From: Bacteroidaceae bacterium
GTDB lineage: Bacteria; Bacteroidota; Bacteroidia; Bacteroidales; Bacteroidaceae
Direction: 5' to 3'
NCBI GenBank assembly: GCA_017552435.1
Contig: JAFZPZ010000005.1
Span: 1-64,000 of the forward strand
Length of the DNA stretch: 64,000 nucleotides
Shown here: positions 1 to 64,000 of the stretch, piece by piece
How the letters are laid out: every line of letters begins with the position of its first letter
Numbering within the stretch: the stretch's first letter is position 1
Position numbers and translations under genes: made by a program
Notes under the pieces: model-generated
The model's database searches: none
What the model saw: only the letters and a program-made list of their open reading frames with translations
What the model was told of the DNA's origin: nothing

Positions 1-140
1 ACGACCCTGACGGCATAAACGTGCCGACAGCAGACAATACCGCTAAAACATTGGGCATCTACGACCTCCTAGGCCGGAAACTCTCTGGCAAGCCTGCCCG
101 GGGAATTTATATCGAAGACGGAAAGAAGAAAGTGAAGTAA
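1..140 (+). CDS. C-terminal end of a secreted protein with a T9SS-type sorting tail (5' partial)
   Basis: Only the last 45 codons are present; the frame is open to the left edge and stops at 138-140. The visible peptide ends IYDLLGRKLSGKPARGIYIE followed by a lysine-rich DGKKKVK. A 'YDL.GRK...GIYI.DGKK' ending is the usual form of the C-terminal sorting domain of proteins exported by the type IX secretion system in Bacteroidota. The catalytic or binding part lies outside the window, so no function can be given. The same kind of tail is seen on the proteins at 2654, 11669, 31969, 34779 and 54999. Confidence 0.8.
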   Translation, partial: DPDGINVPTADNTAKTLGIYDLLGRKLSGKPARGIYIEDGKKKVK

Positions 141-177
141 AGGGCTCCTATCAGACCCCGCCGGAAATCAGGGAAGC

Positions 178-387
178 CAAATAGGACACTATCTGAGGCC
201 AACTGAGGCTCGGCGGAGTCAAATAGGATACTATTTGTTAACACCCGTTAACAGTTCGGCTCAAATAGGAAACTATATGTTAACACCCGTTAACAATTCG
301 GCCCAAATAGGATACTATTTATGACAACCTGTGAGCAGTCCGGCTCAAATAGGATACGATTTGAAGTGAAATGTTAAAATCTCTAAC
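178..387. repeat. Five-unit 42-bp phased array of inverted repeats upstream of the DUF6261 gene
   Basis: The heptamer CAAATAG starts at 178, 220, 262, 304 and 346, an exact 42-bp period. Each unit opens with a dyad of the form AAATAG-GATA-CTATTT; the four central bases vary (GACA, GATA, GAAA, GATA, GATA) while the ATAG/CTAT arms hold, except for a C-G-AT change in unit 5. Units 2 and 3 also carry a second dyad, GTTAACACCCGTTAAC, directly after the first; it has decayed in units 1, 4 and 5. Forty-two bp is four helical turns, so all dyads lie on one DNA face. The array ends 15 bp before the start codon at 403. No TAnnTTTG element fits cleanly in it. A multi-site operator or a protein-recruiting array is inferred, not shown. 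Confidence 0.9.
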
Positions 388-402
388 AAATAAATAAACA
401 AT

Positions 403-1344
403 ATGGATATAAATGCAAGACAAATCGGCTATCTGGAATTCAATTATCTGGATCAGTCAGAGACTTATCAGTACAGTGTGGACCAGTTGAGCCGCGTCAA
501 GGCGTGTGCTCCGCTAATGGCCAAGTTAGGCAATGAGGTGGGAGTTTGGGAAACTGCTACGCAGACTTTCGACACAGCCTACCGCAAAAGTTCGACTGAA
601 GCTCAGACCAAGACGCTAAAGACAATCGACGATGAGCGCGATTCGCTCTACAGCGGTCTCGTCGGCACCATCAACAATGCCACCAAGAGCCCGATTGCCG
701 CTCAGGCAACAGCAGCGACCGACCTTTTGGAACCCATCAAGCGCTACGATGTGAAGACCGGAGGCGAATATCAGCAGGAGACTATGCGGATTGACCAGTT
801 CTGTCAGGACCTGCTGGCAAACTACACCTCGCAGCTCACCACGCTCGGTCTGACGGAATGGACGCAGGCTCTGCAGGCCAAGAACCTTGAGTTCCAGGAG
901 GCCATGAGGGCGCGTACCGACGACCAGGCCGGCTTTGTGAAGAGCGAACTCTCCCAGTTGAGGCAGCAGATGATAGCCGCTTTCAATGCTTTCAGGAAGT
1001 TGGCGAACGTGATTTTCATCTACGAAGGCGATACGGCCTACGCCACCACTATCGACCAGATGAATGCCGAAGTGCGGCACTACAAGCAGATTATTGCCCG
1101 CAAAGGCGGCGGAAGTTCCAGCAGCAGCTCCGGCAGCGGTGGGACAGCCTCCCCCGACCCCTCCCAAGGAGGCACAGCCTCCCCCGACCCCTCCCAAGGA
1201 GGGGGGAATGAAGGCGGCGGCGGAGCCTCCCCCGACCCCTCCCAAGGAGGGGAGAACGGTGATACCCCGGGCACCGGCGGTGATTCCGGAGGCGGCGATG
1301 ATAACGGGGATGATAACAATGGCCCCATCGGGGATGCGGAGTAG
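403..1344 (+). CDS. DUF6261 family protein with a palindromic-repeat-encoded tail
   Basis: 313 aa, no signal peptide or membrane segment. Residues 1 to about 230 are a helical domain that I assign to DUF6261, a Bacteroidota-restricted family of unknown function (the ERDSLYSGLVGTI and AATDLLEPIKRYD stretches fit that family as I know it; not searched). Residues 235-313 are a low-complexity tail: a Ser/Gly run, three copies of ASPDPSQGG encoded by three palindromic elements at 1147-1252, then an acidic Gly/Asp-rich end. Family members are usually nearer 230-270 aa, so the tail is extra. The gene stands alone, preceded by the 42-bp array and closed by a strong hairpin. Function unknown; the array suggests tight or unusual regulation. 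Confidence 0.7.
   Translation: MDINARQIGYLEFNYLDQSETYQYSVDQLSRVKACAPLMAKLGNEVGVWETATQTFDTAYRKSSTEAQTKTLKTIDDERDSLYSGLVGTINNATKSPIAAQATAATDLLEPIKRYDVKTGGEYQQETMRIDQFCQDLLANYTSQLTTLGLTEWTQALQAKNLEFQEAMRARTDDQAGFVKSELSQLRQQMIAAFNAFRKLANVIFIYEGDTAYATTIDQMNAEVRHYKQIIARKGGGSSSSSSGSGGTASPDPSQGGTASPDPSQGGGNEGGGGASPDPSQGGENGDTPGTGGDSGGGDDNGDDNNGPIGDAE
1147..1252 (+). repeat. Three plus-oriented palindromic elements in tandem inside the DUF6261 gene
   Basis: Copies at 1147-1172, 1177-1206 and 1225-1252 read GCCTCCCCCGACCCC followed by TCCCAAGGAGG. The first two are exactly 30 bp apart. Each keeps the frame and encodes ASPDPSQGG. They belong to the dispersed GC-rich family found throughout the window. 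Confidence 0.9.
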
Positions 1345-1384
1345 ACAGAAGAAAGGCGAGCGTGATGCTCGCCTTTCTTCTGTC
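1344..1384. terminator. Bidirectional terminator hairpin, 18-bp perfect stem
   Basis: Arms 1344-1361 and 1367-1384 pair perfectly around the loop GTGAT; the inner arms are AAAGGCGAGC and GCTCGCCTTT. It lies between the convergent genes ending at 1344 and 1400. The inner 25 bp recur as an exact reverse complement at 30754-30778. Confidence 0.85.
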
Positions 1385-1399
1385 TGATATCTGGGGCCT

Positions 1400-2626
1400 T
1401 TAATTCTTGACGTTGGCCTGGACGGTTGCGTTGGGGCTCTTCGTGTACTTGCCGCTCACCTTGATGCCGTAGGAGTATTTGCCCGGGTTGGCGACCTGGA
1501 TGGTGCCGGCGTTGACGGTGAGGTTCCCCTTCACCCTGATGCCGATGCAGCGGTCTTCGTCATCGGTCTCCTCGTCCTCGTAGGTGGTGCCGGTTGCACG
1601 GATTTGCATCAGCGTGGTGTTGTCGTCCTCGTTCACCAGCATGTTCCCGCCCACCTGTATGCCTCGGCTGCCGTCACCGCTGGCGAGGATGGTGAAGGTG
1701 CCGCCGCTGACGGTGAGATCCCCGGGGACTTTGATGCCCTTCACGGCATCGCGGGCCGCGGTGATGTTGATTGAACCTCCGCGGATGAACATCTGGCCGT
1801 TGTTTTCCTTTTCGGGATTCGGCGTGACGTCATCGCTGAGCGTGACCGTTTCCACCTGAATCCCGTCGCCTGCCTGTCCGGAGAGTGTCACGGAGCCGCC
1901 GCTCATGAGGAAGTACTGTCCGGCGTGAATGGCATCGCTCGCAGCCTTGGTGACGGTGATGCTGCCCGTGGTCTTCTTCAGTTGCAGGTACTCCTTGGTG
2001 GCGATGGCGTGTTTCGTGTTGCCGGTAACGGTCAGTGACCCGCTGCCCTCCACCTCGAGGTGTCCCTTGCAGTAGAGCGCGGCCTTCTGTTCGCCGCCCG
2101 CTGCATCGGCCAGGACGTTCTCGGTGCCGGGATTCAGAATCAGGGCGACGCGCTTGCCGCACTGGATGTCGATGGCTGCGCCCTTGTCGCTCTTCAGGTT
2201 GAGTCCGTTCAGGTAGAACTTGCACTTGAGCGGTCCGTCATAGGTGAGGGAGCCCTGCGTGCTTTCGCCCTGGAGGACAAACTCCAGTTCGCTCTTCTCG
2301 TTCGTGCTGAGGATGGAGACGTGCGCCCCCTCGACAGTCGCCGTGACTTTCGGAGCGTGTCCCAGGTCCACCGTGGCCTGGTCGCCGCTGTATGTGACGG
2401 TGACGGTGTGCACCACTGTGATGCTGTCCACGGTGCTGGCGTCGAATGCCTTCTCGCCCACAGTGAAGTTCGCTCCGCCGTCGGAGAAGAGGATCTCCGA
2501 GGTTGACAGCCGCGTGTCTTCGCCTGCCTGCCAGATGCGTATCTGTTCCTGCGCATATGCGGCCCCTCCAACTCCCATGAGGAGGAGAAAGAGGAGCAAT
2601 AGATTTTGAATTTTGAATTTACTCAT
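1400..2626 (-). CDS. Secreted carbohydrate-binding beta-helix protein (Cthe_2159/DUF4353-like)
   Basis: 408 aa with an N-terminal signal peptide ending near AYAQ (about residue 25). The rest is a ladder of short repeats: 'GAAIDIQCGKRVALIL', 'HAIATKEYLQLKKTTGSITV', 'DAIHAGQYFLMSGGSVTL', 'DAVKGIKVPGDLTVSGGTF'. This regular pattern fits the DUF4353/Cthe_2159 carbohydrate-binding fold, whose founding member binds acidic polysaccharide. The first eight codons after ATG are themselves an attcaaaa-type repeat tract. It is the last gene of the cluster with VTC, DUF4956 and DUF2490 genes, an association also known in other bacteria, so a role in binding a surface polymer is inferred. No catalytic motif is seen. 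Confidence 0.75.
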   Translation of the reverse strand: MSKFKIQNLLLLFLLLMGVGGAAYAQEQIRIWQAGEDTRLSTSEILFSDGGANFTVGEKAFDASTVDSITVVHTVTVTYSGDQATVDLGHAPKVTATVEGAHVSILSTNEKSELEFVLQGESTQGSLTYDGPLKCKFYLNGLNLKSDKGAAIDIQCGKRVALILNPGTENVLADAAGGEQKAALYCKGHLEVEGSGSLTVTGNTKHAIATKEYLQLKKTTGSITVTKAASDAIHAGQYFLMSGGSVTLSGQAGDGIQVETVTLSDDVTPNPEKENNGQMFIRGGSINITAARDAVKGIKVPGDLTVSGGTFTILASGDGSRGIQVGGNMLVNEDDNTTLMQIRATGTTYEDEETDDEDRCIGIRVKGNLTVNAGTIQVANPGKYSYGIKVSGKYTKSPNATVQANVKN

Positions 2627-2633
2627 TTTGAAT

Positions 2634-2654
2634 CTAAAGGGGGCAAGGGGGTCC
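2634..2654 (-). repeat. Half palindromic element at the end of the small T9SS-type gene
   Basis: On the minus strand the sequence reads GGACCCCCTTGCCCCCTTTAG and then runs straight into the AT-rich tract; the second arm (GGGGGA) is missing. It looks like a truncated member of the dispersed family, placed at the stop codon. Confidence 0.6.
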
Positions 2655-3103
2655 TACTTCTTGATCTTGATGGTCTTCTCGCCCATCTTGACCACATACA
2701 CGCCGGTTGGCAGCTTGCCCAGGTTGATGTTGGCGCCATCCTTGACGTAGGCGATGCTGACCAGTGCGCCGGCTGTGTTGTACACGCGCAGCATGCCGTC
2801 GCCCTTGATGGAGAGTGTTCCGTTCTTGTAGGTCATGTCCTTGGCCTCTTCGGGCAGAGCATCAATGGCAGTCGCGGTCTCGGTGAACCGGATCTTTTCC
2901 ACGTTGGCGATAGGGTAGGAGTGTTTGCCCTCGGTCGTTGTCACCACCATGTATCCCTCCTCGAAGGTGATTTTCTGGACGATGGGCAGAGCCACGCTCT
3001 CCTCCGAACCGTTGCAGCTGAGGGTGAGGTAATTGTAGGTTTCGGCCATCATGTTAGCGCTGGCCATGAGCAGCAATGCTGCGAGAACATTTCTTGTTGT
3101 CAT
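2654..3103 (-). CDS. Small secreted protein with T9SS-type C-terminal domain
   Basis: 149 aa. A signal peptide (MTTRNVLAALLLMASANMMA) is followed by a short beta-rich region with 'LPIVQKITFEEGYMVVTT' and 'YPIANVEKIRF', a pattern common in Bacteroidales extracellular proteins just before the sorting domain. Residues 85-149 form a type IX-like tail ending 'VYNTAGALVSI...LPTGVYVVKMGEKTIKIKK'. There is therefore almost no cargo: the protein is essentially a sorting domain with a small N-terminal beta segment. It sits between the DUF2490 barrel and the beta-helix gene in the same operon. It may be a small surface component of that cluster; function unknown. Confidence 0.7.
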   Translation of the reverse strand: MTTRNVLAALLLMASANMMAETYNYLTLSCNGSEESVALPIVQKITFEEGYMVVTTTEGKHSYPIANVEKIRFTETATAIDALPEEAKDMTYKNGTLSIKGDGMLRVYNTAGALVSIAYVKDGANINLGKLPTGVYVVKMGEKTIKIKK

Positions 3104-3147
3104 GATTTATTTTGAATTTTGAATTTATTCATTTTGAATTAATTGTT

Positions 3148-3182
3148 TCTCCTCGCCCTTTAAGGGAGAGTCAGAGAGGGTC
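3148..3182 (-). repeat. Palindromic element just after the DUF2490 stop codon
   Basis: Minus-strand reading GACCCTCTCTGACTCTCCC then TTAAAGGGCGAGGAGA. It resembles the copy inside the MFS gene at 9856-9887 (same TCTGACTC spacer). An attcaaaa-type tract follows at 3107-3140, so the intercistronic gap is made almost entirely of repeat sequence. Confidence 0.75.
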
Positions 3183-3183
3183 G

Positions 3184-4056
3184 TCAGAAGCTGTATTTGT
3201 AGCCGAGGTTGATGGCGTGCATCCTGTCGTGCTGGCGCACAACCTCGTTGTCTTCTATGTCGTACATGTCGAAGGTGATGATATACGAGAGCGTCACCTC
3301 GTTGTGCTTGCGGAACTTGTAGGAAGAGCCCACTGCCGCGCGAACTTTCTGGAGGAGCATGTGGTCGCCCACGCTCACGCTGTTGTGAAACTCCGCCGAG
3401 ATGAACGGCGAGAAGGGGACGCGCTTCTTGTCATATTCCAGTTTGAGCCTTGACCGCAGCACCTGGTCCGTGTAGGCGGAATAGTACTTGGACTCTACCT
3501 CGTTGTCTGGGTACTCCTCAAACCAAGTGACTTCGTTCCAATCGTCGTCGAAGTCATACTTCTTCTCATGGATTGTGCGATACTTGAACTTGTCGATGGT
3601 TCTGGCTTTGCTGTGCGTAATCTGATAGCGCTCACGCAGGGATACTTTGAGCCATTTCCACAGCTTGATGCTGCCGGTCGCATCTGCGCTGAATCTGTGC
3701 CGAGGGTACCAGTAATCGGGCGTGTGGTTGTATCCGGTCTCCCAGTATTCGGAACCGACCTCGCCCTCATCCTTGTTCTTGTACTTCTCCGGCTTGTAGG
3801 TGTAGAGGAAGTTGTAGCTGATGCCCAGCTTGAGCCATTTCCACGGCTTGTAGCTCGTGCTCACCCCGGCAGAGAAGCGTGCTTTGTTCTGGGCCCGGTA
3901 CTCCAAATCCAGTCCGGCATCCCATTTCTTCGTAATCGCTTTCTCTACACCAATCTCGCTCCAGAGGCCCAACTCATCGTTGTCCTGGGCACAGACCTGG
4001 TGCAGGGCGCATGAGGCCAGCAGCAGTGCAGCTAATATGGACCGACGCAGTGTCAT
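3184..4056 (-). CDS. DUF2490-type outer-membrane beta-barrel protein
   Basis: 290 aa. A signal peptide (about 23 residues, ending VCAQ) precedes a chain of alternating amphipathic beta-strands with repeated aromatic motifs ('SYKPWKWLKLGISYNFLYTY', 'GSIKLWKWLKVSLRERYQI'). The last residue is Phe in the sequence GYKYSF, as expected for an outer-membrane barrel recognised by the Bam machinery. The family has no known activity. The start codon overlaps the DUF4956 stop by 4 bp, so the two are translationally coupled. A role as the outer-membrane partner of the inner-membrane DUF4956 protein is inferred from that coupling. Confidence 0.75.
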   Translation of the reverse strand: MTLRRSILAALLLASCALHQVCAQDNDELGLWSEIGVEKAITKKWDAGLDLEYRAQNKARFSAGVSTSYKPWKWLKLGISYNFLYTYKPEKYKNKDEGEVGSEYWETGYNHTPDYWYPRHRFSADATGSIKLWKWLKVSLRERYQITHSKARTIDKFKYRTIHEKKYDFDDDWNEVTWFEEYPDNEVESKYYSAYTDQVLRSRLKLEYDKKRVPFSPFISAEFHNSVSVGDHMLLQKVRAAVGSSYKFRKHNEVTLSYIITFDMYDIEDNEVVRQHDRMHAINLGYKYSF

Positions 4057-4766
4057 ATACGAGGCATTTTGGTCATTTCCTCAATGCTGTTGCCGCGGTC
4101 CGCAGGCTCATCGTAGAAAATCCGGATGAGGCAAGCGTCCTTCAGAAAATCAACGAGGCCAATCTCCATGCGCTGTATTTTCAGCCCGGTTCGCTTCTCC
4201 AGGTCGGCTTTCAGCTCTTCGCGCTTGTCGGGAGCAATGAGGGCAACATTGTCGTACTTGATGTACTTGCTGCAGCTGGTGCTGACCAGCTTGCTGCTCT
4301 CGAACACCCAAGCCATACCGATGAAGACGAGGTTGACGAAGAGAATCGTCACCAGACCGAAGCCGTCCCAGTAGTCAGCCTTGGGGTGGTATTCCGCGCG
4401 GCCTAAGGCGTTGACCACACTCACGGCAATGAGCATGAAAAGGTACGTCATTTCGCGGATGGGAACGGCCTCCGTGCGGAAACGCATGATGCCGAAGATG
4501 GCAAACAGACCCATGGCCGCTCCAAGATTCATGCCGTCACCCTCCATCAGGCTGACCAGCAGGAAAATACTCATGGACATCAGGATGTAGATGAACATGT
4601 AGTCCCTGCGGTGACTGCGGGGGAAGTAGAAGCAGCGTGCGATGATGGTAACCACAGCCAGGTTGATGCCAAAGCGCATAACCAGCGAGATAAAATGCTG
4701 GGGATCGAAAAGCGTTAGGCCTATCAGATTGCCTAATTCATAGTTAAGTTGGTTCAGGATTTCCAT
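4053..4766 (-). CDS. DUF4956 inner-membrane protein
   Basis: 237 aa. Hydrophobic segments are visible at about residues 29-48, 55-72, 80-95, 105-122 and 137-155, followed by a soluble C-terminal domain of about 80 residues. The stretch 'GLFAIFGIMRFRTEAVPIREM' is the hallmark of DUF4956. In many bacteria this family is encoded beside VTC-domain proteins and CotH-like surface proteins; the VTC gene is directly upstream here (37-bp gap). Its biochemical role is unknown. I infer a membrane component acting with the VTC protein. Confidence 0.85.
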   Translation of the reverse strand: MEILNQLNYELGNLIGLTLFDPQHFISLVMRFGINLAVVTIIARCFYFPRSHRRDYMFIYILMSMSIFLLVSLMEGDGMNLGAAMGLFAIFGIMRFRTEAVPIREMTYLFMLIAVSVVNALGRAEYHPKADYWDGFGLVTILFVNLVFIGMAWVFESSKLVSTSCSKYIKYDNVALIAPDKREELKADLEKRTGLKIQRMEIGLVDFLKDACLIRIFYDEPADRGNSIEEMTKMPRI

Positions 4767-4803
4767 GTGGATGAGGTTTTGTATGAATTCGAATTCTATC
4801 TAA

Positions 4804-5583
4804 TTAATTAACTTGTAACTTTTGGCCCGCCAGTTTACTCAGGGTAATCATGCGGATATTAAACCGGTTCCGCTTGAGCCCCTTGTTCGTCATGACAGAG
4901 CCGATGCAGTACTTGCTGAAGCCGAGTGGCTTGATGCGCAGCTCGCGAAGCATGTCGAGCACAGGGCTGAACACATTGCCGTCGCGTTTCAGCTCGATGA
5001 TGACAAGCGGCCCGACATTGGCATCCCGGCCTGTCTCCATATTGTGGAACTGCACGTCGTAGTCGATGGTCAGACGCTCAGTCTTGCCATAATTGACCAG
5101 CGTGATGCGATGGAACTGGTTCCGGACCGTCGGGTGGATATCCGACAGGCTCAGGTGAACGCGTTCCTGGAGGAATTCCTCGTTACCGCCCTCGCCTGTT
5201 ATCTGCTGGCTGGGCACCTGGACACGTTTTTTCTTCGTTCTTCCGTGATTATTCTTTGTCTTGATCTCCAGAAAGGTGTCATCGCTGTCCATGTAGGTCC
5301 GGACGCGCACCTTCTGCCTCGGGGAACGCCCGTTGTGATGCTCCATGTAGAACTTGTGAGCATCGGTGTCCCAGTAGGTCGTCATGTAGTTGGCTATCTT
5401 GCTTCCGTTGGTGAATTGCGCATAGTACTTGCCCTGCGCCAACTCCAAAAGGCGCGCCAAGTTCTCCTTGTTCGTCACGAACTTCGTGTCGGTGCGATTC
5501 ATGAGCCGAATGTTTGACATCTCCTCCAGCGTGATAGGCTCCAGATTTGTCAGCAACTCGTCTATACGGGCATCAATTTCCAT
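4804..5583 (-). CDS. VTC-domain protein (polyphosphate-polymerase-like triphosphate tunnel enzyme)
   Basis: 259 aa from the ATG at 5583. The frame is open to 5658, but that start lies upstream of the promoter's TATATTTG, so MEIDARIDEL is preferred. Tunnel motifs are visible in order: NRTDTKF, YWDTD, RQKVRVRTY, FLEIKTKNNHGRTKKKR, LTIDYDV, VIIELK and GFSKYC. These basic and acidic positions match the phosphate- and metal-binding residues of the yeast Vtc4 catalytic domain. Activity in bacterial members is not established. The protein is cytosolic by sequence. First gene of a five-gene operon ending in a surface beta-helix protein; divergent from frr. Confidence 0.8.
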   Translation of the reverse strand: MEIDARIDELLTNLEPITLEEMSNIRLMNRTDTKFVTNKENLARLLELAQGKYYAQFTNGSKIANYMTTYWDTDAHKFYMEHHNGRSPRQKVRVRTYMDSDDTFLEIKTKNNHGRTKKKRVQVPSQQITGEGGNEEFLQERVHLSLSDIHPTVRNQFHRITLVNYGKTERLTIDYDVQFHNMETGRDANVGPLVIIELKRDGNVFSPVLDMLRELRIKPLGFSKYCIGSVMTNKGLKRNRFNIRMITLSKLAGQKLQVN

Positions 5584-5604
5584 CTTTTTTTGCGTTATCC
5601 GGGA

Positions 5605-5612
5605 CAAATATA
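5605..5612 (-). promoter_or_regulatory. -7 element of the VTC/DUF4956 operon
   Basis: Minus strand TATATTTG, matching the Bacteroidota TAnnTTTG. Transcription would start about 15 bp before the ATG at 5583, which decides that start. No good TTTG at the usual upstream spacing. Confidence 0.55.
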
Positions 5613-5642
5613 GACTTTTTTGCGCAAATAACGGCGTGTGTC

Positions 5643-5673
5643 TTTGTTTTTTTAGCAAAAAACGCTACTTTTG
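5643..5673 (+). promoter_or_regulatory. frr promoter
   Basis: TTTG at 5643-5646 and TACTTTTG at 5666-5673 with 19 bp between, a near-ideal Bacteroidota housekeeping promoter. Back-to-back with the VTC promoter. Confidence 0.75.
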
Positions 5674-5725
5674 CTAAACGAATGTTATTTAAAACAAGAT
5701 ATAACCAACAAAATTCATAAGGAAT

Positions 5726-6286
5726 ATGATAGATGTAAAGGAAACTCTCGGCAAGGCCGAGGAGAAAATGGAAGAGGCCGTGATGTACCTCGAAGAGGCT
5801 TTGGCGCATATACGTGCCGGCAAGGCCAATGTGAAGATTCTGGACGGCATCCGTGTGGATAGCTATGGCAGCATGGTTCCCCTGAACCAGGTGGCAGCCA
5901 TCAATACTCCCGATGCACGTACTATTGCTATCAAGCCCTGGGATAAGAGCATGTTCCGTCCCATCGAGAAGGCCATCATGGACAGCAACGTAGGCATTAC
6001 GCCCGAGAACAATGGCGAAATCATCCGTCTGGGCATTCCTCCTTTGACCGAGGAACGCCGTAAGCAGCTTGCCAAGCAGTGCGGCAAGGAGGGCGAACAG
6101 GCCAAGGTGAGCATTCGCAATACCCGCCGCGAGATTATCGAGAAGCTCAAGAAGGGAATAAAGGACGGTCTCTCTGAGGATTTGGAGAAAGATGCCGAAG
6201 CCGACATGCAGAAGATGCACGACAAGTTCATCAAGAAGGTGGACGAGTTGCTTGCAGCCAAGGAAAAGGAAATCATGACCGTCTGA
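5726..6286 (+). CDS. frr: Ribosome recycling factor
   Basis: 186 aa, the standard length. It splits post-termination ribosomes together with EF-G. The sequence is collinear with the family throughout: N-terminal helix '[25 protein letters not shown]', then the domain II segment '[21 protein letters not shown]', '[16 protein letters not shown]', and the C-terminal helix '[15 protein letters not shown]...[28 protein letters not shown]'-like region. Its TGA overlaps the ATG of rsgA by one base, coupling two ribosome-associated factors. Expressed from the promoter at 5643-5673. Confidence 0.98.
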
Positions 6287-7212
6287 TGCGCGGCCTCATT
6301 ATTAGAAATACGGGCAGCTGGTATACCGTCAGGACAGACGATGACCAGCTGTTCGATTGTAAGGTAAAGGGCGCGTTCCGTCTCAAAGGGATTCGCAGCA
6401 CCAATCCTGTGGCAGTGGGCGATGTGGTGAACATTACGCCTGGTGCTGACGGGCAGACGGCTTTGATTGAGAATATCGAAGACAGGCGGAATTACATTAT
6501 CCGTAAGGCCTCCAACCTGTCGAAACAAAGCCACATTATCGCAGCTAACGTCGATATGGCTGCCCTTGTGGTCACTATTGCACATCCAGAGACGAGCACA
6601 ACTTTCATCGACCGCTTCCTGGCGAGTGCCGAGGCGTACCGTGTACCGGTCCTTATTATCTTCAACAAGACTGATCTCTACAGCGTCGAAGAGAAACAGC
6701 AGATGGATGCGCTTGTGGCGCTTTATCGGGCCGTCGGGTATGTGTGCCTGACATGTTCGGCAGTAGATGGTAACGGAATTGTGGAGTTGCGGGAAGAACT
6801 TCGGGACAAGACTACGTTGCTGAGCGGTAACAGCGGCGTAGGCAAGAGCACCTTGCTCAATCTGCTTGTTCCCGAGGCCGATGCCAAGACGGCAGAAATC
6901 AGTATGGCGCATGATGCAGGTATGCACACCACCACTTTCTCGCAGATGTATTTCCTGCCACAGGGCGGAGCACTTATAGACACGCCGGGCATCAAAGGCT
7001 TCGGGACATTCGATATGGAGCGCGAGGAAGTGTCGCATTACTTCCGCGAGATATTCAAGGTCTCGGCAGATTGTCGCTTTGGTAATTGTACACATACGCA
7101 TGAGCCAGGCTGTGCAGTTTTGCAGGCATTAGCCGAAGGACGTATTGCAGAAAGTCGTTATACGAGTTATCTCTCTATGCTCGACGACAAGGACGAAGAT
7201 AAATACAGATAA
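6286..7212 (+). CDS. rsgA: Small-ribosomal-subunit GTPase RsgA
   Basis: 308 aa. Circularly permuted GTPase acting late in 30S maturation. An N-terminal OB domain (about 1-75) is followed by the G domain in permuted order: NKTDL (G4), CSAVDGNG (G5), [12 protein letters not shown] (P-loop), TTTFSQMY (G2), DTPGIKGFG (G3). The C-terminal zinc domain has the [14 protein letters not shown] ligands. Start overlaps the frr stop. A palindromic element begins 3 bp after its stop codon and forms an inverted pair with one inside argB. Confidence 0.97.
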
Positions 7213-7214
7213 TA

Positions 7215-7324
7215 GCCTCCCCCGGCCCCTCCAAAAGAGGGGTGAATAATGAAAAGTAAATGAAGGAAAAAGAAATAAATAACAGTCTTCCATTCTCCCC
7301 TCTTTTGGAGGGGTTGGGGGAGGC
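7215..7324. repeat. Inverted pair of palindromic elements flanking the argB start
   Basis: Plus copy 7215-7242 (GCCTCCCCCGGCCCC...GAGGGG) and minus copy 7297-7324 are about 26/28 complementary, so an RNA across both can fold into a long stem with the argB ATG (7260) in a 54-nt loop. The minus copy is translated as the N-terminal segment LPFSPLLEGLGEA. Confidence 0.85.
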
Positions 7325-8120
7325 TATAAATATAATAAAGGTAGGCGGTGGTGTAGTGGAAGATGCTGCATCGCTTGCTTCGCTACTCAATCAGTTTGCG
7401 GCAATGTCTGGCCGCAAGGTACTGGTGCATGGCGGCGGCCGTTTGGCAACATCGATGGCCGCGAGTCTCGGCATTGAAAGCAAGATGGTGGGCGGTCGTC
7501 GCATTACGGACGCGGAGATGCTTCGGGTCGTGACGATGGTCTATGGCGGCTTGGTCAACAAGAACATCGTAGCGGGCTTGCAGGCGAAAGGTGTAAAGGC
7601 AATTGGCCTGACGGGTGCCGATGGCGATGTCATTCGCAGCCACAAACGTCCATTGAAGCGTGTCAGGATGGATGACGGTAGCGAACAGATGATTGATTTT
7701 GGCTTTGTGGGCGATGTCGATAAGGTGGATGCACATTTGCTTGAGCAGCTTATTGAAGGCGGTTCAGTGCCAGTCGTGGCTCCGCTTACGCACGATGGCG
7801 AAGGTCACATCCTCAATACCAATGCCGACACTATTGCTTCGTCCGTTGCCTGTGCCCTTGCCACGCATTACGACGTGACCTTGACTTTCTGCTTTGAGAA
7901 AGCGGGAGTTCTTCGCGATGCCGACGACGATAGCAGCGTCATTCCTGCCATCAACGAGGAACAGTTCAAGCGACTCGTTGCCGAAGGCATCGTTTCCGGC
8001 GGCATGATTCCGAAACTCGAGAATGCCTTTGAAGCCCTTCATCGAGGCGTTCGGCAAGTTGTTATTACCCACTCGGATAACATCGACGGCTCGCGGGGAA
8101 CAACAATAAAAGAAAAATAA
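7260..8120 (+). CDS. argB: Acetylglutamate kinase (arginine biosynthesis) with an inserted N-terminal segment
   Basis: 286 aa. Phosphorylates N-acetyl-L-glutamate, the second step to arginine/ornithine. Family motifs: 'INIIKVGGGVVED' (nucleotide-binding loop), VLVHGGGR, 'IGLTGADGDVI', 'LNTNADTIASSVACAL', 'VSGGMIPKLENAFEAL'. In other members the KVGG strand follows the start within a few residues; here MKEKEINNS is followed by LPFSPLLEGLGEA, which is exactly the translation of a palindromic element, before the kinase begins at about residue 23. The insertion sits outside the fold and probably leaves activity intact. Other arg genes are not in the window. Confidence 0.9.
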   Translation: MKEKEINNSLPFSPLLEGLGEAINIIKVGGGVVEDAASLASLLNQFAAMSGRKVLVHGGGRLATSMAASLGIESKMVGGRRITDAEMLRVVTMVYGGLVNKNIVAGLQAKGVKAIGLTGADGDVIRSHKRPLKRVRMDDGSEQMIDFGFVGDVDKVDAHLLEQLIEGGSVPVVAPLTHDGEGHILNTNADTIASSVACALATHYDVTLTFCFEKAGVLRDADDDSSVIPAINEEQFKRLVAEGIVSGGMIPKLENAFEALHRGVRQVVITHSDNIDGSRGTTIKEK

Positions 8121-8125
8121 TTCAC

Positions 8126-8152
8126 TCAGGGCTGTAACTTTTGCAGCCCTGA
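8126..8152 (+). terminator. Hairpin after argB
   Basis: Perfect 9-bp stem TCAGGGCTG / CAGCCCTGA with a 9-nt loop, located 6 bp after the argB stop. There is no clear T-run, so it may attenuate rather than terminate. Confidence 0.45.
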
Positions 8153-8173
8153 ATCGTCTTCATAAGTAGAGAG

Positions 8174-8668
8174 ATGGATAATATCAGCTTCCGAACCACC
8201 GTTTTGCCGCTGGGCGATAGGCTCTTCCGCCTGGCTCTTCGCATTACGATGAACAGGGCAGAGGCCGAGGATGTGGTGCAGGACACGCTCTTGAAGGTGT
8301 GGGAGCAGCGCAGCCAGTGGGAGCAGATAGACAATCTCGAAGCGTTCGCAATCGCAACATGCAGGAACAGGGCGCTTGACATCGCGAAACGGGCAGGGCG
8401 GAACACCAAGTCCCTCGACGAAGTTGAGACCTCTCACCTCACACCTCTCACCTCTCAACCTTCATTGGAGGCTCGCGAACAACTCTCTCTCGTCAGAAGG
8501 CTCATGGACGACCTGCCTGAAGTGCAGCGTACAATCATGTTGCTGCGAGACATCGAAGGCAAGACCTATCAGGAGATAGCCGAGGCGCTGGGCATTAGCG
8601 AGACACAAGTCAAGGTCTATTTGCATCGGGCAAGAACTAAAATAAAGAAATGGATTATAAATATATAG
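8174..8668 (+). CDS. ECF-type RNA polymerase sigma factor
   Basis: 164 aa, two-domain sigma-70 family. Region 2 is at about 15-85 ('LFRLALRITMNRAEAEDVVQDTLLKVWEQ', 'AFAIATCRNRALDIAKR') and region 4 at about 108-160 ('LPEVQRTIMLLRDIEGKTYQEIAEALGISETQVKVYLHRARTKIK'). The linker contains ETSHLTPLTSQPS, encoded by a cctctcac-type heptamer tract (8429-8460), so the linker length may vary between strains. The end overlaps the next gene by 19 bp, the usual sigma/anti-sigma layout. Confidence 0.93.
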   Translation: MDNISFRTTVLPLGDRLFRLALRITMNRAEAEDVVQDTLLKVWEQRSQWEQIDNLEAFAIATCRNRALDIAKRAGRNTKSLDEVETSHLTPLTSQPSLEAREQLSLVRRLMDDLPEVQRTIMLLRDIEGKTYQEIAEALGISETQVKVYLHRARTKIKKWIINI

Positions 8669-9132
8669 AACAACTGCTGGAGCGTTACTGGGAATGCCAG
8701 ACGACACGGGAGGAGGAAACCATCCTCCGCAACTTCTTCCGTCAGGAGGATGTGCCTGCGAGCCTGCTTCCCTATCGCCAACTTTTCATTGAGGAGGACG
8801 AGATGGCAAACGAGCACCTCAGCGAGGACTTCCAGAACAGGATGCTTCGTCTGGTTGGAGAAGAGGCACCGATACAGGTGTGTAAGGCTCGCCGCCTGAC
8901 CTTCATGCGCCGTCTGCGTCCGTTATACCGAGCCGCAGGTCTTGTTGCAATCATGCTCACCATCGGCAATGCTGCTTATCAGAGCTTTTCAGAAGAGGAT
9001 GCCGTTGCTCCGCAAATGGCAGAAAGCGTTTCTGCTGACAGTTTGCAACATATCACCATCGGCAGTCCCGAGCAGCAGTCGGCATCGCTTACCGCACAGC
9101 CTACGGACACACTCGACACATTTTCCCGATAA
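8650..9132 (+). CDS. Probable anti-sigma factor / single-pass membrane partner of the ECF sigma
   Basis: 160 aa. An N-terminal acidic helical region ('IEQLLERYWECQTTREEETILRNFFRQ') resembles the short proteins that follow ECF sigma genes in Bacteroidales and are often misnamed in databases. One hydrophobic segment lies at about 94-111 (AAGLVAIMLTIGNAAYQSF), followed by a Ser/Thr/Gln-rich outer tail of about 45 residues. Overlapping translation with the sigma gene supports a regulatory pair. No zinc-binding HxxxCxxC motif is seen, so it is not a ZAS-type anti-sigma; the assignment rests on context and topology. Confidence 0.6.
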   Translation: MDYKYIEQLLERYWECQTTREEETILRNFFRQEDVPASLLPYRQLFIEEDEMANEHLSEDFQNRMLRLVGEEAPIQVCKARRLTFMRRLRPLYRAAGLVAIMLTIGNAAYQSFSEEDAVAPQMAESVSADSLQHITIGSPEQQSASLTAQPTDTLDTFSR

Positions 9133-9223
9133 TCATTCATGCTTTATAAAATCATTTGCTTATTAAAACAATCAGTTGCACGAGAGTTATAACTTTTTCT
9201 CTCAAAAACAACAGCTAACAGCG

Positions 9224-9254
9224 AAAAGGAGCAGCCGTGAGGTTGCTCCTTTTT
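9224..9254. terminator. Terminator between convergent genes
   Basis: AAAAGGAGCAGCC / GGTTGCTCCTTTT stem (13 bp with one G-T wobble), loop GTGA, T-rich on both strands. Lies between the anti-sigma gene and the MFS gene. Confidence 0.8.
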
Positions 9255-9274
9255 CTATGTATCTCCGAAAAAGC

Positions 9275-10429
9275 TTATGCTTTTCTGCCTCGAAGCCAGA
9301 AGCCGAGAAGGTAGAGGATGCCGACGGACATGACGAGGACGGCTCCGACTTGACCTGTGGCATCGCTGGCAAAGCCCATGAGGAGCGGGAAGATGGTGCC
9401 GCCGAAGATACCCATGATGAGAAGACCGCTGACTTCGTTCTTCTTCTCGGGAACTGCTTGCATGGCTCTTGCGAAGACGATGCTGAATGGATTGCCGTTG
9501 CCGAAGCCCATCAGAGCAACGCTGGCATAGATGACTGCGGTGTCCTGACCATAGATGAGGCCAAATGCTGCCGCTACCATCATTAGGACGCTCAGGAGCA
9601 GGAAAGTCCAGTCCTTGAGGTAGCTCATGATGAAGCTGCCCGAGAAACTGCCCGCAGCCTTCGCCACGAAGTAGATGGTGCAGACAATAGCGGCATCGTC
9701 GAGCAGGATGCCGGTGCGTTCCATCAGAATCTTCGGCGCAGTCACGCTGGTTCCCACATCAATGCCAACGTGGCAGATGATGGCGAGGAAGCAGAACAGG
9801 ATGAACGGATTGCGGAGCAAGGCAAAACATCCTGCAAACTGCTTGCTGACCGATTTCTCCCCCTTCATGGGGGAGTCAGAGGGGGTCTTTGTCCCGAAGA
9901 GTAACAATGTCGCCAACACGCCTACTCCCAGATAGATGGGATAGAGTGCCCGCCAGCCGAAGCCGAAGGCATTGGTGGTGGCACCCCAAGAGGCGATGAT
10001 GGGAGCGAGGAATGAGGCGATGCTCTTGATGAACTGCCCGAAGGTCAGGGTGCTGGCCGAGGCGCCGCCCTTCATCACACTATCCACCAGCGGATTGAGC
10101 GAGGTCTGCATGATGGCGTTGCCTATTCCCAGGAGGGAGAAGGAGAGAAGCAACATGGTGAAGTCGAGGGTAAACATCGGCACCACCATTGCCGCCAACG
10201 TCATTACGAGGCTCAACAGTACCGTGTTCTTGCGGCCTATCTTATTCATCAGCAGGCTTGTGGGGATGCTGAAGATGAGGAACCAGAAGAATACGAGCGA
10301 GGGGAGCGTATTGGCCATCGAATCGGAGAGATTCAGGTCGGCCTTCACATAGTTGCTGGCTATACCCACCATATCGACGAAGCCCATGGCGAAGAAGCAC
10401 AGCATGACGGGGAAAAGTTTTTTATTCAT
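9275..10429 (-). CDS. MFS sugar permease
   Basis: 384 aa with about 12 hydrophobic segments. Major facilitator signatures are visible: 'FSIPTSLLMNKIGRKNTVLLS' after helix 2 and 'GNGNPFSIVFARAMQAVPEKKNEVSG' in the C-terminal half, close to the FucP/GluP sugar:H+ symporter group. Last gene of a minus-strand operon with a ROK sugar kinase, a GH30 glycosidase and a mannose-6-phosphate-isomerase-like enzyme, so a hexose released from a beta-linked glycan is the likely cargo. The central cytoplasmic loop contains TPSDSPMKGEKS, encoded by a palindromic element at 9856-9887, an in-frame insertion in a tolerant loop. Confidence 0.85.
   Translation of the reverse strand: MNKKLFPVMLCFFAMGFVDMVGIASNYVKADLNLSDSMANTLPSLVFFWFLIFSIPTSLLMNKIGRKNTVLLSLVMTLAAMVVPMFTLDFTMLLLSFSLLGIGNAIMQTSLNPLVDSVMKGGASASTLTFGQFIKSIASFLAPIIASWGATTNAFGFGWRALYPIYLGVGVLATLLLFGTKTPSDSPMKGEKSVSKQFAGCFALLRNPFILFCFLAIICHVGIDVGTSVTAPKILMERTGILLDDAAIVCTIYFVAKAAGSFSGSFIMSYLKDWTFLLLSVLMMVAAAFGLIYGQDTAVIYASVALMGFGNGNPFSIVFARAMQAVPEKKNEVSGLLIMGIFGGTIFPLLMGFASDATGQVGAVLVMSVGILYLLGFWLRGRKA
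9856..9887 (-). repeat. Palindromic element within the MFS gene
   Basis: Minus strand GACCCCCTCTGACTCCCCC then ATGAAGGGGGAGA. It is translated in frame in the loop between the two six-helix halves. Confidence 0.85.
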
Positions 10430-10435
10430 ATTACG

Positions 10436-10540
10436 GACCCCCCGACCCCCTTTAGGGGGAGAACTCGGTCGGAGGGATTTTGTTAATAGGTTACTTGTTT
10501 GTCGGTTTCCTTTTCTCCCCCTAAAGGGGGGTGGGGGGTC
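10436..10540. repeat. Inverted pair of palindromic elements between the ROK and MFS genes
   Basis: Plus copy 10436-10463 (GACCCCCCGACCCCC...GGGGGAGAA) and minus copy 10514-10540, 50 bp apart, both of the TTTAGGGGG subtype. The minus copy reaches into the ROK stop codon, and the plus copy lies 6 bp before the MFS start, so nearly the whole intercistronic region is this structure. Confidence 0.85.
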
Positions 10541-11630
10541 ATCTTATTTGATTCAATGCAAAGTTATAGGCACCGAGGTTGATGGCTTTGCTGGCTCCGA
10601 GTTCGGAGATGCAGACAGCCACTTTGCGCTGGGCGCAATAGAGCACCTTCTTGTCGGTGTGCGGCACATTGACATAGACATCCTTGTCCTCGAGGAAGGC
10701 GGCACGTTGTTCTGGGTCTTCGAAGTTATAAACCTCCGACTGGAGCGTAGGCAGCAGGTTGCCGGAGAATGTGCCTGCGGGACGGGCGAACTCTTCCATC
10801 ATGCCGGGCAGAATCCACTTGGAGTTGTAGGACAAGCCGCCGCCGATGACAACGATACCATCGACGATGTTCAGCACGTTTACCAGAGCCGCTGCGCAGA
10901 CTTGGCCCAGCTGGCGGAAGCTCTCCTGAGCGGCCTTCATGTTGCCCGGGCGCGTGCCGTTGGCTATGTCGCCGATGTCCTTGGGCGTGAGGTCGCCAAT
11001 CTCTTCGTGCGACATCTCGGCATACACCCTGCGGACGGCACGGATGCTGACACTCTCTTCTGCAATCACGAAGGGATACATGCCGTTGCGCATGCACCAT
11101 ACGTCGCCGCCACAACTGTTGTCGCCCTTCAGCAAGACCTTGTCAATCACCACGCCGCCACCGAAGCCTGTGCCGAGAGTAATGCCGACCAGATTCTTGT
11201 AGCGACGCTTGCAGCCAGCCTCCTCCAGTGCCTTGTTGATGCGCGGCAGTGCTCCAGCCAAAGCCTCTCCGTAGGCAAAGAGGTTGCCATCGTTGTTTAC
11301 ATACACGGGAATCTTGAAGACACTCTCCAAGTACGGGCCGAGTGCTACACCTCCACGGAAGGACGGGAAGTTGGGCAAGTCGCCGATGACGCCGCGCTCG
11401 TAGTCGGCAGGGCCAGGGAAGGCGAAGCTGATGGCAACAGGCTCTGCGTCGAGCTTCTCCTTGACGGTGGTGAAGCCCTGCACGAGGGTTGCCAGACAGC
11501 CCTCGGTGTCGGTGGTTACGGCCTTCAGGCGCACGGGTTCTACAATCTCTTCGTTGTCGCAAATGGCGGAGAAAACGAAGTTGGTGCCGCCAGCATCCAG
11601 CGTCAGCACGATTTTCTTGTCTTTAGTCAT
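10539..11630 (-). CDS. ROK-family sugar kinase
   Basis: 363 aa. Opens with the ATP-binding 'IVLTLDAGGTNFVFSAI'; a second phosphate loop is 'LVGITLGTGFGGGVVI', and the catalytic base is expected in 'VYVNNDGNLFAYGEAL'. The classical ROK zinc cluster (CxCGxxGCxE) is absent. A second glycine-rich nucleotide segment is 'DGIVVIGGGLSYN'. Likely phosphorylates the hexose imported by the neighbouring MFS permease; the isomerase gene in the operon would take mannose or fructose phosphate onward. Substrate cannot be fixed from sequence. Cytosolic. Confidence 0.85.
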   Translation of the reverse strand: MTKDKKIVLTLDAGGTNFVFSAICDNEEIVEPVRLKAVTTDTEGCLATLVQGFTTVKEKLDAEPVAISFAFPGPADYERGVIGDLPNFPSFRGGVALGPYLESVFKIPVYVNNDGNLFAYGEALAGALPRINKALEEAGCKRRYKNLVGITLGTGFGGGVVIDKVLLKGDNSCGGDVWCMRNGMYPFVIAEESVSIRAVRRVYAEMSHEEIGDLTPKDIGDIANGTRPGNMKAAQESFRQLGQVCAAALVNVLNIVDGIVVIGGGLSYNSKWILPGMMEEFARPAGTFSGNLLPTLQSEVYNFEDPEQRAAFLEDKDVYVNVPHTDKKVLYCAQRKVAVCISELGASKAINLGAYNFALNQIR

Positions 11631-11668
11631 AGTCGTAGTTCTTTTTGGGTTATTCTTATTATTCTGAT

Positions 11669-13897
11669 TTATTTCGCTATCTTGCGTCCGTCTATGATAT
11701 AAATACCTTTGGACAATTTGTCATTTACTATCTTCCGACCGCTGAGGTCATAGATGACATTGTCTGATTCTTCACTCTTTATTCTGAATTCTTCATTCCC
11801 TATTCCTGTCGCGTCCTCCAGGCCGATGACGACAGTCACAACAGAGCGTGCTGGCAGTTCCAGGTTGTGTAGGTCCTGCAGCGATGTGTCGAGCTTGAGG
11901 TCGCGGCTTCGGTCGGTCACGTATGTCCTGACCTCGCTTGCTTCTCCAGAAACCATGGACAAATCGACCTTCCGGCGAGCATGACTCAGATTCACCAGCA
12001 CCGTCACAACCTCGTTCTCGTCGGGCGACAGCCAGGCTGAGCCGAGCAGGAGGCGGCCATCATCTGTCTCGGAAGACTCGAGTTCGATTCGTTTATAGCC
12101 TGGGCGGATGAAGCGGCTGAAGTTGCCGAGCACCCAGAGGTTTTTGTCGGCAGTCAGCGTGCCGCCCTGCTTGAGGTCACCGGTGCTTTCCTCGCCTGTA
12201 TCGCCTTTTGTGTTTACGCGGATAAGGTGGAAGCGGTTCTTATGTCCCCATTTTTCTTGCGAGAAGGCGGTCCAGTAGCTCCAGCCCACCATGTTCCCGA
12301 TGGTGAGGTCGCACTGAATCAGCTTGCCCATGAAGAGCGCGATGCTCATCTTCGAGGCTTCCGCGTAGCTGGCAGGGAACCCTGCGCTGGTGCTTGGCGG
12401 ATCGTCGAGCATCGACCATTCTGTCTGCATCACTTGCACACCGTATTTAGCGGCTTCGTTGCGGACCTTTTCCCTCACCTCCCGCAACAACTCGTCGCTG
12501 CTGACGGTCCAGTAACTGTGGGCTGCTGCTACGGGAGCCAGCGATTTCAGGTTGCCGATATAGGTGGAGGAGTTAGTGCGTTTCCAAAAGGCCTCAATCT
12601 GCTTGTTGCCCCTCGCGGATGTGCCGGCATAGAGGCAGGTCAGCGAACCGGCTTCGGGGATGAGTATCTTCGTGTCGAGTCCTCGGCTGGCAATCGACTT
12701 GTCGAGTTGCTTGGCGAGCTTCGTTATGTCCGAGTTCTCCCAAGGCGAGCCCTCCTGACCGCTCTTCCAGTCGTACTGCGGCTCGTTGACGGGGTCGATG
12801 TAGGTGACGTTGTAGCCCTCGTCCACGAAGTGTTTCGTGACGGTGGCAAGGAACTCCGCAAAGTCGTCGTAGCAGGTCGTTTTCAGGTTGCACGTAATGT
12901 TCTGGTTGTTGGCATTTGCCTTGCCGTTCTTCGTGTAGTAGATGGGCGGAGAGTTGGAGAAGAACAGGAAATGCTCTACGCCATATTCCTTGGCCTGACG
13001 CATGAACCATTGCTGTCCGTCCTGCCGCGTCCAGTCGTAGGTGCCGTCCTGATTCAGGAAACATTCCGTGCGGTGGATTTCCTCTGCGATGTTGCTGTCC
13101 TCGCCTTGTGTGGCACTACCTGCCCCGATGTTCACACGCCAGCAGCTCAGGCCGATGCCTTCGGGGTTGCCGTTCTTGTCCATCTGCTGACTGAACAGCC
13201 ACTTGGCAGCTTTCGCCTTTTGCGTGGTGCTGTAATAATCGCCGATGAACTCCGTCGTCCAGCAGTCGCTGGCTCCGAAGTCCTGAATGGTCTGATAGCA
13301 CTTCGAAGTGTCGATACTCACAGACGCATCGGGCAAAGGCTCGGCTCCACTGAGGCGTATGTCGTCGAAACAATAGGTCGCCTCTCCCCAGCCGGAGCTC
13401 GGGTCACTCCAGTTGCAACTCAATATGATGTAAATCTTCTGAAGCCTTTGGCCGTAGAAGGCTTCGAGGTCGAAGGTCAGCTCCTGCCAAGTGGCATCCT
13501 GCGACAGCTTGCCCTGAAAGATTTGTTCCGTATCCCCATAGCCGTTGATGCCGATGCGCATGTCCTTTGGCTGGATGGAGCGGTAGGCAAGCATCGACAG
13601 AAAGCAGTTGTCGTCCTTGATGACGACGGGCGTCTTGAGTTCCAGAACCAGGAAGTTCTGCCACCAACCCGCATTTGCGACATTCGTGGCACCAACGCAT
13701 CTGTTCGAAGTGTTTATTCCCGTCTTGTCGGGATTGGTCATTACTTTAGGTGTCACCTTGAACAGGCTGGCCGCATAGTCCGTACCGATTCTCAACTTTC
13801 CTGTCCCTCCGTTCTCGAAGTCAGCCAATAATGTACCCTGAGCGCTTGCGGTGAGCGCCAGGAACATTGCCAATATGGAGAGGAGGGATGCTTTCAT
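11669..13897 (-). CDS. Secreted GH30-family glycoside hydrolase with T9SS-type tail
   Basis: 742 aa. Signal peptide (about 1-19), a beta-sandwich domain at about 20-190 ('LVLELKTPVVIKDDNCFLSMLAYRS'), then a (beta/alpha)8 domain at about 195-620 with GH30 features: 'DCWTTEFIGDYY', 'SCWRVNIGAGS', acid/base Glu372 in DPVNEPQYDW and nucleophile Glu493 in MQTEWSML. A C-terminal beta domain follows and the last 27 residues are 'YDLSGRKIVNDKLSKGIYII'-type, a type IX sorting tail. It probably acts at the cell surface on a beta-linked glycan (for example beta-1,6-galactan or beta-glucoside); the subfamily is not determined. Co-transcribed with isomerase, ROK kinase and sugar permease. Confidence 0.85.
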   Translation of the reverse strand: MKASLLSILAMFLALTASAQGTLLADFENGGTGKLRIGTDYAASLFKVTPKVMTNPDKTGINTSNRCVGATNVANAGWWQNFLVLELKTPVVIKDDNCFLSMLAYRSIQPKDMRIGINGYGDTEQIFQGKLSQDATWQELTFDLEAFYGQRLQKIYIILSCNWSDPSSGWGEATYCFDDIRLSGAEPLPDASVSIDTSKCYQTIQDFGASDCWTTEFIGDYYSTTQKAKAAKWLFSQQMDKNGNPEGIGLSCWRVNIGAGSATQGEDSNIAEEIHRTECFLNQDGTYDWTRQDGQQWFMRQAKEYGVEHFLFFSNSPPIYYTKNGKANANNQNITCNLKTTCYDDFAEFLATVTKHFVDEGYNVTYIDPVNEPQYDWKSGQEGSPWENSDITKLAKQLDKSIASRGLDTKILIPEAGSLTCLYAGTSARGNKQIEAFWKRTNSSTYIGNLKSLAPVAAAHSYWTVSSDELLREVREKVRNEAAKYGVQVMQTEWSMLDDPPSTSAGFPASYAEASKMSIALFMGKLIQCDLTIGNMVGWSYWTAFSQEKWGHKNRFHLIRVNTKGDTGEESTGDLKQGGTLTADKNLWVLGNFSRFIRPGYKRIELESSETDDGRLLLGSAWLSPDENEVVTVLVNLSHARRKVDLSMVSGEASEVRTYVTDRSRDLKLDTSLQDLHNLELPARSVVTVVIGLEDATGIGNEEFRIKSEESDNVIYDLSGRKIVNDKLSKGIYIIDGRKIAK

Positions 13898-13898
13898 G

Positions 13899-15629
13899 TT
13901 ATTTCCTTATGTAGGCTTTAATCGTCATGCACTCGCCGCCGAGGGGTTTGATGGTGTAGCGGCCGATGCAGGCGGGGATGATGAAGGTCTCGGCATAGTG
14001 CACCTCGAATGGTGCGAACTTGCCGTCGGGACTCTCGATGAGGGCAGCCTCGCCGTCCACGAGGTTGAGGACGTTCACGCCGCCATTGGTGTTGTGCTCT
14101 ACAAGACGGGTGAAGGTGTGCCTTCGTGTCTCGATGAACTCGTTGGGATGCAGGCCGGTCCGTTCTTCCTTGATGCCGTCCTCGTCGCTGAGTACCTCGA
14201 AGTGGTTCGCGATTTCTGCCTTCACGAAAGGCGTGGTGCGCTCCCACTGGATGACGTGCTTGCCTCGCTCCACGTTGATGGGACGCGGTTTGCCGTCCAA
14301 GCCGAGACGTGCCCAGTCCCACAGCTTGAAGGTGAAGATGCTGGGCGTAGAGCTGATTTCCAGCACCATGCTGTTCGCGCCGGAGCAATGGATGGTGCCA
14401 GCCGGGATGAGGTAGTGGTCGTGCTTCTTGGCGGGAAGCTTGTTGACGAACTTCTCTGCATCAAAGAGGATTTCTCCGCGCTGAGCGGCCCGAAGGTCCT
14501 CAATCATTTCCGTTGGATTGATGCCTTCTTTCAGGCCGAGATAGACGACTGCATCCTCTCCTGCATCGAGCAGGTAGTAGCTTTCGTCCTGCGTATAGGG
14601 AAGGCCGAACTCCTTCTGCGCGAACTCGTTGGTGGGATGCACCTGAAGGCTGAGGTTGCCGCCTTGCATCGTGTCGAGGAAGTCGAAGCGGATAGGGAAA
14701 CTCTTGCCGAAGCGCGCCCAAACCTGCTGACCGAGCAACTCGCGGCTGTGAGCCAGCACGACATCCTGCGAAGGCAACTCGAAGAGCGTGTCTTCGGCCT
14801 CGAGGTAGAGGCTGTTCTCCTCCGGCACACAGTCGAAGCACCAGCCGTAGTTCTGTTCTTCGCGAGGCAAGTCGCACACCTCCTTCATCCATTGTCCGCC
14901 CCAAGGCGCAGGGTCGAAGAAAGGCACCACGCGGAAGGGCTTATGAGCCGTGCGTTCCAATCCCTGCCGCATCTGGGCGTCGGTTATCATCTTGGGTTCG
15001 TCGCGCCGGTTCGAGTCAATCCAGAACTGGATGCGTCCGCTCTGCATCAGCTCGTCCTTGTAGCGGTCGATGATGTTCCAGTCGTTGAAATAACCTCTTT
15101 TATATTGTACCGACGGGCTGTCCTCGTGGTTGTCGATGCCCAGTGCCTTCACCTCATGACGGCGGAAGCGTTGCTGAATCTCCCAACGGGCCATATCTGC
15201 GTAGCAGATAATTGACAATTGACAATTGACAATTGACAATTTTTCTGCGACGAATGCCGCGCCAGTGCCAATAATGACGCATGGTTTGTCATTATCAATT
15301 ATCAATTGTCCATTATCAATTTGAAAATATTCGTGCAAACGAATGTTTGAGAGGTATCCGAACAGCACATCGTCCGTCATAAAGCGTTCCGTCAGTTGGC
15401 GGATTTCCTCTTCCGGTCGCATCAGGGAGCGCGTGTCGATGACCTTGCGCCCTGTCTTGGCAAAGGCTTCAAGGAAGTCCTCCTCGTAACAGCCAGGGTA
15501 GAGGTCGATGGCCCAGACGGGTTCGTCCGCCCAAGCCTCGGAGAGCGTCTGGACGATGCCCGCCCAGCCGCAGATGACCTTACCGTCAATGTGCGTACTT
15601 GGTTGCTTGTCGTAATTCGATTTCCTCAT
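13899..15629 (-). CDS. Class I mannose-6-phosphate-isomerase-like enzyme
   Basis: 576 aa from the ATG at 15629; an upstream in-frame start at 15722 is rejected because the promoter (15650-15680) lies between them. The C-terminal 350 residues are the type I phosphomannose isomerase cupin, with 'FFDPAPWGGQWMKEV', 'LSLQVHPTNEFAQKEFGLPYTQDESYYLLDA' and 'HYLIPAGTIHCSGANSMVLEIS', which include the expected zinc ligands (Q-x-H, E, H). The N-terminal 230 residues are a nucleotide-kinase-like extension typical of the long Bacteroidales form. Two octamer tracts (15211-15240 and 15291-15322) are translated inside that extension as KLSIVNCQLSII and QIDNGQLIIDN. First gene of the sugar operon. Confidence 0.85.
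   Translation of the reverse strand: MRKSNYDKQPSTHIDGKVICGWAGIVQTLSEAWADEPVWAIDLYPGCYEEDFLEAFAKTGRKVIDTRSLMRPEEEIRQLTERFMTDDVLFGYLSNIRLHEYFQIDNGQLIIDNDKPCVIIGTGAAFVAEKLSIVNCQLSIICYADMARWEIQQRFRRHEVKALGIDNHEDSPSVQYKRGYFNDWNIIDRYKDELMQSGRIQFWIDSNRRDEPKMITDAQMRQGLERTAHKPFRVVPFFDPAPWGGQWMKEVCDLPREEQNYGWCFDCVPEENSLYLEAEDTLFELPSQDVVLAHSRELLGQQVWARFGKSFPIRFDFLDTMQGGNLSLQVHPTNEFAQKEFGLPYTQDESYYLLDAGEDAVVYLGLKEGINPTEMIEDLRAAQRGEILFDAEKFVNKLPAKKHDHYLIPAGTIHCSGANSMVLEISSTPSIFTFKLWDWARLGLDGKPRPINVERGKHVIQWERTTPFVKAEIANHFEVLSDEDGIKEERTGLHPNEFIETRRHTFTRLVEHNTNGGVNVLNLVDGEAALIESPDGKFAPFEVHYAETFIIPACIGRYTIKPLGGECMTIKAYIRK
15211..15322. repeat. Two octamer tracts inside the isomerase gene
   Basis: 15211-15240 is almost four copies of ATTGACAA; 15291-15322 is a tract of ATTATCAA-type units with one TTGTCCAT variant. 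The two are 50 bp apart, both keep the frame, and the units in one are partly complementary to those in the other. Confidence 0.85.
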
Positions 15630-15649
15630 AAAATAGTATAATTCCTTTG

Positions 15650-15680
15650 CAAATGTAGTGAAAACAATCGAGACGGCAAA
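15650..15680 (-). promoter_or_regulatory. Promoter of the isomerase-GH30-ROK-MFS operon
   Basis: Minus strand TTTG (15680-15677), 19-bp spacer, TACATTTG (15657-15650). It gives a leader of only about 15 nt to the ATG at 15629. Confidence 0.8.
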
Positions 15681-15721
15681 GGGTAAAGGGCAAAAGAAAA
15701 GGGAAAAAGCGGAAAATGTCA

Positions 15722-16360
15722 CTATTCTTGTGCTTCCTTTGCCAGGAGATAAAGCTTGCCGCTTTTGCGACCTTGACTTATGATGCCTGACGAAGGGTCG
15801 GAGGCTATGTGACGCAGTTCCCTTGAAGCTGTAGAGTAGGACAAACCTGTCAGCCGAGCGTAATCATCTACGTGCATAAAGCCGTTTTTCTCCATGAACC
15901 GACGGGCCCGCTCAATGCGTTCCTCCGGCGAATATTTGGGCTTCCTCAGACGCTCTTCTCCTCCTCTTTCCAAATCGCAGTTCCGGTCGATCTCCCATAT
16001 CAGATTCTTGTCGGCCCTGAACTTTACGCCGGTAACTTCTATACTCTTCGCGTTGCGTTTCGTGTTTCCCTCCTCAAAGTCGTCCATTTCCTTGTCCTCG
16101 CGGACACCCAGTTTGGCTGTGAATGTTCCCAAGCCGTCAATCTTCACGCTGTATCCGTTGCCGATCTCATAAGCCAGATGCTCGCAAAAGGCAACCAATA
16201 CGCCTTCTATCACACTCCTGCCGTATGCTCGGTGGATTGAACTACAGCGCTTTACGAACTCGTTGAAGTCCAGCTTGCGCCAGGTTTTCAGTTTGTAATA
16301 AGCCTTCTTTTCGCCTGTTCCGTTCAGGTCAGGCATCTCTTTTTTAATGTACTGTGGCAT
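15722..16360 (-). CDS. HU-HIG protein: HU/IHF-like domain plus C-terminal winged helix
   Basis: 212 aa. Residues about 1-125 form a divergent Bacteroidota HU/IHF-like domain: 'YKLKTWRKLDFNEFVKRCSSI', 'SVIEGVLVAFCEHLAYEIGNGYSVKIDGLGTFTAKLG', then the arm region and 'VTGVKFRADKNLIWEI'. Residues about 145-212 are a helix-turn-helix/winged-helix domain ('RFMEKNGFMHVDDYARLTGLSYSTASRELRHI', 'SGKLYLL'). This is the architecture I know as HU-HIG (HU fused to wHTH, Ig or Gly-rich parts; Pfam PF18291), for which roles in DNA organisation or biological conflict have been proposed but not shown. A 21-bp-phased inverted-repeat array lies 74-160 bp upstream and may be its own operator. Confidence 0.85.
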   Translation of the reverse strand: MPQYIKKEMPDLNGTGEKKAYYKLKTWRKLDFNEFVKRCSSIHRAYGRSVIEGVLVAFCEHLAYEIGNGYSVKIDGLGTFTAKLGVREDKEMDDFEEGNTKRNAKSIEVTGVKFRADKNLIWEIDRNCDLERGGEERLRKPKYSPEERIERARRFMEKNGFMHVDDYARLTGLSYSTASRELRHIASDPSSGIISQGRKSGKLYLLAKEAQE

Positions 16361-16403
16361 AAAATTCCGTGTTATTAGGTATAAAACATTTTCTTACAGG
16401 GTA

Positions 16404-16411
16404 CAAAGTTA
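16404..16411 (-). promoter_or_regulatory. -7 element of the HU-HIG gene
   Basis: Minus strand TAACTTTG, about 43 bp before the ATG at 16360. The inverted-repeat array begins about 23 bp upstream, so it overlaps the expected -33 region. Confidence 0.6.
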
Positions 16412-16433
16412 CGAAATATAGGGGAAAAAACAA

Positions 16434-16524
16434 TTTTCCAGCCTTGAAAATATATTTTCATGGCTTGATAATTTATTTTCAAGGCTTGGTTATATATTTT
16501 CAAAGCTTGAAAATAATTTTAAAT
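16434..16524. repeat. 21-bp phased inverted-repeat array between the HU-HIG gene and the structured leader
   Basis: TTTTC begins at 16434, 16455, 16476 and 16497, an exact 21-bp period (two helical turns). Each unit has the form TTTTCAA-nnC-TTGAAAA with variations (TTTTCCAGCCTTGAAAA, TTTTCATGGCTTGATAA, TTTTCAAGGCTTGGTTA, TTTTCAAAGCTTGAAAA). The alternative dyad TGAAAATATATTTTCA in the first unit is a perfect palindrome. A fifth, decayed unit starts near 16517. The period is half of the 42-bp array before the DUF6261 gene. Confidence 0.9.
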
Positions 16525-16600
16525 GCCGTAGAAAAGACTTTTATCCCTAGGGAAAAAATGTTTTGTATAGGGTATCATTCACTTTTTTTCGGGAAAAGAT

Positions 16601-16631
16601 ATTGCCAATCCAGAAATTAATCGTAAATTTG
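16601..16631 (+). promoter_or_regulatory. Promoter of the structured leader and 95-aa gene
   Basis: ATTG (16601-16604, three of four to TTTG), 19-bp spacer, TAAATTTG (16624-16631). Transcription would begin near 16638, giving a leader of about 250 nt. Confidence 0.65.
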
Positions 16632-16693
16632 CAGAGCAATCCGAAAGGAAAGCACTGTCTTATTGGAATAAACGAAGCGTTATGCTCGACTTG

Positions 16694-16875
16694 CAAATGG
16701 AAACGTGAGAAATTTCTATAGTACGCAAGGAAAGTGTAATGGTTCGCGCGTATAGCGTGGGCTGATTGCAATTTCTCGTACTAGGGTATCTCACGACCTC
16801 CATTTGAAGAAGCGGCATCAGTTCCACGCTTCTCATGTATATACATTTAAACGTCTTCCGTGGGACTGGGAAGAC
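16694..16875 (+). ncRNA. Structured leader RNA, candidate cis-regulatory element or small RNA
   Basis: Nested stems are readable by eye: CAAATGG 16694-16700 with CCATTTG 16800-16806; CGTGAG 16704-16709 with CTCACG 16790-16795; TAGTACG 16719-16725 with CGTACTA 16777-16783; and an inner hairpin 16743-16749 with 16755-16761. Three more follow: AGAAGCG/CGCTTCT (16808-16833), the 12-bp palindrome ATGTATATACAT (16835-16846) and GTCTTCC/GGAAGAC (16853-16875). The last hairpin ends directly before an AGGGAGG Shine-Dalgarno (16876-16883), unusual in this genome. The expected gene start is ATG 16891. I do not recognise the fold; it could be a riboswitch-like leader, a small RNA or a remnant of a hairpin-ended element. 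Confidence 0.6.
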
Positions 16876-16890
16876 AGGGAGGATACAATT

Positions 16891-17178
16891 ATGGAAAAAG
16901 AACCTAATCTGGAGAACCGCACCTATGAATTCATAGGCAGACTGGCGTTGGTATTGTTTAGTCAAAACATTAAGATGAGCTATTCTGCGCTTATCAAAGT
17001 GTTAGAGGATAACAATCTTGATTCCTATGGTAGTGAGAGAGGAATGGCATCTGGTATTGCAGCAGCTTATCGTCGATGGGAAGACATCGAAAAGGATTGC
17101 AGAATACCAACGACTTGTGGTGCTATTGCCAATACCTTTGTGAATCGGGACGGCGTTCCTGAATGGATTAACTATTAA
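16891..17178 (+). CDS. Unknown 95-aa protein behind a structured leader
   Basis: The start is ATG 16891, preceded by AGGGAGG; an upstream in-frame ATG at 16804 would lie within the structured leader. The protein is soluble and helical: 'RTYEFIGRLALVLFSQNIKMSYSALIKVLEDNN', 'GSERGMASGIAAAYRRWEDIEKD', and a short C-terminal 'CGAIANTFVNRDGVPEW'. No signal peptide or known motif is recognised. Six bp separate it from the MORN-like gene. Base composition is AT-rich relative to the flanking operons. Function unknown. Confidence 0.65.
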   Translation: MEKEPNLENRTYEFIGRLALVLFSQNIKMSYSALIKVLEDNNLDSYGSERGMASGIAAAYRRWEDIEKDCRIPTTCGAIANTFVNRDGVPEWINY

Positions 17179-17184
17179 TATGAA

Positions 17185-18132
17185 ATGGAAATGAGAAAGA
17201 TTATTATCATGTCTGCTCTTATGGTAGCGACATTATCAAATGCCCAAGAATTGAAAACCTACTCAGGTAGTTTTAAGAATGGTGAAGCTACTTATACATA
17301 TTATGAAACAGATGAAGGCCGTGTATTCCAAGGTGAATTCCATTGGAAGGGAAATGGTGCTAGACCAGGATATATGGAGTACAAGGGTGAAGTGGAAATA
17401 AGGGGTTCATTTAAAAACAACAAAAGAGATGGCTTATGGACTTATACAGCGACAAACAAGCTAAATGAAGTCAATACACTCAAGGCCAATTATGTTGATG
17501 GAGTCCCAGATGGAATATACGAATACGAAGAAAACTGGGGAATGTTTAATGAAAAGATAATTCTTTCAGCGACTAATAAGAACGGAAGAGTGAATGGACC
17601 TGTGAAAATAGAATTACCCAATTCTGTTATAACGGGCGAGTATACTAAGGATACAAGAACTGGCGTGTGGGAAAGGAAGTTCAAGAATGGATCATATTAT
17701 CATATTGTTTGCAAAGGTTCCCAGCTATATGAAGGTTATGATATACATTTAGAAGACGAGTACGAAGGTAACTTCGTTTATGATATAGAGGATGGAAGTA
17801 AAAAGAAGGCAACAGAATATGATATGTTAAGAGGAGGCAGTGGCACCGTTGACAAAGACATATTTGAGGCAGCATGCTGGAATTTAGAGAGGATACATTG
17901 TATAGGTGACAAGGGAATTGTGATACCTCAAGAAGAGGAACCTGCACAAACCGAATCTACTCAAATTCCAAAAGGAAATAGTTCGGTATCTCAGCAAAAT
18001 AGCCAAGGAACATCAGCACCGGCACTAACTCGAGAAGAAGCTATATTGCGTTACAGGCAAAACAATGCGAAAACGGAGAGTGAGAAATTACGTGAGAACC
18101 TTGAGAGATTAGGGGTTCGAAGGAAGAAATAA
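17185..18132 (+). CDS. Exported MORN-repeat-like protein
   Basis: 315 aa. A signal peptide is visible (about 1-20, ending SNAQ). Residues 25-180 contain irregular repeats of the MORN-variant type: 'YSGSFKNGEATYTY', 'IRGSFKNNKRDGLWTYT', 'ANYVDGVPDGIYEYEE', 'ITGEYTKDTRTGVWERKFKNG'. Residues 240-290 are a Gln/Ser/Pro-rich linker and the C-terminus is a basic helix ('REEAILRYRQNNAKTESEKLRENLERLGVRRKK'). Such repeats usually mediate protein or lipid contacts; no enzyme is indicated. Probably co-transcribed with the 95-aa gene. Codon use is AT-rich, supporting acquisition together with its neighbours. Confidence 0.65.
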   Translation: MEMRKIIIMSALMVATLSNAQELKTYSGSFKNGEATYTYYETDEGRVFQGEFHWKGNGARPGYMEYKGEVEIRGSFKNNKRDGLWTYTATNKLNEVNTLKANYVDGVPDGIYEYEENWGMFNEKIILSATNKNGRVNGPVKIELPNSVITGEYTKDTRTGVWERKFKNGSYYHIVCKGSQLYEGYDIHLEDEYEGNFVYDIEDGSKKKATEYDMLRGGSGTVDKDIFEAACWNLERIHCIGDKGIVIPQEEEPAQTESTQIPKGNSSVSQQNSQGTSAPALTREEAILRYRQNNAKTESEKLRENLERLGVRRKK

Positions 18133-18282
18133 AGAAAAGTAAATTGTTTTAGTCTCACTCTCCCTGTTCCATTCTCTCAAAGAATCCCTGTTCCTTGCCT
18201 TAAAAACAGTGAGCGGATAGTGACGGGGCCCGTCAATCTATCAGCTCATTGTTGTTGCTGAACCATTGTCAATGGATTGTCT

Positions 18283-18597
18283 TCATTCTTTCACCTGTGC
18301 CGCTTGCACCGCAGGCTCTTGACGAGTGTCCCAGAAACCGACGATATAAATAGTGTCGTCATCGATGCGATACACCATTTTGCTCAGGCCATTGATGATA
18401 ATACTGCGATAGGCAACAGGGCGGTCTGCAAAAAGCGGGTCAATGGAACCGATATTCGGATTACGGCGCAACATCTTGGTGATCTTGCGAACATCATTTA
18501 TGAAGCGATTCTTATACTTGGCACCGAAGTGGTCACGGATATAGTCGGCAACTTGATCACGACGCATGTCGGCATAATCAGTCCACTCTACTCTCAT
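18283..18597 (-). CDS. ParE/RelE-superfamily toxin
   Basis: 104 aa. The fold pattern is ParE-like: N-terminal strand 'MRVEWTDYADMRRDQVADYIRDHFG', helices with 'FINDVRKITKMLRRNPNIG', then 'VAYRSIIINGLSKMVYRIDDDTIYIVGFWDTRQEP', where the conserved 'Y.I..D.I.I...WD.R..P' ending is clear. ParE members poison gyrase and RelE members cleave mRNA; the WDTRQ ending favours ParE. The start overlaps the antitoxin stop by 4 bp. Confidence 0.85.
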   Translation of the reverse strand: MRVEWTDYADMRRDQVADYIRDHFGAKYKNRFINDVRKITKMLRRNPNIGSIDPLFADRPVAYRSIIINGLSKMVYRIDDDTIYIVGFWDTRQEPAVQAAQVKE

Positions 18598-18872
18598 ACT
18601 GCCTCTGAAAGTTCATGTTCCTCCTTTTCTTCGCGAGCGCATCTTTCATCGTACCTGCGCCACACTTCCTCGTCGGGAGTAGTTCTGCCTGCTGCAATGT
18701 CGGCTTCAGCCAAGTCTAACATAGTATTGATTTCCTCCATAGTGTAGGGCTTGGGGGTATGCTCTTCTTGGATAGCACGATCTATCAGATGCTCTCCTAC
18801 CCAGCGCATATTGCTCGGCGTAAGTGTGCCGTAGAGATAATCAAGCAGGCTTGTCAATGTTGCTGTACTCAT
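18594..18872 (-). CDS. Antitoxin partner of the ParE-type toxin
   Basis: 92 aa from ATG 18872 (MSTATLTSLLDYLYG). An earlier in-frame start at 18911 lies upstream of the TATCTTTG promoter element and is rejected. The N-terminal half is a helical segment 'LLDYLYGTLTPSNMRWVGEHLIDRAIQEE', common in Bacteroidales ParE antitoxins, and the C-terminal half is acidic ('EEINTMLDLAEADIAAGRTTPDEEVWRRYDERCAREEKEE'), as expected for the toxin-wrapping tail. Function is inferred mainly from the overlap with the toxin gene. Confidence 0.75.
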   Translation of the reverse strand: MSTATLTSLLDYLYGTLTPSNMRWVGEHLIDRAIQEEHTPKPYTMEEINTMLDLAEADIAAGRTTPDEEVWRRYDERCAREEKEEHELSEAV

Positions 18873-18898
18873 ATACGTCTTTTTTTGTATCACGTCTG

Positions 18899-18906
18899 CA
18901 AAGATA
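18899..18906 (-). promoter_or_regulatory. -7 element of the toxin-antitoxin operon
   Basis: Minus strand TATCTTTG, 26 bp before the antitoxin ATG at 18872. Confidence 0.6.
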
Positions 18907-19026
18907 CACATTATTTATTATTTATCACACTATCAAATCAAAAAATCTGCAAAAAAGTGCGGGGAAAAGGTAGTTAATCCTTGTGCCTTGTCTCTAAAAT
19001 AGTGAGCAGAGAGCCGCAAATCTCCG

Positions 19027-21021
19027 TTAGTTATGTTCTACCTCGAATACGTACCCGAAGCCTTGGCGGCTGACGATGTGGCTGGCGTAGGGACCAAGCT
19101 TCTTGCGGAGGCGGGTGATATGGACGTCGATGGTGCGGTCGGAGACGATGACACCATCCCAGATGCTGTCCATTAGTTGCTGACGGGAGAGGACCTGGCC
19201 GCGATTCTGGAGAAGCAGACAGAGCAGGTCGAACTCAGTGCGGGTAAGGCTGGCGGGTTGACCGTCGATGGTGACAGTCTTGCGGTCGAGGTTCACCTGC
19301 ATTCCGCGAAAGCTGAGTGAACGTCTGCCCAGACGGGCCTCAACGACATTCATTACGTAGTCGCCCAACTTCTCGCATTCGGCAATGATATCGTTGTAGA
19401 TAGAGCCGATAGCGTAGGAGTAGTCGTGGGCCGTTGCTTCGAGGATGCTCTCGGCCTTGAACTGGTCGCGCAGGGCATTGATATCGCGCTCTATCTCCTG
19501 CGAGGTATAGATGGTCAGGTCATCACGTCGCCCGTTGACGATGACCATCATCTGTGTCATTGCCTCGTTCACCAGCCGCATCATCTCATGCAGATGGTTG
19601 TACTGTTGGGCGGTGAAGTCCTCGCGTCCGTCCCTGCGGTGCTGGATGGTGCGGGCCAACTTATAGCAGGCATCACCTATGGATTCCAGTTCGCCGATCT
19701 GGCGGAGCATGTCGCGTATCTTTGCCTTCGTCTCGTCAGACAAACGCTCGTTGCTGACTTCATCCAAATAGTTGGCAATCTCGATCTCCATGTTGTCGGC
19801 AATATCCTCGTACTTCTCGATGCGCTCAAATTGCTGGTCGAACTCCTTCCGGTCTTTCTCGTCGAGCAGGGCACGTGTCATGCCGAACATCCTTTGCATC
19901 CGTTCGGCAAAGTGGACGATTTCCTTCTGTGCCTGAAGAACGGAGATTTCGGGTGTGGCCATCAGTCCGTTATTGATATACTGCAGACGGCTGGGACTCT
20001 TGGGCTGGGGCTTGTCCTTGATAACCCATTTCACGATGCGTTCAATCTGTGGGATGAAGCCGATGAGCAGCGACGTGTTGACTACGTTGAAACAGGTGTG
20101 GAAAGTAGCGAGCACGAAGCTCAGACGTGCGGCATTGGCCATAAAGACATCATGCCCGACTGTAGCACGGTCCATGCCGGTGTCATATCCCGCTAACGAG
20201 CAGATGAAATTGACGAAGGGGTGAAACACACACAACATCCAGCAGACGCCGAAGACATTGAAGAACATGTGTGCAAAGGCTGCCCGACGAGCCTGTGTGG
20301 AGGCCGTGAGAGCCGCCAGGTTGGAGGTGACGGTGGTACCAATGTTCTCGCCCATCACCAATGCGATACCCTGATAGATGGGAAGGGCACCCGAAGAGCA
20401 GAGAATCATCGTGATGGCCATCACCGCTGCCGAGGATTGTACGCACATGGTCAGTATGCCGCCGATGAGCAAAAACAATAGCGTGGTGACAATACTGTCG
20501 GGGTCGAACGAGCTAAAGAAATTAAGCACCGCCTCGTTTTCGCCAAGATTCATGTCCGTACCTGTCTGTCTCAGTGTGCCAAGGCCAAGGAAAAGGAAGG
20601 CAACGCCGAAAAGGAAATAGCCGATAGTCTCGTGCTTCTTTTTATAGATAAGGAACATGGCCAAGATAAATACCGGCCACACGAAATCCGCGATATTGAA
20701 CGAGAAGCCTGCCGACATAATCCAGGCTGTGAGTGTCGTGCCGATATTCGCTCCCATGATGATGCTGATGGCCTGTGCCAGTGTGAGCAGAGAGGCGTTG
20801 ACGAATGAGACAGTCATCACCGTTGTGGCTGTCGAACTCTGCACTACCGCTGTCACGCCCATACCGGTGAGCATTCCCGTGAAGCGGTTGGTGGTCATGC
20901 GGGCCAGGACATGTCTCAGTTTCGGACCAGCCATCTTCTGGAGGGCCTCGCTCATCGTCTTCATGCCAAAGATGAGCAATGCTAACGAACCGAGCAGTGT
21001 GAATACAATAGCAATCGTCAT
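19027..21021 (-). CDS. Na/Pi-cotransporter-PhoU protein fused to an OmpR/PhoB-type DNA-binding domain
   Basis: 664 aa. Residues 1-320: two NptA/PNaS repeats with the signatures VVQSSTATTVMTVSF and CVQSSAAVMAITM plus GANIGTT and GENIGTT, and about 9 hydrophobic segments. Residues about 345-560: PhoU-like helical bundle ('DNMEIEIANYLDEVS', 'IGELESIGDACYKLARTI', 'AECEKLGDYVMNVVEARLG'). Residues about 563-664: a complete winged helix of the Trans_reg_C family ('LTRTEFDLLCLLLQNRGQVLSRQQLMDSIW', 'DRTIDVHITRLRKKLG', 'GFGYVF'). No receiver domain is present. The frame is continuous, with no sign of frameshift. The transporter part fits phosphate (or another anion) uptake or export; the added domain implies a membrane-bound transcription regulator. 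PhoB-box-like repeats lie upstream at 21093-21131. Confidence 0.9.
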   Translation of the reverse strand: MTIAIVFTLLGSLALLIFGMKTMSEALQKMAGPKLRHVLARMTTNRFTGMLTGMGVTAVVQSSTATTVMTVSFVNASLLTLAQAISIIMGANIGTTLTAWIMSAGFSFNIADFVWPVFILAMFLIYKKKHETIGYFLFGVAFLFLGLGTLRQTGTDMNLGENEAVLNFFSSFDPDSIVTTLLFLLIGGILTMCVQSSAAVMAITMILCSSGALPIYQGIALVMGENIGTTVTSNLAALTASTQARRAAFAHMFFNVFGVCWMLCVFHPFVNFICSLAGYDTGMDRATVGHDVFMANAARLSFVLATFHTCFNVVNTSLLIGFIPQIERIVKWVIKDKPQPKSPSRLQYINNGLMATPEISVLQAQKEIVHFAERMQRMFGMTRALLDEKDRKEFDQQFERIEKYEDIADNMEIEIANYLDEVSNERLSDETKAKIRDMLRQIGELESIGDACYKLARTIQHRRDGREDFTAQQYNHLHEMMRLVNEAMTQMMVIVNGRRDDLTIYTSQEIERDINALRDQFKAESILEATAHDYSYAIGSIYNDIIAECEKLGDYVMNVVEARLGRRSLSFRGMQVNLDRKTVTIDGQPASLTRTEFDLLCLLLQNRGQVLSRQQLMDSIWDGVIVSDRTIDVHITRLRKKLGPYASHIVSRQGFGYVFEVEHN

Positions 21022-21053
21022 ATTATCTTGCGTGTTTATGGTTTATCTGTGTG

Positions 21054-21061
21054 CAAAGGTA
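21054..21061 (-). promoter_or_regulatory. -7 element of the Na/Pi-PhoU-wHTH gene
   Basis: Minus strand TACCTTTG, 32 bp before the ATG at 21021. No matching TTTG at -33, consistent with activator dependence. Confidence 0.6.
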
Positions 21062-21092
21062 CGCAGAAATTCGCATGTTATAATAAAAAAGC

Positions 21093-21131
21093 GGTTACGA
21101 TTTGGTTACAATTTCGTTTTCGCTGGTTAAG
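21093..21131. promoter_or_regulatory. PhoB-box-like direct repeats
   Basis: GGTTACGATTT (21093-21103) is followed at once by GGTTACAATTT (21104-21114), 10 of 11 identical with an 11-bp period; a third GGTTAAG begins at 21125, 21 bp on. Seven-bp direct repeats with 4-bp AT-rich spacers are the layout recognised by tandem PhoB/OmpR-type winged helices. The site lies about 32 bp upstream of the -7 element of the fusion gene. Confidence 0.55.
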
Positions 21132-21207
21132 CCTATATATGCTCAACAAAGTTACACATTATATTTATATTATAGCGCGATATAGGTGATATAATTGTTT
21201 TTTTTCG

Positions 21208-21215
21208 TATCTTTG
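21208..21215 (+). promoter_or_regulatory. -7 element of the first C1 peptidase gene
   Basis: TATCTTTG, 24 bp before ATG 21240. Confidence 0.6.
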
Positions 21216-21239
21216 CAGCGAAATTAAACAAAGTAAGAT

Positions 21240-22607
21240 ATGAAAAAGACTATTCTATGTACACTTGCAGTTGGTTTTTGCTCGCTGCTCACCGCACAAA
21301 CAAGCATCACGCCCGAGGTGCTCAAGAAGCTCGAGGGCAGCTACACAGGAACACCCACGGAGAAGGCGCTCCGCAATGCCATCAGCAACGTCGGCCTCCA
21401 GAAGATGGCCATCAACCAGGAGAACGCCGGAGCGAAGGACAAGAACTTCAGCATCGAGGTGAAGAACACAGGTATTACCGACCAGAAGGGCAGCGGACGC
21501 TGCTGGCTCTTTACGGGACTGAACGTGCTGAGAGGTCGCGCCATGAAGAAGCTCGGCACGAAGGACTTCGTCCTCAGCCAGTGCTACCTCTTCTTCTATG
21601 ACCAGTTGGAGAAGAGCAACCTCTTCCTGCAAGGCATTATCGACACAAAAAAACAGCCTATCGACAGCGAGATAGTGCGCTGGCTCTTCCAGCACCCGAT
21701 TTCCGACGGCGGTACCTATACCGGCGTTGCCGACCTCGCCACGAAGTACGGCGTTGTGCCTGCCGACGTGATGCCCGAAACCTACGTCAGCAATAGCACC
21801 AGCGAGTTCCGCGAGCACATGAAGCGGAAGCTCCGCGAGTTCGGTATCACCCTCCGCGAGAAGAGCGAGGCAGGCATGAGCGAGAAGCAGCTGGAGGCAC
21901 TCAAAGTGGAGCAGCTCGGCACCGTCTATCGGATGCTTGTAATGGCTTACGGCGTACCGCCTACACAGTTCACTTATCAAGGCCGCAGCTATACTCCTCA
22001 AGAATTCTTCAAAACCTATTGCATCAACGAGGGCGAGGACCTTAACAAGGACTACGTCATGCTGATGAACGATCCCAGCCGCCCCTACAATAAGGTCTAT
22101 GAGATTGACTACGACCGCCACGTCTATGACGGACACAACTGGCTCTACGTCAACATTCCCATCGAGGAGCTGGAGAGCATCGCCATCGCCTCGCTGAAGG
22201 ACAGCTGCCAGATGTATTTCAGTTGCGACGTGAACAAGTTCCTCGACCGCAGTACAGGCATTGCCGACATCAACAACTTCGACTACGGAAGCCTCCTCGG
22301 CACCACCTTCGGCATGAACAAGAAGCAGCGCATCGAGACCTTCGACAGCGGCAGCACACACGCTATGACCCTGATGGCAGTTGACCTCGACGGCAAGGGC
22401 AACCCCATCAAGTGGAAAGTGGAGAACAGCTGGGGCAGGGAGAGCGGCATGAGCGGCTACATCATGATGACCGACGAATGGTTCCGCGAATATATGTTCC
22501 GCGTGGTGGCGAACCGTTGCTATTGTCCAGCCTCCGTGCTCGACCTGCTGAAGCAGAAGCCCGTAAGGCTGCCCGCGTGGGACCCAATGTTTAGTGAAGA
22601 GGATTGA
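21240..22607 (+). CDS. Secreted C1-family aminopeptidase (bleomycin-hydrolase/PepC type)
   Basis: 455 aa, with a signal peptide (MKKTILCTLAVGFCSLLTAQ) that cytosolic PepC lacks. Papain-like catalytic residues: Cys in DQKGSGRCWLFTGLN (about residue 88), His in DSGSTHAMTLMAVD and Asn in WKVENSWGRESG. The internal segment 'DYVMLMNDPSRPYNKVYEIDYDRHV' fits the PepC/bleomycin hydrolase family. It probably trims peptides in the periplasm; a second, more divergent member is at 29502. A palindromic element starts in its stop codon. Confidence 0.92.
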   Translation: MKKTILCTLAVGFCSLLTAQTSITPEVLKKLEGSYTGTPTEKALRNAISNVGLQKMAINQENAGAKDKNFSIEVKNTGITDQKGSGRCWLFTGLNVLRGRAMKKLGTKDFVLSQCYLFFYDQLEKSNLFLQGIIDTKKQPIDSEIVRWLFQHPISDGGTYTGVADLATKYGVVPADVMPETYVSNSTSEFREHMKRKLREFGITLREKSEAGMSEKQLEALKVEQLGTVYRMLVMAYGVPPTQFTYQGRSYTPQEFFKTYCINEGEDLNKDYVMLMNDPSRPYNKVYEIDYDRHVYDGHNWLYVNIPIEELESIAIASLKDSCQMYFSCDVNKFLDRSTGIADINNFDYGSLLGTTFGMNKKQRIETFDSGSTHAMTLMAVDLDGKGNPIKWKVENSWGRESGMSGYIMMTDEWFREYMFRVVANRCYCPASVLDLLKQKPVRLPAWDPMFSEED

Positions 22608-22630
22608 CCCCCTAACCCCCTTGGGGGGAA
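22606..22630 (+). repeat. Palindromic element at the C1 peptidase stop codon
   Basis: GACCCCCTAACCCCC followed by TTGGGGGGAA. Its first two bases are the last two of the TGA stop. Confidence 0.85.
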
Positions 22631-22696
22631 CAAATCCCCATTTGCGACGGAGAATTAAATAATAAATAGTAAATCGTCAAATAGTAAATTAATTAG

Positions 22697-23062
22697 GTGG
22701 AAACAACCAGACAAAACAAAATAGCCCGACTCATTCAGAAGGAGTTGAGCGACATCTTCCAGAAGCAGACAAGTGCGATGCGAGGCGTACTGGTGAGCGT
22801 CAGCGCTTGCCGCATCAGCCCCGACCTGAGTGTCTGCCGCGTCTATCTCAGCGTCTTCCCAAGCGAGAAGGCACAGGAAATCGTGCAGAATATCAACACC
22901 AACCAGCGTCAGGTTCGCTACGAACTCGGCACCCGCGTCGGCAAGCAGCTCCGCATCATCCCCGAACTCAAGTTCTTCATCGACGATTCATTGGATTACG
23001 TCGAACATATTGATGAGTTATTAAAAGCCTCCCCCATCCCCTCCAAGGGAGGGGGGAACTGA
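22697..23062 (+). CDS. rbfA: Ribosome-binding factor A
   Basis: 121 aa, starting with GTG at 22697. The KH-like fold is clear: 'RQNKIARLIQKELSDIFQKQ', 'GVLVSVSACRISPDLSVCRVYLSVFP', 'VRYELGTRVGKQLRIIPELKFFIDDSLDYVEHIDELL'. It assists 16S rRNA 5' end maturation. The last residues, ASPIPSKGGGN, are the translation of a palindromic element beyond the normal end of the protein. The leader contains tagtaaatcgtcaaa-type octamers. It is 9 bp from the permease gene, whose start lies inside the inverted pair. Confidence 0.93.
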   Translation: METTRQNKIARLIQKELSDIFQKQTSAMRGVLVSVSACRISPDLSVCRVYLSVFPSEKAQEIVQNINTNQRQVRYELGTRVGKQLRIIPELKFFIDDSLDYVEHIDELLKASPIPSKGGGN

Positions 23063-23120
23063 ATAGAAAAGATGGGAAATGGCTTTGGTTCACCCCTCCT
23101 TTGGAGGGGATGGGGGAGGC
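23027..23120. repeat. Inverted pair of palindromic elements around the LolC/E-type start
   Basis: Plus copy 23027-23056 encodes the RbfA tail and minus copy 23093-23120 encodes the permease N-terminus. The two are 27/28 complementary, including the variable central AT. The permease ATG (23072) is in the 36-bp spacer, which would form the loop of a long RNA stem. Confidence 0.9.
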
Positions 23121-24343
23121 TCGAGTTCTTCATAGCTCGTCGGTACCTTTTCGCCAAGAAGAGCCATCATGCCATCAACATTATCAGTGGCATCTCGGTG
23201 CTTGGTGTGGCGGTTGCTACGATGGCGATGGTGGTGACCCTGAGCGTCTTCAACGGCTTCCAGGACCTTGTGGCCGACCTCTTCACGGCCTTCGATGCAG
23301 AGCTGCGTGTTACTCCGACAGACGGACAGACGGTCAGCGTCAAAGATACCGCTCTGCTGAGGCTCAAGAAGAGCGAAATGGTCGAAGTCTATACACCGGT
23401 ACTTGAGGGACAGGCCCTTGTGGTTCAAGAGGGTCGGCAGCAGGTTGTAACCATCATGGGTGTGGCAGATAACTTCACAAAGCAGTCGCACATCGAGGAT
23501 ATTCTCTATGGCGACGGTTCGTTCATCCTCCATGCCGACGTGTTGGAGTACGGCGTTCTCGGCATACAGCTGGCACAACAGCTCGGTCTTCAGGCCTTCT
23601 TCGAGAACCCACTGCAGATTTATGCTCCCAAGCACGGTGAGCGCGTCAACATCGGCAATCCTCTTTCCTCCTTCAATCACGACGAACTTCAGAGTCCGGG
23701 TGTCGTCTTTATGGTCAGGCAATCGAAATATGACGCGGGGTACATCATCACCAGTTTGCAGTTCGCTCAACGCCTTTTCGACCGAGAGGGTAGGGCTTCG
23801 TCTGTGGAGTTGAAGCTCAAGGAAGGAATCAATCCGGATAAAGCCAAGCAACAGCTACAGACACAGCTCGGTGGCCGCTTCAAAGTGGAGGACCGCTATG
23901 AGCAGCAGAACGACGTCTTCCGCGTCATGCGTATCGAGAAGCTCATTTCCTATGTCTTCCTTTCCTTTATATTATTGGTGGCTTGCTTCAACATCATCGG
24001 CTCGCTTTCAATGCTGATGATAGACAAGCGGCAAGACATCCAGACGCTCAGGAGTCTCGGAGCAACCGATGCCCAGATTTGTACCATCTTCCGACTGGAA
24101 GGGCACATCATCAGCCTGGCGGGAGCTCTACTCGGATTGGTTCTCGGTGCTGCTCTCTGTTGGATTCAGCAGGAGTATGGCTTGGTGACAATGGGCGACA
24201 CCGAAGGCAACTTCATCATAGAGACTTATCCCGTCAGCGTCTATCTGACAGACATCCTTCTCGTCCTTGTCACCGTTCTTGCTGTGGGATGGCTCGCAAT
24301 ATGGTATCCTGTTCGCCATTTGGCGAACAGGATACTGGATTAA
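23072..24343 (+). CDS. FtsX-like ABC permease (LolC/LolE type)
   Basis: 423 aa. Probable inner-membrane subunit of a lipoprotein-releasing ABC transporter. Structure: helix 1 at about 37-60 ('ISGISVLGVAVATMAMVVTLSVFNGFQ'), a periplasmic domain of about 200 residues, then three C-terminal helices ('YVFLSFILLVACFNIIGSLSMLMIDK', 'HIISLAGALLGLVLGAALCW', 'ILLVLVTVLAVGWLAIW') with the FtsX-type 'LRSLGATDAQI' loop. The typical N-terminus is 'xxLEFFIARRYLFAKKS'; here it is preceded by MGNGFGSPLLWRGWGR, from a palindromic element. No ATP-binding subunit is adjacent. The 3' end contains a 13-bp hairpin. Confidence 0.88.
   Translation: MGNGFGSPLLWRGWGRLEFFIARRYLFAKKSHHAINIISGISVLGVAVATMAMVVTLSVFNGFQDLVADLFTAFDAELRVTPTDGQTVSVKDTALLRLKKSEMVEVYTPVLEGQALVVQEGRQQVVTIMGVADNFTKQSHIEDILYGDGSFILHADVLEYGVLGIQLAQQLGLQAFFENPLQIYAPKHGERVNIGNPLSSFNHDELQSPGVVFMVRQSKYDAGYIITSLQFAQRLFDREGRASSVELKLKEGINPDKAKQQLQTQLGGRFKVEDRYEQQNDVFRVMRIEKLISYVFLSFILLVACFNIIGSLSMLMIDKRQDIQTLRSLGATDAQICTIFRLEGHIISLAGALLGLVLGAALCWIQQEYGLVTMGDTEGNFIIETYPVSVYLTDILLVLVTVLAVGWLAIWYPVRHLANRILD
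24305..24334 (+). other. Perfect 13-bp hairpin at the 3' end of the permease gene
   Basis: TATCCTGTTCGCC and GGCGAACAGGATA pair perfectly around ATTT, ending 7 bp before the TAA at 24341. It lies within the codons for YPVRHLANRI. There is no T-run, so it is more likely an mRNA 3'-end stabiliser or attenuator. Confidence 0.6.
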
Positions 24344-24434
24344 GGATTAAAGATTAAAGAATAAAGCTTAAAACAATAACTATCCTGACTTCCAATCAAC
24401 AAAACCTTAATCCTTAATCTCTAATCCCTAATCC
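24337..24434. repeat. Inverted heptamer tracts before the maturase gene
   Basis: 24337-24366 carries GGATTAA-type units; 24404-24434 carries CTTAATC/CTAATCC-type units. The two tracts are complementary, so the intercistronic leader can fold back on itself with the maturase ATG (24435) at its foot. Confidence 0.75.
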
Positions 24435-25679
24435 ATGGCAACAGCATATCCTTTCGCTCGTCCGCTTTATGTGATGGCAAAGCCGGCAGGACCATTGTGT
24501 AATCTGCGTTGCCAGTATTGCTATTATCTGGAGAAGCAACACCTGCAGCCCCCCTTCGTCTCCCCCGAGGTGGAGGGAATAAAAGCCTCCCCTCGGGGAG
24601 GTATGGAGGGGGCCGTTCTTGAGCAGTACATCCGCGACTACATCCAGGTCCAGCAAATGCCCGATGTGCTCTTCACTTGGCACGGAGGTGAGCCGATGCT
24701 CAAACCGCTCAGCTTCTACAAGCAGGCCGTTCGGCTTCAGCAATACTACGGACGCGGCAAGCGCATCAGCAACAGCATTCAGACGAATGGTCTTTACCTC
24801 ACGCCCGAATGGTGCCAGTTTCTCCATGACGAAGGCTGGCTCGTCGGCATCAGCATCGACGGCACAAAGGAACAGCACGATGCCTATCGCCTTGATGCCC
24901 AGGGCAAGGGAACTTGGGAGAGAGTAATGAACGGCATCAAACTGCTCAACGAATACGGCGTTGAGTGGAACGCAATGGCGACTGCCAACCACCATAATGC
25001 ACAAGATCCGATGGCCTTCTACCATTTCTTCCGCGACGAGCTGAAGTGCAAGTTCCTGCAGATAAGTCCTGTCGTGGAGCGTATCAAGGAGCATAGCGAC
25101 GGACGGCATCTGGCTCAGGTCTTCGACGAGGATTGCCCCATTGCGCCCTTCAGCATTCGTCCCGAGGAGTGGGGACACTTCATGTGCGCCATCTTCGACG
25201 AATGGGTGCGGCACGATGTGGGCGAGGTCTTCGTGCAACTTTTCGATGCCACCCTTGCCGGTTGGATGGGCGCAGAGCCTGGTGTCTGTGTCTATGCCGA
25301 GGAGTGCGGCCATGCAGCCGTCATGGAACATAATGGCGACGTGTATTCCTGCGACCACTTCGTTTTCCCGCAATATAAATTAGGAAACATACGCACACAC
25401 GGCTTGCCCCAGATGCTCTATGGCACCAAGCAGAACAACTTCAGCCGGCTCAAGAAGGAAGCTCTTCCCCGTCAGTGCCGCGAATGTCTGTGGCTCAAAG
25501 CCTGTCACGGGGAGTGTCCGCGACTACGCTTCCTCCATACAGCCGACGGCGAGCCGGGCCTCAATTATCTTTGTGCAGGCTACCGTATTTTCTTCCAGCA
25601 TGTGGCTCCCTACATGGATTACATGCGTCAGGAACTCCTCGCAGGCCGCCCTGCAAGTGGCGTGATGCGGCTCTTCTGA
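24435..25679 (+). CDS. Anaerobic sulfatase-maturating radical SAM enzyme (SPASM type)
   Basis: 414 aa. Radical SAM cluster CNLRCQYC at residues about 18-25, then 'FTWHGGEPMLKPLSFYK', 'SIQTNGLYLTPEWC', 'GISIDGTKEQHD'. The C-terminal SPASM region has CxxxxC-type clusters ('GVCVYAEECGHAAVMEHNGDVYSCDHFVF', 'CRECLWLKACHGECPR'). These enzymes convert Cys or Ser of a sulfatase to formylglycine. No sulfatase is in the window. Two palindromic elements in opposite orientation (24548-24612) are translated as PPFVSPEVEGIKASPRGGMEG at about residues 39-59, in the loop after the cluster motif, where homologues run directly on. The frame is intact. Confidence 0.9.
   Translation: MATAYPFARPLYVMAKPAGPLCNLRCQYCYYLEKQHLQPPFVSPEVEGIKASPRGGMEGAVLEQYIRDYIQVQQMPDVLFTWHGGEPMLKPLSFYKQAVRLQQYYGRGKRISNSIQTNGLYLTPEWCQFLHDEGWLVGISIDGTKEQHDAYRLDAQGKGTWERVMNGIKLLNEYGVEWNAMATANHHNAQDPMAFYHFFRDELKCKFLQISPVVERIKEHSDGRHLAQVFDEDCPIAPFSIRPEEWGHFMCAIFDEWVRHDVGEVFVQLFDATLAGWMGAEPGVCVYAEECGHAAVMEHNGDVYSCDHFVFPQYKLGNIRTHGLPQMLYGTKQNNFSRLKKEALPRQCRECLWLKACHGECPRLRFLHTADGEPGLNYLCAGYRIFFQHVAPYMDYMRQELLAGRPASGVMRLF
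24548..24612. repeat. Inverted pair of palindromic elements inside the maturase gene
   Basis: Plus copy 24548-24577 and minus copy 24585-24612 with only 7 bp between. Both arms are translated in frame. It is the only pair located wholly inside one gene. Confidence 0.85.
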
Positions 25680-25697
25680 TGTTTTCTCTGCCCGAAG

Positions 25698-25729
25698 TTT
25701 GTTAGTCTGATTAAATAATTGTATCTTTA
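25698..25729 (+). promoter_or_regulatory. Promoter of the AraC-family gene
   Basis: TTTG (25698-25701), 20-bp spacer, TATCTTTA (25722-25729; last base off consensus), 33 bp before ATG 25763. Confidence 0.6.
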
Positions 25730-25762
25730 CGCCGCAAAAAGATAAAAACATACAATTATATC

Positions 25763-26641
25763 ATGATTGATAAAGCTATTACGGAAGTCACGCCACTTGG
25801 AGAGAAGGACTGTTTCCTGATGGTGGACCGTGACAAGGATTGCTTCACCTATCCCTTGCACAAGCATGAGGAGATGGAGCTGAATTTCGTGGAACATTGC
25901 GACGGAGCTCGCCGTATTGTGGGCGACAGCATCGAAGTGCTCGGCAAGTACGACCTCGTGCTTGTGGGCAGCGGACTGGAGCACATGTGGGATCAATACG
26001 ACTGCCAGAGTCATTCCATTCACGAGATCACCATTCAGTTCCCGCCAGATTTGCTCGGCGAGCAGTTCCTGCAGAAGAACCAGCTTTCCAGTCTGCGGGT
26101 CCTCTTCGAGAATGCCAAGCGCGGCATTGCCTTCGAGCTGCCTGCCATCATGGAGCTGTACGGCAAGATTACCGGTATCACCTCGGCACAGCCCGGCTTC
26201 TATCGCATGCTTTCTTTGCTCGAGATTCTCTATGAACTCTCTTTGCAGGACAATTATCATCTGTTGGCAAGCAAGTCCTTCGCCAACGTGAAGAACCAGC
26301 CCGAGAGCCGCCGTGTGCGTGCTGTCGAGGAGCACATCGACCAGAACTTCAAGTCTGAGATTCGCTTGAAGACGCTTGCCGACATCGCCGGCATGACCCC
26401 AGCTGCCTTCAGCCGCTTCTTCCGTCTCCGCACGGGGAAGACGGTCAGCGACTACATCATCGATATCCGCCTCGGCTACGCAGCACGCCTCCTTGTTGAT
26501 ACCAACACCAGTGTGGCAGAGATTTGCTACGACTGCGGCTTCAACAACATCAGCAACTTCAACCGCATCTTCAAGAAGAAGAAGGGTTGCTCGCCCACGG
26601 CATTCCGCGACAATTATCATAAGAGTAAAATAATTATATAA
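25763..26641 (+). CDS. AraC-family transcription regulator
   Basis: 292 aa. Residues about 15-150 form an AraC-type cupin sensor ('FTYPLHKHEEMELNFVEHCDGARRIVGDSI', 'LVLVGSGLEHMW'), and residues about 190-288 a double helix-turn-helix domain ('IRLKTLADIAGMTPAAFSRFFRLRTGKTVSDYIIDIRLGYAARLL', 'SVAEICYDCGFNNISNFNRIFKKKKGCSPTAFRDNY'). It precedes the GH5 lipoprotein gene by 50 bp in the same direction, so it may sense a sugar and control that gene. A palindromic element starts just after its stop. Confidence 0.92.
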   Translation: MIDKAITEVTPLGEKDCFLMVDRDKDCFTYPLHKHEEMELNFVEHCDGARRIVGDSIEVLGKYDLVLVGSGLEHMWDQYDCQSHSIHEITIQFPPDLLGEQFLQKNQLSSLRVLFENAKRGIAFELPAIMELYGKITGITSAQPGFYRMLSLLEILYELSLQDNYHLLASKSFANVKNQPESRRVRAVEEHIDQNFKSEIRLKTLADIAGMTPAAFSRFFRLRTGKTVSDYIIDIRLGYAARLLVDTNTSVAEICYDCGFNNISNFNRIFKKKKGCSPTAFRDNYHKSKIII

Positions 26642-26642
26642 A

Positions 26643-26675
26643 GCCTCACCCCAACCCTCTCCAAGAGAGAGGGAG
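26643..26675 (+). repeat. Palindromic element between the AraC and GH5 genes
   Basis: GCCTCACCCCAACCC then TCTCCAAGAGAGAGGGAG. Subtype with CCTCACCCC, as at 32071 and 55156. Confidence 0.8.
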
Positions 26676-26691
26676 ACAAATAGAAAATGTT

Positions 26692-28026
26692 ATGAAACGC
26701 CTCGCTTACATCTTCACGATTCTTTTGGCAGGACTCTTCTCCTGTCAGGGTGAAAAGTCAAACAACAGCTCTACTTTCGTAACGGTTCGCGATGGGAAGT
26801 TCTATCGCGGCGAGACGGAGTACAAGTTCATCGGCGCGAACTTCTGGTTCGGCGCTGTCTTGGCCTCTGAAGGTCAGGGCGGAGACCGCGAGCGTCTCGC
26901 CAAGGAGCTCGACCTCATGCAGGAGGTGGGCATCAGCAATGTGCGCGTCCTCGTCGGCGGCGAAGGCCCGGACACAGTGGCTTCGCACGTCGTTCCCGTC
27001 CTGCAACCCGAGCCCGGCGTCTATAACGACACAATACTACAAGGCTTGGACTACCTCATTGCCGAGCTCGAGAAGCGTGAGATGACGGCTGTCCTCTTCC
27101 TGAACAACTCCTGGGAATGGAGTGGGGGATACGGCGCCTACCTGGAATGGGCAGGCTGCGGCCCTGTGCCCGACTGGTCGGACTGGGATGTGGCTCAGCG
27201 CTATCACTGCCAGTTCGTGCAGAACGACAAGGCAAAGGAGATGGCGGAGAATCACGTCCGCTTCATCGTCACGCGCACCAATTCCGTCACCGGCAAGCCC
27301 TACACAGAATCGCCTGCCATCATGGCCTGGGAACTTGCCAATGAGCCCCGTGCCTTTGCCCGCGACTCTGTGACAAAGGTCTGCTTCGCGAACTGGATTG
27401 AGTCCCAGGCGAAGCTCATCAAGAGCCTCGACGCCAACCATCTCGTCACCACGGGCAGCGAGGGCATCGTGGGCTGCGAGGAAGACCCCGAGCTGTTCCG
27501 CCAGGTACATGCTTTCCCCGAGATCGACTACGTCTGCATCCACATCTGGCCCTACAACTGGCACTGGCTCGGTCCGGTGAGCGGTCCGTTGGAGGTCGGC
27601 CTGGCCGGGAACGGCGCAACGTCTCCCGTGGACAGCGTGCCGTATGCTGCGCGCAGAACCCGTGCCTACATGGATCTCTGCTGGGATGCCGTGAAGGACT
27701 TGAACAAGCCGATGGTCCTGGAGGAGTTCGGCTATCCTCGCGACGGCTATCTCATCGAGCCCGGTTCTTCCACCCAGGGCCGTGACATCTACTACGCCTA
27801 CATCTGGGGGCTCCTCCGAGATAGTGGGAAGCTGCAGGGCTGCTGCTTCTGGGCCTGGGGCGGTTATGCCCAGCCGAAGCATACCCGTTGGGAGCGCTGG
27901 GATGACTACGTTGGCGACCCTGCACAGGAAGAGCAGGGCCTCAATGCCGTCTTCGCTTGCGACACCTCCACGCTCAACATCATCCGCATGGCTTCAGAGG
28001 GCCTCACTCTTCAAAGAGATAAATAA
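26692..28026 (+). CDS. GH5-family lipoprotein glycosidase (mannanase-like)
   Basis: 444 aa. Lipoprotein signal 'FTILLAGLFSCQG' with Cys at residue 19. A (beta/alpha)8 GH5 domain: 'FIGANFWFGAVLASEG', 'GISNVRVLVGGEG', 'AVLFLNNSWEWSGGYGAYLEWAG', acid/base Glu in MAWELANEPRAF, 'VCIHIWPYNWHWLG', nucleophile Glu in MVLEEFGYPRDG, and 'GCCFWAWGGYAQP'. The SWEWSGG and EFGYPRDG stretches resemble GH5_7 beta-mannanases. It probably acts at the cell surface or in the periplasm on beta-mannan or mannooligosaccharide. The upstream AraC gene is the likely regulator. Confidence 0.85.
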   Translation: MKRLAYIFTILLAGLFSCQGEKSNNSSTFVTVRDGKFYRGETEYKFIGANFWFGAVLASEGQGGDRERLAKELDLMQEVGISNVRVLVGGEGPDTVASHVVPVLQPEPGVYNDTILQGLDYLIAELEKREMTAVLFLNNSWEWSGGYGAYLEWAGCGPVPDWSDWDVAQRYHCQFVQNDKAKEMAENHVRFIVTRTNSVTGKPYTESPAIMAWELANEPRAFARDSVTKVCFANWIESQAKLIKSLDANHLVTTGSEGIVGCEEDPELFRQVHAFPEIDYVCIHIWPYNWHWLGPVSGPLEVGLAGNGATSPVDSVPYAARRTRAYMDLCWDAVKDLNKPMVLEEFGYPRDGYLIEPGSSTQGRDIYYAYIWGLLRDSGKLQGCCFWAWGGYAQPKHTRWERWDDYVGDPAQEEQGLNAVFACDTSTLNIIRMASEGLTLQRDK

Positions 28027-28064
28027 ATAGTAAATTGTAAATCGTCAAATCGTAAATCTCAGAG

Positions 28065-29429
28065 ATGCTTTTCGACAAGAACACATACATCGAGCGGCGG
28101 AGGCTGCTCAAGGAGCGCATCGGCTCGGGCATCATACTGCTCATGGGCAACAACGACGCGCCCGCCAACTATCCCAACAACGTCTATCGTTTCCGTCAGG
28201 ACAGCTCGTTCCTCTACTTCTTCGGTCAGCACCGCGAGGGCTTGGCCGGCATCATCGACGTGGACAACGACCAGGAGTACCTCGTGGGCGACGACATCGA
28301 CATCGAGGACATCGTGTGGTTCGGCAGCGTTGCCAGCGTAGCCGACATGGCCGCGGAGTGCGGCGTGGCAAAGACCATGCCGATGAAGGCGCTTCCTGAT
28401 TTCGTCAGGAAGGCCCAGTCCGCCGGTCAGCGCATCCATTTCCTGCCGCCCTATCGCCACGACACCATGATTCAGCTCATGGACATGCTGGGCATCCATC
28501 CCTCCAAGCAACGGGAGGCCGCCAGCGTGGAGCTCATCAAGGCCGTTGTGGACCAGCGCGCCGTGAAGAGCGCCGACGAGATTGCCGAGATAGAGCGCGC
28601 CTGCGCCATCGGTTACGAGATGCACACCACCGCCATGCAGATGTGCCGCCCGGGTGTCACCGAGCAGGATATTGCCGGTCGCATCAGCGGCATTGCCAGC
28701 AGTCGCGGCTGCATGGTGAGCTTCCCGCCCATCGTCACGATGCACGGCGAGATCATGCACGGCTATCCCAGCCCACGGCCTCTCGAGGCAGGACGCCTGC
28801 TGCTCTGCGATGCCGGAGCCGAGACCAACGAGAACTACTGTAGCGACAACACCCGCACCGTGCCCATCAGCGGCACCTTCACCCAGCGCCAGCGCGAGAT
28901 CTACGACATCGTTGCTGAGTGCCACGACTACGCCCTGACGCTCGCAGCACCCGGCGTGAAGTGGTGGGACGTGCACTTCGGCGTCTGCCGCCTCATGACG
29001 GAACGCCTGAAGGAGCTCGGCCTCATGAAGGGTGACACCGACGAAGCCGTCCGCGCCGGAGCACACGCCATGTTCATGCCCCATGGCCTCGGGCACATGA
29101 TGGGCATGGACGTCCACGACATGGAAGGCCTCGGACAGACCTACGTCGGCTTCGACGACGAGGTTCGCCCCAACCTGGAGCAGTTCGGCACCAACTGTCT
29201 GCGCTGCGGACGCCGTCTGCAGGAAGGCTTCGTCATGACCGACGAGCCCGGCATCTATTTCATCCCCGCGCTCATCGACGACTGGAAGGCCAGTGGCCAC
29301 TGCGCCGAGTTCCTGAACTTCGACAAGCTGGAGACCTACAAGGACTTCGGCGGCATCCGCATCGAGGACGACATCCTCATCACCAAGGACGGCTGCCGCT
29401 ATCTGGGGAAAGAGAGAATACCATATTAG
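28065..29429 (+). CDS. M24B Xaa-Pro aminopeptidase
   Basis: 454 aa. N-terminal creatinase-like domain (about 1-165: 'MLFDKNTYIERRRLLKERIGSGIILLMGNND') and pita-bread catalytic domain (about 180-450). The five metal ligands are present: Asp in LLCDAGAE, Asp in YCSDNTRT, His in PHGLGHMMG, Glu in TDEPGIYF and Glu in GGIRIEDD. It removes N-terminal residues preceding proline. Cytosolic by sequence. The leader is made of gtaaatcgtcaaatcg octamers; a palindromic element begins on the last base of its stop. Confidence 0.94.
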   Translation: MLFDKNTYIERRRLLKERIGSGIILLMGNNDAPANYPNNVYRFRQDSSFLYFFGQHREGLAGIIDVDNDQEYLVGDDIDIEDIVWFGSVASVADMAAECGVAKTMPMKALPDFVRKAQSAGQRIHFLPPYRHDTMIQLMDMLGIHPSKQREAASVELIKAVVDQRAVKSADEIAEIERACAIGYEMHTTAMQMCRPGVTEQDIAGRISGIASSRGCMVSFPPIVTMHGEIMHGYPSPRPLEAGRLLLCDAGAETNENYCSDNTRTVPISGTFTQRQREIYDIVAECHDYALTLAAPGVKWWDVHFGVCRLMTERLKELGLMKGDTDEAVRAGAHAMFMPHGLGHMMGMDVHDMEGLGQTYVGFDDEVRPNLEQFGTNCLRCGRRLQEGFVMTDEPGIYFIPALIDDWKASGHCAEFLNFDKLETYKDFGGIRIEDDILITKDGCRYLGKERIPY

Positions 29430-29454
29430 ACCCCCTAACCCCCTTTAGGGGGAA
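29429..29454 (+). repeat. Palindromic element at the M24 peptidase stop codon
   Basis: GACCCCCTAACCCCC then TTTAGGGGGAA, the canonical TTTAGGGGG subtype. It is followed by an attcaaaa tract (29479-29494) in the leader of the next gene. Confidence 0.88.
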
Positions 29455-29501
29455 TCAAAATAGTTAAACCATAACTAAATTCAAAATTCAAAATAAACCC
29501 T

Positions 29502-30725
29502 ATGAAAAAGATTATCTTATTCGCTGTAGCCGCATTGCTCGTTATGCCTGCAGCCGCAAAGGACAAGGACAAGAAGAAAGAAGAAAACAAGGACTCTCTC
29601 ATCTTCACCACCATCATCGAGCACCCCGTAACAAGCATCAAGAACCAGAACAGCAGCGGTACTTGCTGGGCCTACTCCTCTCTGGCATTCCTGGAGAGCG
29701 AGGCCATCAAGAAGCACCCCGAGCTGAAGGATGACATCGACCTCTGCGAGTCCTTCCTCATCAGCAAGACCTACGTGGATCGCGCCGACAAGCACATCCG
29801 CACCCACGGTGACGCCAGCTTTGCTCAGGGCGGCAGCTTCGAGGACGCACTCTACTGCATGGAGCACTACGGCCTCATCCCCGAGGGCATCATGCCTTAC
29901 CCCATCACCGAGTATGGCGACAGCCTCTTCAACTTCGGCGGACTCTTCCCCCCGATGACTGCCTATCTGGAGAGCATCTCCAAGAGCAGCGCCAAGAAGA
30001 TTTACCCGAAGGCATGGAAGTCTGCCCTGCAGGCTATGCTCGACGGCTACTTCGGCAAGTGTCCCGAGGAGTTCGAGTACAAGGGCAAGCGCTATACGCC
30101 CCAGAGCTTCGTCAAGGAATATCTGACCCTCGACCCCAACGACTATGTGAGCCTGACCAGCTACACGCACCATCCCTACTGGAGCAGCTTCATCCTGGAG
30201 ATTGAGGATAACTGGCGCTGGGCCAGCAGCTACAACCTGCCCCTCGACGACTTCATGCGCGTCATGTACGAGGCAGTCAAGAACGGTTGGACCTTCGCTT
30301 GGGGCGCTGACGTCAGCGAGGAGGGCTTCAGCCGTCGCAGCGGTAAGAACAAGAGCGTCGCCATGGTGCCCGACACCAAGTTCAAAGCCGGCGTAGGCAG
30401 CGACCAGGCTCGCTGGACAGGCGAGAAGGCCTCCGAGAAGGTCGAGATCGTCAGCGCCAACGCCGAGAAGGAGATTACGCCCGAGATGCGTCAGGAGGGT
30501 TACGACAACTGGGAGACGACCGACGACCACGGCATGCAGATCTACGGCATCGCCAAGGATCAGTACGGCAAGGAGTACTTCATGATGAAGAACTCGTGGG
30601 GCGAGAGCGGTCCCTTCAAGGGCTTCTGGTACGTCAGCCAGGCCTACGTTGCCTACAAGACCATGAACATCGTCATCAACAAGAACGCCGTTCCCGCCGA
30701 CATCCGCGCGAAGCTCGGGTTCTGA
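29502..30725 (+). CDS. Secreted C1-family peptidase, second paralogue
   Basis: 407 aa with a signal peptide (about 1-19, ending PAAA) and a Lys-rich linker. Papain-like residues: Cys in IKNQNSSGTCWAYSSLAFLES (about residue 51), His in TTDDHGMQIYGIAK and Asn in FMMKNSWGESGP. It is shorter than the member at 21240 and lacks part of its insertion; it resembles the Bacteroidales C1 aminopeptidase group. Together with M24, S8, M15 and M28 enzymes in the window it suggests a strongly peptide-using physiology. Followed by the bidirectional hairpin at 30752. Confidence 0.9.
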   Translation: MKKIILFAVAALLVMPAAAKDKDKKKEENKDSLIFTTIIEHPVTSIKNQNSSGTCWAYSSLAFLESEAIKKHPELKDDIDLCESFLISKTYVDRADKHIRTHGDASFAQGGSFEDALYCMEHYGLIPEGIMPYPITEYGDSLFNFGGLFPPMTAYLESISKSSAKKIYPKAWKSALQAMLDGYFGKCPEEFEYKGKRYTPQSFVKEYLTLDPNDYVSLTSYTHHPYWSSFILEIEDNWRWASSYNLPLDDFMRVMYEAVKNGWTFAWGADVSEEGFSRRSGKNKSVAMVPDTKFKAGVGSDQARWTGEKASEKVEIVSANAEKEITPEMRQEGYDNWETTDDHGMQIYGIAKDQYGKEYFMMKNSWGESGPFKGFWYVSQAYVAYKTMNIVINKNAVPADIRAKLGF

Positions 30726-30751
30726 ACTTCAGGCGTAAGTAGAACACATAG

Positions 30752-30780
30752 AAAAAGGCGAGCATCACGCTCGCCTTTTT
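30752..30780. terminator. Bidirectional terminator hairpin, identical to the one at 1344 in inverse orientation
   Basis: AAAAAGGCGAGC / GCTCGCCTTTTT, 12-bp perfect stem, loop ATCAC. The central 25 bp are the exact reverse complement of 1352-1376. It lies between convergent genes and has T-runs on both strands. Confidence 0.88.
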
Positions 30781-30810
30781 CCTTTAGTTAATGATTATCT
30801 TTTTCCCGTC

Positions 30811-31968
30811 TTATCCGTTGCTTGTAGTTAACGCATTCACCAGTGCATCCAACTGCTGACGACTCATGCCATGGGAGAGCAGATAGTCGGAGAACGCTTT
30901 CGCATAATCAACTTGAGGCAGCTGCGCCTCGTCGCTGACACCGGCATAATGCATCAGGCACGGGTTGAGGTTCAATCTCAACAAGGTGTTGCACACATCG
31001 GGGTCTTTCTCCGGAGTGATTCCGTAATAGTTATAATATGTGATCAGATAGTCCGCCACCATCTCGTCATACGTCGCTCCGCAAAGTCCCTCCAGCAGCG
31101 CGCACACATATCCGGTGCGGTCCTTTCCCTCCATGCAATGCACATCGTATGGAGCAGAGCGGGTGGGGAGTTCCTTCAGCGCAGCTATCAGCCGGTTGTT
31201 GTAGTCGTCCGACGTGGGATCGGTCTTCACCGGGCACAGAATCACGTTGCCTCCTTCCCAGAGCGTACGGCTGTATGCAGGCATCTCGTAGCCCATCATC
31301 TTCTCCTCCGTGTCAGTGAGGTTCAGCACCGTCTTTACCCCATTGTTTTCCAAATAGGCCGATACTTCGTATGCGCGATTGGAGCCGTTGGAAAAGGGCG
31401 AGGAACTGCGGTGGAGCACGCCGTCTGCTATGTTTCCGGCACGCACCATGCGAGCATTCGCATACGCTTCGTCGGAGAGGTTGGGATAATCATCGCGGTT
31501 GTTGGTATATCTCATGCCCATAGCCTCCTGCACATCCCTGCTACCCCCCTTTTTATTCATTCTGATGGTGACGGCATGTCCCTCCAGCCCACGAAGTTCC
31601 TGGGGCAGCCCTATGTTATTGGCCGTGAAGAATATGCCCGGGTAGTTGGAATTAGCCAGACACACGTATTCGCCATTGGCGATGTAGTAGCCGTCGAAGT
31701 AAGGCATCACAATCTCTGCTTTGTTATCGACGGTGATGCCGATGTTGTCGCCAAGAGCGAATCCCGCCTTCGTCATGTCTGCTTCTGTGATGTTCAATAT
31801 GGCAGCGCCATAGTCGCTATACGATGCGATGACGCCTTTCAGCATCGGCTCTTCGCTGTGATTGTCATCATTGTCAGAGCAGGCCGTCATGACTCCTGCC
31901 ATTGCCGCCAGAGCTGCTATCGCCAGCACCGCCGCAAGGATTTTTTGAAAGATATAATTGCGTCTCAT
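30811..31968 (-). CDS. Tyrosine-phosphatase-like lipoprotein
   Basis: 385 aa. The signal region 'LAAMAGVMTACSDNDDN' has a lipobox Cys at about residue 30. An N-terminal beta domain (about 40-150) with 'IGITVDNKAEIVMPYFDGYYIANG' precedes a tyrosine/dual-specificity phosphatase domain (about 165-350): 'HRSSSPFSNGSNRAYEVSAYLENNGVKTVLNLTD', then the CX5R loop VHCMEGKDRTGYVCALLEGLCGA. The KDRTG form is typical of the Y_phosphatase3/lipid-phosphatase-like group. It would act outside the cytoplasm. It starts 1 bp after the stop of the 887-aa surface protein gene, so the two are co-transcribed. Confidence 0.85.
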   Translation of the reverse strand: MRRNYIFQKILAAVLAIAALAAMAGVMTACSDNDDNHSEEPMLKGVIASYSDYGAAILNITEADMTKAGFALGDNIGITVDNKAEIVMPYFDGYYIANGEYVCLANSNYPGIFFTANNIGLPQELRGLEGHAVTIRMNKKGGSRDVQEAMGMRYTNNRDDYPNLSDEAYANARMVRAGNIADGVLHRSSSPFSNGSNRAYEVSAYLENNGVKTVLNLTDTEEKMMGYEMPAYSRTLWEGGNVILCPVKTDPTSDDYNNRLIAALKELPTRSAPYDVHCMEGKDRTGYVCALLEGLCGATYDEMVADYLITYYNYYGITPEKDPDVCNTLLRLNLNPCLMHYAGVSDEAQLPQVDYAKAFSDYLLSHGMSRQQLDALVNALTTSNG

Positions 31969-34632
31969 TTATTTGAGTATTATCTTTTTACCGTTCACGA
32001 TGTTGATGCCGCGCTGCATCGTGTTCAAGCGCTGCCCGGCAAGGTTAAATATTGCTCCCTCGCCCACATTGCTCCCCTCGCCCACGGGAGAGGGGTCGGG
32101 GGTGAGGCCGATTCCGTCCGCGCTGTCTTCGCTATCTCCGAAGTTCAGTTTGAACTCTTTCACAGCAGTCGGGTCGCCCGCAGTGAGGCCTTTGTTCAGC
32201 TGGAAGTAGGCGCGGCAGGAGTTGATGGTCATCGCCGCGTTGGGATAGAAGAGGGTGCTGTGGGTACCTTTGCTGTCGGTGCTGGTGCCGAGGAACAGGA
32301 TGCTGCGGTCTTCACCGGCGATGTTGACGGGGCTGTAGCTGCCTACGAAATCGACATAGTCCGTTTGGGCCGTGCCTGCGGTGCTGCTGCTGATGGTGAC
32401 ACCAGTGAACGTCGGGTTCTCGATGTAGTCGGGCGTTGTGGCATCCCACTTCACGATGTAGGGCTTGCCTGCCTCGATGGCGGTGATGTTGTCTTTATCC
32501 TCGGTGAAGTTCATCGACAGTGTGCCGCCGCTGAAGCTGGAAGAGACAAGTGTCTTCACTGTGGCACCGTGCAGCGGACAGATGAAGTTGTCGCTGGCGT
32601 CCTTCGCATTGATGTCGGCGATGCTGAACGGCAGACAGATGGTGTTCCAATAGCCGTCCTTGTAGAGTGTGCGGCCCTGGAGGGTGACGTCGGCCATCTT
32701 GTCCTTCCACGTACTGATCACACCGCTGTTGTCGGTATTGTCGGCCAGTTCGAAGGCGTTGCGTTCCCACTGGGCTCCGATGGTGACATCCGCGTCGGGC
32801 ATTGTGAGGGTGTTGCCGTTGAGGGTGCCGCCTGTGGCGGTGTAGTTTTTGAAGGTGTAGCCATCCTTAGTTGTGTGACTGAGGGTAAGGCTGACTTCAT
32901 CACCGTTTCCTGCGTAGTAGGTGCCACCAAATTTGATTCCATGAGCGTAGCCTGTGATGCCGCTGACGTCGTACTCTGTTTTTTCACCAAGATCGATGAT
33001 GGCCACATCATCACCAGCGGTGATAGTGCGGGCTGGCTTGCCGGCATTCACATAGTGAGCCGAATTATTATTAGCTGTTACAGTTGGACTGCCTGTGTAA
33101 TAATTGTTTGTAATGTTTTCGCTGTTCACCGTAATACCATCCCATTTGACAATTATGGGATGGAAATGTTTGGCTGCGTAATTATAATATTTACCAGTTG
33201 AGAAGCAGTTGGTGATATTTAGTGTGGGGGCTGTATTAGGATTTCCATGTCCATCAACACCACACCAGCCTATAAGACCTCCAGCATAGTAAAAGTTACT
33301 ATAGTCATTCGGCCTGACCAAGGACAAACTACCGTTAAATACGCATCCTGTCATATTGAGCGTGGCATCACAAGCTTGGCCAACAATACCGCCGACGAAA
33401 TTTCCTATAGAACTGTTCGTAATGGAAACGTCGGCACTTACTATACAATTCACAATCGTATTACTTCCCGAGCTTGTGAGACCAACAAGACCTGCGGAAT
33501 GTGTAGAGCCTGTGACACTTCCAACAACCTTAAGGTCTTTGATTGTAGCTCCGGCAATATTACGGAATGGTGCTGTCCCTTGTATTCCTGAAGCATCATT
33601 GATATTAACGGTCAGTGTCTTTCCGTTCCCGTCGAACGTGCCTTGGAAGGTGCCGCCGGTCATGCGGGTGATGGGGTTCTGCGCCGTGCCGATGTTCGCA
33701 TCGAGGCTGACGGTCTTGCCGCTGAACGTCTCGCCCTCGGCCAGCAGGTCGCAGAACCCGTCCCAACCCGCAGCGGTTTTGATGGTGTACTCCGTGCCGT
33801 CGGTGCTCATGGCGAGGTCGTCGCTGCTGAAGGGGCGCAGGGTGACGGTGCCGCTGGGCATGGTGACGTTGTCGCCGGTGTAGGCCGTGGCGCCATCGTA
33901 GAGGGTCTGGCCGCTCTTGATGTTCACGGTGCCTCCGTAGCCGCTGGACTTGATGAAGTCGGTGAGCTTGCGACAGCCCAGGGTGCTGGTGCCGTAGATG
34001 CCCACTTCGTTTCCGCCGCCGGTGGCTGTCACCTGCCCGCCGTTGATGGTGACATAGGAGACAGTGTAGATGGCAACATCAAGGCTGCTGGTGGCGCTGA
34101 CGATGCCGCCGTTGACGGTAACGGTGCCATTATCGACTCGGATGGCGTTGGACCAATCTCCGTCGGTGTCGATGGTGATGTTACCGCCGTTGACAGTGAG
34201 GGCGTCTAACCAGATGCCATAATTAGAACTGCCAGTGGTGTAGATGCCGAGGTGACCCATGTCGTTGCCAAGGCTCTGAGCATAGATGGTCAAGCTGGTA
34301 CCATCATCGTTGCAGTCAATGCCCTTTGCGCTGATGCGGCCGTCGCTCGTGCCGATGTTCATGTGGCAGCCGTTGGCGAGGATGATGTTTACGTCGCCGT
34401 CGATGGTGACGGTGCCGGTGTAGGTGATGTCGCTTTTGACGATGTACCATCCTGCGTTGAGTGTGGTTGAGCCGCTGGCGAGCTCGGTGACGCCGTTGAC
34501 GGTCTGCTCTTCGCCGTTCTCGTCGATGTAGGTTATTCCATCTATTGCCCACGCCGTCATTGTCGTGAGCAGCATGAGGACGAGCGTCGCCGCCCTCGAA
34601 AACAATCTTCTGAATGGTTGATTTGTTGTCAT
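31969..34632 (-). CDS. Large surface beta-repeat protein (GLUG/InlB-B-like) with T9SS-type tail
   Basis: 887 aa. Signal peptide (about 1-29, ending AWAI). Residues 60-260: a right-handed-helix-like ladder with 'VNIILANGCHMNIG', 'LTVNGGNITIDTDGDW', 'VTVNGGIVSATSS'. Residues about 300-470: GLUG-type segments ('SAGLVGLTSSGSNTIVNCIVSADVSI', 'NFVGGIVGQACDATLNMTGCVF', 'YYAGGLIGWCG'). Residues about 540-640: an InlB-B-like repeat ('GYTFKNYTATGGTLNGNTLTMPDADVTI'). The C-terminus is 'IFNLAGQRLNTMQRGINIVN', a sorting tail. LTPDPSPVGEGSNV near the end is the translation of a palindromic element. An adhesin-like or structural role is inferred; no enzymatic motif is seen. Confidence 0.75.
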   Translation of the reverse strand: MTTNQPFRRLFSRAATLVLMLLTTMTAWAIDGITYIDENGEEQTVNGVTELASGSTTLNAGWYIVKSDITYTGTVTIDGDVNIILANGCHMNIGTSDGRISAKGIDCNDDGTSLTIYAQSLGNDMGHLGIYTTGSSNYGIWLDALTVNGGNITIDTDGDWSNAIRVDNGTVTVNGGIVSATSSLDVAIYTVSYVTINGGQVTATGGGNEVGIYGTSTLGCRKLTDFIKSSGYGGTVNIKSGQTLYDGATAYTGDNVTMPSGTVTLRPFSSDDLAMSTDGTEYTIKTAAGWDGFCDLLAEGETFSGKTVSLDANIGTAQNPITRMTGGTFQGTFDGNGKTLTVNINDASGIQGTAPFRNIAGATIKDLKVVGSVTGSTHSAGLVGLTSSGSNTIVNCIVSADVSITNSSIGNFVGGIVGQACDATLNMTGCVFNGSLSLVRPNDYSNFYYAGGLIGWCGVDGHGNPNTAPTLNITNCFSTGKYYNYAAKHFHPIIVKWDGITVNSENITNNYYTGSPTVTANNNSAHYVNAGKPARTITAGDDVAIIDLGEKTEYDVSGITGYAHGIKFGGTYYAGNGDEVSLTLSHTTKDGYTFKNYTATGGTLNGNTLTMPDADVTIGAQWERNAFELADNTDNSGVISTWKDKMADVTLQGRTLYKDGYWNTICLPFSIADINAKDASDNFICPLHGATVKTLVSSSFSGGTLSMNFTEDKDNITAIEAGKPYIVKWDATTPDYIENPTFTGVTISSSTAGTAQTDYVDFVGSYSPVNIAGEDRSILFLGTSTDSKGTHSTLFYPNAAMTINSCRAYFQLNKGLTAGDPTAVKEFKLNFGDSEDSADGIGLTPDPSPVGEGSNVGEGAIFNLAGQRLNTMQRGINIVNGKKIILK
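32071..32108 (-). repeat. Palindromic element in the 887-aa gene
   Basis: Minus strand GCCTCACCCCCGACCCC then TCTCCCGTGGGCGAGGGGAGC. Translated as LTPDPSPVGEGS. A partial duplicate of its distal arm (gctccctcgcccac, 32054-32067) adds VGEGAIF. Confidence 0.88.
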
Positions 34633-34672
34633 TTTATTTAAGATTTTATTCCTTATCTTCTAAAACTGCATG

Positions 34673-34680
34673 CAAATATA
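34673..34680 (-). promoter_or_regulatory. -7 element of the 887-aa surface protein operon
   Basis: Minus strand TATATTTG, 41 bp before the ATG at 34632. Confidence 0.6.
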
Positions 34681-34744
34681 CACATTATTTATTATATATT
34701 ATACAATCCTTGCGAGATTATTGTGTGAAGTGAGAAAATAGTAT

Positions 34745-34752
34745 TACCTTTG
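34745..34752 (+). promoter_or_regulatory. -7 element of the subtilase gene
   Basis: TACCTTTG at 34745-34752. A possible GTG start at 34752 falls inside it, which argues for the ATG at 34770 or 34779. Confidence 0.6.
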
Positions 34753-34778
34753 TGCCCCAAAGAAAGACTATGACAATT

Positions 34779-37121
34779 ATGACAAAGAGATTATTCATGA
34801 TGACGGTGGCTTTGTGCTGCCTCTCGATGTGGGCACAGGGACTGACCACGACGACAAAGATGTCCCCCTGGCTGCTGGCCAAGTACCACCAGCAGCAGAT
34901 GGCTGTGAAGAAGAACGGCGGACCGCTCCGCGTGAAGGGCCGCCCGGTCAGGAACTATATGATGACGCTGGTGCAGAGCACCGACGGCGCTGCCTCCATC
35001 CGCCAGAAGGGCGGCGTGGTGTGGCAGGACTTCGGCAACGGCATCTGCGCCGCCTTCCTGCCCATAGACAGCCTGGGTGCTCTGGACCAGTGCCCGGGCA
35101 TCCTCCGCTTGGAGGCCAATGCTCCCTCACAGTTGATGAACGACACCTCGGCCGTCATCATCGGCGTGGACAAAGCCTGGGACTTCGAGAACACTCTCAA
35201 CTCATCTCTCCCTCCTTTGGGGGGAGCCGGAGGGGGGCTTCAGGCCTTCACCGGCAAGGGCGTCATCACCGGTGTGATGGACGATAGTTTCGACTTCACG
35301 CACCCGGCCTTCCGCAACGAGGACGGCACTTCGCGCATCCAGTGGTATTGGGAACCGGCGGCCGAGAACGACGACCCCGATGCTTTGGGCATCATCTACG
35401 ATTCGCCCGAGAAGGTGCTGGCGGCCCAATGCTCGCACGATGCCATCCTGGAAGAACCCCACGGCACGCATGTCCTGGGGTCGATGGCCGGCAATGGCCT
35501 AAACGGCCGCTACGCGGGCATGGCTCCCGAGGCCGACATCATGGGCGCATCCGCTTTGTTGGGTATTGATGGGACGGAAGAGATTGAGCAACGCTTTGGC
35601 AAATATGTAATGAATCATATCGAAGACTGGGCGGGCGTGGAAGATGCTATTGCTATAGTGTCCCTCTCGTCCGTTCAAGAGCTGCTAGAGTTGAAAAAGA
35701 TTTTCGACGCAGCCGATGCAGCCGGCAAGCCCTGTGTGGTGAACTGGAGCTTCGGCGCGGCCCCTAACTTTGAATCTGACTACACGCTCTATGAGGTGGT
35801 GCTCAACCAGCTGCTGGGTCCAGGGCACATCTTGATGGTCGCTGCCGGCAACTTGGGTCACTTTAAGACCTTCGTCCACAAGGAAGCCAACGAGCCGCTG
35901 GTGCAGGATTTGTTCTTCAAGAACGAAGATGATAGAGACAGCGGTATGACCAGGTATATATATGAATTGGCCCTTCGTATAAACAACGGCTACGATCCTT
36001 ACATCAACATGGAGCTGACCATCGAGGACGTGCCGGAACCCTTTGTCATCGATATCCACGAGGTCGAGAAGTACATGGGTGCGAATTGGGGCGCTGCCTA
36101 TACCATCAAAAAACCAGGAATGAAGATTTGTGTTGAACTATTAAATTATCCAGACGGTACGGATGGTATCAGTCTTTCTATCGAAGCCTTTGATGATGTT
36201 TATACTCATCCCAAGAAAATGAAGGGAACCCTCCGCATCGACAATCCCGTCGCGCTTGATCTGAATTCCCAAGCCGATGGTATTAACAACCTGACCTTCA
36301 GTCCATACGGCTACGAAGACTCGCGCGGCTGCAACCAGCACACCATAGGCTTCCCCGCAAACCTGGAGCGTGTCATCACTGTTGGCGCCATGCACCACCG
36401 CTCATCGTTCACCAACTACCATGGCGAGACTACCTGCTACAAGAAGATGGGCAGCGAGGAAGGCCATCTGGTTTCCTTCAGTTCCTGCGGCCCGACCCTG
36501 GACGGTAGGATGAAGCCCGATGTCGTCGCTCCCGGACACAACATCATCTCCGCGCTGAGCACTTTCTACCGAAAGAATGGCAGTGAAGAGGAGACGAAGA
36601 AGGAATTGGACCGCCTGATCGCCATGAAGGCCAACGTCTTCGACAAGGACTACGCCATGTGGGCCATCAGCGGCACATCGATGGCAACACCCATCGCCTC
36701 CGGTGTCGTCGCCCTCTGGCTGCAGGCCAAGCCCGACCTCACACCCGAGGACATCAAGGGTGTCATCGAGCGCACCAGCCACCAGCCCGAGCCTGAATTC
36801 TCTGGCACCGAAAAGAACGTCTATTACGGCTGGGGCGAGATTGATGCCTACGCCGGACTCCTGGACATCCTCGGCATCGGCACCAGCATCCCCGAGCTCA
36901 GCAAGCATCAGCCCGCCGGCATGAAATTCCGCCTCCAGGGTAACACGCTCTACATCGACGGTGCCGAGGATGGCACTGACATCCGCATCTACACCACCGA
37001 CGGCAAGCTCATCACCGCTGCCAGCATCGCCGGCGGCTGCGTCGTCATCCCGGAAAGCGCCGGGAAGGGCGTCTTCGCCGTCCAGGTCGGCAAACTGGGC
37101 TCCACCCTCATCCGTCTCTAA
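34779..37121 (+). CDS. Secreted subtilisin-family (S8) serine peptidase with T9SS-type tail
   Basis: 780 aa from ATG 34779 (MTKRLFMMTVALCCLSMWAQ signal); ATG 34770 is an equally possible start. An N-terminal propeptide-like region (about 25-140) precedes the S8 domain: Asp168 in GVMDDSFDF, His228 in EPHGTHVLG and Ser634 in SGTSMATPIASG. The long gap between His and Ser holds an inserted beta-rich domain. The C-terminal 75 residues form a sorting-domain-like end ('IYTTDGKLITAASIAGGCVVI'). SSLPPLGGAGGGLQ, just before the Asp motif, is the translation of a palindromic element at 35206-35238. Probably a surface or extracellular protease. Confidence 0.88.
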   Translation: MTKRLFMMTVALCCLSMWAQGLTTTTKMSPWLLAKYHQQQMAVKKNGGPLRVKGRPVRNYMMTLVQSTDGAASIRQKGGVVWQDFGNGICAAFLPIDSLGALDQCPGILRLEANAPSQLMNDTSAVIIGVDKAWDFENTLNSSLPPLGGAGGGLQAFTGKGVITGVMDDSFDFTHPAFRNEDGTSRIQWYWEPAAENDDPDALGIIYDSPEKVLAAQCSHDAILEEPHGTHVLGSMAGNGLNGRYAGMAPEADIMGASALLGIDGTEEIEQRFGKYVMNHIEDWAGVEDAIAIVSLSSVQELLELKKIFDAADAAGKPCVVNWSFGAAPNFESDYTLYEVVLNQLLGPGHILMVAAGNLGHFKTFVHKEANEPLVQDLFFKNEDDRDSGMTRYIYELALRINNGYDPYINMELTIEDVPEPFVIDIHEVEKYMGANWGAAYTIKKPGMKICVELLNYPDGTDGISLSIEAFDDVYTHPKKMKGTLRIDNPVALDLNSQADGINNLTFSPYGYEDSRGCNQHTIGFPANLERVITVGAMHHRSSFTNYHGETTCYKKMGSEEGHLVSFSSCGPTLDGRMKPDVVAPGHNIISALSTFYRKNGSEEETKKELDRLIAMKANVFDKDYAMWAISGTSMATPIASGVVALWLQAKPDLTPEDIKGVIERTSHQPEPEFSGTEKNVYYGWGEIDAYAGLLDILGIGTSIPELSKHQPAGMKFRLQGNTLYIDGAEDGTDIRIYTTDGKLITAASIAGGCVVIPESAGKGVFAVQVGKLGSTLIRL
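35206..35238 (-). repeat. Palindromic element inside the subtilase gene
   Basis: Minus strand GCCCCCCTCCGGCTCCCCCC then AAAGGAGGGAGAG. In frame between the propeptide-like region and the catalytic domain. Confidence 0.8.
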
Positions 37122-37157
37122 CACGACACAACACCAAGTACGACGTAGCGCACCGAA

Positions 37158-37850
37158 ATGAGGAAGTTCCTGTCAATAATCGCTTTGGCCCTGGCTCCAC
37201 TCGGTCAGGGCCAAACTCTTCAGCCCTCCAGGCAGGCTCCCAGCCCGACGGCCCGGCGGATGGTGGAGCAGGGACTGGTGGACATCCGCGACGTGGACTC
37301 GACCATACAGGTCAGCCTGATGTACAGCCGCGCCGACAACTTCACCGGCAAGGTGCTCTACACCGACCTGCGCGAAGCCTACCTCCACCCCAAGGCGGCA
37401 GCAGCTGTCGCCAAGGCACAGCAGGCCCTCCGCAAAACGAGGCCGGACCTCAGCCTGATAATTTACGACGCCACACGCCCGATGAGCGTCCAGCAGAAGA
37501 TGTGGAACACGGTGGCGGGAACAAAGAAGAGCATCTACGTTAGCAACCCGCGCAACGGCGGCGGCATGCACAACTACGGCCTGGCCGTCGATGTCACACT
37601 CTGCAAGGCCGAGACTGGCGACACACTCGACATGGGCACCAAGGTGGACTACCTCGGTACCTACGCCCACATAGACGATGAGGCAGGACTCGTGGCCCGT
37701 CACATCATCACGCCCCAGGCGAAAAAGAACCGCGAACTGTTGCGGGAGGTAATGACGGAAGCCGGATTCAAACCGCTAAAGACCGAGTGGTGGCACTTCA
37801 ATCTCGTCTCCCGAGCCGAAGCAAAAGCACACTACAAGGCGGTTTACTAA
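37158..37850 (+). CDS. VanX-like D-Ala-D-Ala dipeptidase (M15D)
   Basis: 230 aa. Weak signal peptide (about 1-19, ending GQGQ). Zinc-peptidase motifs of the M15D family: 'LIIYDATRPMSVQQKMW', GGGMHNYGLAVDVTLC (SxHxxGxAxD-type ligands) and the C-terminal KTEWWHFNL, where EWWH supplies the catalytic Glu and last His. In this export context a role in recycling peptidoglycan D-Ala-D-Ala dipeptides is more likely than glycopeptide resistance; no vanH/vanA genes are present. Downstream is a long taatccc-type tract (37851-37918) separating it from the convergent EnvC-like gene. Confidence 0.88.
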   Translation: MRKFLSIIALALAPLGQGQTLQPSRQAPSPTARRMVEQGLVDIRDVDSTIQVSLMYSRADNFTGKVLYTDLREAYLHPKAAAAVAKAQQALRKTRPDLSLIIYDATRPMSVQQKMWNTVAGTKKSIYVSNPRNGGGMHNYGLAVDVTLCKAETGDTLDMGTKVDYLGTYAHIDDEAGLVARHIITPQAKKNRELLREVMTEAGFKPLKTEWWHFNLVSRAEAKAHYKAVY

Positions 37851-37918
37851 TTCTTAATCTCTAATCCCTACTCCCTAATCCTTACTCTCTAATCTCTAAT
37901 CCTTAATCCCTAATCCTA
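37851..37918. repeat. Heptamer tract between convergent genes
   Basis: About nine imperfect copies of TAATCCC/TAATCTC/TACTCCC across the whole gap between the VanX-like and EnvC-like genes. No terminator hairpin is visible here. Confidence 0.8.
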
Positions 37919-39277
37919 TTTCCCTATCCACGCTTCGGGATTGAGTTTCTCGGGCTCTCTCTTGTTGTCTGTCTCCTTGCGGAGCTGGAAGTGAAGGGTA
38001 CAATTGCCGTTGCCGTCGTCGGCAACAGTCCCAAGCAGGTCGCGGGCCTTTACTTTCTGCCCCTTTGCAACAATGACGCTGGAGAGGTTGCAATAGACGG
38101 AGATGAAACTGCCGTGGCGAACCATTACGTGCCGATAGCCTGCAAACTGGAAGACGCTGGTGACGACACCGTCGAAGATGGCGCGGGCACGGGCTCCGGG
38201 ACGACCCACATAGTTCGTCCCCTTGTTGTCCAGCTTCACGCCCGTCATTCCGGGCACATCATATACGCCGAAACGGCTGCCTATCATGTACTGGCCGGTG
38301 ATGGGAACGGGCAGGCGACCCTTGTTCTGCACGAAGTTGCCGTTCAACTGGCGGTCCTCCGCCGTGAGCCATGAACCGGACTTGGGCTTTGCCGGAGCGG
38401 GCTCCTGCTTCTTGCTCCCTGTTCCTGTTCCTGTACCCTGTCCTTTCTTCTTGCGGGCAGCCTCCTCGGCAGCCTTCTTGCGGGCTTCTTCCTCGGCCTT
38501 CTTGCGGGCCTGCTCAATTTCGTAGGCAATCTGCTCGTCTATTTTCTTGTCGAGTGCGGCAAGCTGTTTCTGCTGCTCGGCCACCTTGCCCTGCAACTTG
38601 CTCTCCTGACCCTTCAGGCCGGTCACCTTCTTCCGCTCCTGTACCTGCTGGTCATTCAGATTCTTGCGTTGGAGCATAACCTCGCGCAGAATGTTGCTCT
38701 TCCGACTCTTGGCCTCGAGCAATCGGTTCTGGGCCTCGAGCAGTTCGACCTGCTTTTGGAGAATCTGTTCGCCCAGATTGTGCTGGTACACCACATACTC
38801 GCGGGCATAGCGGGCGCGGCGGTACATCTGGCTGAACGTCTTGGCCGAGAGGACGAAGACCAGCGTGTTGTGGTTCTCGCGCTGTGCCCTGGCGTTGCGG
38901 ACCGCCGCCTTCAGACGGTTGCGACGCAAGCGGACCTCGGCATCGAGCTTGGTGATGTCCTCCTGAAGGCGTGTGATGCTTGTTTCCATCTCGTCGAGCT
39001 CATTTTCCAACTGGTGGATGTGCGTGAGGCGGTTGTTCATCTGCAGTCCGAGGAAATCTACGTTCTGCTGGCCCGTCTTCACCTGCTTCCGGGTTTTGTC
39101 GAGCTGCGCCTTGCTGTTCTGCAACTCCGTCTTGAGCTTGGTCTGTTGCTGCTTCAGTTCCTTCACCTTCTTGCTGTTCTGTGCAGCAAGCGGCAAAGCG
39201 AGCAAGAGAAGGAGGAGAAGAAGTCCCCTGCCTCCTTTAGAGAGTGTGAATTTAACTATTAATTGCTCACTTTTCAT
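37916..39277 (-). CDS. EnvC-like murein hydrolase activator (degenerate LytM/M23 domain)
   Basis: 453 aa. Signal peptide (about 1-33), a long coiled coil at about 35-285 ('KKVKELKQQQTKLKTELQNSKAQLDKTRKQ', 'ALDKKIDEQIAYEIEQARKKAEEEARKK'), a linker, then a LytM-type domain at about 335-450. Zinc ligands look lost: the first motif reads SRFGVYDVPGMTGVKLDNKG (no His or second Asp at the usual places) and the 'YxHL' site is VYCNLSS; only LHFQLR keeps its His. This pattern is that of EnvC-type activators that recruit amidases rather than cut peptidoglycan. Last gene of the sppA-to-envC run, after the DUF4292 lipoprotein gene. A degenerate palindromic element (39223-39245) encodes part of the signal region (FTLSKGGRGLL). 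Confidence 0.82.
   Translation of the reverse strand: MKSEQLIVKFTLSKGGRGLLLLLLLLALPLAAQNSKKVKELKQQQTKLKTELQNSKAQLDKTRKQVKTGQQNVDFLGLQMNNRLTHIHQLENELDEMETSITRLQEDITKLDAEVRLRRNRLKAAVRNARAQRENHNTLVFVLSAKTFSQMYRRARYAREYVVYQHNLGEQILQKQVELLEAQNRLLEAKSRKSNILREVMLQRKNLNDQQVQERKKVTGLKGQESKLQGKVAEQQKQLAALDKKIDEQIAYEIEQARKKAEEEARKKAAEEAARKKKGQGTGTGTGSKKQEPAPAKPKSGSWLTAEDRQLNGNFVQNKGRLPVPITGQYMIGSRFGVYDVPGMTGVKLDNKGTNYVGRPGARARAIFDGVVTSVFQFAGYRHVMVRHGSFISVYCNLSSVIVAKGQKVKARDLLGTVADDGNGNCTLHFQLRKETDNKREPEKLNPEAWIGK
39223..39245 (+). repeat. Degenerate palindromic element in the EnvC-like signal peptide
   Basis: GTCCCCTGCCTCC then TTTAGAGAGT. It encodes the TLSKGGRG segment before the hydrophobic core, in the same place as the SLSFSPLKGGWGI segment of the neighbouring lipoprotein. 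Confidence 0.55.
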
Positions 39278-39298
39278 CTTAATTCTTACCTCTTACTT

Positions 39299-40210
39299 CT
39301 AACCTCTAACCTCTAACCTCAAACCTCTCTCCATACTCATGAGCCGCGCCAGGAGCTTCTCGACCGTCACTTCGGTATAACGCCTCGGAATCTCAGTGCG
39401 TGTCTCCCATCCGCTGTCGTTCCTGAGGTTGGAAAGTGAGAGCGTTGCATTGATGGGCTTGCTACTGCTGATATTGAGAAGATGATGTGTAGGGAAATAC
39501 TTTTTGCCAAGACTGCTAAAATCCATATATCTCCAATCCAGGTAGGGCGAAGCCCCTTCTACATGGGGCGAGATGGTGGTCTGTCGGATGAGTCCCGAGG
39601 CGATGTTGACGGAGAACGAGAGAACGGCCAACCGGCTGTCGTCATTGGTCAGTTTAGCCCTTTCGCCGTCCATAGACTTCTTGAACTGTTTTTCGGTCGG
39701 TGTCGATTTCCCTGCACCAAGCACGAACAAATCATCCCAGAAGAGTGCTTGCAGCGTATAGAAGTCAATGCCGGCACTCTTGAAGAAGGACACATCCCCC
39801 CACGCCGCCTTGACGTACTGCTTGCCCATCTTATCGATGCCCATGAAGTAGTCGGGCGTCATCTCGATGCGAGCCACTTCGATGATGCCAAAGGTGACAA
39901 GGGATAACTGTATGACATCGTTCCGCTTCATGCGCAGCGTACCTCCTATAGACAGGCTCTTGTCGCTGGAAGAGATTCCGATCTTCATCTTCGCAGTGGC
40001 GAAGGTTTCGTCCTGCCGGTTGGCATTGACGGTCTCGACGATGTTCTGCAAGGGAGAGAGACCGCCTTCCGTCCCGTCGGGGAGCACAGCGGAAGAGGAT
40101 GACGCATGCTTCTTGCTGCCGCAGGATGCTAATAGCAGCACGCAGAGTAAAATCCCCCATCCCCCTTTAAGGGGAGAAAAAGAGAGGGAATGGAATATTT
40201 TGTATTTCAT
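39299..40210 (-). CDS. DUF4292 outer-membrane-type lipoprotein
   Basis: 303 aa. Lipobox LLLASCGS with Cys at about residue 30; the signal peptide is extended by SFSPLKGGWGI from a palindromic element. The mature part matches DUF4292, a Bacteroidota family with a LolA/LolB-like half-barrel: 'TFATAKMKIGISSSDKSLSIGGTLRMKRNDVIQLSLVTFGIIEVARIEMTPDYFMGIDKMGKQYVKA'. The last residues (MERGLRLEVRG) come from an acctctaa-type tract. It follows the TPR gene and precedes the EnvC-like gene, a conserved Bacteroidota order, so an envelope-assembly role is likely; exact function unknown. Confidence 0.85.
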   Translation of the reverse strand: MKYKIFHSLSFSPLKGGWGILLCVLLLASCGSKKHASSSSAVLPDGTEGGLSPLQNIVETVNANRQDETFATAKMKIGISSSDKSLSIGGTLRMKRNDVIQLSLVTFGIIEVARIEMTPDYFMGIDKMGKQYVKAAWGDVSFFKSAGIDFYTLQALFWDDLFVLGAGKSTPTEKQFKKSMDGERAKLTNDDSRLAVLSFSVNIASGLIRQTTISPHVEGASPYLDWRYMDFSSLGKKYFPTHHLLNISSSKPINATLSLSNLRNDSGWETRTEIPRRYTEVTVEKLLARLMSMERGLRLEVRG

Positions 40211-40269
40211 CAGTTTAAACTATTTAGCTCTTAATTGTCTATTAATTCCCCCTAAAGGGGTAGGGGGTC
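40154..40269. repeat. Inverted pair of palindromic elements around the DUF4292 start
   Basis: Plus copy 40154-40177, within the lipoprotein signal codons, and minus copy 40246-40269 at the TPR stop. The DUF4292 ATG (40210) lies in the 68-bp spacer. Confidence 0.85.
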
Positions 40270-42027
40270 CTACTTGATGTATTTCTTCCGTTTAATCTTC
40301 TTGCGCAGCAACGGCGTGCAGGTATCGTCGCCTTTCTGTTTTGCCAGCCTCCATAACCGCAAAGCCGTCTCCGGTTCTCCACAGTTCGCATAGATGTCGC
40401 CAGCATGCTCGATGAGATTGCCCATCAGTTGTTTGTCGGCAAGGAGTTCCTCGTCTGTCCGTCCGGGATTCACCACTTTGTCCATATAAGTGCGGGCATG
40501 GGTATAGTCCTGCTTCATGAAAAGAATCCAGGCGTATGTGTCGAGGTAGGTGATGTTGTCCGGCTCCTGGCGTATGGTGCGGTAGCTCATTTCCTCGGCG
40601 CGGTCCAACTGCTCGCCCTTGAGGCTGAGGTAGTAGGCATAGTTGTTGAGGCACATGATGTTGTCGTCCTTATAGACAAGTGCCGAGTCGTAGGCAGCGA
40701 AAGCTTCCTGCTCCTTCTGCTGTTGGTAGTAGATGTCACCGAGCACACCGAAGACATTCGAGACAAGGTGGGGATGAACATCTTCCGTGCGGACACGAAG
40801 CCCTTGCTGCAGAACTTCGGCAGCATCCTTCAACTTTTTCTGCTCGGCAAGCGCCATTCCCAAATAGTAGGCATAAGCTATCTCCTCGGGATGGTAGTTG
40901 AGACCACGGCGGCTGATATCCTCAACGCCTTTCCCGTCGTTTTGCTCGGCGTAGTATTGCAACAGTTCGCGCAAAGCCGTCTCATTTCCCGGATCGACCT
41001 CGAGTACCTGTCTCATTGTCTGGCAGAGAGCCTCCTTAGGTTGCTTGCTATAAAGCTGATATGCAGCTTTCATGATGAGCACTTCTGGATTCTGCTGGGG
41101 ACGGGCAAGCAAAGTGTCGAAGGCGGCACAGAGCTGAGGCGCATACGTTGAATCGCGCTGGACATCGGCAATGTACGACTTGAGCAAGAGCACTTGCAAC
41201 TGCAACGGAGAGTCCGGGTGGTATAGCAAGGAGTCGCGCATATAATTGTAGCGGTCGTCCTTTCCACAGTCACGATAGTAGTCCATCATGGCGAGTTGCA
41301 GGTTGGTGTTGGTAGGTTCCTGGCGGCGTACCTCGTCGTAGAACTCGAGAGCCCGGACCGTGTCTCCGGCCTGCAAGTATTGGCTGCCGACAACGATGCG
41401 CAGATTCATGTCGTGGGGCGACTCGTCACAAAGAGCCTGTAATTGCATGAAGGCCGAATCTAATTGCTCTTTCTCTTTATAGAGCCTGAACTTCTCGACA
41501 CTAATCTGTGGGCTGGGACCTTCGAGCAATTCTATACGGTTGAGGGCACCGATGGCCTTATCCGTATCGCCCACAGTACTGTAGAGCGACACCAATTGCG
41601 AAAGAATGTCGCTGCGTCGCGTCTGCAAGGATGCCATCTTCTCCAGGACGGGAATGGCAGACTCTGCATCGCGCTTGTTCAGATAGAGTGCCCCCAACGT
41701 CTCCAGGTAATAGGGATTGTTAGCATCACGCTCGCAGGCTCGGCGGATAAATGCCGTTCCGAGGCTGTCGGCACGTAGGTACAAATGCAATAACCCCATG
41801 TTGTAGAGCGCCTCGGGAGCCTCGGGGTTGATGTCGAGGCAATGGCGGTAGAGGTCCATAGCCGACGAATAGTCTTCCTGGAGGCGGCATTTCTCCGCTT
41901 CCAAGTAGAAATAGTCGAAGGTGGCTTGTGCTCTGATGCCAAGCGTTCCAAACAAGAAAATGAGGAAAAAGACCCCCCAACCCCCTTTAGGGGGAGTGTT
42001 TTTATGTATTAATTTTCCACTTTTCAT
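40270..42027 (-). CDS. Secreted tetratricopeptide-repeat protein
   Basis: 585 aa. The signal peptide (about 1-33) is preceded by TPPKGGWG from a palindromic element. About 12 TPR-like helix pairs span residues 35-560 ('YSSAMDLYRHCLDINPEAPEALYNMGLLHLYL', 'NPYYLETLGALYLNKRDAESAIPVLEKMASL', 'EIAYAYYLGMALAEQKKLKDAAEVLQQGL', 'NIMCLNNYAYYLSLKGEQLDRAEEMSYRTI'). No catalytic domain. Probably a periplasmic scaffold. The gene order dut-TPR-DUF4292-M23 is conserved in Bacteroidales. The C-terminus is strongly basic (LLRKKIKRKKYIK). Confidence 0.85.
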   Translation of the reverse strand: MKSGKLIHKNTPPKGGWGVFFLIFLFGTLGIRAQATFDYFYLEAEKCRLQEDYSSAMDLYRHCLDINPEAPEALYNMGLLHLYLRADSLGTAFIRRACERDANNPYYLETLGALYLNKRDAESAIPVLEKMASLQTRRSDILSQLVSLYSTVGDTDKAIGALNRIELLEGPSPQISVEKFRLYKEKEQLDSAFMQLQALCDESPHDMNLRIVVGSQYLQAGDTVRALEFYDEVRRQEPTNTNLQLAMMDYYRDCGKDDRYNYMRDSLLYHPDSPLQLQVLLLKSYIADVQRDSTYAPQLCAAFDTLLARPQQNPEVLIMKAAYQLYSKQPKEALCQTMRQVLEVDPGNETALRELLQYYAEQNDGKGVEDISRRGLNYHPEEIAYAYYLGMALAEQKKLKDAAEVLQQGLRVRTEDVHPHLVSNVFGVLGDIYYQQQKEQEAFAAYDSALVYKDDNIMCLNNYAYYLSLKGEQLDRAEEMSYRTIRQEPDNITYLDTYAWILFMKQDYTHARTYMDKVVNPGRTDEELLADKQLMGNLIEHAGDIYANCGEPETALRLWRLAKQKGDDTCTPLLRKKIKRKKYIK

Positions 42028-42068
42028 TTTTATTTTAATTGTCCCCCCTAAAGGGGGTTAGGGGGGGC
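41971..42068. repeat. Inverted pair of palindromic elements around the TPR gene start
   Basis: Plus copy 41971-41995 (TPR signal codons) and minus copy 42042-42068 (ending just before the dut stop). Both are of the TTTAGGGGG subtype, 46 bp apart, with the TPR ATG (42027) in the spacer. Confidence 0.9.
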
Positions 42069-42071
42069 TCC

Positions 42072-42506
42072 TTATTTCGTTCCGCTATGCCCGAAACCGC
42101 CGGCACCGCGTTCTGTCTCAGAAAGGACTTCCACTGGTTCCCATTCTGCCTGTTCGTGTCGTGCAATGACCATCTGTGCGATACGCTCGCCATCGGCAAT
42201 GACAAACGGTTCGTTCGAGAGATTGATCAGGATAACACACACCTCGCCGCGATAGTCGGCATCTATGGTGCCGGGCGTGTTGAGCACAGTGATGCCATGT
42301 TTGATGGCAAGTCCGCTGCGGGGACGCACCTGTGCCTCGTAGCCGGGAGGCAGGGCCATGAAGATACCCGTCGGAACAAGCCGGCGTTCCATGGGCCTCA
42401 GTTCTATTGGTGCTTCGATGTTGGCGCGAAGGTCAACTCCTGCGGACAGCTCCGTCGCATATTGTGGCAGCGCGTGATGGCTGCGATTGATGATTTGTAC
42501 TTTCAT
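42072..42506 (-). CDS. dut: dUTP diphosphatase
   Basis: 144 aa, standard trimeric dUTPase length. All five motifs are visible: [32 protein letters not shown], '[11 protein letters not shown]' and the C-terminal [10 protein letters not shown]. Hydrolyses dUTP to dUMP, keeping uracil out of DNA and feeding thymidylate synthesis. Just downstream of the dGTPase-like gene (26 bp), so two dNTP-sanitising enzymes are co-expressed. Confidence 0.97.
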
Positions 42507-42532
42507 AAAAACTATGAACTATGAATTATGAA

Positions 42533-43894
42533 CTAAACGTCGGGGAGGCTCATACCGTTTATTTTGCGGTAGAGGTCGAGTGCAAAGACATCGGTCATAC
42601 CGGAGATGTAATCCAGAACGGCCATGATGCGCTCGTAGAGCGTGGGGGCCAGCATGTCGTATTGGGTGCTAACACGACTAATGAGCAATTGCGAGAATGC
42701 TCGGTCTGAATGCGTCACAGCCTGCACCATCAGGTCGGTGAGGGTGGTTATCACTTTGTAGCCGGCCAACTCGATATCAACGACATCCTTGCAATGATAT
42801 ATCTTACCATAGGCTGTACGTTCGCATTGCTCGTAAGCACTGCGTGGCAGGTCGTCGATGTGTTTGATGAGGGAATCTTGAAAAGTCCCGCTCAGGATGG
42901 CATGCTCGTTCTCGATAAAGACGCGGACACACTGCTGTTCCAAATTGTTGATGACGCAAGAACGGAGGTAAACAATCTGCTCGTTGATATCATCGACCAA
43001 CTGTGTCATGCGCTCTTCAATATGTTTTTGCTTTTCGGGCGGGAAATAGGCGAGAAAGAGTTGCTTGGTCTCCTTTGTTGTCAATATCTTGAGTTTGTGT
43101 GCATCCTCGATATCCATAATCTGGTAGCATATATCGTCGGCTGCCTCGACAAGATATACAAGGGGGTAGCGAGCATATTTCACTGATCCTTCGGGTGCGG
43201 GAAGTTTGAGGATGCCAAGTTCGTGGGCGATACGTTCGTAGTCCTCCACTTCGCTTTGGAAAAAGCCGAACTTGCGTTTGCCACCTGCAAGGTCGGAGGA
43301 AAAGGGATATTTGACAATGCTTGCCAGGGTGCTGTACGTCATGACAAAACCTCCTTTGCGGCGTCCCTTGAAATGATGCGTGAGCAGGCGGAAAGCATTG
43401 GCGTTTCCTTCGAAGTGTATCAGGTCGTTCCATTGCTCTGGAGAGATGCCATCACCAGTTTCAGGGCAGATGTAATCCTTCAGGAACTGTCCGTCGCCCT
43501 CGCTGAAATAGGTTCCGATGGCCTTTTCTCCGCTATGGCCGAAAGGCGGGTTACCAAGGTCGTGTGCAAGGCAGGCAGCGCTGACGATGTTGCCAAGTTC
43601 GGTGAAGTGGGTGCTGTAAAGCTCGGGATGCTTCTGCAGGATAAGACGGCTGATGTCGTTGCCCAGGCTCCGTCCCACACTGCTCACTTCGAGACTATGT
43701 GTGAGGCGGTTATGCACAAAAATGCTTCCAGGCAGAGGGAAGACCTGTGTCTTGTTCTGCAGGCGGCGGAAGGGCGCTGAAAAGATAAGTCGGTCGTAGT
43801 CACGCTGAAACTCCGTGCGATCATCGCTTTTTTTCTGCATTTCCTCCTGCCCCAGGCGCTTGCTGGAAAGCAGCTGCTCCCATTTCATCATCAT
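42533..43894 (-). CDS. dgt: HD-domain dNTP triphosphohydrolase (dGTPase-like)
   Basis: 453 aa. HD-domain metal ligands are visible: His in HNRLTHSLEVSSVGR, HD in LAHDLGNPPFGHSGEKA, and the downstream Asp in VEAADDICYQIMDIEDA. The N-terminal 'RTEFQRDYDRLIFSAPFRRLQNKTQVFPL' is characteristic of the Dgt family. It removes triphosphate from dGTP or other dNTPs. Start M1 (43894) or M3 (43888) cannot be separated. The leader carries a tttacgattt-type octamer tract. Confidence 0.93.
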   Translation of the reverse strand: MMMKWEQLLSSKRLGQEEMQKKSDDRTEFQRDYDRLIFSAPFRRLQNKTQVFPLPGSIFVHNRLTHSLEVSSVGRSLGNDISRLILQKHPELYSTHFTELGNIVSAACLAHDLGNPPFGHSGEKAIGTYFSEGDGQFLKDYICPETGDGISPEQWNDLIHFEGNANAFRLLTHHFKGRRKGGFVMTYSTLASIVKYPFSSDLAGGKRKFGFFQSEVEDYERIAHELGILKLPAPEGSVKYARYPLVYLVEAADDICYQIMDIEDAHKLKILTTKETKQLFLAYFPPEKQKHIEERMTQLVDDINEQIVYLRSCVINNLEQQCVRVFIENEHAILSGTFQDSLIKHIDDLPRSAYEQCERTAYGKIYHCKDVVDIELAGYKVITTLTDLMVQAVTHSDRAFSQLLISRVSTQYDMLAPTLYERIMAVLDYISGMTDVFALDLYRKINGMSLPDV

Positions 43895-43951
43895 GATTTA
43901 CTATTTGACGATTTACGATTTTAATGAAGATTGAGGGCAATATCAAATTCT

Positions 43952-44962
43952 TCACTTATCTGTGGGTTTATAGAAGATACGGTTGGCACCGCTGGTAATC
44001 TTCACCAGCTCGGGATGCTCGGCCGCGAAGGTATCAATGTGGCGCATACGCTTCTCTTGGAGTATCTCATCTACGGCAATGAGAATACCTGTCTCCTCGA
44101 CATCGCCGAATCCGTCGTTGATAGCTGTACCAAAGAGCTTCATAGTCGGACTCAGTCCCATGTAGGCATTGACCAGTGGCGGTATGTTGTACCCCAGAGC
44201 TCGCACCTCACGGTTGAGGATGCGGTAATCGGCCTTGAAGTCGTCTTCTGTGAACAGCCCGCGGAACTGCTCAGGGTCGTGCCAGAGTTTGAGCGGCTTC
44301 ATGGGATAGATGAGGTTATCGGGGTCGGGGAAGTGTTTATTCAGGAAATAGAGAATCATGTCGCGTGCCATGCGGTCATAGCTGGGGTACATGGTGAACT
44401 TGCCGAAGAGGTAGCGCACTGTCGGCTCGATGACAACAATAGCGCCAAGTCCGTCCCAGAGATTGTCGAGCGCAAAGATTCCTTTCCTGCCGCGCAATGT
44501 GCTTTGGTACTCCACGGTGACGAAACTACGGCCCAGTTCAATGGTCCAGGGAGCGTAGTCGCGCATGAAGCGTTCGGAGAAGCGGAACATGTGGCTTGTG
44601 GCAAGGATGGGCTGTCCGTCGGGGGCTATCTCCCAATCCTTGCCCAGGATGTAACGGTATCCGCCAACTATTTCTTCTGTCTCAGGGTCCCACACGAGGA
44701 TTTGCTTGTAGCAGTTTTCGCAGGTGTCGAATTCATCCAGGTCGAAACTTTTGCCTGTGCCGCCGCCTGCTGCACGGAAAGCTATCTCGCGCAGACGGCC
44801 GATTTCGCGCACCACATGCGGCGAATCCTGCCATGTGACAACATAAACTTCATTGCTGCTCTTGTTGGTCATGCGCAACCGTTTGTCCGGCGTGAGTTCA
44901 GCCTTCAGCACCTCTGCAGGGATGGGATCTGCGATTTGTTCCATTATCTTGTTTTCTTCCAT
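43952..44962 (-). CDS. glsB: Acyl-ACP N-acyltransferase for glycine-lipid synthesis (GlsB-like)
   Basis: 336 aa. GNAT/hemolysin-like acyltransferase of the OlsB group: 'VREIGRLREIAFRAAGGGTGKSFDLDEFD', 'VGGYRYILGKDW', 'FMRDYAPWTIELGRSFVTVEYQ', 'ALDNLWDGLGAIVV'. In Bacteroides thetaiotaomicron GlsB adds a 3-hydroxy acyl chain to glycine and GlsA adds the second acyl chain. Here the GlsA-like gene lies directly upstream (17-bp gap), supporting the same pathway. Product: N-acyl-3-acyloxyacyl glycine lipids of the envelope. Confidence 0.85.
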   Translation of the reverse strand: MEENKIMEQIADPIPAEVLKAELTPDKRLRMTNKSSNEVYVVTWQDSPHVVREIGRLREIAFRAAGGGTGKSFDLDEFDTCENCYKQILVWDPETEEIVGGYRYILGKDWEIAPDGQPILATSHMFRFSERFMRDYAPWTIELGRSFVTVEYQSTLRGRKGIFALDNLWDGLGAIVVIEPTVRYLFGKFTMYPSYDRMARDMILYFLNKHFPDPDNLIYPMKPLKLWHDPEQFRGLFTEDDFKADYRILNREVRALGYNIPPLVNAYMGLSPTMKLFGTAINDGFGDVEETGILIAVDEILQEKRMRHIDTFAAEHPELVKITSGANRIFYKPTDK

Positions 44963-44979
44963 ATTCTCTAAACTCTCAA

Positions 44980-45783
44980 CTATATACTATAAACTTTATC
45001 TTGTACCCACCTTCCCCATTGGACAGGCGTCTTTGTCTCATCGAAAGTCTGCCAGGGAATGGGCTTGCCAATGCGGACAGTATAGTGCCTGCCACGACAG
45101 CGATACATTTCATCTGGCAGAAGAGCCATTGCAAGATTGGGCAGATGCAAACGTTTGCACCAGCGCGCCACGCTGTAGAAACGGTCGCTGTTCTTGCCAT
45201 CAAAGTGGATAGGTACGATGTCGCGTTGATGCTGGACACTCTTTACAACGAATGCTTTGTTCCAAGGCAAATCGCGTATTGAACCGTCATCCTGCCGCCT
45301 GCTACAAAGTCCTGCGGGAAACATGATGACATGACAGTCGCTGGCGAAAGTGCTCTCCACAACGGCAGGGAATGAACGCGCCTGCTTGCCCATTTTGTTG
45401 ATGGGCACACAGAGGGGAGCCAGTCCTTGCAGGTTCATGAGCAAGTCGTTTACCAGATACTTGATTTTGCCGTCATAGTGTTCGCCGATGACCCAACCGA
45501 GGGTGACTCCATCAATTGCTCCCAGGGGATGGTTACTAACAAAGGTGCATAGTCTCCCGTCGTTGGGAAGGTTTTCCCTGCCCTCAACATCGACGTCGGC
45601 GCCGACATATTCCACGACTCCCTTGCAGAAATCTACACCTACTCGGCCTTCGCGTAGATAGGTATTGATGAAATCCTGATGTATGATACGCGCCAGCAAA
45701 GCGGTAAGCCATTTAGGGATGAACTTGGCTTTCTTCCCTGCCCGATCACGGACGATTTTATCTATGTCTATTTCGTTAATCAT
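44980..45783 (-). CDS. glsA: O-acyltransferase for glycine-lipid synthesis (GlsA-like)
   Basis: 267 aa. Member of the PlsC/OlsA acyltransferase superfamily with the acceptor-site motif 'FVSNHPLGAIDG', 'LVNDLLMNLQGLAPLCVPINK' and 'VIMFPAGLCSRRQDDGSIRDLPWNKAF'. Expected to esterify the hydroxyl of the N-acyl glycine made by the downstream glsB product. Peripheral or membrane-associated; no strong transmembrane helix. The gene order glsA-glsB within the sppA-envC run links lipid synthesis to other envelope functions. Confidence 0.82.
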   Translation of the reverse strand: MINEIDIDKIVRDRAGKKAKFIPKWLTALLARIIHQDFINTYLREGRVGVDFCKGVVEYVGADVDVEGRENLPNDGRLCTFVSNHPLGAIDGVTLGWVIGEHYDGKIKYLVNDLLMNLQGLAPLCVPINKMGKQARSFPAVVESTFASDCHVIMFPAGLCSRRQDDGSIRDLPWNKAFVVKSVQHQRDIVPIHFDGKNSDRFYSVARWCKRLHLPNLAMALLPDEMYRCRGRHYTVRIGKPIPWQTFDETKTPVQWGRWVQDKVYSI

Positions 45784-45808
45784 TGAATCCCTAATCCTTA
45801 TTCCAAAA

Positions 45809-46174
45809 TCAGTTTATGGTTATCGGCCTGTTATTTATGAAGTAGCGTCCTTTCGGCAGTCCGCCCAACCAGTTGGTGCCCTTGTTAAGGCGTGTGGTCA
45901 GGTAGAGTACGCCGCTGTGTGTGTAAATGGGCAGAATCTGATTGTGATCGCTTTGTATCTGCACTGTACGTCCACTAACCATTATCTTAACTGGGTATGC
46001 CGAGGTGTTCATCTTTCTGATAGAGGACATTTCGGGCGAAAACATGGCAACTGTCAAAGAGTCAGGGTTGCGCCCGCCGCGTACTTTGCGTTTGCGGGCA
46101 GCACCTTCTGCTGGCCAACACAGAGTAGCAGCCAATATTAACAGGCAGATTCGCAGTATTAATGTCCTTCTCAT
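45809..46174 (-). CDS. Small secreted protein of unknown function
   Basis: 121 aa from ATG 46174 (MRRTLILRICLLILAATLCWPAEGAARKRK), which gives a good signal peptide; an in-frame start at 46210 would overlap the thiL end and spoil the signal. The mature part is a short beta-rich domain: 'VAMFSPEMSSIRKMNTSAYPVKIMVSGRTVQIQSDHNQILPIYTHSG', ending 'GLPKGRYFINNRPITI', reminiscent of a shortened sorting tail. Not recognised as a family. Located between thiL and glsA on the same strand. Confidence 0.55.
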   Translation of the reverse strand: MRRTLILRICLLILAATLCWPAEGAARKRKVRGGRNPDSLTVAMFSPEMSSIRKMNTSAYPVKIMVSGRTVQIQSDHNQILPIYTHSGVLYLTTRLNKGTNWLGGLPKGRYFINNRPITIN

Positions 46175-46188
46175 GAAAGTCTTTCTTC

Positions 46189-47259
46189 TTACTTCTCTAA
46201 GGGGTTCCAACCTTGGGCCTTGAGGGCGAACTCTCCGCCGTCGCGCGTAATCAGAGCCTGACCCTTGTCGGCATCGGTAATGTAGCCGATGATGTGGATG
46301 TCTTCAAGGGCTGAGACGGCATCATTCTGGGCGAGAGGAACAGTGAAAAGAAGTTCGTAGTCTTCTCCACCGTTAAGGGCACAAGTGCTAACGTTCATAT
46401 TCAGTTCCTCTGCCATCGCAGCTGTCTGATAGTCGAGTGGCAGACGCTCCTCGTAGATGCGACAGCCTGTCTGGCTCTGCTTACAAATGTGCATGAGTTC
46501 GCTGCTCAATCCATCGCTGATGTCCATCATACTTGTGGGAAGAATGCCAGCCTCTCGTAAAGCGACAATAATGTCACCGCGCGCTTCGGGTTTCAGTTGC
46601 CGTTCCAGCAAATATTCTCTGCCCGAGAAGTCTGGCTGCGCATCGCGCAAAAGCTCCATCTGCTCCTTGTTACCACCAAGACGTGCTTCCTCCACTTGCT
46701 CGCTCCAGATAACCTTTTCGCGTTCCAATAATTGCAATCCCATATAAGCTGCGCCCAGGTTTCCGCTGACACAGATAAGGTCAGTCGGTTTTGCACCACT
46801 GCGCAACACGATATCTTCAGGACGAGCCTCGCCGATGGCCGTGATGCTGATAGCGAGTCCTGTAAGGCTGCTTGTCGTGTCGCCACCTATGATATCGACA
46901 CCCCATTTCTCGCAGGCCATTCGCATACCAGCATAGAGCTCTTCGATGTCTTCTACACAAAATTTGCTACTGATAGCCAGACTGACAGTAATTTGACCCG
47001 GCTGTGCATTCATGGCGAAGATGTCGCTTAGGTTGACCATTACAGCTTTGTATCCCAGATGACGCAGAGGGACGTAAGTAAGGTCGAAGTGTACACCCTC
47101 CATCAAAAGGTCGGTAGTGACAACGGTATGCAGCCCTTCCGCCGGCGCGAGGATGGCGCAATCGTCACCAATACCCCTGATGGTGGTTGCATTCTTCGTC
47201 GTTATGTCTTTCGTAAGGCGCTCAATAAGGCCAAATTCGCCCAGTTCAGATATTTCCAT
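46189..47259 (-). CDS. thiL: Thiamine-monophosphate kinase
   Basis: 356 aa. PurM-like ATP-binding fold with ThiL motifs: GIGDDCAIL, 'TTDLLMEGVHFDL', NLSDIFAMNAQPG, GGDTTSS, MDISDGLSSEL and GGEDYELLF. Phosphorylates thiamine phosphate to the diphosphate cofactor. Located between a purine nucleoside phosphorylase gene (41-bp gap) and the small secreted gene; no other thi genes nearby. Confidence 0.96.
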   Translation of the reverse strand: MEISELGEFGLIERLTKDITTKNATTIRGIGDDCAILAPAEGLHTVVTTDLLMEGVHFDLTYVPLRHLGYKAVMVNLSDIFAMNAQPGQITVSLAISSKFCVEDIEELYAGMRMACEKWGVDIIGGDTTSSLTGLAISITAIGEARPEDIVLRSGAKPTDLICVSGNLGAAYMGLQLLEREKVIWSEQVEEARLGGNKEQMELLRDAQPDFSGREYLLERQLKPEARGDIIVALREAGILPTSMMDISDGLSSELMHICKQSQTGCRIYEERLPLDYQTAAMAEELNMNVSTCALNGGEDYELLFTVPLAQNDAVSALEDIHIIGYITDADKGQALITRDGGEFALKAQGWNPLEK

Positions 47260-47299
47260 TCTCGTTCTTCTCTAAACTCTTACTTCTTACCTATCACCT

Positions 47300-48109
47300 C
47301 TAAACTACCTTCACCATTTCCTCCATGATAGTTGCCATGAGGGGTTGAACTGCTCCGGCGGCACGCTGCACTTCTTCGTGTGTGACTTTTTCTGGCACGT
47401 CGGTGCCTCCAAGGTCGGTTATGATACTCATGCCGAAGCAACGAATGCCGCAATGATGAGCCACAATGACCTCAGGTACTGTGCTCATACCAACGGCATC
47501 GGCTCCCCAACGAGCAAACATGCGATATTCGGATGGTGTTTCGTAGGTGGGACCTTGTGTGGCGAGATAGACGCCATGCTGTACTTTGATGCCATGCTTG
47601 GCAGCAATGCTGTCGGCCTGCACAATAAGTTCGTGGTCGTAGGCTTCGCTCATATCAGGGAAACGTGGTCCAGTCGGGATGTTCGGGCCATGCAGAGGAT
47701 TCTCGGGCATGTAGTTGATGTGATCGGTGATAATCATCAGGTCACCAATTTTGAAGTTCGGATTGGTGCCGCCTGCGGCATTGCTGACGAAAAGGGTTTT
47801 GATGCCCAACTCGTACATGACACGAATGGGGAATGTAACTTGCTGCATCGTATAGCCTTCGTAGTAATGGAAGCGGCCTTCCATAGCCATCACATTCTTG
47901 CCGCCAAGTTTTCCGAAGATAAGTTCTCCGGCATGACCTTCGACCGTAGATACGGGGAAATTAGGAATGTCACTGTAGGGAATAGACAAAAGCCTTTCGA
48001 TACGCTCTGCCAACTGGCCTAGCCCAGTGCCGAGCACAATGGCCGTACTGGGTGAATTAGGCATCCTCTCGCGGAGCCATGTTGCTGTTTCTTTTATTTT
48101 CTCGTACAT
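47300..48109 (-). CDS. Purine-nucleoside phosphorylase
   Basis: 269 aa, the length of trimeric (PNP-I) enzymes. Motifs: 'STAIVLGTGLGQLAERIE' phosphate loop, 'FPVSTVEGHAGELIFGKLGGKNVMAMEGRFHYYEGY', 'LFVSNAAGGTNPNFKIGDLMIITDHIN', 'YLATQGPTYETPSEYRMFARWGADAVGMSTVPEVIVA'. Cleaves guanosine and inosine to base plus ribose-1-phosphate. The start lies inside the 3' end of lpxK (53-bp overlap), so translational coupling is likely. Confidence 0.95.
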   Translation of the reverse strand: MYEKIKETATWLRERMPNSPSTAIVLGTGLGQLAERIERLLSIPYSDIPNFPVSTVEGHAGELIFGKLGGKNVMAMEGRFHYYEGYTMQQVTFPIRVMYELGIKTLFVSNAAGGTNPNFKIGDLMIITDHINYMPENPLHGPNIPTGPRFPDMSEAYDHELIVQADSIAAKHGIKVQHGVYLATQGPTYETPSEYRMFARWGADAVGMSTVPEVIVAHHCGIRCFGMSIITDLGGTDVPEKVTHEEVQRAAGAVQPLMATIMEEMVKVV

Positions 48110-49166
48110 AGTCTGTTATTGTTTTATCAAATTTATTCTTTTCATCCCGCATGATGCTGATTTCTATAGGCAGCACATAAGTGTTCTGCTTCACTTCTTC
48201 GCTGACTTGCAAATGCTGTAACCGCGCCGCATCCTTTTCGGTTGTAATGATGATGTGCGGCTTGGGCAGAGCAAGCAGGGCACGCCGGATAGTGTCGGCA
48301 TCACTGCGGGAATAATAGTGATGGTCAGAGAAGGTAAGCGGAGTGACATGCTGTACGAAACGGCGTACATCCAATTCCATCTGCCGCGGATTTCCGATGC
48401 CTGTAAGCAGAAGTACATGAGTATTGTCCTTGCGTAGCATGTCCGGTTCTAATGTGCCATTGCCCCAAAGCTGACGCATAGTACCATAGGAGAATGTGCT
48501 ATAAAAGAGTTTTTGGTAGGGCTTAATATGCAATGCAGAAAGGATGACACGGAACCCCATCGCTGTAATATGCCCGGGGCACTTCGTAACAATAACTGTC
48601 GTGGCACGGCTACTGGAAGAGGCACGTTCGCGGAGCCGTCCGGCAGGCAACAACTTGTCGTCGGAGATAATTCTGTGATAATCTACAAGCAGGATGTTGT
48701 GCCCTGGTTTAACGTAGCGGTGCTGGTAGGCATCGTCCAAAAGGATAACCTCCACGTCTCTTGTTGCTTCGTCTGTAAGGAGCCGCTCTATGCCACGACG
48801 CCTATTGGCATCCACGGCAACATAGATATCGGGGAATTTCTGCTTTATTTGCCAAGGTTCGTCACCTATTTCCTCGATTGCAGAAGAGGCAGAAGAGAGA
48901 AGATAACCGCTCGTCTTGCGCTTATAGCCCCGGCTAAGCACTGCTACACGATAACGTTTGGATAGGAGACGGATGAGGTATTCTACATGCGGTGTCTTGC
49001 CCGTACCGCCCACTGTAATATTTCCAACATTGATGATAGGAATATCATAAGACACAGAACGCAGAACACCCATGTCGAACAGGGCGTTGCGGACATCTAC
49101 GCCGATACCGTAGAGCCAGCTGAGGGGCATCAGCCACCTGCGAATCTGTGTCATATCACCTTCCAT
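48057..49166 (-). CDS. lpxK: Tetraacyldisaccharide 4'-kinase
   Basis: 369 aa from ATG 49166; ATG 49154 (MTQIRRWLMPLSWLYG) is an alternative, while the frame upstream to 49316 lies inside sppA and is not used. Walker A 'IIVGNITVGGTGKTPHVEYLIRLL', 'VAVLSRGYKRKTSGYLL', DEPWQIKQKFPD and 'VILLDDAYQHRYVKPGHNILLVD' are all LpxK features. Adds the 4'-phosphate of lipid A at the inner membrane; an N-terminal amphipathic segment (PLSWLYGIGVDVRNALFD) anchors it. Directly downstream of sppA (7 bp). Confidence 0.95.
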   Translation of the reverse strand: MEGDMTQIRRWLMPLSWLYGIGVDVRNALFDMGVLRSVSYDIPIINVGNITVGGTGKTPHVEYLIRLLSKRYRVAVLSRGYKRKTSGYLLSSASSAIEEIGDEPWQIKQKFPDIYVAVDANRRRGIERLLTDEATRDVEVILLDDAYQHRYVKPGHNILLVDYHRIISDDKLLPAGRLRERASSSSRATTVIVTKCPGHITAMGFRVILSALHIKPYQKLFYSTFSYGTMRQLWGNGTLEPDMLRKDNTHVLLLTGIGNPRQMELDVRRFVQHVTPLTFSDHHYYSRSDADTIRRALLALPKPHIIITTEKDAARLQHLQVSEEVKQNTYVLPIEISIMRDEKNKFDKTITDYVRENKRNSNMAPREDA

Positions 49167-49173
49167 CGGCTTC

Positions 49174-50943
49174 CTATTTGATATTCGGGTCGAAGGGCAT
49201 ACGTGCCTGGATGGGGTCCATCTTTCCAATGCGTTGGATAAAGGAGAAGGCGGTATAGTACTCGCCCAACGTAGCACGCATTTTACTTTCGAAATAGTCG
49301 TTACCGCCCTTGTCAATCAACTTCATATACCAGGGCTCAGGACTGGGATAGCGTCCAATGGTGTACTTTTCCAGTTCGGCCAGTTTGGCAGCTGCTTCAA
49401 TAGCATCATCAAGGTTGCCAAGTTTATCGACAAGACCTATCTTGAGAGCCTGTTCTCCGGTCCATACACGACCCTCGGCAATGGCCTTAACGCTGTCCTG
49501 TGCCATACCGCGACCACCAGCGACGCGCCCCGTAAAGAGTTCGTAGCCGTTGTTAATATAGTTCTGCATCTTGGCAGATTCATTAGCATTGAATGGACGT
49601 CCCATCGCTCCGAAGTCACTCATAGCATTCGTCTTGACGACATCAAAGGAAAGACCCAACTTCTGAGTGAGCAGCTCGCTTGCATCAGGTATCATGCCAA
49701 AGATGCCGATGCTCCCCGTCAGCGTCATTGGTTCGGCAAAAATCTGATTGGCACCGCAACTGATGTAATAGCCGCCGCTTGCTGCCATTCCACCCATGCT
49801 GACGACAACAGGTTTTTCAGCACGAAGCAATTGTATCTCGTGCCATATCTGTTCGCTGGCGTATGCAGAGCCTCCAGGGCTATTGACACGGATAACGACA
49901 GCCTTTACGTCATCATCCTCCCGTAGCTTTTGCAGGTCGTACATCATCTCCTTGGAGGTGATGCAATGTTCTTGATTGAAGCCCATGCCTGCAGCATCGT
50001 TTATCTCGCCATAAGCGTAATAAACAGCCACCTCTTCGTCAACCTTGTCGCCCAAGTCATCACTGGCGGCTACATTGGCAAGTGTCGTAAAGGTCAGATT
50101 ATCATCATCATTCAATTCCAGACGTTGCTTTAGGGCTTCTTTTACGTCGCTCAGGTAACCAAGTTTGTCGACAAGCTTATTCTCTACGAAGGTACTGGCT
50201 TCGCATAAAACAGTTGTGTCGGCCAAGGCGTTCAAGGCCTCGACGGTAAGTTTGCGACTCTTTGCCACATCATTCTGCATGTTACCCCAGATGCTGCCCA
50301 GATAGCTTTTTACCTGCTCACGATTGGCTTCGCTCATTTCTGTGTTGATAAAGGGTTCGACGGCACTCTTATAAGTGCCGACCTTGAAGACCTGCATCTT
50401 GACGCCGACTTTCTTCATGAGACCTGTAAAGAATATGGGCTGGCTGGACATACCGCTCCAATCCAACATGCCGATGGGATTAAGGTAGATTTCGTCGGCA
50501 ACGGAGCAGAGATAATAAGCAGCGCGTGAATAATTGTCGCCATAGGCAACAATCCACTTTCCGCTCTCCTTGAATTCAAGCAGTCCTCGACGCAACTCTT
50601 GCAAATCGGCAGGAATAGCAGCAAAAGAGCCACCCTCCAAATAGATACCTTTCACATTTTTGTTTTTGGCTGCCTTCTTCAGTGCATCCAGTGCCCGATC
50701 CAGACCGATTGTGAGGTCTTCTTCTTCCAGATTGAGGAAATCCATCGGACTTTCTTCACCGGCACGATCCACAATCTCGCCCTGCAACTTTATGCGAAGG
50801 ATACTGTTCTTTTCTACGGAACTGGTTGCGCCTTCGCTGGCAATCATACCTGCCATAGAGACGATACTAATCACGGTAATAATGATGCTGGCCAGAATGA
50901 TGCCTACCACCGTAGCCAGCGTGTACTTAAGGAAATCTTTCAT
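49174..50943 (-). CDS. sppA: Signal peptide peptidase SppA, long (67K) form
   Basis: 589 aa. One N-terminal membrane helix (about 8-34). Two tandem ClpP-like halves: the first has the catalytic Lys in FKVGTYKSAVEPF, the second the nucleophile Ser in VVSMGGMAASGGYYISCGANQIFAEPMTLTGSIG. The long form, as in E. coli, forms a periplasmic tetramer that degrades cleaved signal peptides. First gene of a run of twelve closely spaced minus-strand genes, with its own promoter at 50999-51030. Confidence 0.95.
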   Translation of the reverse strand: MKDFLKYTLATVVGIILASIIITVISIVSMAGMIASEGATSSVEKNSILRIKLQGEIVDRAGEESPMDFLNLEEEDLTIGLDRALDALKKAAKNKNVKGIYLEGGSFAAIPADLQELRRGLLEFKESGKWIVAYGDNYSRAAYYLCSVADEIYLNPIGMLDWSGMSSQPIFFTGLMKKVGVKMQVFKVGTYKSAVEPFINTEMSEANREQVKSYLGSIWGNMQNDVAKSRKLTVEALNALADTTVLCEASTFVENKLVDKLGYLSDVKEALKQRLELNDDDNLTFTTLANVAASDDLGDKVDEEVAVYYAYGEINDAAGMGFNQEHCITSKEMMYDLQKLREDDDVKAVVIRVNSPGGSAYASEQIWHEIQLLRAEKPVVVSMGGMAASGGYYISCGANQIFAEPMTLTGSIGIFGMIPDASELLTQKLGLSFDVVKTNAMSDFGAMGRPFNANESAKMQNYINNGYELFTGRVAGGRGMAQDSVKAIAEGRVWTGEQALKIGLVDKLGNLDDAIEAAAKLAELEKYTIGRYPSPEPWYMKLIDKGGNDYFESKMRATLGEYYTAFSFIQRIGKMDPIQARMPFDPNIK

Positions 50944-50998
50944 ACTCGTATAATAGTTGATAAAAACATTACTTTTTTATTTATATAAAATCAGCGAA

Positions 50999-51030
50999 CA
51001 AATTTAGCATTTCTTACGCTTATCTCCAAG
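50999..51030 (-). promoter_or_regulatory. Promoter of the sppA-to-envC run
   Basis: Minus strand CTTG (51030-51027, three of four), 20-bp spacer, TAAATTTG (51006-50999). The leader is about 50 nt. Confidence 0.6.
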
Positions 51031-51082
51031 TCTTATTGGGGAAAAAATAGCTATAAGGCTTTAAACTCCGCAAAACTTGTGC

Positions 51083-52060
51083 TTAACGGGCTCTTCTGAG
51101 CGCTAATGCTACGACAGACCATATACCAAGCAGGGCGACAAGCAAGGTCTGAAGAGTGTGAACGATGAGTACAAACAGGACACTGGCTGTTTGCTCCACG
51201 CCATAAAGCACCAAGACGGTCTTAACGGCGAAATGCCAAGAACCTGCACCATTCGGGGTTGGCACCAACACAGCAAAAGTTCCTACAACAAAAGCAACAA
51301 GTGCAGCTAAAGGGCCGAGTCCTTCTGTAAAGTCGAAACAAAAGAAAGTGAGGTAGAAATGTAGGAAGTAACTTACCCAGATTCCGACGGAATAGAGCAC
51401 GAAAAGGAAGGGTTGCTCTACTTGACGAACAGAAAGCAAACCGTTCGAGAGGTCGGAAAATACAGATTTTGTACGCGAAAAGAAGCGGAAACGGCGAGTC
51501 AATAATAAGATACACAACAGGGCAAGTAGGCCACAGGCCGCAGTTACCAGATACCCTGTCAGAGAGAATGTGCCGAGTACACTGCCAAGTGATACACCGG
51601 TACGTTGGAAAAACGTCAGGAAAACTGGTATCTGCGTCAGAAATGTCAGGAATGAAAGTACCAGGATGAGTACCGTGTCGATGACGCGTTCTGTGACTAC
51701 CGTGCCAACGCAGCAACTGAAGTTTGTACCTTCATAGCGTCGCAGAATGCCACAACGTAACACCTCGCCTATACGTGGCACAACAAGACTACTGGCGTAG
51801 CTAAGGAAAACAGCATGTGTGCAAGTGGAAAGGCGTGGTCGTTCGCCAACAGGCGCCAGTGCCTGACGCCAGCGCATAGCCCGAAATACTTGGGCCAGCA
51901 CACCGAACGGCATGCTCAGCAGCATCCACGTCCATGACATCTTTTGCGAGAGAGCATCCTCGAGCTCCTCCCAACGTATGCCACGATACATCCACCACAA
52001 AATACCTGCAGCCAATGCCAAGGGTACTGCAATCTTGATAAATCTCCTTAACCTTTGCAC
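51083..52060 (-). CDS. Flippase-like integral membrane protein (LPG-synthase TM family)
   Basis: 325 aa with about 8 hydrophobic segments ('IAVPLALAAGILWWMYRGI', 'TWMLLSMPFGVLAQVFRAMRW', 'LVTAACGLLALLCILLL', 'LAALVAFVVGTFAVLVPTPNGAGSWHFAV', 'LFVLIVHTLQTLLVALLGIWSVVAL'). The RAMRWRQAL loop and 'VPTPNGAGSWH' segment match the PF03706/UPF0104 family, the membrane half of lysylphosphatidylglycerol synthase. It lacks the cytosolic synthase domain, so a lipid-flipping or related role is inferred. Divergent from rsmA. Confidence 0.8.
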   Translation of the reverse strand: MQRLRRFIKIAVPLALAAGILWWMYRGIRWEELEDALSQKMSWTWMLLSMPFGVLAQVFRAMRWRQALAPVGERPRLSTCTHAVFLSYASSLVVPRIGEVLRCGILRRYEGTNFSCCVGTVVTERVIDTVLILVLSFLTFLTQIPVFLTFFQRTGVSLGSVLGTFSLTGYLVTAACGLLALLCILLLTRRFRFFSRTKSVFSDLSNGLLSVRQVEQPFLFVLYSVGIWVSYFLHFYLTFFCFDFTEGLGPLAALVAFVVGTFAVLVPTPNGAGSWHFAVKTVLVLYGVEQTASVLFVLIVHTLQTLLVALLGIWSVVALALRRAR

Positions 52061-52101
52061 AAAAAAACTTAATCTCTAATCTTTAATCCCTAATCTTTTC
52101 T

Positions 52102-52122
52102 TATCTTTGCACTGCAAAAGTA
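52102..52122. promoter_or_regulatory. Face-to-face -7 elements for rsmA and the flippase gene
   Basis: Plus strand TATCTTTG at 52102-52109 (toward rsmA) and minus strand TACTTTTG at 52122-52115 (toward the flippase gene) are 5 bp apart and point at each other. Neither has a clear TTTG partner. Confidence 0.45.
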
Positions 52123-52152
52123 CAACAAAAAGTGAAAAGAGAAAAGTGAAAA

Positions 52153-52986
52153 GTGAAAAATTATAAGTCAGTCAAGCCGAAAAAGTTCCTCGGACAGCAC
52201 TTTTTGACCGATTTGAGCATCGCCAGCGCTATTGCCGACACAGTAGATGCCTGTCCTGGACTTCCAATATTGGAGGTCGGACCGGGTATGGGTGTGATGA
52301 CACAGTTCTTAATTCGAAAACCGCGCGAAGTAAAGGTTGTGGAGATCGACTACGAGAGTGTGGAATATCTGCGCCATACCTATCCTGAACTTGAGGATAG
52401 TATCATCGAGGATGACTTCCTGAAGATGCACTTGGAACGCACTTTTGGAGGTTCTCCTTTCGTACTGACGGGCAATTATCCCTACAACATCTCCAGTCAG
52501 ATCTTTTTCAAGATGCTCGACTACAAGGAGCTGATTCCCTGTTGTACGGGCATGATACAGAAAGAGGTGGCGGAGCGTATGGCTGCCGGGCCTGGCAGCA
52601 AGACATATGGCATTCTGAGCATACTCATTCAGGCATGGTACAACGTCGAATACCTTTTTACTGTCGAGCCTGGCGTCTTCAACCCGCCACCAAAAGTGCG
52701 TAGCGCTGTCATACGTCTTACACGCAACAGCACTACCTCACTTGGTTGCGACGAGAAACTCTTCCGACGTCTCGTTAAGACAACTTTCAACCAGCGCCGC
52801 AAGACGCTGCGCAACAACATTCGTCCCTTGCTGTCACAATTGGAAGCGGAATGCGAGAAGAGGCCTAACTTTAGTGCATTACTTTCCGACCCCATTATGA
52901 CGAAGCGGCCCGAGCAACTCAGCGTGCAGGACTTCATTAGCCTTACTTTGCGTCTGCAGACCTGCAGACGCAAAGAGGTAGAGTAG
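52153..52986 (+). CDS. rsmA: 16S rRNA dimethyladenosine transferase
   Basis: 277 aa, starting at GTG 52153, which lies in a gtgaaaag octamer tract; the upstream region offers no ATG. N-terminal 'KKFLGQHFLTD' and AdoMet motif 'ILEVGPGMGVMTQFL', then 'VVEIDYESVEYL', the target-base motif NYPYNIS and 'FNPPPKVRSAVIRL'. Dimethylates two adenosines in helix 45 of 16S rRNA. The C-terminal domain is complete. Its end is 7 bp from the convergent coiled-coil gene; no terminator is seen. Confidence 0.96.
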   Translation: MKNYKSVKPKKFLGQHFLTDLSIASAIADTVDACPGLPILEVGPGMGVMTQFLIRKPREVKVVEIDYESVEYLRHTYPELEDSIIEDDFLKMHLERTFGGSPFVLTGNYPYNISSQIFFKMLDYKELIPCCTGMIQKEVAERMAAGPGSKTYGILSILIQAWYNVEYLFTVEPGVFNPPPKVRSAVIRLTRNSTTSLGCDEKLFRRLVKTTFNQRRKTLRNNIRPLLSQLEAECEKRPNFSALLSDPIMTKRPEQLSVQDFISLTLRLQTCRRKEVE

Positions 52987-52993
52987 TAGGGGG

Positions 52994-53572
52994 TTATTTC
53001 GTTATGCCATCGATAAGGAACTTCTTAGCATGGTCCTTTATGCCTTTGGCCTTTTCAAGAGCATCTTTTGCCAATGTGCTTTCATCTTGAATGTTGCCAA
53101 TATTCTTTTGTAGGGCTTCGATATCATTCTTGTTTTCCTCCAGTTTCTGCTCCATTTTCTGCAGTTTTGCCTGTGCTTTGGAAACCTGCTGTTCTAATTT
53201 TGTTGTCTTCGCCTGTGCCTTTGACAGTTGATGATTTGTTTTGGCATGCTTTGACTCCAGCTTGAGGGCTTTACTATGAGCCTTGTTATAGTTACTCTCG
53301 GCTTTTTTCTCCATAGCTGCGGCTTTTTTTGCAACCTTCAGGTTGCTCTTTGCCTTCTTTAGCTCGGACATTTTTTTGCTGATGTCGGCCTTGGTTGTCG
53401 AAGTCTTTGTCGTCTTGGCGTTTAATTTTAAAGTGCTGAGTTCTGTCTTGAGACGGTCAACCTGATTGCTGTATTCGTTTTTCCAATCCTGACAGCTTTT
53501 CCCGTCATGCATACTCTGTGCCATTGCTGGCATTGCGATGGCCATAACCATCATTGCTAAAATCTTTTTCAT
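52994..53572 (-). CDS. Secreted coiled-coil protein
   Basis: 192 aa with a signal peptide (about 1-19, ending AMAQ). Residues 30-180 are a nearly continuous heptad-type coiled coil rich in Lys, Ala, Glu and Gln ('KLESKHAKTNHQLSKAQAKTTKLEQQVSKAQAKLQKMEQKLEE'). No catalytic domain. It follows dacB by 34 bp and may be co-transcribed. It recalls periplasmic coiled-coil scaffolds linked to cell-wall enzymes, but this is inference; family unknown. Confidence 0.7.
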   Translation of the reverse strand: MKKILAMMVMAIAMPAMAQSMHDGKSCQDWKNEYSNQVDRLKTELSTLKLNAKTTKTSTTKADISKKMSELKKAKSNLKVAKKAAAMEKKAESNYNKAHSKALKLESKHAKTNHQLSKAQAKTTKLEQQVSKAQAKLQKMEQKLEENKNDIEALQKNIGNIQDESTLAKDALEKAKGIKDHAKKFLIDGITK

Positions 53573-53606
53573 AGTTTTGAATGTTAAACTTAATTATTTT
53601 TAATTG

Positions 53607-54947
53607 TTATCTGCATAGTTCCTGACAGACCTTGTCCTGGAAAGTACGTCCGATAGCCGACGAGGAGACGCCCTGATTGATGATGGCAAAGACGAGCGTA
53701 TGACCGTTGGCTGCCGTCAGGTAACCGGCCAGCGAAACGACGCCTGTTACGGTTCCCGTCTTGGCTCGGACATTTCCTTCGGCCTCCGTACCTATCATTC
53801 GCTTTTGCAGGGTTCCGTCGTAACCCGCGATTGGCAGGCTGGGCAACAGGTGCTCGCGGATGGATTCTGTGCGCCAGGCGTAGCCCAGGATTGCAACGAG
53901 CATTTCGGCGGAGACATAATTATAAAGCGACAAGCCACTTCCATCTGCCACTCTATACTGGTTGGGGTCCAGCCCAATCCGCTTCATCAGTTCGTCCGTG
54001 CGCCCGGCGACTTGCTTGCGCCCGGCACCTTTCTTCCCTGTCGAGGCTGCAATCTGATAGAAAAGGCATTCGGCATAGATATTGTCGCTGTTTTTCATCA
54101 TCGGCTCCAACAACTCATCGATGCTATGGCGGATAGTATAGACAGAGCGCGGCTGTTCCGTTCCCCTTGCACCATTTCTTTCTGCCAAGGGAGAGTCGGA
54201 GGAGAGCTTTATACCTGCTCCGACAAGGGCTTGAAGCCAGTCTTGTTCGAAAGTGTCCCTGCCATCGACCAGAAGCGCGGAGAGCGGACCGTAGTCATCA
54301 TCCCAGCACCATCCCCAACCATAGGGTACATCCTCGCGCATTGAGAGGTCGTAGGTGAGGTTTCCGGCAATACTGTCGATGCCGTGTTTCTGTTTGATGG
54401 CGGTTGCTGCCTGCAAAAGTTCGTCGGATGTGACAAGAGGGTCCATACCGCCCACCACACAGAGGTCGCCGTCCAGGACACCTGCCTTCACCTTTCCTGT
54501 AATGCGGAAATCTGTGCGAAACTGATAGTTGCCTTTCAGGAATTGCAAAGCTGTGACAGCTGTCACTATTTTCTGGCACGAGGCGGGACGCATCCGATGA
54601 GCTGCGTTGACGGCATACAGAGGCTGTCCGTCGGTCAGGTCATAGACGTAGAGCCCCAGCTGGGTTGTCTCGAAAATAGGCGCCTGACAGAGCGAGTCGA
54701 GAGCCTGCTGTTTGGCAGCCTGCCAGGTTCCTTGCGGAGCACGATGCACCTGTGAGACGAGAGGCCGTGCACTGATGACTGGTTCTTGCTCTTCTGGTTC
54801 CTCTTCCACCACGACCGGGGTTGGCACCTGAACGACAGCAGGAACATCGGGCTTCGCATCGACCACAGGACTGTGGTGACGGACTGTCTGGCGCGAACCA
54901 CACGAAGCCACCAGGAGAAGAAGCAGAAGATACTTTGTATATTTCAT
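53607..54947 (-). CDS. dacB: D-alanyl-D-alanine carboxypeptidase/endopeptidase (PBP4, S13)
   Basis: 446 aa. Lipoprotein-type start ('YLLLLLLVASCGSRQ', Cys at about residue 16) and a Pro/Val-rich linker. Penicillin-binding motifs: SxxK in RPASCQKIVTAVTAL, SxN in MKNSDNIYAECLF and KTG in VRAKTGTVTGVVSLAGY. The domain between SxxK and SxN is the large insertion of the S13 family. Cuts D-Ala from stem peptides or cross-links; membrane-anchored in the periplasm or outer membrane. Confidence 0.93.
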   Translation of the reverse strand: MKYTKYLLLLLLVASCGSRQTVRHHSPVVDAKPDVPAVVQVPTPVVVEEEPEEQEPVISARPLVSQVHRAPQGTWQAAKQQALDSLCQAPIFETTQLGLYVYDLTDGQPLYAVNAAHRMRPASCQKIVTAVTALQFLKGNYQFRTDFRITGKVKAGVLDGDLCVVGGMDPLVTSDELLQAATAIKQKHGIDSIAGNLTYDLSMREDVPYGWGWCWDDDYGPLSALLVDGRDTFEQDWLQALVGAGIKLSSDSPLAERNGARGTEQPRSVYTIRHSIDELLEPMMKNSDNIYAECLFYQIAASTGKKGAGRKQVAGRTDELMKRIGLDPNQYRVADGSGLSLYNYVSAEMLVAILGYAWRTESIREHLLPSLPIAGYDGTLQKRMIGTEAEGNVRAKTGTVTGVVSLAGYLTAANGHTLVFAIINQGVSSSAIGRTFQDKVCQELCR

Positions 54948-54998
54948 TCGCTTATGTCGAATTGTCGTTATATGGCGAAAGATCTTTATGACTTATTC

Positions 54999-57344
54999 TT
55001 ACTTGGCGACGATTTTCCTGACGATAGAGGCACCGTTGCGAAGGATGATATGGGCAATGACGGGCTGGCCGGGCTGCAGGTCGTAACCTACACGGCGCCC
55101 CTGGAGGTCGTAGTAATAGATGGCCGCAATGTCGTCGGAGAGAGAAGCACCTTCAGCCTCACCCCAGCCCTCTCCAAAGGGAGAGGTAGCTTCTATCTCG
55201 TCTATTCCCGTAGCAATCTCTGCCGATGTGGTCTGCTTGAGCAGGGCTTCGCAAAGTTCTGTCTTGGGCGTAAGATAGTAGTTGTCGAGCAGTTCGAAGC
55301 GGACAGCCTTGGTGCCGGAGACGGCGATAGGCTGCTTGTTGGCGTCGAACCCGAGATACCTGGAAGTACCCTCGCGAAGGGCAACGGTTCCGCCGGAGAA
55401 AGTGAACAAAATCTTATGTGGAATGTTGGCCAGACCAGCTTTGCTGCCGATGGTGAGATAGTAACCCGTGCCGAGATTGTAAAGACAGTAGTAGGTCTCG
55501 TTATCGTGGCGCAGGACAATCCAGTGGTTGTTGGGGTCTGTGACGTCGGCTTCTGCGCGAGGAATCGCGACAAGTTCATGGTTGCGGACAGCCAAAACGC
55601 CATCGTTATTTGCTATCTGATAGGCCCGGAAAGAACAGATGTGCTCGGCCTTGACGGTATTGCCGTAGCGCAGGAACTGATTGTTCTCGGACATATTGAG
55701 CAGGGCCTGACGCATCTCGGCGAGTGTATAATCGGTCTGAGCAAGTTCGCGGATAGGTGCCATTGCCTCGTAGGTATAACCCTCGAAGCGATTGGTCTGG
55801 GCCAAAAGTTCAGGAACAAGTTCCTTGATGAGCTTCAGGGAACCGTGGGTTGAGAGGAGGGTCTTCATCGATGCCTTCGAATCGTCCTGATAGGCCTTCT
55901 GGAGTGTGGCAAGGAGGGAGTCGAGGTTGATGCTCTCCACACAGCTATGGTCATTGACCAGCGGCAGCACATTGGCGGAATCCTTAGGCTGTCCGTATCC
56001 TCCGGCCTGCATGTAAAAGGCACGGGGCACATCGCTGGCCAGACCGTGTCCGTAGTCCATACGGCGGTGGCGCGTCGTTATCTCGCCACTATTGATGAAG
56101 CTCTGGTAGTCAGTTTGACTGAAGAGATCTACCTTGTTGACAAAGTACCACTTGCCGCTGCCTACGGAACGCTGGTAATTGTTGCGGTAATAGGCTCTGC
56201 GGAACAGCTCGCCGCCGGTGTCTGCCCAGTTCTCGATGAAGGAGTACCAGGTGTTGTAGTAGTGCGACTCGCCGCTGTGGCGTATAGTGGCCATGTAGTG
56301 CCATTCAGGGTCGTCGATGGTCTTGTACCAGGTGGAAAGCAGGGAGCAGGGATAGCGAATGATGCTGTCGTTGCCCTGCTTGTCCTTCAAAGTGATGGCA
56401 CGCTCCTCAGGGCGAGCACAGGTCAGGAACTGCACCCATTGCCCTGGCTCCCACTTCCCATTATATACCATTGACTGGCAGCCCGTTCCCTCGTTACCGA
56501 AGCGATTGATGGTGACATCATCGCCCCAGGTCAATGCACCTGCCCGAAGGTAGGTGGCAAGGTTGGGTGTGACGTCTGTGTCGCCATTGTCCCAAATAGA
56601 GAAGAGGACTCGATGCTGATAAGACGAGGGGATCGTGTCGGTGGCAATTCCGTTTTCGTTCGGAACCGTCTGACCGCACATCTGGATGCCCATGTAGCCG
56701 CCTGTGATGCCAAGTGTCATAAGGTAGGTGTTGATGGTTGCCCATTGCTTGGGCATCAGCACCTCTTGGTAGCACCACTCGTAGGACTCGTTCTGAGGCG
56801 CGTTGGCAGCTGTGGAGTGTCCGAACCAAAGGTGTGTGGCTGGCGTCGGGAAACCTCGCAGATGGGCATCGATAACAGGACTACCGCCCGTTCGCTCAAA
56901 TTCCAGTCGGATGAGGCGGGTGATACGGTTGTAGCCGTCGGGAGCCTGAATCTCCACGCGATACCAGGTATCGGCGGGGAAGTTCATCTCGGGGATAATC
57001 TCCAGATTGGTTGTTCTACCCTTGTTGCAGGCCTGCGTAACGCTATGTTCGAGCAATACCTCGTCGGTCTCGCAGTTCTTGACGCGGATATTGAGCGTGA
57101 TGTCACCTGTCACTTTTGATGTCAGCAATGCAGAACCGGACACGGTGGCGCGAGGAATGCGCAGACAATAGACCAGGGTGATACGGTCGTCGGTCTCGAA
57201 AGTTGTGAAAGACTCTGTCTTACGATAACCTGCATAGCGACCCTCTATCTCGCGGTAGTGACAGTTGCCGTAGATGATATCCGTGGCCTGCAACTGTAAA
57301 GTGCCGACCAGCATCAGCACGAATGCACACATGTAGTGTTTCAT
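54999..57344 (-). CDS. Secreted DUF5077/DUF3472 protein with T9SS-type tail
   Basis: 781 aa with signal peptide (about 1-20). Residues about 25-150 resemble DUF5077 ('TWYRVEIQAPDGYNRITRLIRLEFERTGG'); residues about 165-450 match DUF3472 ('HLWFGHSTAANAPQNESYEWCYQEVLMP', 'GYMGIQMCGQTVPNENG', 'VLFSIWDNGDTD', 'GNEGTGCQSMVYNGKWEPGQWVQFL'). A helical region and a ricin-like beta segment follow ('TYYCLYNLGTGYYLTIGSKAG'). The end is 'IYYYDLQGRRVGYDLQPGQP'. SPFGEGWGEAEGAS at about 728 is the translation of a palindromic element. Probably a surface glycan-related protein; no proven activity for DUF3472. Confidence 0.75.
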   Translation of the reverse strand: MKHYMCAFVLMLVGTLQLQATDIIYGNCHYREIEGRYAGYRKTESFTTFETDDRITLVYCLRIPRATVSGSALLTSKVTGDITLNIRVKNCETDEVLLEHSVTQACNKGRTTNLEIIPEMNFPADTWYRVEIQAPDGYNRITRLIRLEFERTGGSPVIDAHLRGFPTPATHLWFGHSTAANAPQNESYEWCYQEVLMPKQWATINTYLMTLGITGGYMGIQMCGQTVPNENGIATDTIPSSYQHRVLFSIWDNGDTDVTPNLATYLRAGALTWGDDVTINRFGNEGTGCQSMVYNGKWEPGQWVQFLTCARPEERAITLKDKQGNDSIIRYPCSLLSTWYKTIDDPEWHYMATIRHSGESHYYNTWYSFIENWADTGGELFRRAYYRNNYQRSVGSGKWYFVNKVDLFSQTDYQSFINSGEITTRHRRMDYGHGLASDVPRAFYMQAGGYGQPKDSANVLPLVNDHSCVESINLDSLLATLQKAYQDDSKASMKTLLSTHGSLKLIKELVPELLAQTNRFEGYTYEAMAPIRELAQTDYTLAEMRQALLNMSENNQFLRYGNTVKAEHICSFRAYQIANNDGVLAVRNHELVAIPRAEADVTDPNNHWIVLRHDNETYYCLYNLGTGYYLTIGSKAGLANIPHKILFTFSGGTVALREGTSRYLGFDANKQPIAVSGTKAVRFELLDNYYLTPKTELCEALLKQTTSAEIATGIDEIEATSPFGEGWGEAEGASLSDDIAAIYYYDLQGRRVGYDLQPGQPVIAHIILRNGASIVRKIVAK
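55156..55186 (+). repeat. Palindromic element inside the DUF3472 gene
   Basis: GCCTCACCCCAGCCC then TCTCCAAAGGGAGAGG. Read on the minus strand it encodes SPFGEGWGEA, just before the sorting tail. Confidence 0.88.
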
Positions 57345-57368
57345 GGTTATTCTCTTAACTCTTAATTC

Positions 57369-59081
57369 TTAACTCACTTTGTAGTTCTCGATGCTTTCGG
57401 TCGTCATGCGAGCGACAAGAGCACTGTGCTTCCAGACTTCGGCTTCAGCAAGATTGACATAGACCTGAAGGCTCTTGCCGAAGAGTTCGGGAGCCTTGGT
57501 GGCATTCTGCAGCAAGAGGTGGCACATGATGATGTCGGCAGCCATCTCATAGAGGTGACGGGCACAGAGGTCGTGCAGGTCCTGGTTCTCGGCTTCCTTG
57601 ACGGATGAGGTGCATGCATTGAACTTTTCAGCCATTGCCTTGATGCGTGCCATAACACCCTCGTACTCAGGAGCAAAAGGAAGCTGCTCATAGTCCTCGA
57701 TGACCTGCGCATAGAAGCCGTTGGTGACATAGCGGATGGCGGCAACGGTCTGCAGCTGGGTTGTACCCTCATAGATGGAGGTGATGCGGGCATCGCGATA
57801 GATGCGCTGGCAGGCATACTCCAGCATGAAGCCGGAACCGCCGTGAACCTGGATGCAGTCGTAGCCGTTCTGGTTGGCATATTCGCTGTTCATACCCTTT
57901 GCAAGAGGTGTGAAGGCATCGGCCAGGCGGCTGTATTGCTTCAACTCTGCGCGCTCTTCGGGTTCCAGCTTACGGTCGCGGGCAATGTCCTCCAAAGCCT
58001 TGTAGATATCGACGTAGCGGGCTGTCTGATAGAGTAGGGCACGACCAGCGTCGAGACGGGCCTTGATGTTACTGATCATCTCTGCAACTGCGGGGAACTC
58101 GATGATGGCTTTGCCGAACTGCTTGCGGTCGCGTGCATAGGCAATGGCTTCATTGTAGGCAGCCTGGCTGAGGCCCACACTTTGGGCGGCAATACCGAGA
58201 CGGGCACCGTTCATCAGAGACATTACATATTTAATAAGGCCAAGCTTGCGGTCTCCGCAGAGCTCACACTTGGCGTTCTTATAGACGAGTTCGCAGGTTG
58301 GACTGCCGTGAATACCCAGCTTGTTCTCGATACGGCGTACATCGACGCCTCCGTCGCGCTTGTCGTAAATGAACATCGAAAGGCCGCGACCGTCGCGTGT
58401 GCCTGCTTCCGAACGTGCCAGCACCAGATGGATGTCGCTGTCGCCGTTGGTGATGAAGCGCTTGGCGCCGTTCAGTCGCCAGCAGTTGTTCTCCTCGTCG
58501 AAGGTTGCCTTCAGCATCACGCTCTGCAGGTCGCTGCCTGCATCGGGCTCGGTCAGGTCCATCGACATCGTTTCGCCCTTGCAGACGCGGGGGATGTACT
58601 TCTGGCGCTGCTCCTCGTTGCCGAAGCAGTAGAGCGTCTCGATGCAGTCCTGCAGGCTCCAGATGTTCTCGAAGCCGGCATCACCAGTCGATACAATCTC
58701 GTTGGCTGCGGTATAGACCGTTACAGGCAGGTTCAGACCGCCGTAGCGACGGGGCATCGTCATGCCGTTCATGCCTGCCTGAGTCATTGCTTCGAGGTTC
58801 TCGTAGGTCTTACTTGCATAGCGCACTCGGCCGTTCTCGTGATGAGGCCCTTCGGCATCTACGTCCTCAGCATTTGGGGCAACCACATTAGCTGTAATGT
58901 CGCCCACGATATCGAGCACTTTGTCATAAGTGTCCATAGCGTCGGCAAAGTCCTGCGGAGCCTCGTCGTACTTGTCCTTGTCCTCGAAGGAACGTTCCTT
59001 GAGCTCGACAATTCTCTCCATGAGAGGACTATTCTCAAGCTCAAACTTGATCTCTTTTATGTCGTTATAATAGTTTGCCAT
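57369..59081 (-). CDS. Acyl-CoA dehydrogenase
   Basis: 570 aa, of the long (about 570-600 aa) Bacteroidales type. Central FAD/substrate region: 'SMDLTEPDAGSDLQSVMLKATFDEENNCWRLNGAKRFITNGDSD', 'LGIHGSPTCELVYKNAKCELCG', 'NGARLGIAAQSVGLSQAAYNEAIAYARDRKQFG', and the catalytic-loop region 'VHGGSGFMLEYACQRIYRDARITSIYEGTTQLQ', where Glu of YEGTT is the expected base. A C-terminal extra helical domain of about 110 residues follows. Encoded just after etfA (1 bp), so it passes electrons to the ETF below. Confidence 0.95.
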   Translation of the reverse strand: MANYYNDIKEIKFELENSPLMERIVELKERSFEDKDKYDEAPQDFADAMDTYDKVLDIVGDITANVVAPNAEDVDAEGPHHENGRVRYASKTYENLEAMTQAGMNGMTMPRRYGGLNLPVTVYTAANEIVSTGDAGFENIWSLQDCIETLYCFGNEEQRQKYIPRVCKGETMSMDLTEPDAGSDLQSVMLKATFDEENNCWRLNGAKRFITNGDSDIHLVLARSEAGTRDGRGLSMFIYDKRDGGVDVRRIENKLGIHGSPTCELVYKNAKCELCGDRKLGLIKYVMSLMNGARLGIAAQSVGLSQAAYNEAIAYARDRKQFGKAIIEFPAVAEMISNIKARLDAGRALLYQTARYVDIYKALEDIARDRKLEPEERAELKQYSRLADAFTPLAKGMNSEYANQNGYDCIQVHGGSGFMLEYACQRIYRDARITSIYEGTTQLQTVAAIRYVTNGFYAQVIEDYEQLPFAPEYEGVMARIKAMAEKFNACTSSVKEAENQDLHDLCARHLYEMAADIIMCHLLLQNATKAPELFGKSLQVYVNLAEAEVWKHSALVARMTTESIENYKVS

Positions 59082-59082
59082 A

Positions 59083-60153
59083 TTATTTACTATTCTGCTT
59101 GTAATACTTGATGAGTTTTGGTACCACCTCTTCTACTGTGCCGTTGATGACGTAGTCGGCGATGGTGTTGATGGGGGCATTCTCGTCGCTGTTGATGGAG
59201 ATGATGATGCCCGACTCCTTCATACCCGCTACGTGCTGAATGGCTCCGCTGATGCCGCAGGCAATATACACCTTGGGGCGAACGGTGACGCCTGTTTGAC
59301 CAATCTGCAGGTCGTGGTCGGCAAAGCCTGCATCCACGGCAGCACGGCTGGCACCTACTTCTGCGTGAAGTACCTTTGCCAATTCATAAAGCTGGTCGAA
59401 ACCTTCCTTAGAACCCACGCCATAGCCGCCGGCCACGATAATGCTGGCACCCTTCAGGTTGTTCTTGGCTGCCTGTACGTGACGGTCCAGCACCTTGGTG
59501 ACGTACTCCGTCTCGGGCACGAACTTCGCCACATCTTCTATAATGACCTCGCCCTTGTAGTTGGGGTCGAGCACCTCGGCCTTCATCACGCCAGAGCGGA
59601 CTGTTGCCATCTGGGGACGGTTCTCGGGGTTCACGATGGTAGCAACGATGTTACCGCCGAATGCGGGACGAATCTGATAGAGCAGATTGTCATAGTGTTT
59701 GTCGTTTTTCTTGTCGTCGTGCGGACCAATCTCCAGCGCTGTGCAGTCGGCTGTAAGACCGCTGTGCAGGGCACTCGATACACGGGGACCGAGGTCACGA
59801 CCTACAACATCTGCGCCCATCAGACAGATCTGGGGCTTCTCCTGCTTGAAGAGATTCACCAATACTGCCGTGTGGGGCTTGCTGGTATAGGGCGAAAGAC
59901 CTTTGGCATCGAAGATATGCAGCTTATCCACGCCGTAGGGTAGGATTTGCTTCTCGACTTTTCCCGTAATGCCGCTACCTGCAGCTACAGCCTCCAACTG
60001 TACGCCCAGCGTATTGGCCAACTTTCTGCCCTTGGTGAGCAGTTCCTGGCTTACCTCGGCAACCTTGGTGCCTTCAAGCTCGCAATAAACGAACACGGAC
60101 CCCCCAGCCCCCTTTAGGGGGAGAGGGTTACCATTATTATTTGATGTATTCAT
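59083..60153 (-). CDS. etfA: Electron transfer flavoprotein alpha subunit
   Basis: 356 aa. N-terminal domain 'FVYCELEGTKVAEVSQELLTKGRKLANTL' and C-terminal FAD domain 'GASIIVAGGYGVGSKEGFDQLYELAKVLHAEVGASRAAVDAGF', 'QIGQTGVTVRPKVYIACGISGAIQHVAGMKESGIIISINSDENAPI'. The residues before it, NNGNPLPLKGAGGS, are the translation of a palindromic element in the N-terminus. Works with etfB and the adjacent acyl-CoA dehydrogenase, shuttling electrons during acyl-CoA oxidation or reduction. Confidence 0.95.
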   Translation of the reverse strand: MNTSNNNGNPLPLKGAGGSVFVYCELEGTKVAEVSQELLTKGRKLANTLGVQLEAVAAGSGITGKVEKQILPYGVDKLHIFDAKGLSPYTSKPHTAVLVNLFKQEKPQICLMGADVVGRDLGPRVSSALHSGLTADCTALEIGPHDDKKNDKHYDNLLYQIRPAFGGNIVATIVNPENRPQMATVRSGVMKAEVLDPNYKGEVIIEDVAKFVPETEYVTKVLDRHVQAAKNNLKGASIIVAGGYGVGSKEGFDQLYELAKVLHAEVGASRAAVDAGFADHDLQIGQTGVTVRPKVYIACGISGAIQHVAGMKESGIIISINSDENAPINTIADYVINGTVEEVVPKLIKYYKQNSK

Positions 60154-60199
60154 ATTCTGTTTGCTATTTTATCCTCCCCCTAAAAGGGGACGGGGGGTC
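60098..60199. repeat. Inverted pair of palindromic elements around the etfA start
   Basis: Plus copy 60098-60125 (etfA N-terminal codons) and minus copy 60174-60199 (reaching the etfB stop). 48 bp apart, with the etfA ATG (60153) in the spacer. Confidence 0.9.
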
Positions 60200-61085
60200 A
60201 ACCTATTGTATGGCTTGCGAGGAGTTCTTGGATGAGGCCGTTCACGTCCTCGTCGCTGCCGGTTAATACTTTACTTTCCTTTGCCTTGAAGACGATGTTC
60301 TCTACATTTTTCACCTTGGTGGGCGAACCAGCCAGGCCGCATTGCTGCAGGTCGGCATTCACATCGGCGCAGGTCAGCTGACCCAACTTCAGGTAAGGCT
60401 TCTTCTCATATTCGCTTGCGTAAGGCAGGTCGGCGTATGTTGTCTCGGGAGCCAGTTCCATAGGAGCCAGGCAACGCTTGAACTTCATGACGCGCTTCAC
60501 GTTGCGAGGACGGCAAGGAGCCGCGCTTCCGTTCACAGTCAGGACGCAAGGCAGAGCACTCTCGACAGTCTCTACACCGCCATCGATGTGGCGCTTGACG
60601 GTAATCTTGCCGTCCTTCAGCGAGAGAATCTCCTCGGTATAGGTGATTTGATTCAACCCCAGCTTCTCAGCGACCTGAGGACCTACCTGAGCCGTGTCGC
60701 CGTCGATAGCCTGACGACCGCCGATGATGAGGTCAACATCGGGCTGGACATGCTTGATGGCAGTGGCGAGGGCGTAGCTGGTAGCGAGGGTGTCGGCACC
60801 GGCAAAGGCGCGGTCGGTGAGCAGATAGCCTCCGTCTGCACCGCGGTACATGGCCTCGCGAATTACTTCGGCAGCACGGCCCGGGCCCATCGTAATGACG
60901 GTAACAGTCGTGCCGGGGAATTGGTCTTTCAGTCTCAAAGCCTGCTCGAGGGCATTCAGGTCCTCGGGATTGAAGATAGCAGGCAGCGCGCTACGGTTGA
61001 CGGTACCTTCCGGCGTCATAGCATCCGGACCGACATTGCGCGTGTCAGGTACTTGTTTGGCAAGTACAACAATCTTTAAACTCAT
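60198..61085 (-). CDS. etfB: Electron transfer flavoprotein beta subunit
   Basis: 295 aa from ATG 61085 (MSLKIVVLAKQVPDTRNVG); an in-frame TTG at 61112 is less likely. Beta-subunit signatures: 'NPEDLNALEQALRLKD', 'VTVITMGPGRAAEVIREAMYRGADGGYLLTD', 'VDLIIGGRQAIDGDTAQVGPQVAEKLGLNQITYTEEI' and 'LPCVLTVNGSAAPCRPRNVKRVMKFKR'. Forms the ETF heterodimer with the etfA product. First gene of the etfB-etfA-acyl-CoA dehydrogenase operon. Confidence 0.95.
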   Translation of the reverse strand: MSLKIVVLAKQVPDTRNVGPDAMTPEGTVNRSALPAIFNPEDLNALEQALRLKDQFPGTTVTVITMGPGRAAEVIREAMYRGADGGYLLTDRAFAGADTLATSYALATAIKHVQPDVDLIIGGRQAIDGDTAQVGPQVAEKLGLNQITYTEEILSLKDGKITVKRHIDGGVETVESALPCVLTVNGSAAPCRPRNVKRVMKFKRCLAPMELAPETTYADLPYASEYEKKPYLKLGQLTCADVNADLQQCGLAGSPTKVKNVENIVFKAKESKVLTGSDEDVNGLIQELLASHTIG

Positions 61086-61139
61086 ATTATCTCGGTTGGT
61101 TTTTATACACAATTATTGCACACTTTTGCAAATTTCGTG

Positions 61140-61171
61140 CAAAGGTACGGCTTTCCTTTGAATTAGGCAAA
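61140..61171 (-). promoter_or_regulatory. etfB promoter
   Basis: Minus strand TTTG (61171-61168), 20-bp spacer, TACCTTTG (61147-61140). Leader about 47 nt to ATG 61085. Confidence 0.75.
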
Positions 61172-61197
61172 TATTTATAAAATATTTAACTCTTAAC

Positions 61198-62475
61198 CTA
61201 TTTATATTCTTCTACGAAGTCGCGGACGAGGCGGAAGACGGGCTCGTAGCTGTCGGTGACGACGTGCTCCCAGTTGTCGAAGATGGTGTGGTAGTACTGG
61301 AAGGCATCGCCTTTCTCGTTCTCGAGGAAGATGCAAGGCACATCCCGGACAGCGAATACATAGTGGTCGCTGTTGGCTGCCAGGTCGCCGCGATTCAGAG
61401 ACTGGAAATAGTGTTTCTCCTTGTTTATCTTCTCGAAGAGTGGGAAGGCCTTCATGCCCTCGTCGCTCACTTCGCAGTACTGAACGGGGCTGTTGTCGCC
61501 AATCATGTCAATGTTGAATAGGTACTTGATCTGGCTGAGCGGGAAGGTGGGGTGTTCGACGAAATAGGTGGAGCCGCGCAGATTGGCGTCCTCGCCGGAG
61601 AAGGCAAGGAAGTACATGTCATACTCCGGACGGTGCTTGGCATAGTAGGCGGCCAGGGTGACGATGGCGGCTGTGCCAGAGGCATTGTCGTTGGCACCGG
61701 CATAGAAGACCTTCTTGCCGAGGTTGCCCAGGTGGTCGTAGTGGGCGGTGAAGACATAGCAGCTGTCGTGCTTTTGTCCCTCGACCTTTGCAATCACATT
61801 GAAGCATTCGTAGCCTTTCAGGAACTTGGCATCGACATTCAGACGGACGCGGCTCACGCCCTCGATGGCTTCCGGCGTCACCCAGATGATGGGCTTATCG
61901 ACGACGCGATGGCCGTAAGCCTTGAAGAACTTGATGGGCGACTCCCAGGTGTAGATGAGACCTGCGTTCTGGCATTCGCCAGCCTTCTGCAGGCGTGAGA
62001 AAGCCTCGCGGTGCCTGTAGGTGAACCAGAACTCGCAAGCCACCAGGCAGTTCGCATATTCCGGCTTTGCGAGGTCGGCAAACATGCGGTCGGCATCGAA
62101 GTTCAGCGTATCGACATGATAGACGGGGAACTCACCCTTGACCCCAGGCGAATACTCCCGCATCGAGAAATCAACACCAGGCTGGAGTTTTTTGAATTTT
62201 GAATTTTCTGATTTTGAATTTGTCCACATCTCCATCTTCCCGGCAAAGGTCTGGATGTCGAGCGTGAAGGGCTGGCAGACGACTTCGTCCACGCCTACTC
62301 TGGTGTATTCCTTTGCGAGGAATTTGCCAGCCTTGTTGGCACCGCCCTTCGCATAGCCGCGACCTTGATACTTCGAGGAGGTAATCTCTTTTATCACTTT
62401 CTTGTAGAGCGCCATATTCTGCGCACTAACTTGCATGCCTATAAAGGCTAGCAGAATAAATAACAGTTTTTTCAT
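61198..62475 (-). CDS. Secreted M28-family zinc peptidase
   Basis: 425 aa with signal peptide (about 1-18, ending QVSAQ). M28 metal-ligand motifs: His in VFTAHYDHLG, Asp in AGANDNASGTAAIV, Glu in FSGEDANLRGS, Asp in FNIDMIGDNSPVQYC and His near DHYVFAV. The segment TNSKSENSKFKKLQP at about residue 85 is partly the translation of an attcaaaa tract (62188-62221). Probably an aminopeptidase of the envelope. 34 bp downstream of the GH78 gene. Confidence 0.88.
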   Translation of the reverse strand: MKKLLFILLAFIGMQVSAQNMALYKKVIKEITSSKYQGRGYAKGGANKAGKFLAKEYTRVGVDEVVCQPFTLDIQTFAGKMEMWTNSKSENSKFKKLQPGVDFSMREYSPGVKGEFPVYHVDTLNFDADRMFADLAKPEYANCLVACEFWFTYRHREAFSRLQKAGECQNAGLIYTWESPIKFFKAYGHRVVDKPIIWVTPEAIEGVSRVRLNVDAKFLKGYECFNVIAKVEGQKHDSCYVFTAHYDHLGNLGKKVFYAGANDNASGTAAIVTLAAYYAKHRPEYDMYFLAFSGEDANLRGSTYFVEHPTFPLSQIKYLFNIDMIGDNSPVQYCEVSDEGMKAFPLFEKINKEKHYFQSLNRGDLAANSDHYVFAVRDVPCIFLENEKGDAFQYYHTIFDNWEHVVTDSYEPVFRLVRDFVEEYK

Positions 62476-62509
62476 AGTATATTAACTTAATTCCTATTTC
62501 CAAGTATTT

Positions 62510-64000
62510 CTATCCCCTGACCTGATGCCAACCCTGCCCCAATGTCTTCGTTTTTCCACTGGGGAAGACGACTTCTGCCGTACAGCCTTCAGGTATGAGG
62601 GTCGAGATTTCCAGCTTCTTTCCCTTCTTGAGGATGCTGACGGTAATCTTGCCGCTGACGCTCTCGATGGTGCACGAAGCCTCTGTCAAATATCCCAGTT
62701 GGGGACGGATGCGGATGGTCTTGAACCCGGGCGATGTCGGCTCAACGCCGCAAACCTTCTGGCTCAGGATGGTCAGGGGGCCGCCACTCCACCCGTGATT
62801 ATACGTTCCCCAGCACGAGTTCACCATCGGTTCGCCTGGCTTGGGCTTTGTTCCTTCGGGCATCCAGTTTTCCGGCAGTGTGGTCAGTCCGGGGAAATCC
62901 AGCATGGGCTTGTAACGCTTGCGTATGCGGTCCAATCCTTGGCTGGCTGCATTCATCTGGAACAAGGCTTCCAGCACATATTTCTCCATATAGGGACTGG
63001 CGTGGTATTCCTTAGTCAGGCATTCGGTCAGAGTTTTGTATTTATTTTCTGATGCCAATCCCGACACGACAGCAAGGGCATTTCCCCGGTCATCGGTCTC
63101 GCCTGTATAGTCGGGCGAACGGTACACCCCATCCCTCCAGAACCGCTTGTCGAAGTTATCTGCCATTCTTTTCAGCATGCCCTCTATCTGAGCCACATCG
63201 CCTGTTTTGCCTAGAATTTTCGCAAACTCAAGTTCACCCTTCAGAGCCAAATAGTACCAGCAATTCTGCAACAGAAGCTGGTCTATGTTGTCACCCCAGT
63301 CGCCCCAGAACCAATCGCCCCGACGCAGGAGGACAAGACCGTCGGCATCTGTCTGCCAGACATCATGCAGATAACGATGCAGACGGGCATAATGGGTCTT
63401 GGCGACCGAGAAATCATTGCCATAGAAGCATTGGGTATAGATGCCGTACCATCCGCAAGTAGCCAGAATCTGGGAGGGAAGTTCCTTGTTCCAGTTTCCT
63501 GCCGGAACGGGCGAGAACATGACACCATCTGCACGCTGCCAGTTGAAAAGTTCGTTCAGCCCCTTGAAGCCCATCTGTGCGCCCTCGGGACTCAGAGCGT
63601 AGTAAGCCTCGCCCAACTCGTTCACAGCATCGCCCCACCACTGTCCTCGCTCGCGATCGGGACAATCCATGAAGTTGTCCCTCATCGTGATGTAAAGGGT
63701 GCGTTGGGCACGAATCCACAATTCATTGAAGAATGGGTCGTCGCATCGGAAAGGTTCCACGAAATCGCATCCATAACCTGTCTCGCGGAATTTCACCTCT
63801 TCTATCTCCACACCCTGGGGCAGGATGTACCACACCTCGTGACCATTGAACCAGCCGAAGTTCTCGTACTCCTGTTCACCTTTGCGGGTAATGTACTCGC
63901 ATCTGGGAGTGGCCGAACCGCCTATCATGTGGACGTCTGTCTGAATCTTGATGAGCTGGCCCCCTTCGGACGATTTCAGCCGCATATAGGGCGTGCATTG
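62510..64000 (-). CDS. GH78-type alpha-L-rhamnosidase, C-terminal part (5' end outside the window)
   Basis: At least 496 codons; the frame is open through 64000, so the protein begins beyond the window. Visible: the end of the beta-sandwich ('FVEPFRCDDPFFNELWIRAQRTL'), then the (alpha/alpha)6 domain with 'NFMDCPDRERGQWWGDAVNELGEAYYAL', corresponding to the 'DCPxRxER..W.GD' catalytic motif of GH78, 'GDWFWGDWGDNIDQLLLQNCWYYLAL', 'ATCGWYGIYTQCFYG', and the C-terminal beta domain ('GFKTIRIRPQLGYLTEASCTIESVSGKITVSI'). Removes terminal rhamnose from plant or bacterial glycans. Followed by the M28 peptidase gene. Confidence 0.85.
   Translation of the reverse strand, partial: QCTPYMRLKSSEGGQLIKIQTDVHMIGGSATPRCEYITRKGEQEYENFGWFNGHEVWYILPQGVEIEEVKFRETGYGCDFVEPFRCDDPFFNELWIRAQRTLYITMRDNFMDCPDRERGQWWGDAVNELGEAYYALSPEGAQMGFKGLNELFNWQRADGVMFSPVPAGNWNKELPSQILATCGWYGIYTQCFYGNDFSVAKTHYARLHRYLHDVWQTDADGLVLLRRGDWFWGDWGDNIDQLLLQNCWYYLALKGELEFAKILGKTGDVAQIEGMLKRMADNFDKRFWRDGVYRSPDYTGETDDRGNALAVVSGLASENKYKTLTECLTKEYHASPYMEKYVLEALFQMNAASQGLDRIRKRYKPMLDFPGLTTLPENWMPEGTKPKPGEPMVNSCWGTYNHGWSGGPLTILSQKVCGVEPTSPGFKTIRIRPQLGYLTEASCTIESVSGKITVSILKKGKKLEISTLIPEGCTAEVVFPSGKTKTLGQGWHQVRG

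Follow-up and report, generated by a model that had tools for sequence, protein, structure and literature searches.

Tandem palindromic arrays of fixed period and free sequence accompany DUF6261 genes in Bacteroidota

The window analyzed here, a stretch of 64,000 nucleotides from a Bacteroidaceae genome, opens with a tandem array of 42-bp palindromic units placed directly upstream of a DUF6261 gene, and comparable arrays, held at 41-42 bp and differing in sequence at almost every gene, accompany DUF6261 genes in many genera. The explanation that we favor, with a probability of about 0.4, is that the repeats of the window form the cis copy of a palindrome array which is linked to the gene, phased with the helix and would serve as a DNA docking array. 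Binding of DUF6261 to these arrays, as well as any cellular role, is proposed here from sequence patterns. The main novelty, which was out of sight of the first-pass annotation of the window, is that each gene has its private unit sequence and that copies of it are dispersed elsewhere in the genome. A search of the open-access literature did not return the association between DUF6261 and such arrays.

The array of the window and its gene

The array (178..363, forward strand) comprises 4.4 units of 42 bp and lies in cis to a DUF6261 gene on the same strand (403..1344; Pfam match PF19775, 313 aa, E 1.1e-35), whose product ends in a low-complexity C-terminal tail. It begins 37 bp past the stop codon (138-140) of what is, by eye, likely the tail of a preceding forward-strand open frame entering from the contig edge (1..140), and 39 bp separate its end from the DUF6261 start (403). 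As base 1 of the window is also base 1 of the contig, the upstream side of the array can be read no further.

The first-pass annotation had reported that CAAATAG recurs at 178, 220, 262, 304 and 346 without drift, and a repeat search indeed gives five copies at spacings of 42, 42, 42 and 42 bp. In a dyad pattern search, each copy opens a first dyad, with perfect arms in unit 2 (CAAATAG-GATA-CTATTTG, 220..237) and one mismatch in unit 1 (CAAATAG-GACA-CTATCTG, 178..195), unit 3 (CAAATAG-GAAA-CTATATG, 262..279), unit 4 (CAAATAG-GATA-CTATTTA, 304..321) and unit 5 (CAAATAG-GATA-CGATTTG, 346..363). The ATAG-N4-CTAT core attributed to every unit is found in four of the five, unit 5 reading ATAG-GATA-CGAT. 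The second dyad described for units 2 and 3 was recovered from the sequence and by pattern search as TGTTAAC-ACCC-GTTAACA (236..253 and 278..295), and GTTAACACCCGTTAAC has two exact occurrences (237-252 and 279-294). Past the last unit, a degenerate form of this dyad, TGTTA-N7-TAACA, can be seen by eye (372..388). Of the five units said to extend to 387, the five CAAATAG starts stand, while unit 5 is a poor copy in its second half (364-387), where the degenerate dyad is kept.

The array is real and above chance. TRF reports 219-363 at period 42 with a score of 199, and CAAATAG-N4-CTATTTG, with up to three mismatches, has 10 matches in the window against 1.78 expected, a number reached by 0 of 100 shuffles; the five best matches (0-1 mismatch) are the five array units. 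The best self-match over 126 nt within window positions 1-402 reaches 93, where 500 shuffles gave at most 59, and two or more matches to GTTAACACCCGTTAAC (up to three mismatches) arose in 2 of 100 shuffles.

Other repeats were observed in the window. The low-complexity tail of DUF6261 (1138-1256) is encoded in part by repeats of a CCTCCCCCGACCCCTCCCAAGGAGG element; C/G-rich elements resembling it occur near two other DUF6261 genes of the same genome (L006 and L009), and the tail end GPIGDAE is common to several paralogues there. Moreover, many short tandem repeats of period 7, whose unit sequences differ and which thus again combine fixed length with free sequence, are scattered over the window, including 8429-8457, 15210-15241, 15291-15321, 24338-24434, 37847-37926, 39277-39328 and 52069-52159, among others.

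Arrays are associated with DUF6261 genes

PF19775 is patchily distributed, with matches in 3 of 31 genomes of the genus, 46 of 393 of the order and 6 of 296 of the phylum (the window's own genome being part of each count), and it is often multicopy, with 38 matches in G225, a single-contig genome of 4.3 Mb (one match having an in-frame stop), 33 in G311 and 19 in G123. The locus set comprised 141 loci: 10 from the window's own genome, 2 from the genus and 129 among the stronger matches listed from the 393 order genomes. L055 and L074 are identical copies, some other loci are close relatives, and gene starts were set by rule, wrongly in at least L028.

Upstream periodicity was scored by a lag test over lags 15-100 against the 99% shuffle level, in 138 of the 141 loci (three being too short upstream). 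This level was exceeded at 105 of 138 loci, and at 100 of them the best lag was 41, 42, 82, 83 or 84; among the 124 controls taken further upstream, 7 gave such lags (41 or 42 in four cases), and of the 138 inside the genes, 0 did. The 33 other loci are without a significant upstream array in this test, and ten of them have a best lag of 40-43. Outside the order, where seven loci were available (five from the same class, two from another), a lag of 41, 42, 82 or 83 was best in six, four of them above threshold. The first-pass annotation had made its proposal depend on other DUF6261 genes carrying such arrays: they do, 100 of the 138 loci showing lags of about 42 or 84.

TRF delineated arrays of about 2-10 units at 88 of the 141 loci, with period 41 at 49, 42 at 37 and 83 at 2, after a period filter of 40.7-42.3 bp per unit. 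This filter preceded the TRF locus survey, dyad scores, folding and skew measurements, pattern symmetry and array similarity, and it was applied to the cis arrays in the compensation and step-length analyses; unbiased evidence on the period hence comes from the lag scan, from trans arrays, located away from DUF6261 genes, and from an all-period survey of G225 stretches chosen around DUF6261 genes. In these stretches, 16 of 22 DUF6261 genes have an array of the 41/42 type within 700 bp and 18 when periods 40 and 43 are added; among the other four genes, one has its 5' side beyond the stretch. Arrays are 5' of the gene at most DUF6261 loci and 3' at five (of 131 with at least 400 bp on that side) as well as at L035. 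Two cultured hosts carry both gene and array, namely Prevotella nigrescens (WP_004367630.1, period 41) and Parabacteroides distasonis (WP_005857779.1, period 42). In 400 kb of G357, a genome with no DUF6261 match, tandem repeats of other periods are present and none of period 40-44 was found.

The assembly to which the window belongs (G000; 3.5 Mb, 129 contigs, 88% complete) has ten DUF6261 matches above the family cut-off. Six other genes readable upstream have 5' arrays, of period 42 at L004, L005 and L009 and of period 41 at L006, L007 and L012; at L010/L035 the array is 3' of the gene instead, and L033 barely clears the lag test at 41 (39 against a threshold of 38). Each gene has its own unit sequence. 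The nearest sister array, at L012, has its architecture in common with the window array, CAAATAG/CTATTTG corresponding to CATATCG/CGATATG and TGTTAAC/GTTAACA to TGTTAAG/CTTAACA, and in a comparison of a single chosen unit from either array, all three altered base pairs have changed in both arms. Several contigs of this assembly (among C63, C87, C91, C95, C25 and C66) begin or end in or just 5' of DUF6261 genes, so that array repeats probably break the assembly and hide arrays. The unrelated arrays of L004 (~1216-1263) and L007 (~1150-1198) have in common a short leader directly 5' of the array, AAAGACTCGCGCCCTCCGCCGG, which can be read as ...KDSRPPP.

A length ruler, private sequences and conserved palindromes

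Trans arrays are particularly informative on the period, having been picked by sequence match and not by period. With steps of 36-47 bp allowed, their units are spaced by 40 (3), 41 (93), 42 (130) or 43 bp (7); in the period-chosen cis arrays, the corresponding steps are 40 (3), 41 (199), 42 (127) and 43 bp (2). Step lengths are mixed in 13 of 67 cis arrays, which indicates that single-base indels occur and that larger drift is rare. The arrays thus follow a length ruler of 41-42 bp, with 40 or 43 as rare exceptions. DUF6261 genes of G225 also have periods 40 and 43, and 21, 22, 44 and 66 are met elsewhere in this genome; examples of arrays of period 22, 44, 66, 42 or 21 away from DUF6261 genes are L179:16578-16817, L171:911-1081, L177:17231-17514 and L173:19025-19337. 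Coding repeats, 42 bp being 14 codons, were ruled out since period 41 breaks the frame and is the commonest (49 of 88). At about 10.4 bp per turn of B-DNA, a mean unit of about 41.5 bp spans about four turns; equating 42 bp with four turns, as had been proposed, holds in the sense that a period of 41-42 bp can reasonably be read as whole-turn phasing.

Regarding the sequence of the units, it differs at almost every DUF6261 gene. Array similarity, an ungapped measure that underrates arrays differing by indels, is at background (mean 0.44) for proteins less than 40% identical, and among 12 protein pairs at least 75% identical it reaches 0.65 or more in five, the lowest value being 0.41 at 83% identity. 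For proteins 83-90% identical, arrays can be as little as 41-51% alike on this ungapped scale, as illustrated by L113/L119 (proteins 90% identical, arrays 0.51). In the recent paralogue pairs L113/L119 and L098/L102, the gene and the stretch 5' of the array are 81-87% identical, and no homology was found across the array lying between these conserved flanks. Between L110 and L113 (96% identical), the alignment runs on through the array, at 90% along the entire stretch, though their consensus similarity is 0.68. Within arrays, units are homogenized and copy number is variable. In ten close protein pairs inspected by eye, substitutions are scattered with no evident cluster that would mark a specificity region. 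Array turnover between close proteins makes it unlikely that DUF6261 reads exact bases, and we consider sequence-specific reading of the arrays by this protein doubtful; a few specificity-changing substitutions may nevertheless be present.

Under this sequence freedom, palindromy is kept. A best dyad score of at least 6 was reached by 52 of the 86 unit consensuses and by 19% of shuffles, so that strong dyads are frequent without being universal; taken over the whole pattern, dyad symmetry exceeds the 95% null level in 39 of the 86 units. A peak in dyad-centre spacing at 20.5 bp is partly an artefact, the same arms being counted both ways round the circular unit, and we therefore relied on whole-pattern symmetry instead. 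Among 58 related unit pairs, substitutions amount to 7.7% in arms against 21.8% elsewhere, and nine base pairs are compensated against about 0.9 expected if changes are independent, with arrays recurring among the 58 pairs; 46 arm pairs changed on one side or without staying complementary. The clearest case opposes the trans array L237 (AATTATGCATGCATAATT) to the cis array L179 (AAATCCCCATGGGGATTT), with four compensated pairs and much of the remaining unit in common. Palindrome arms are hence conserved and compensated, and dyads and period appear from these comparisons to be under clear constraint. The lag test, unit symmetry and compensated arms together bear out the earlier expectation that period and dyad symmetry are conserved in relatives.

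Matching arrays are dispersed in most of the genomes tested

In the fetched stretches of G225, three arrays without a DUF6261 gene each match one DUF6261-linked array. A whole-genome search with the middles of 18 cis arrays of G225 returned 22 further arrays for 10 of the 18, with 0-4 trans arrays per queried cis array, none of them near any of the 38 listed DUF6261 matches. Trans matches were likewise obtained for 5 of 8 cis arrays in G311 (clear), 3 of 5 in G382 (one at contig ends only), 2 of 5 in G059 (clear), 2 of 4 in G249, 1 of 2 in G071 and 1 of 1 in G403. Sequence-matched arrays are thus present elsewhere in seven of the eight genomes tested; in the window's own assembly, with 40 of 55 candidates scored and 88% completeness, eight queried cis arrays gave no clear trans array bar one 25-nt match.

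With our own HMM, no DUF6261 gene was found within about 2 kb beside 43 of 43 fetched trans arrays, 40 of them scanned over flanks of mostly ~2.2-2.6 kb per side and three in 20-kb stretches where the nearest DUF6261 gene is at least 4.8 kb away. The fetched set covers all trans arrays except G382 C125, C2 and C47, G249 C2, G059 C33, and G225 2313k and 868k; two trans arrays of L038 are at contig ends and could precede a gene. By simple ORF calling, the 43 trans arrays lie between genes in the same direction (24), convergent (14) or divergent (5, by script), a gene 3' end adjoining 38 of them. In G225, convergent placement (10 of 23, nine by script and L182 corrected by hand) exceeds the 16% background (p 0.002). 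Ten proteins encoded beside trans arrays were scanned; their families are all different and no pattern emerged. One trans array (L252, G249:C5:102000-107000) is located between paralogous genes of 383 codons that are 74% identical.

Of 16 pairs of cis and trans loci, 11 lose homology no more than ~20 bp from the array edge and 5 retain it further out. One fetched trans locus is kept in synteny between G225 and G311, and its array is made up of two unit types set in phase at 42 bp. At two other trans sites, G311 and G123 are without an array beside the flanking gene, one flank being matched and the empty site hence not fully shown; arrays of the L175 family are at other places in G311, one of them ~200 bp 5' of a DUF6261 match.

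Signatures of DNA or RNA

The stretch 5' of the arrays is rich in promoter-like TAnnTTTG boxes on the sense strand, with 24 observed for 9.2 expected, and not on the opposite one (10 for 11.9), so that many cis arrays are probably transcribed. On the sense strand, these boxes number 0 inside arrays against 4.4 expected and 9 against 9.3 in the gap between array and gene; at some loci, such as L043, L082, L080 and L066, a box lies in this gap. The sense strand of the arrays is moreover skewed towards A over T (mean 0.084, p 0.0004), as are, at lower values, the gap (0.054) and the upstream flank (0.058). Folding is nearly the same on both strands, the sense fold being lower than the antisense one at 33 of 88 arrays (p 0.08) with mean z of -2.20 and -2.18, and the sense strand shows no excess of G-U pairs (0.093 against 0.121). 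By hand count, trans arrays of G225 between same-direction genes are parallel to transcription in four cases and antiparallel in six, two of them matching both strands. RNA hairpins as the main reading were set aside since the strand-folding tests are negative, and the boxes keep RNA as a rival. DNA is probably the level at which the arrays act.

The DUF6261 protein

In an alignment of 98 members, in all of which Pfam recognizes DUF6261, three residues are nearly invariant (D76, R79 and D80). The structural model derived from this alignment is of high confidence and made of helices with no strand (mean pLDDT 94.7, pTM 0.77). Searched against PDB and BFVD, it returned nothing at E of 0.001 or below, the weak matches listed being largely helical bundles and coiled coils, and the best sequence-profile match in PDB has an E of 0.12. 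Among the 25 of 150 weakly matched Pfam families that were listed, none is a transposase, DNA-binding or ribonuclease family. DUF6261 proteins are mostly acidic, with a median pI of 6.0 and 25 of 140 above 8. By these sequence and model comparisons, DUF6261 does not appear to be a known nuclease, transposase or helix-turn-helix protein, and, acidic overall, it may contact DNA through a local surface, an oligomer or a partner, or not at all. A phage or defence origin was also considered and rejected: the window array has no DNA match in a phage collection and PADLOC gave no match below E 0.01 for five proteins. One query against viral contigs returned no relative; one unannotated 4.2 kb 'Bacteriophage sp.' record holds a DUF6261 relative.

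Discussion

In the docking-array explanation, the arrays would be double-stranded DNA sites on which a two-fold symmetric assembly, most likely containing the all-alpha DUF6261, would align on one face of the helix, recognition relying on dyad geometry and spacing more than on exact bases. The cis array would tether this assembly at its own gene, which it may autoregulate, and the dispersed arrays would be further sites of the same assembly, spreading and turning over much like REP elements. In the window, the product of 403-1344 would act on the array at 178-363. Going further, one can imagine an orthogonal DNA address system, in which each DUF6261 would be devoted to its private cis array and to matching arrays between other genes, dozens of such networks organizing, bridging or marking the chromosome; we regard it as conceivable and rather unlikely. 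In such a system, the proteins would recognize dyad geometry and spacing, and the sequence identity of cis and trans arrays would be maintained through copying or pairing.

Several other explanations have to be weighed. The arrays might be REP-like or satellite-like mobile DNA, with DUF6261 aiding their copying, movement or maintenance and the dispersed copies rendering no service to the cell. The loss of cis-trans homology no more than about 20 bp from the array edge in 11 of 16 pairs, the absence of an array in sister species at two trans sites (beside a single matched flanking gene), the unlike arrays between like flanks in L113/L119 and L098/L102, and the convergent enrichment in G225 (10 of 23 against 16%, p 0.002), a placement like that of REP elements, all speak for it. 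However, no transposase or nuclease family or fold was found for DUF6261, dyads and period are under clear constraint, one trans array is syntenic in two species and homology continues beyond the array in 5 of 16 pairs, and we judge this explanation conceivable and rather unlikely. The arrays might instead act as RNA, either through a leader or small RNA that carries the repeats of the cis array, on the model of type III toxin-antitoxin systems, or through an antisense network in which trans arrays lie in 3' UTRs. Sense-strand boxes (24 against 9.2), the A-over-T skew and a repeat number and place resembling ToxI arrays are consistent with such a role and, as many arrays are nearly their own reverse complement, their orientation-blindness is compatible with RNA pairing. 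Equal folding of sense and antisense strands, the lack of G-U enrichment in the sense strand, unrelated repeats between close proteins and boxes sitting between array and gene at some loci (L043, L082, L080, L066) nevertheless make it unlikely.

The first-pass annotation had suggested a dedicated regulator or a self-binding DNA protein at its own gene. That the array is real, general and beside the gene stands; the mechanism is partly supported, as sequence turnover, 3' arrays at a few loci, trans arrays beside unrelated genes, the mostly acidic nature of DUF6261 and the absence of a recognizable DNA-binding domain or fold in our searches fit it poorly. In its classical form, an operator array that a regulator, DUF6261 or another, reads by sequence for the control of the DUF6261 gene only, it accounts for phased dyads placed directly 5' of the gene at most sampled loci, yet it is improbable in view of the turnover between near-identical proteins, the 3' arrays, the dispersed arrays beside unrelated genes and the rarity of divergent-gene placement (5 of 43). 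Finally, neutral minisatellites produced by replication slippage, with the period as a by-product, would explain homogenized arrays of varying copy number, and can be considered very improbable given one period for unrelated sequences in many genera, no 40-44 array in 400 kb of a genome without DUF6261 (G357), conserved and compensated arms, and matching cis and trans copies.

These arrays matter because, across many genera of a phylum that is common in the gut, a gene family of unknown function comes with non-coding arrays of fixed length and free sequence. Such a combination is rare and testable, and it suggests selection on a physical ruler, for which the DNA helix is the simplest candidate. 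It provides the first functional lead for DUF6261. If the dispersed arrays are sites of the same protein, bacteria would possess a chromosome-marking or satellite system with many channels, different from REP, CRISPR and toxin-antitoxin repeats. With gene and array both present in cultured bacteria, namely Parabacteroides distasonis and Prevotella nigrescens, the system is open to testing now.

Comparison with known systems

REP elements occur as several families per genome and are placed at gene 3' ends; REPs usually exceed 100 copies per genome. REP/BIME elements, which go with REP-associated tyrosine transposases (RAYT), are described as extragenic palindromes whose cognate gene lies beside its own repeats and whose palindromes are kept by complementary mutations (PMC2817692). 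The palindromes of DUF6261 arrays are also kept by complementary mutation (9 against ~0.9; 7.7% against 21.8%) and, in the genomes tested other than G000, cognate arrays are dispersed in extragenic space. In contrast, DUF6261 showed no Y1/HUH tyrosine transposase domain or fold (among the Pfam families listed and in the all-alpha model), its arrays are usually on one side only whereas the RAYT gene is flanked on both sides by inverted repeats, the tandem period is strict (41-42 bp), each array family has few copies (0-4 trans arrays found for a queried array in G225) and the host phylum is Bacteroidota. Since two defining features of REP/RAYT were looked for and not found, DUF6261 arrays are not filed under this system, though its logic is the nearest.

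In type III toxin-antitoxin systems (ToxIN, CptIN, TenpIN), a single gene is directly preceded by tandem repeats a few tens of bp long, as at DUF6261 loci. The latter differ in that no ToxN/CptN/TenpN endoribonuclease is among the Pfam matches listed or in PADLOC (5 proteins), that the model is all-alpha, that near-identical DUF6261 proteins can have unrelated repeats (array similarity of at least 0.65 in 5 of 12 pairs), and that the arrays have no RNA-strand folding signature and have trans matches. Iterons, parS and phased site arrays are tandem dyad sites at whole helical turns beside the gene of their binding protein; DUF6261 repeats likewise combine whole helical turns with dyad symmetry, binding being here a proposal, whereas up to dozens of DUF6261 paralogues coexist in one genome (38 in G225), each with its own unit sequence. 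Taken together, the arrays and the matching rows elsewhere point to an undescribed DNA-address or satellite system.
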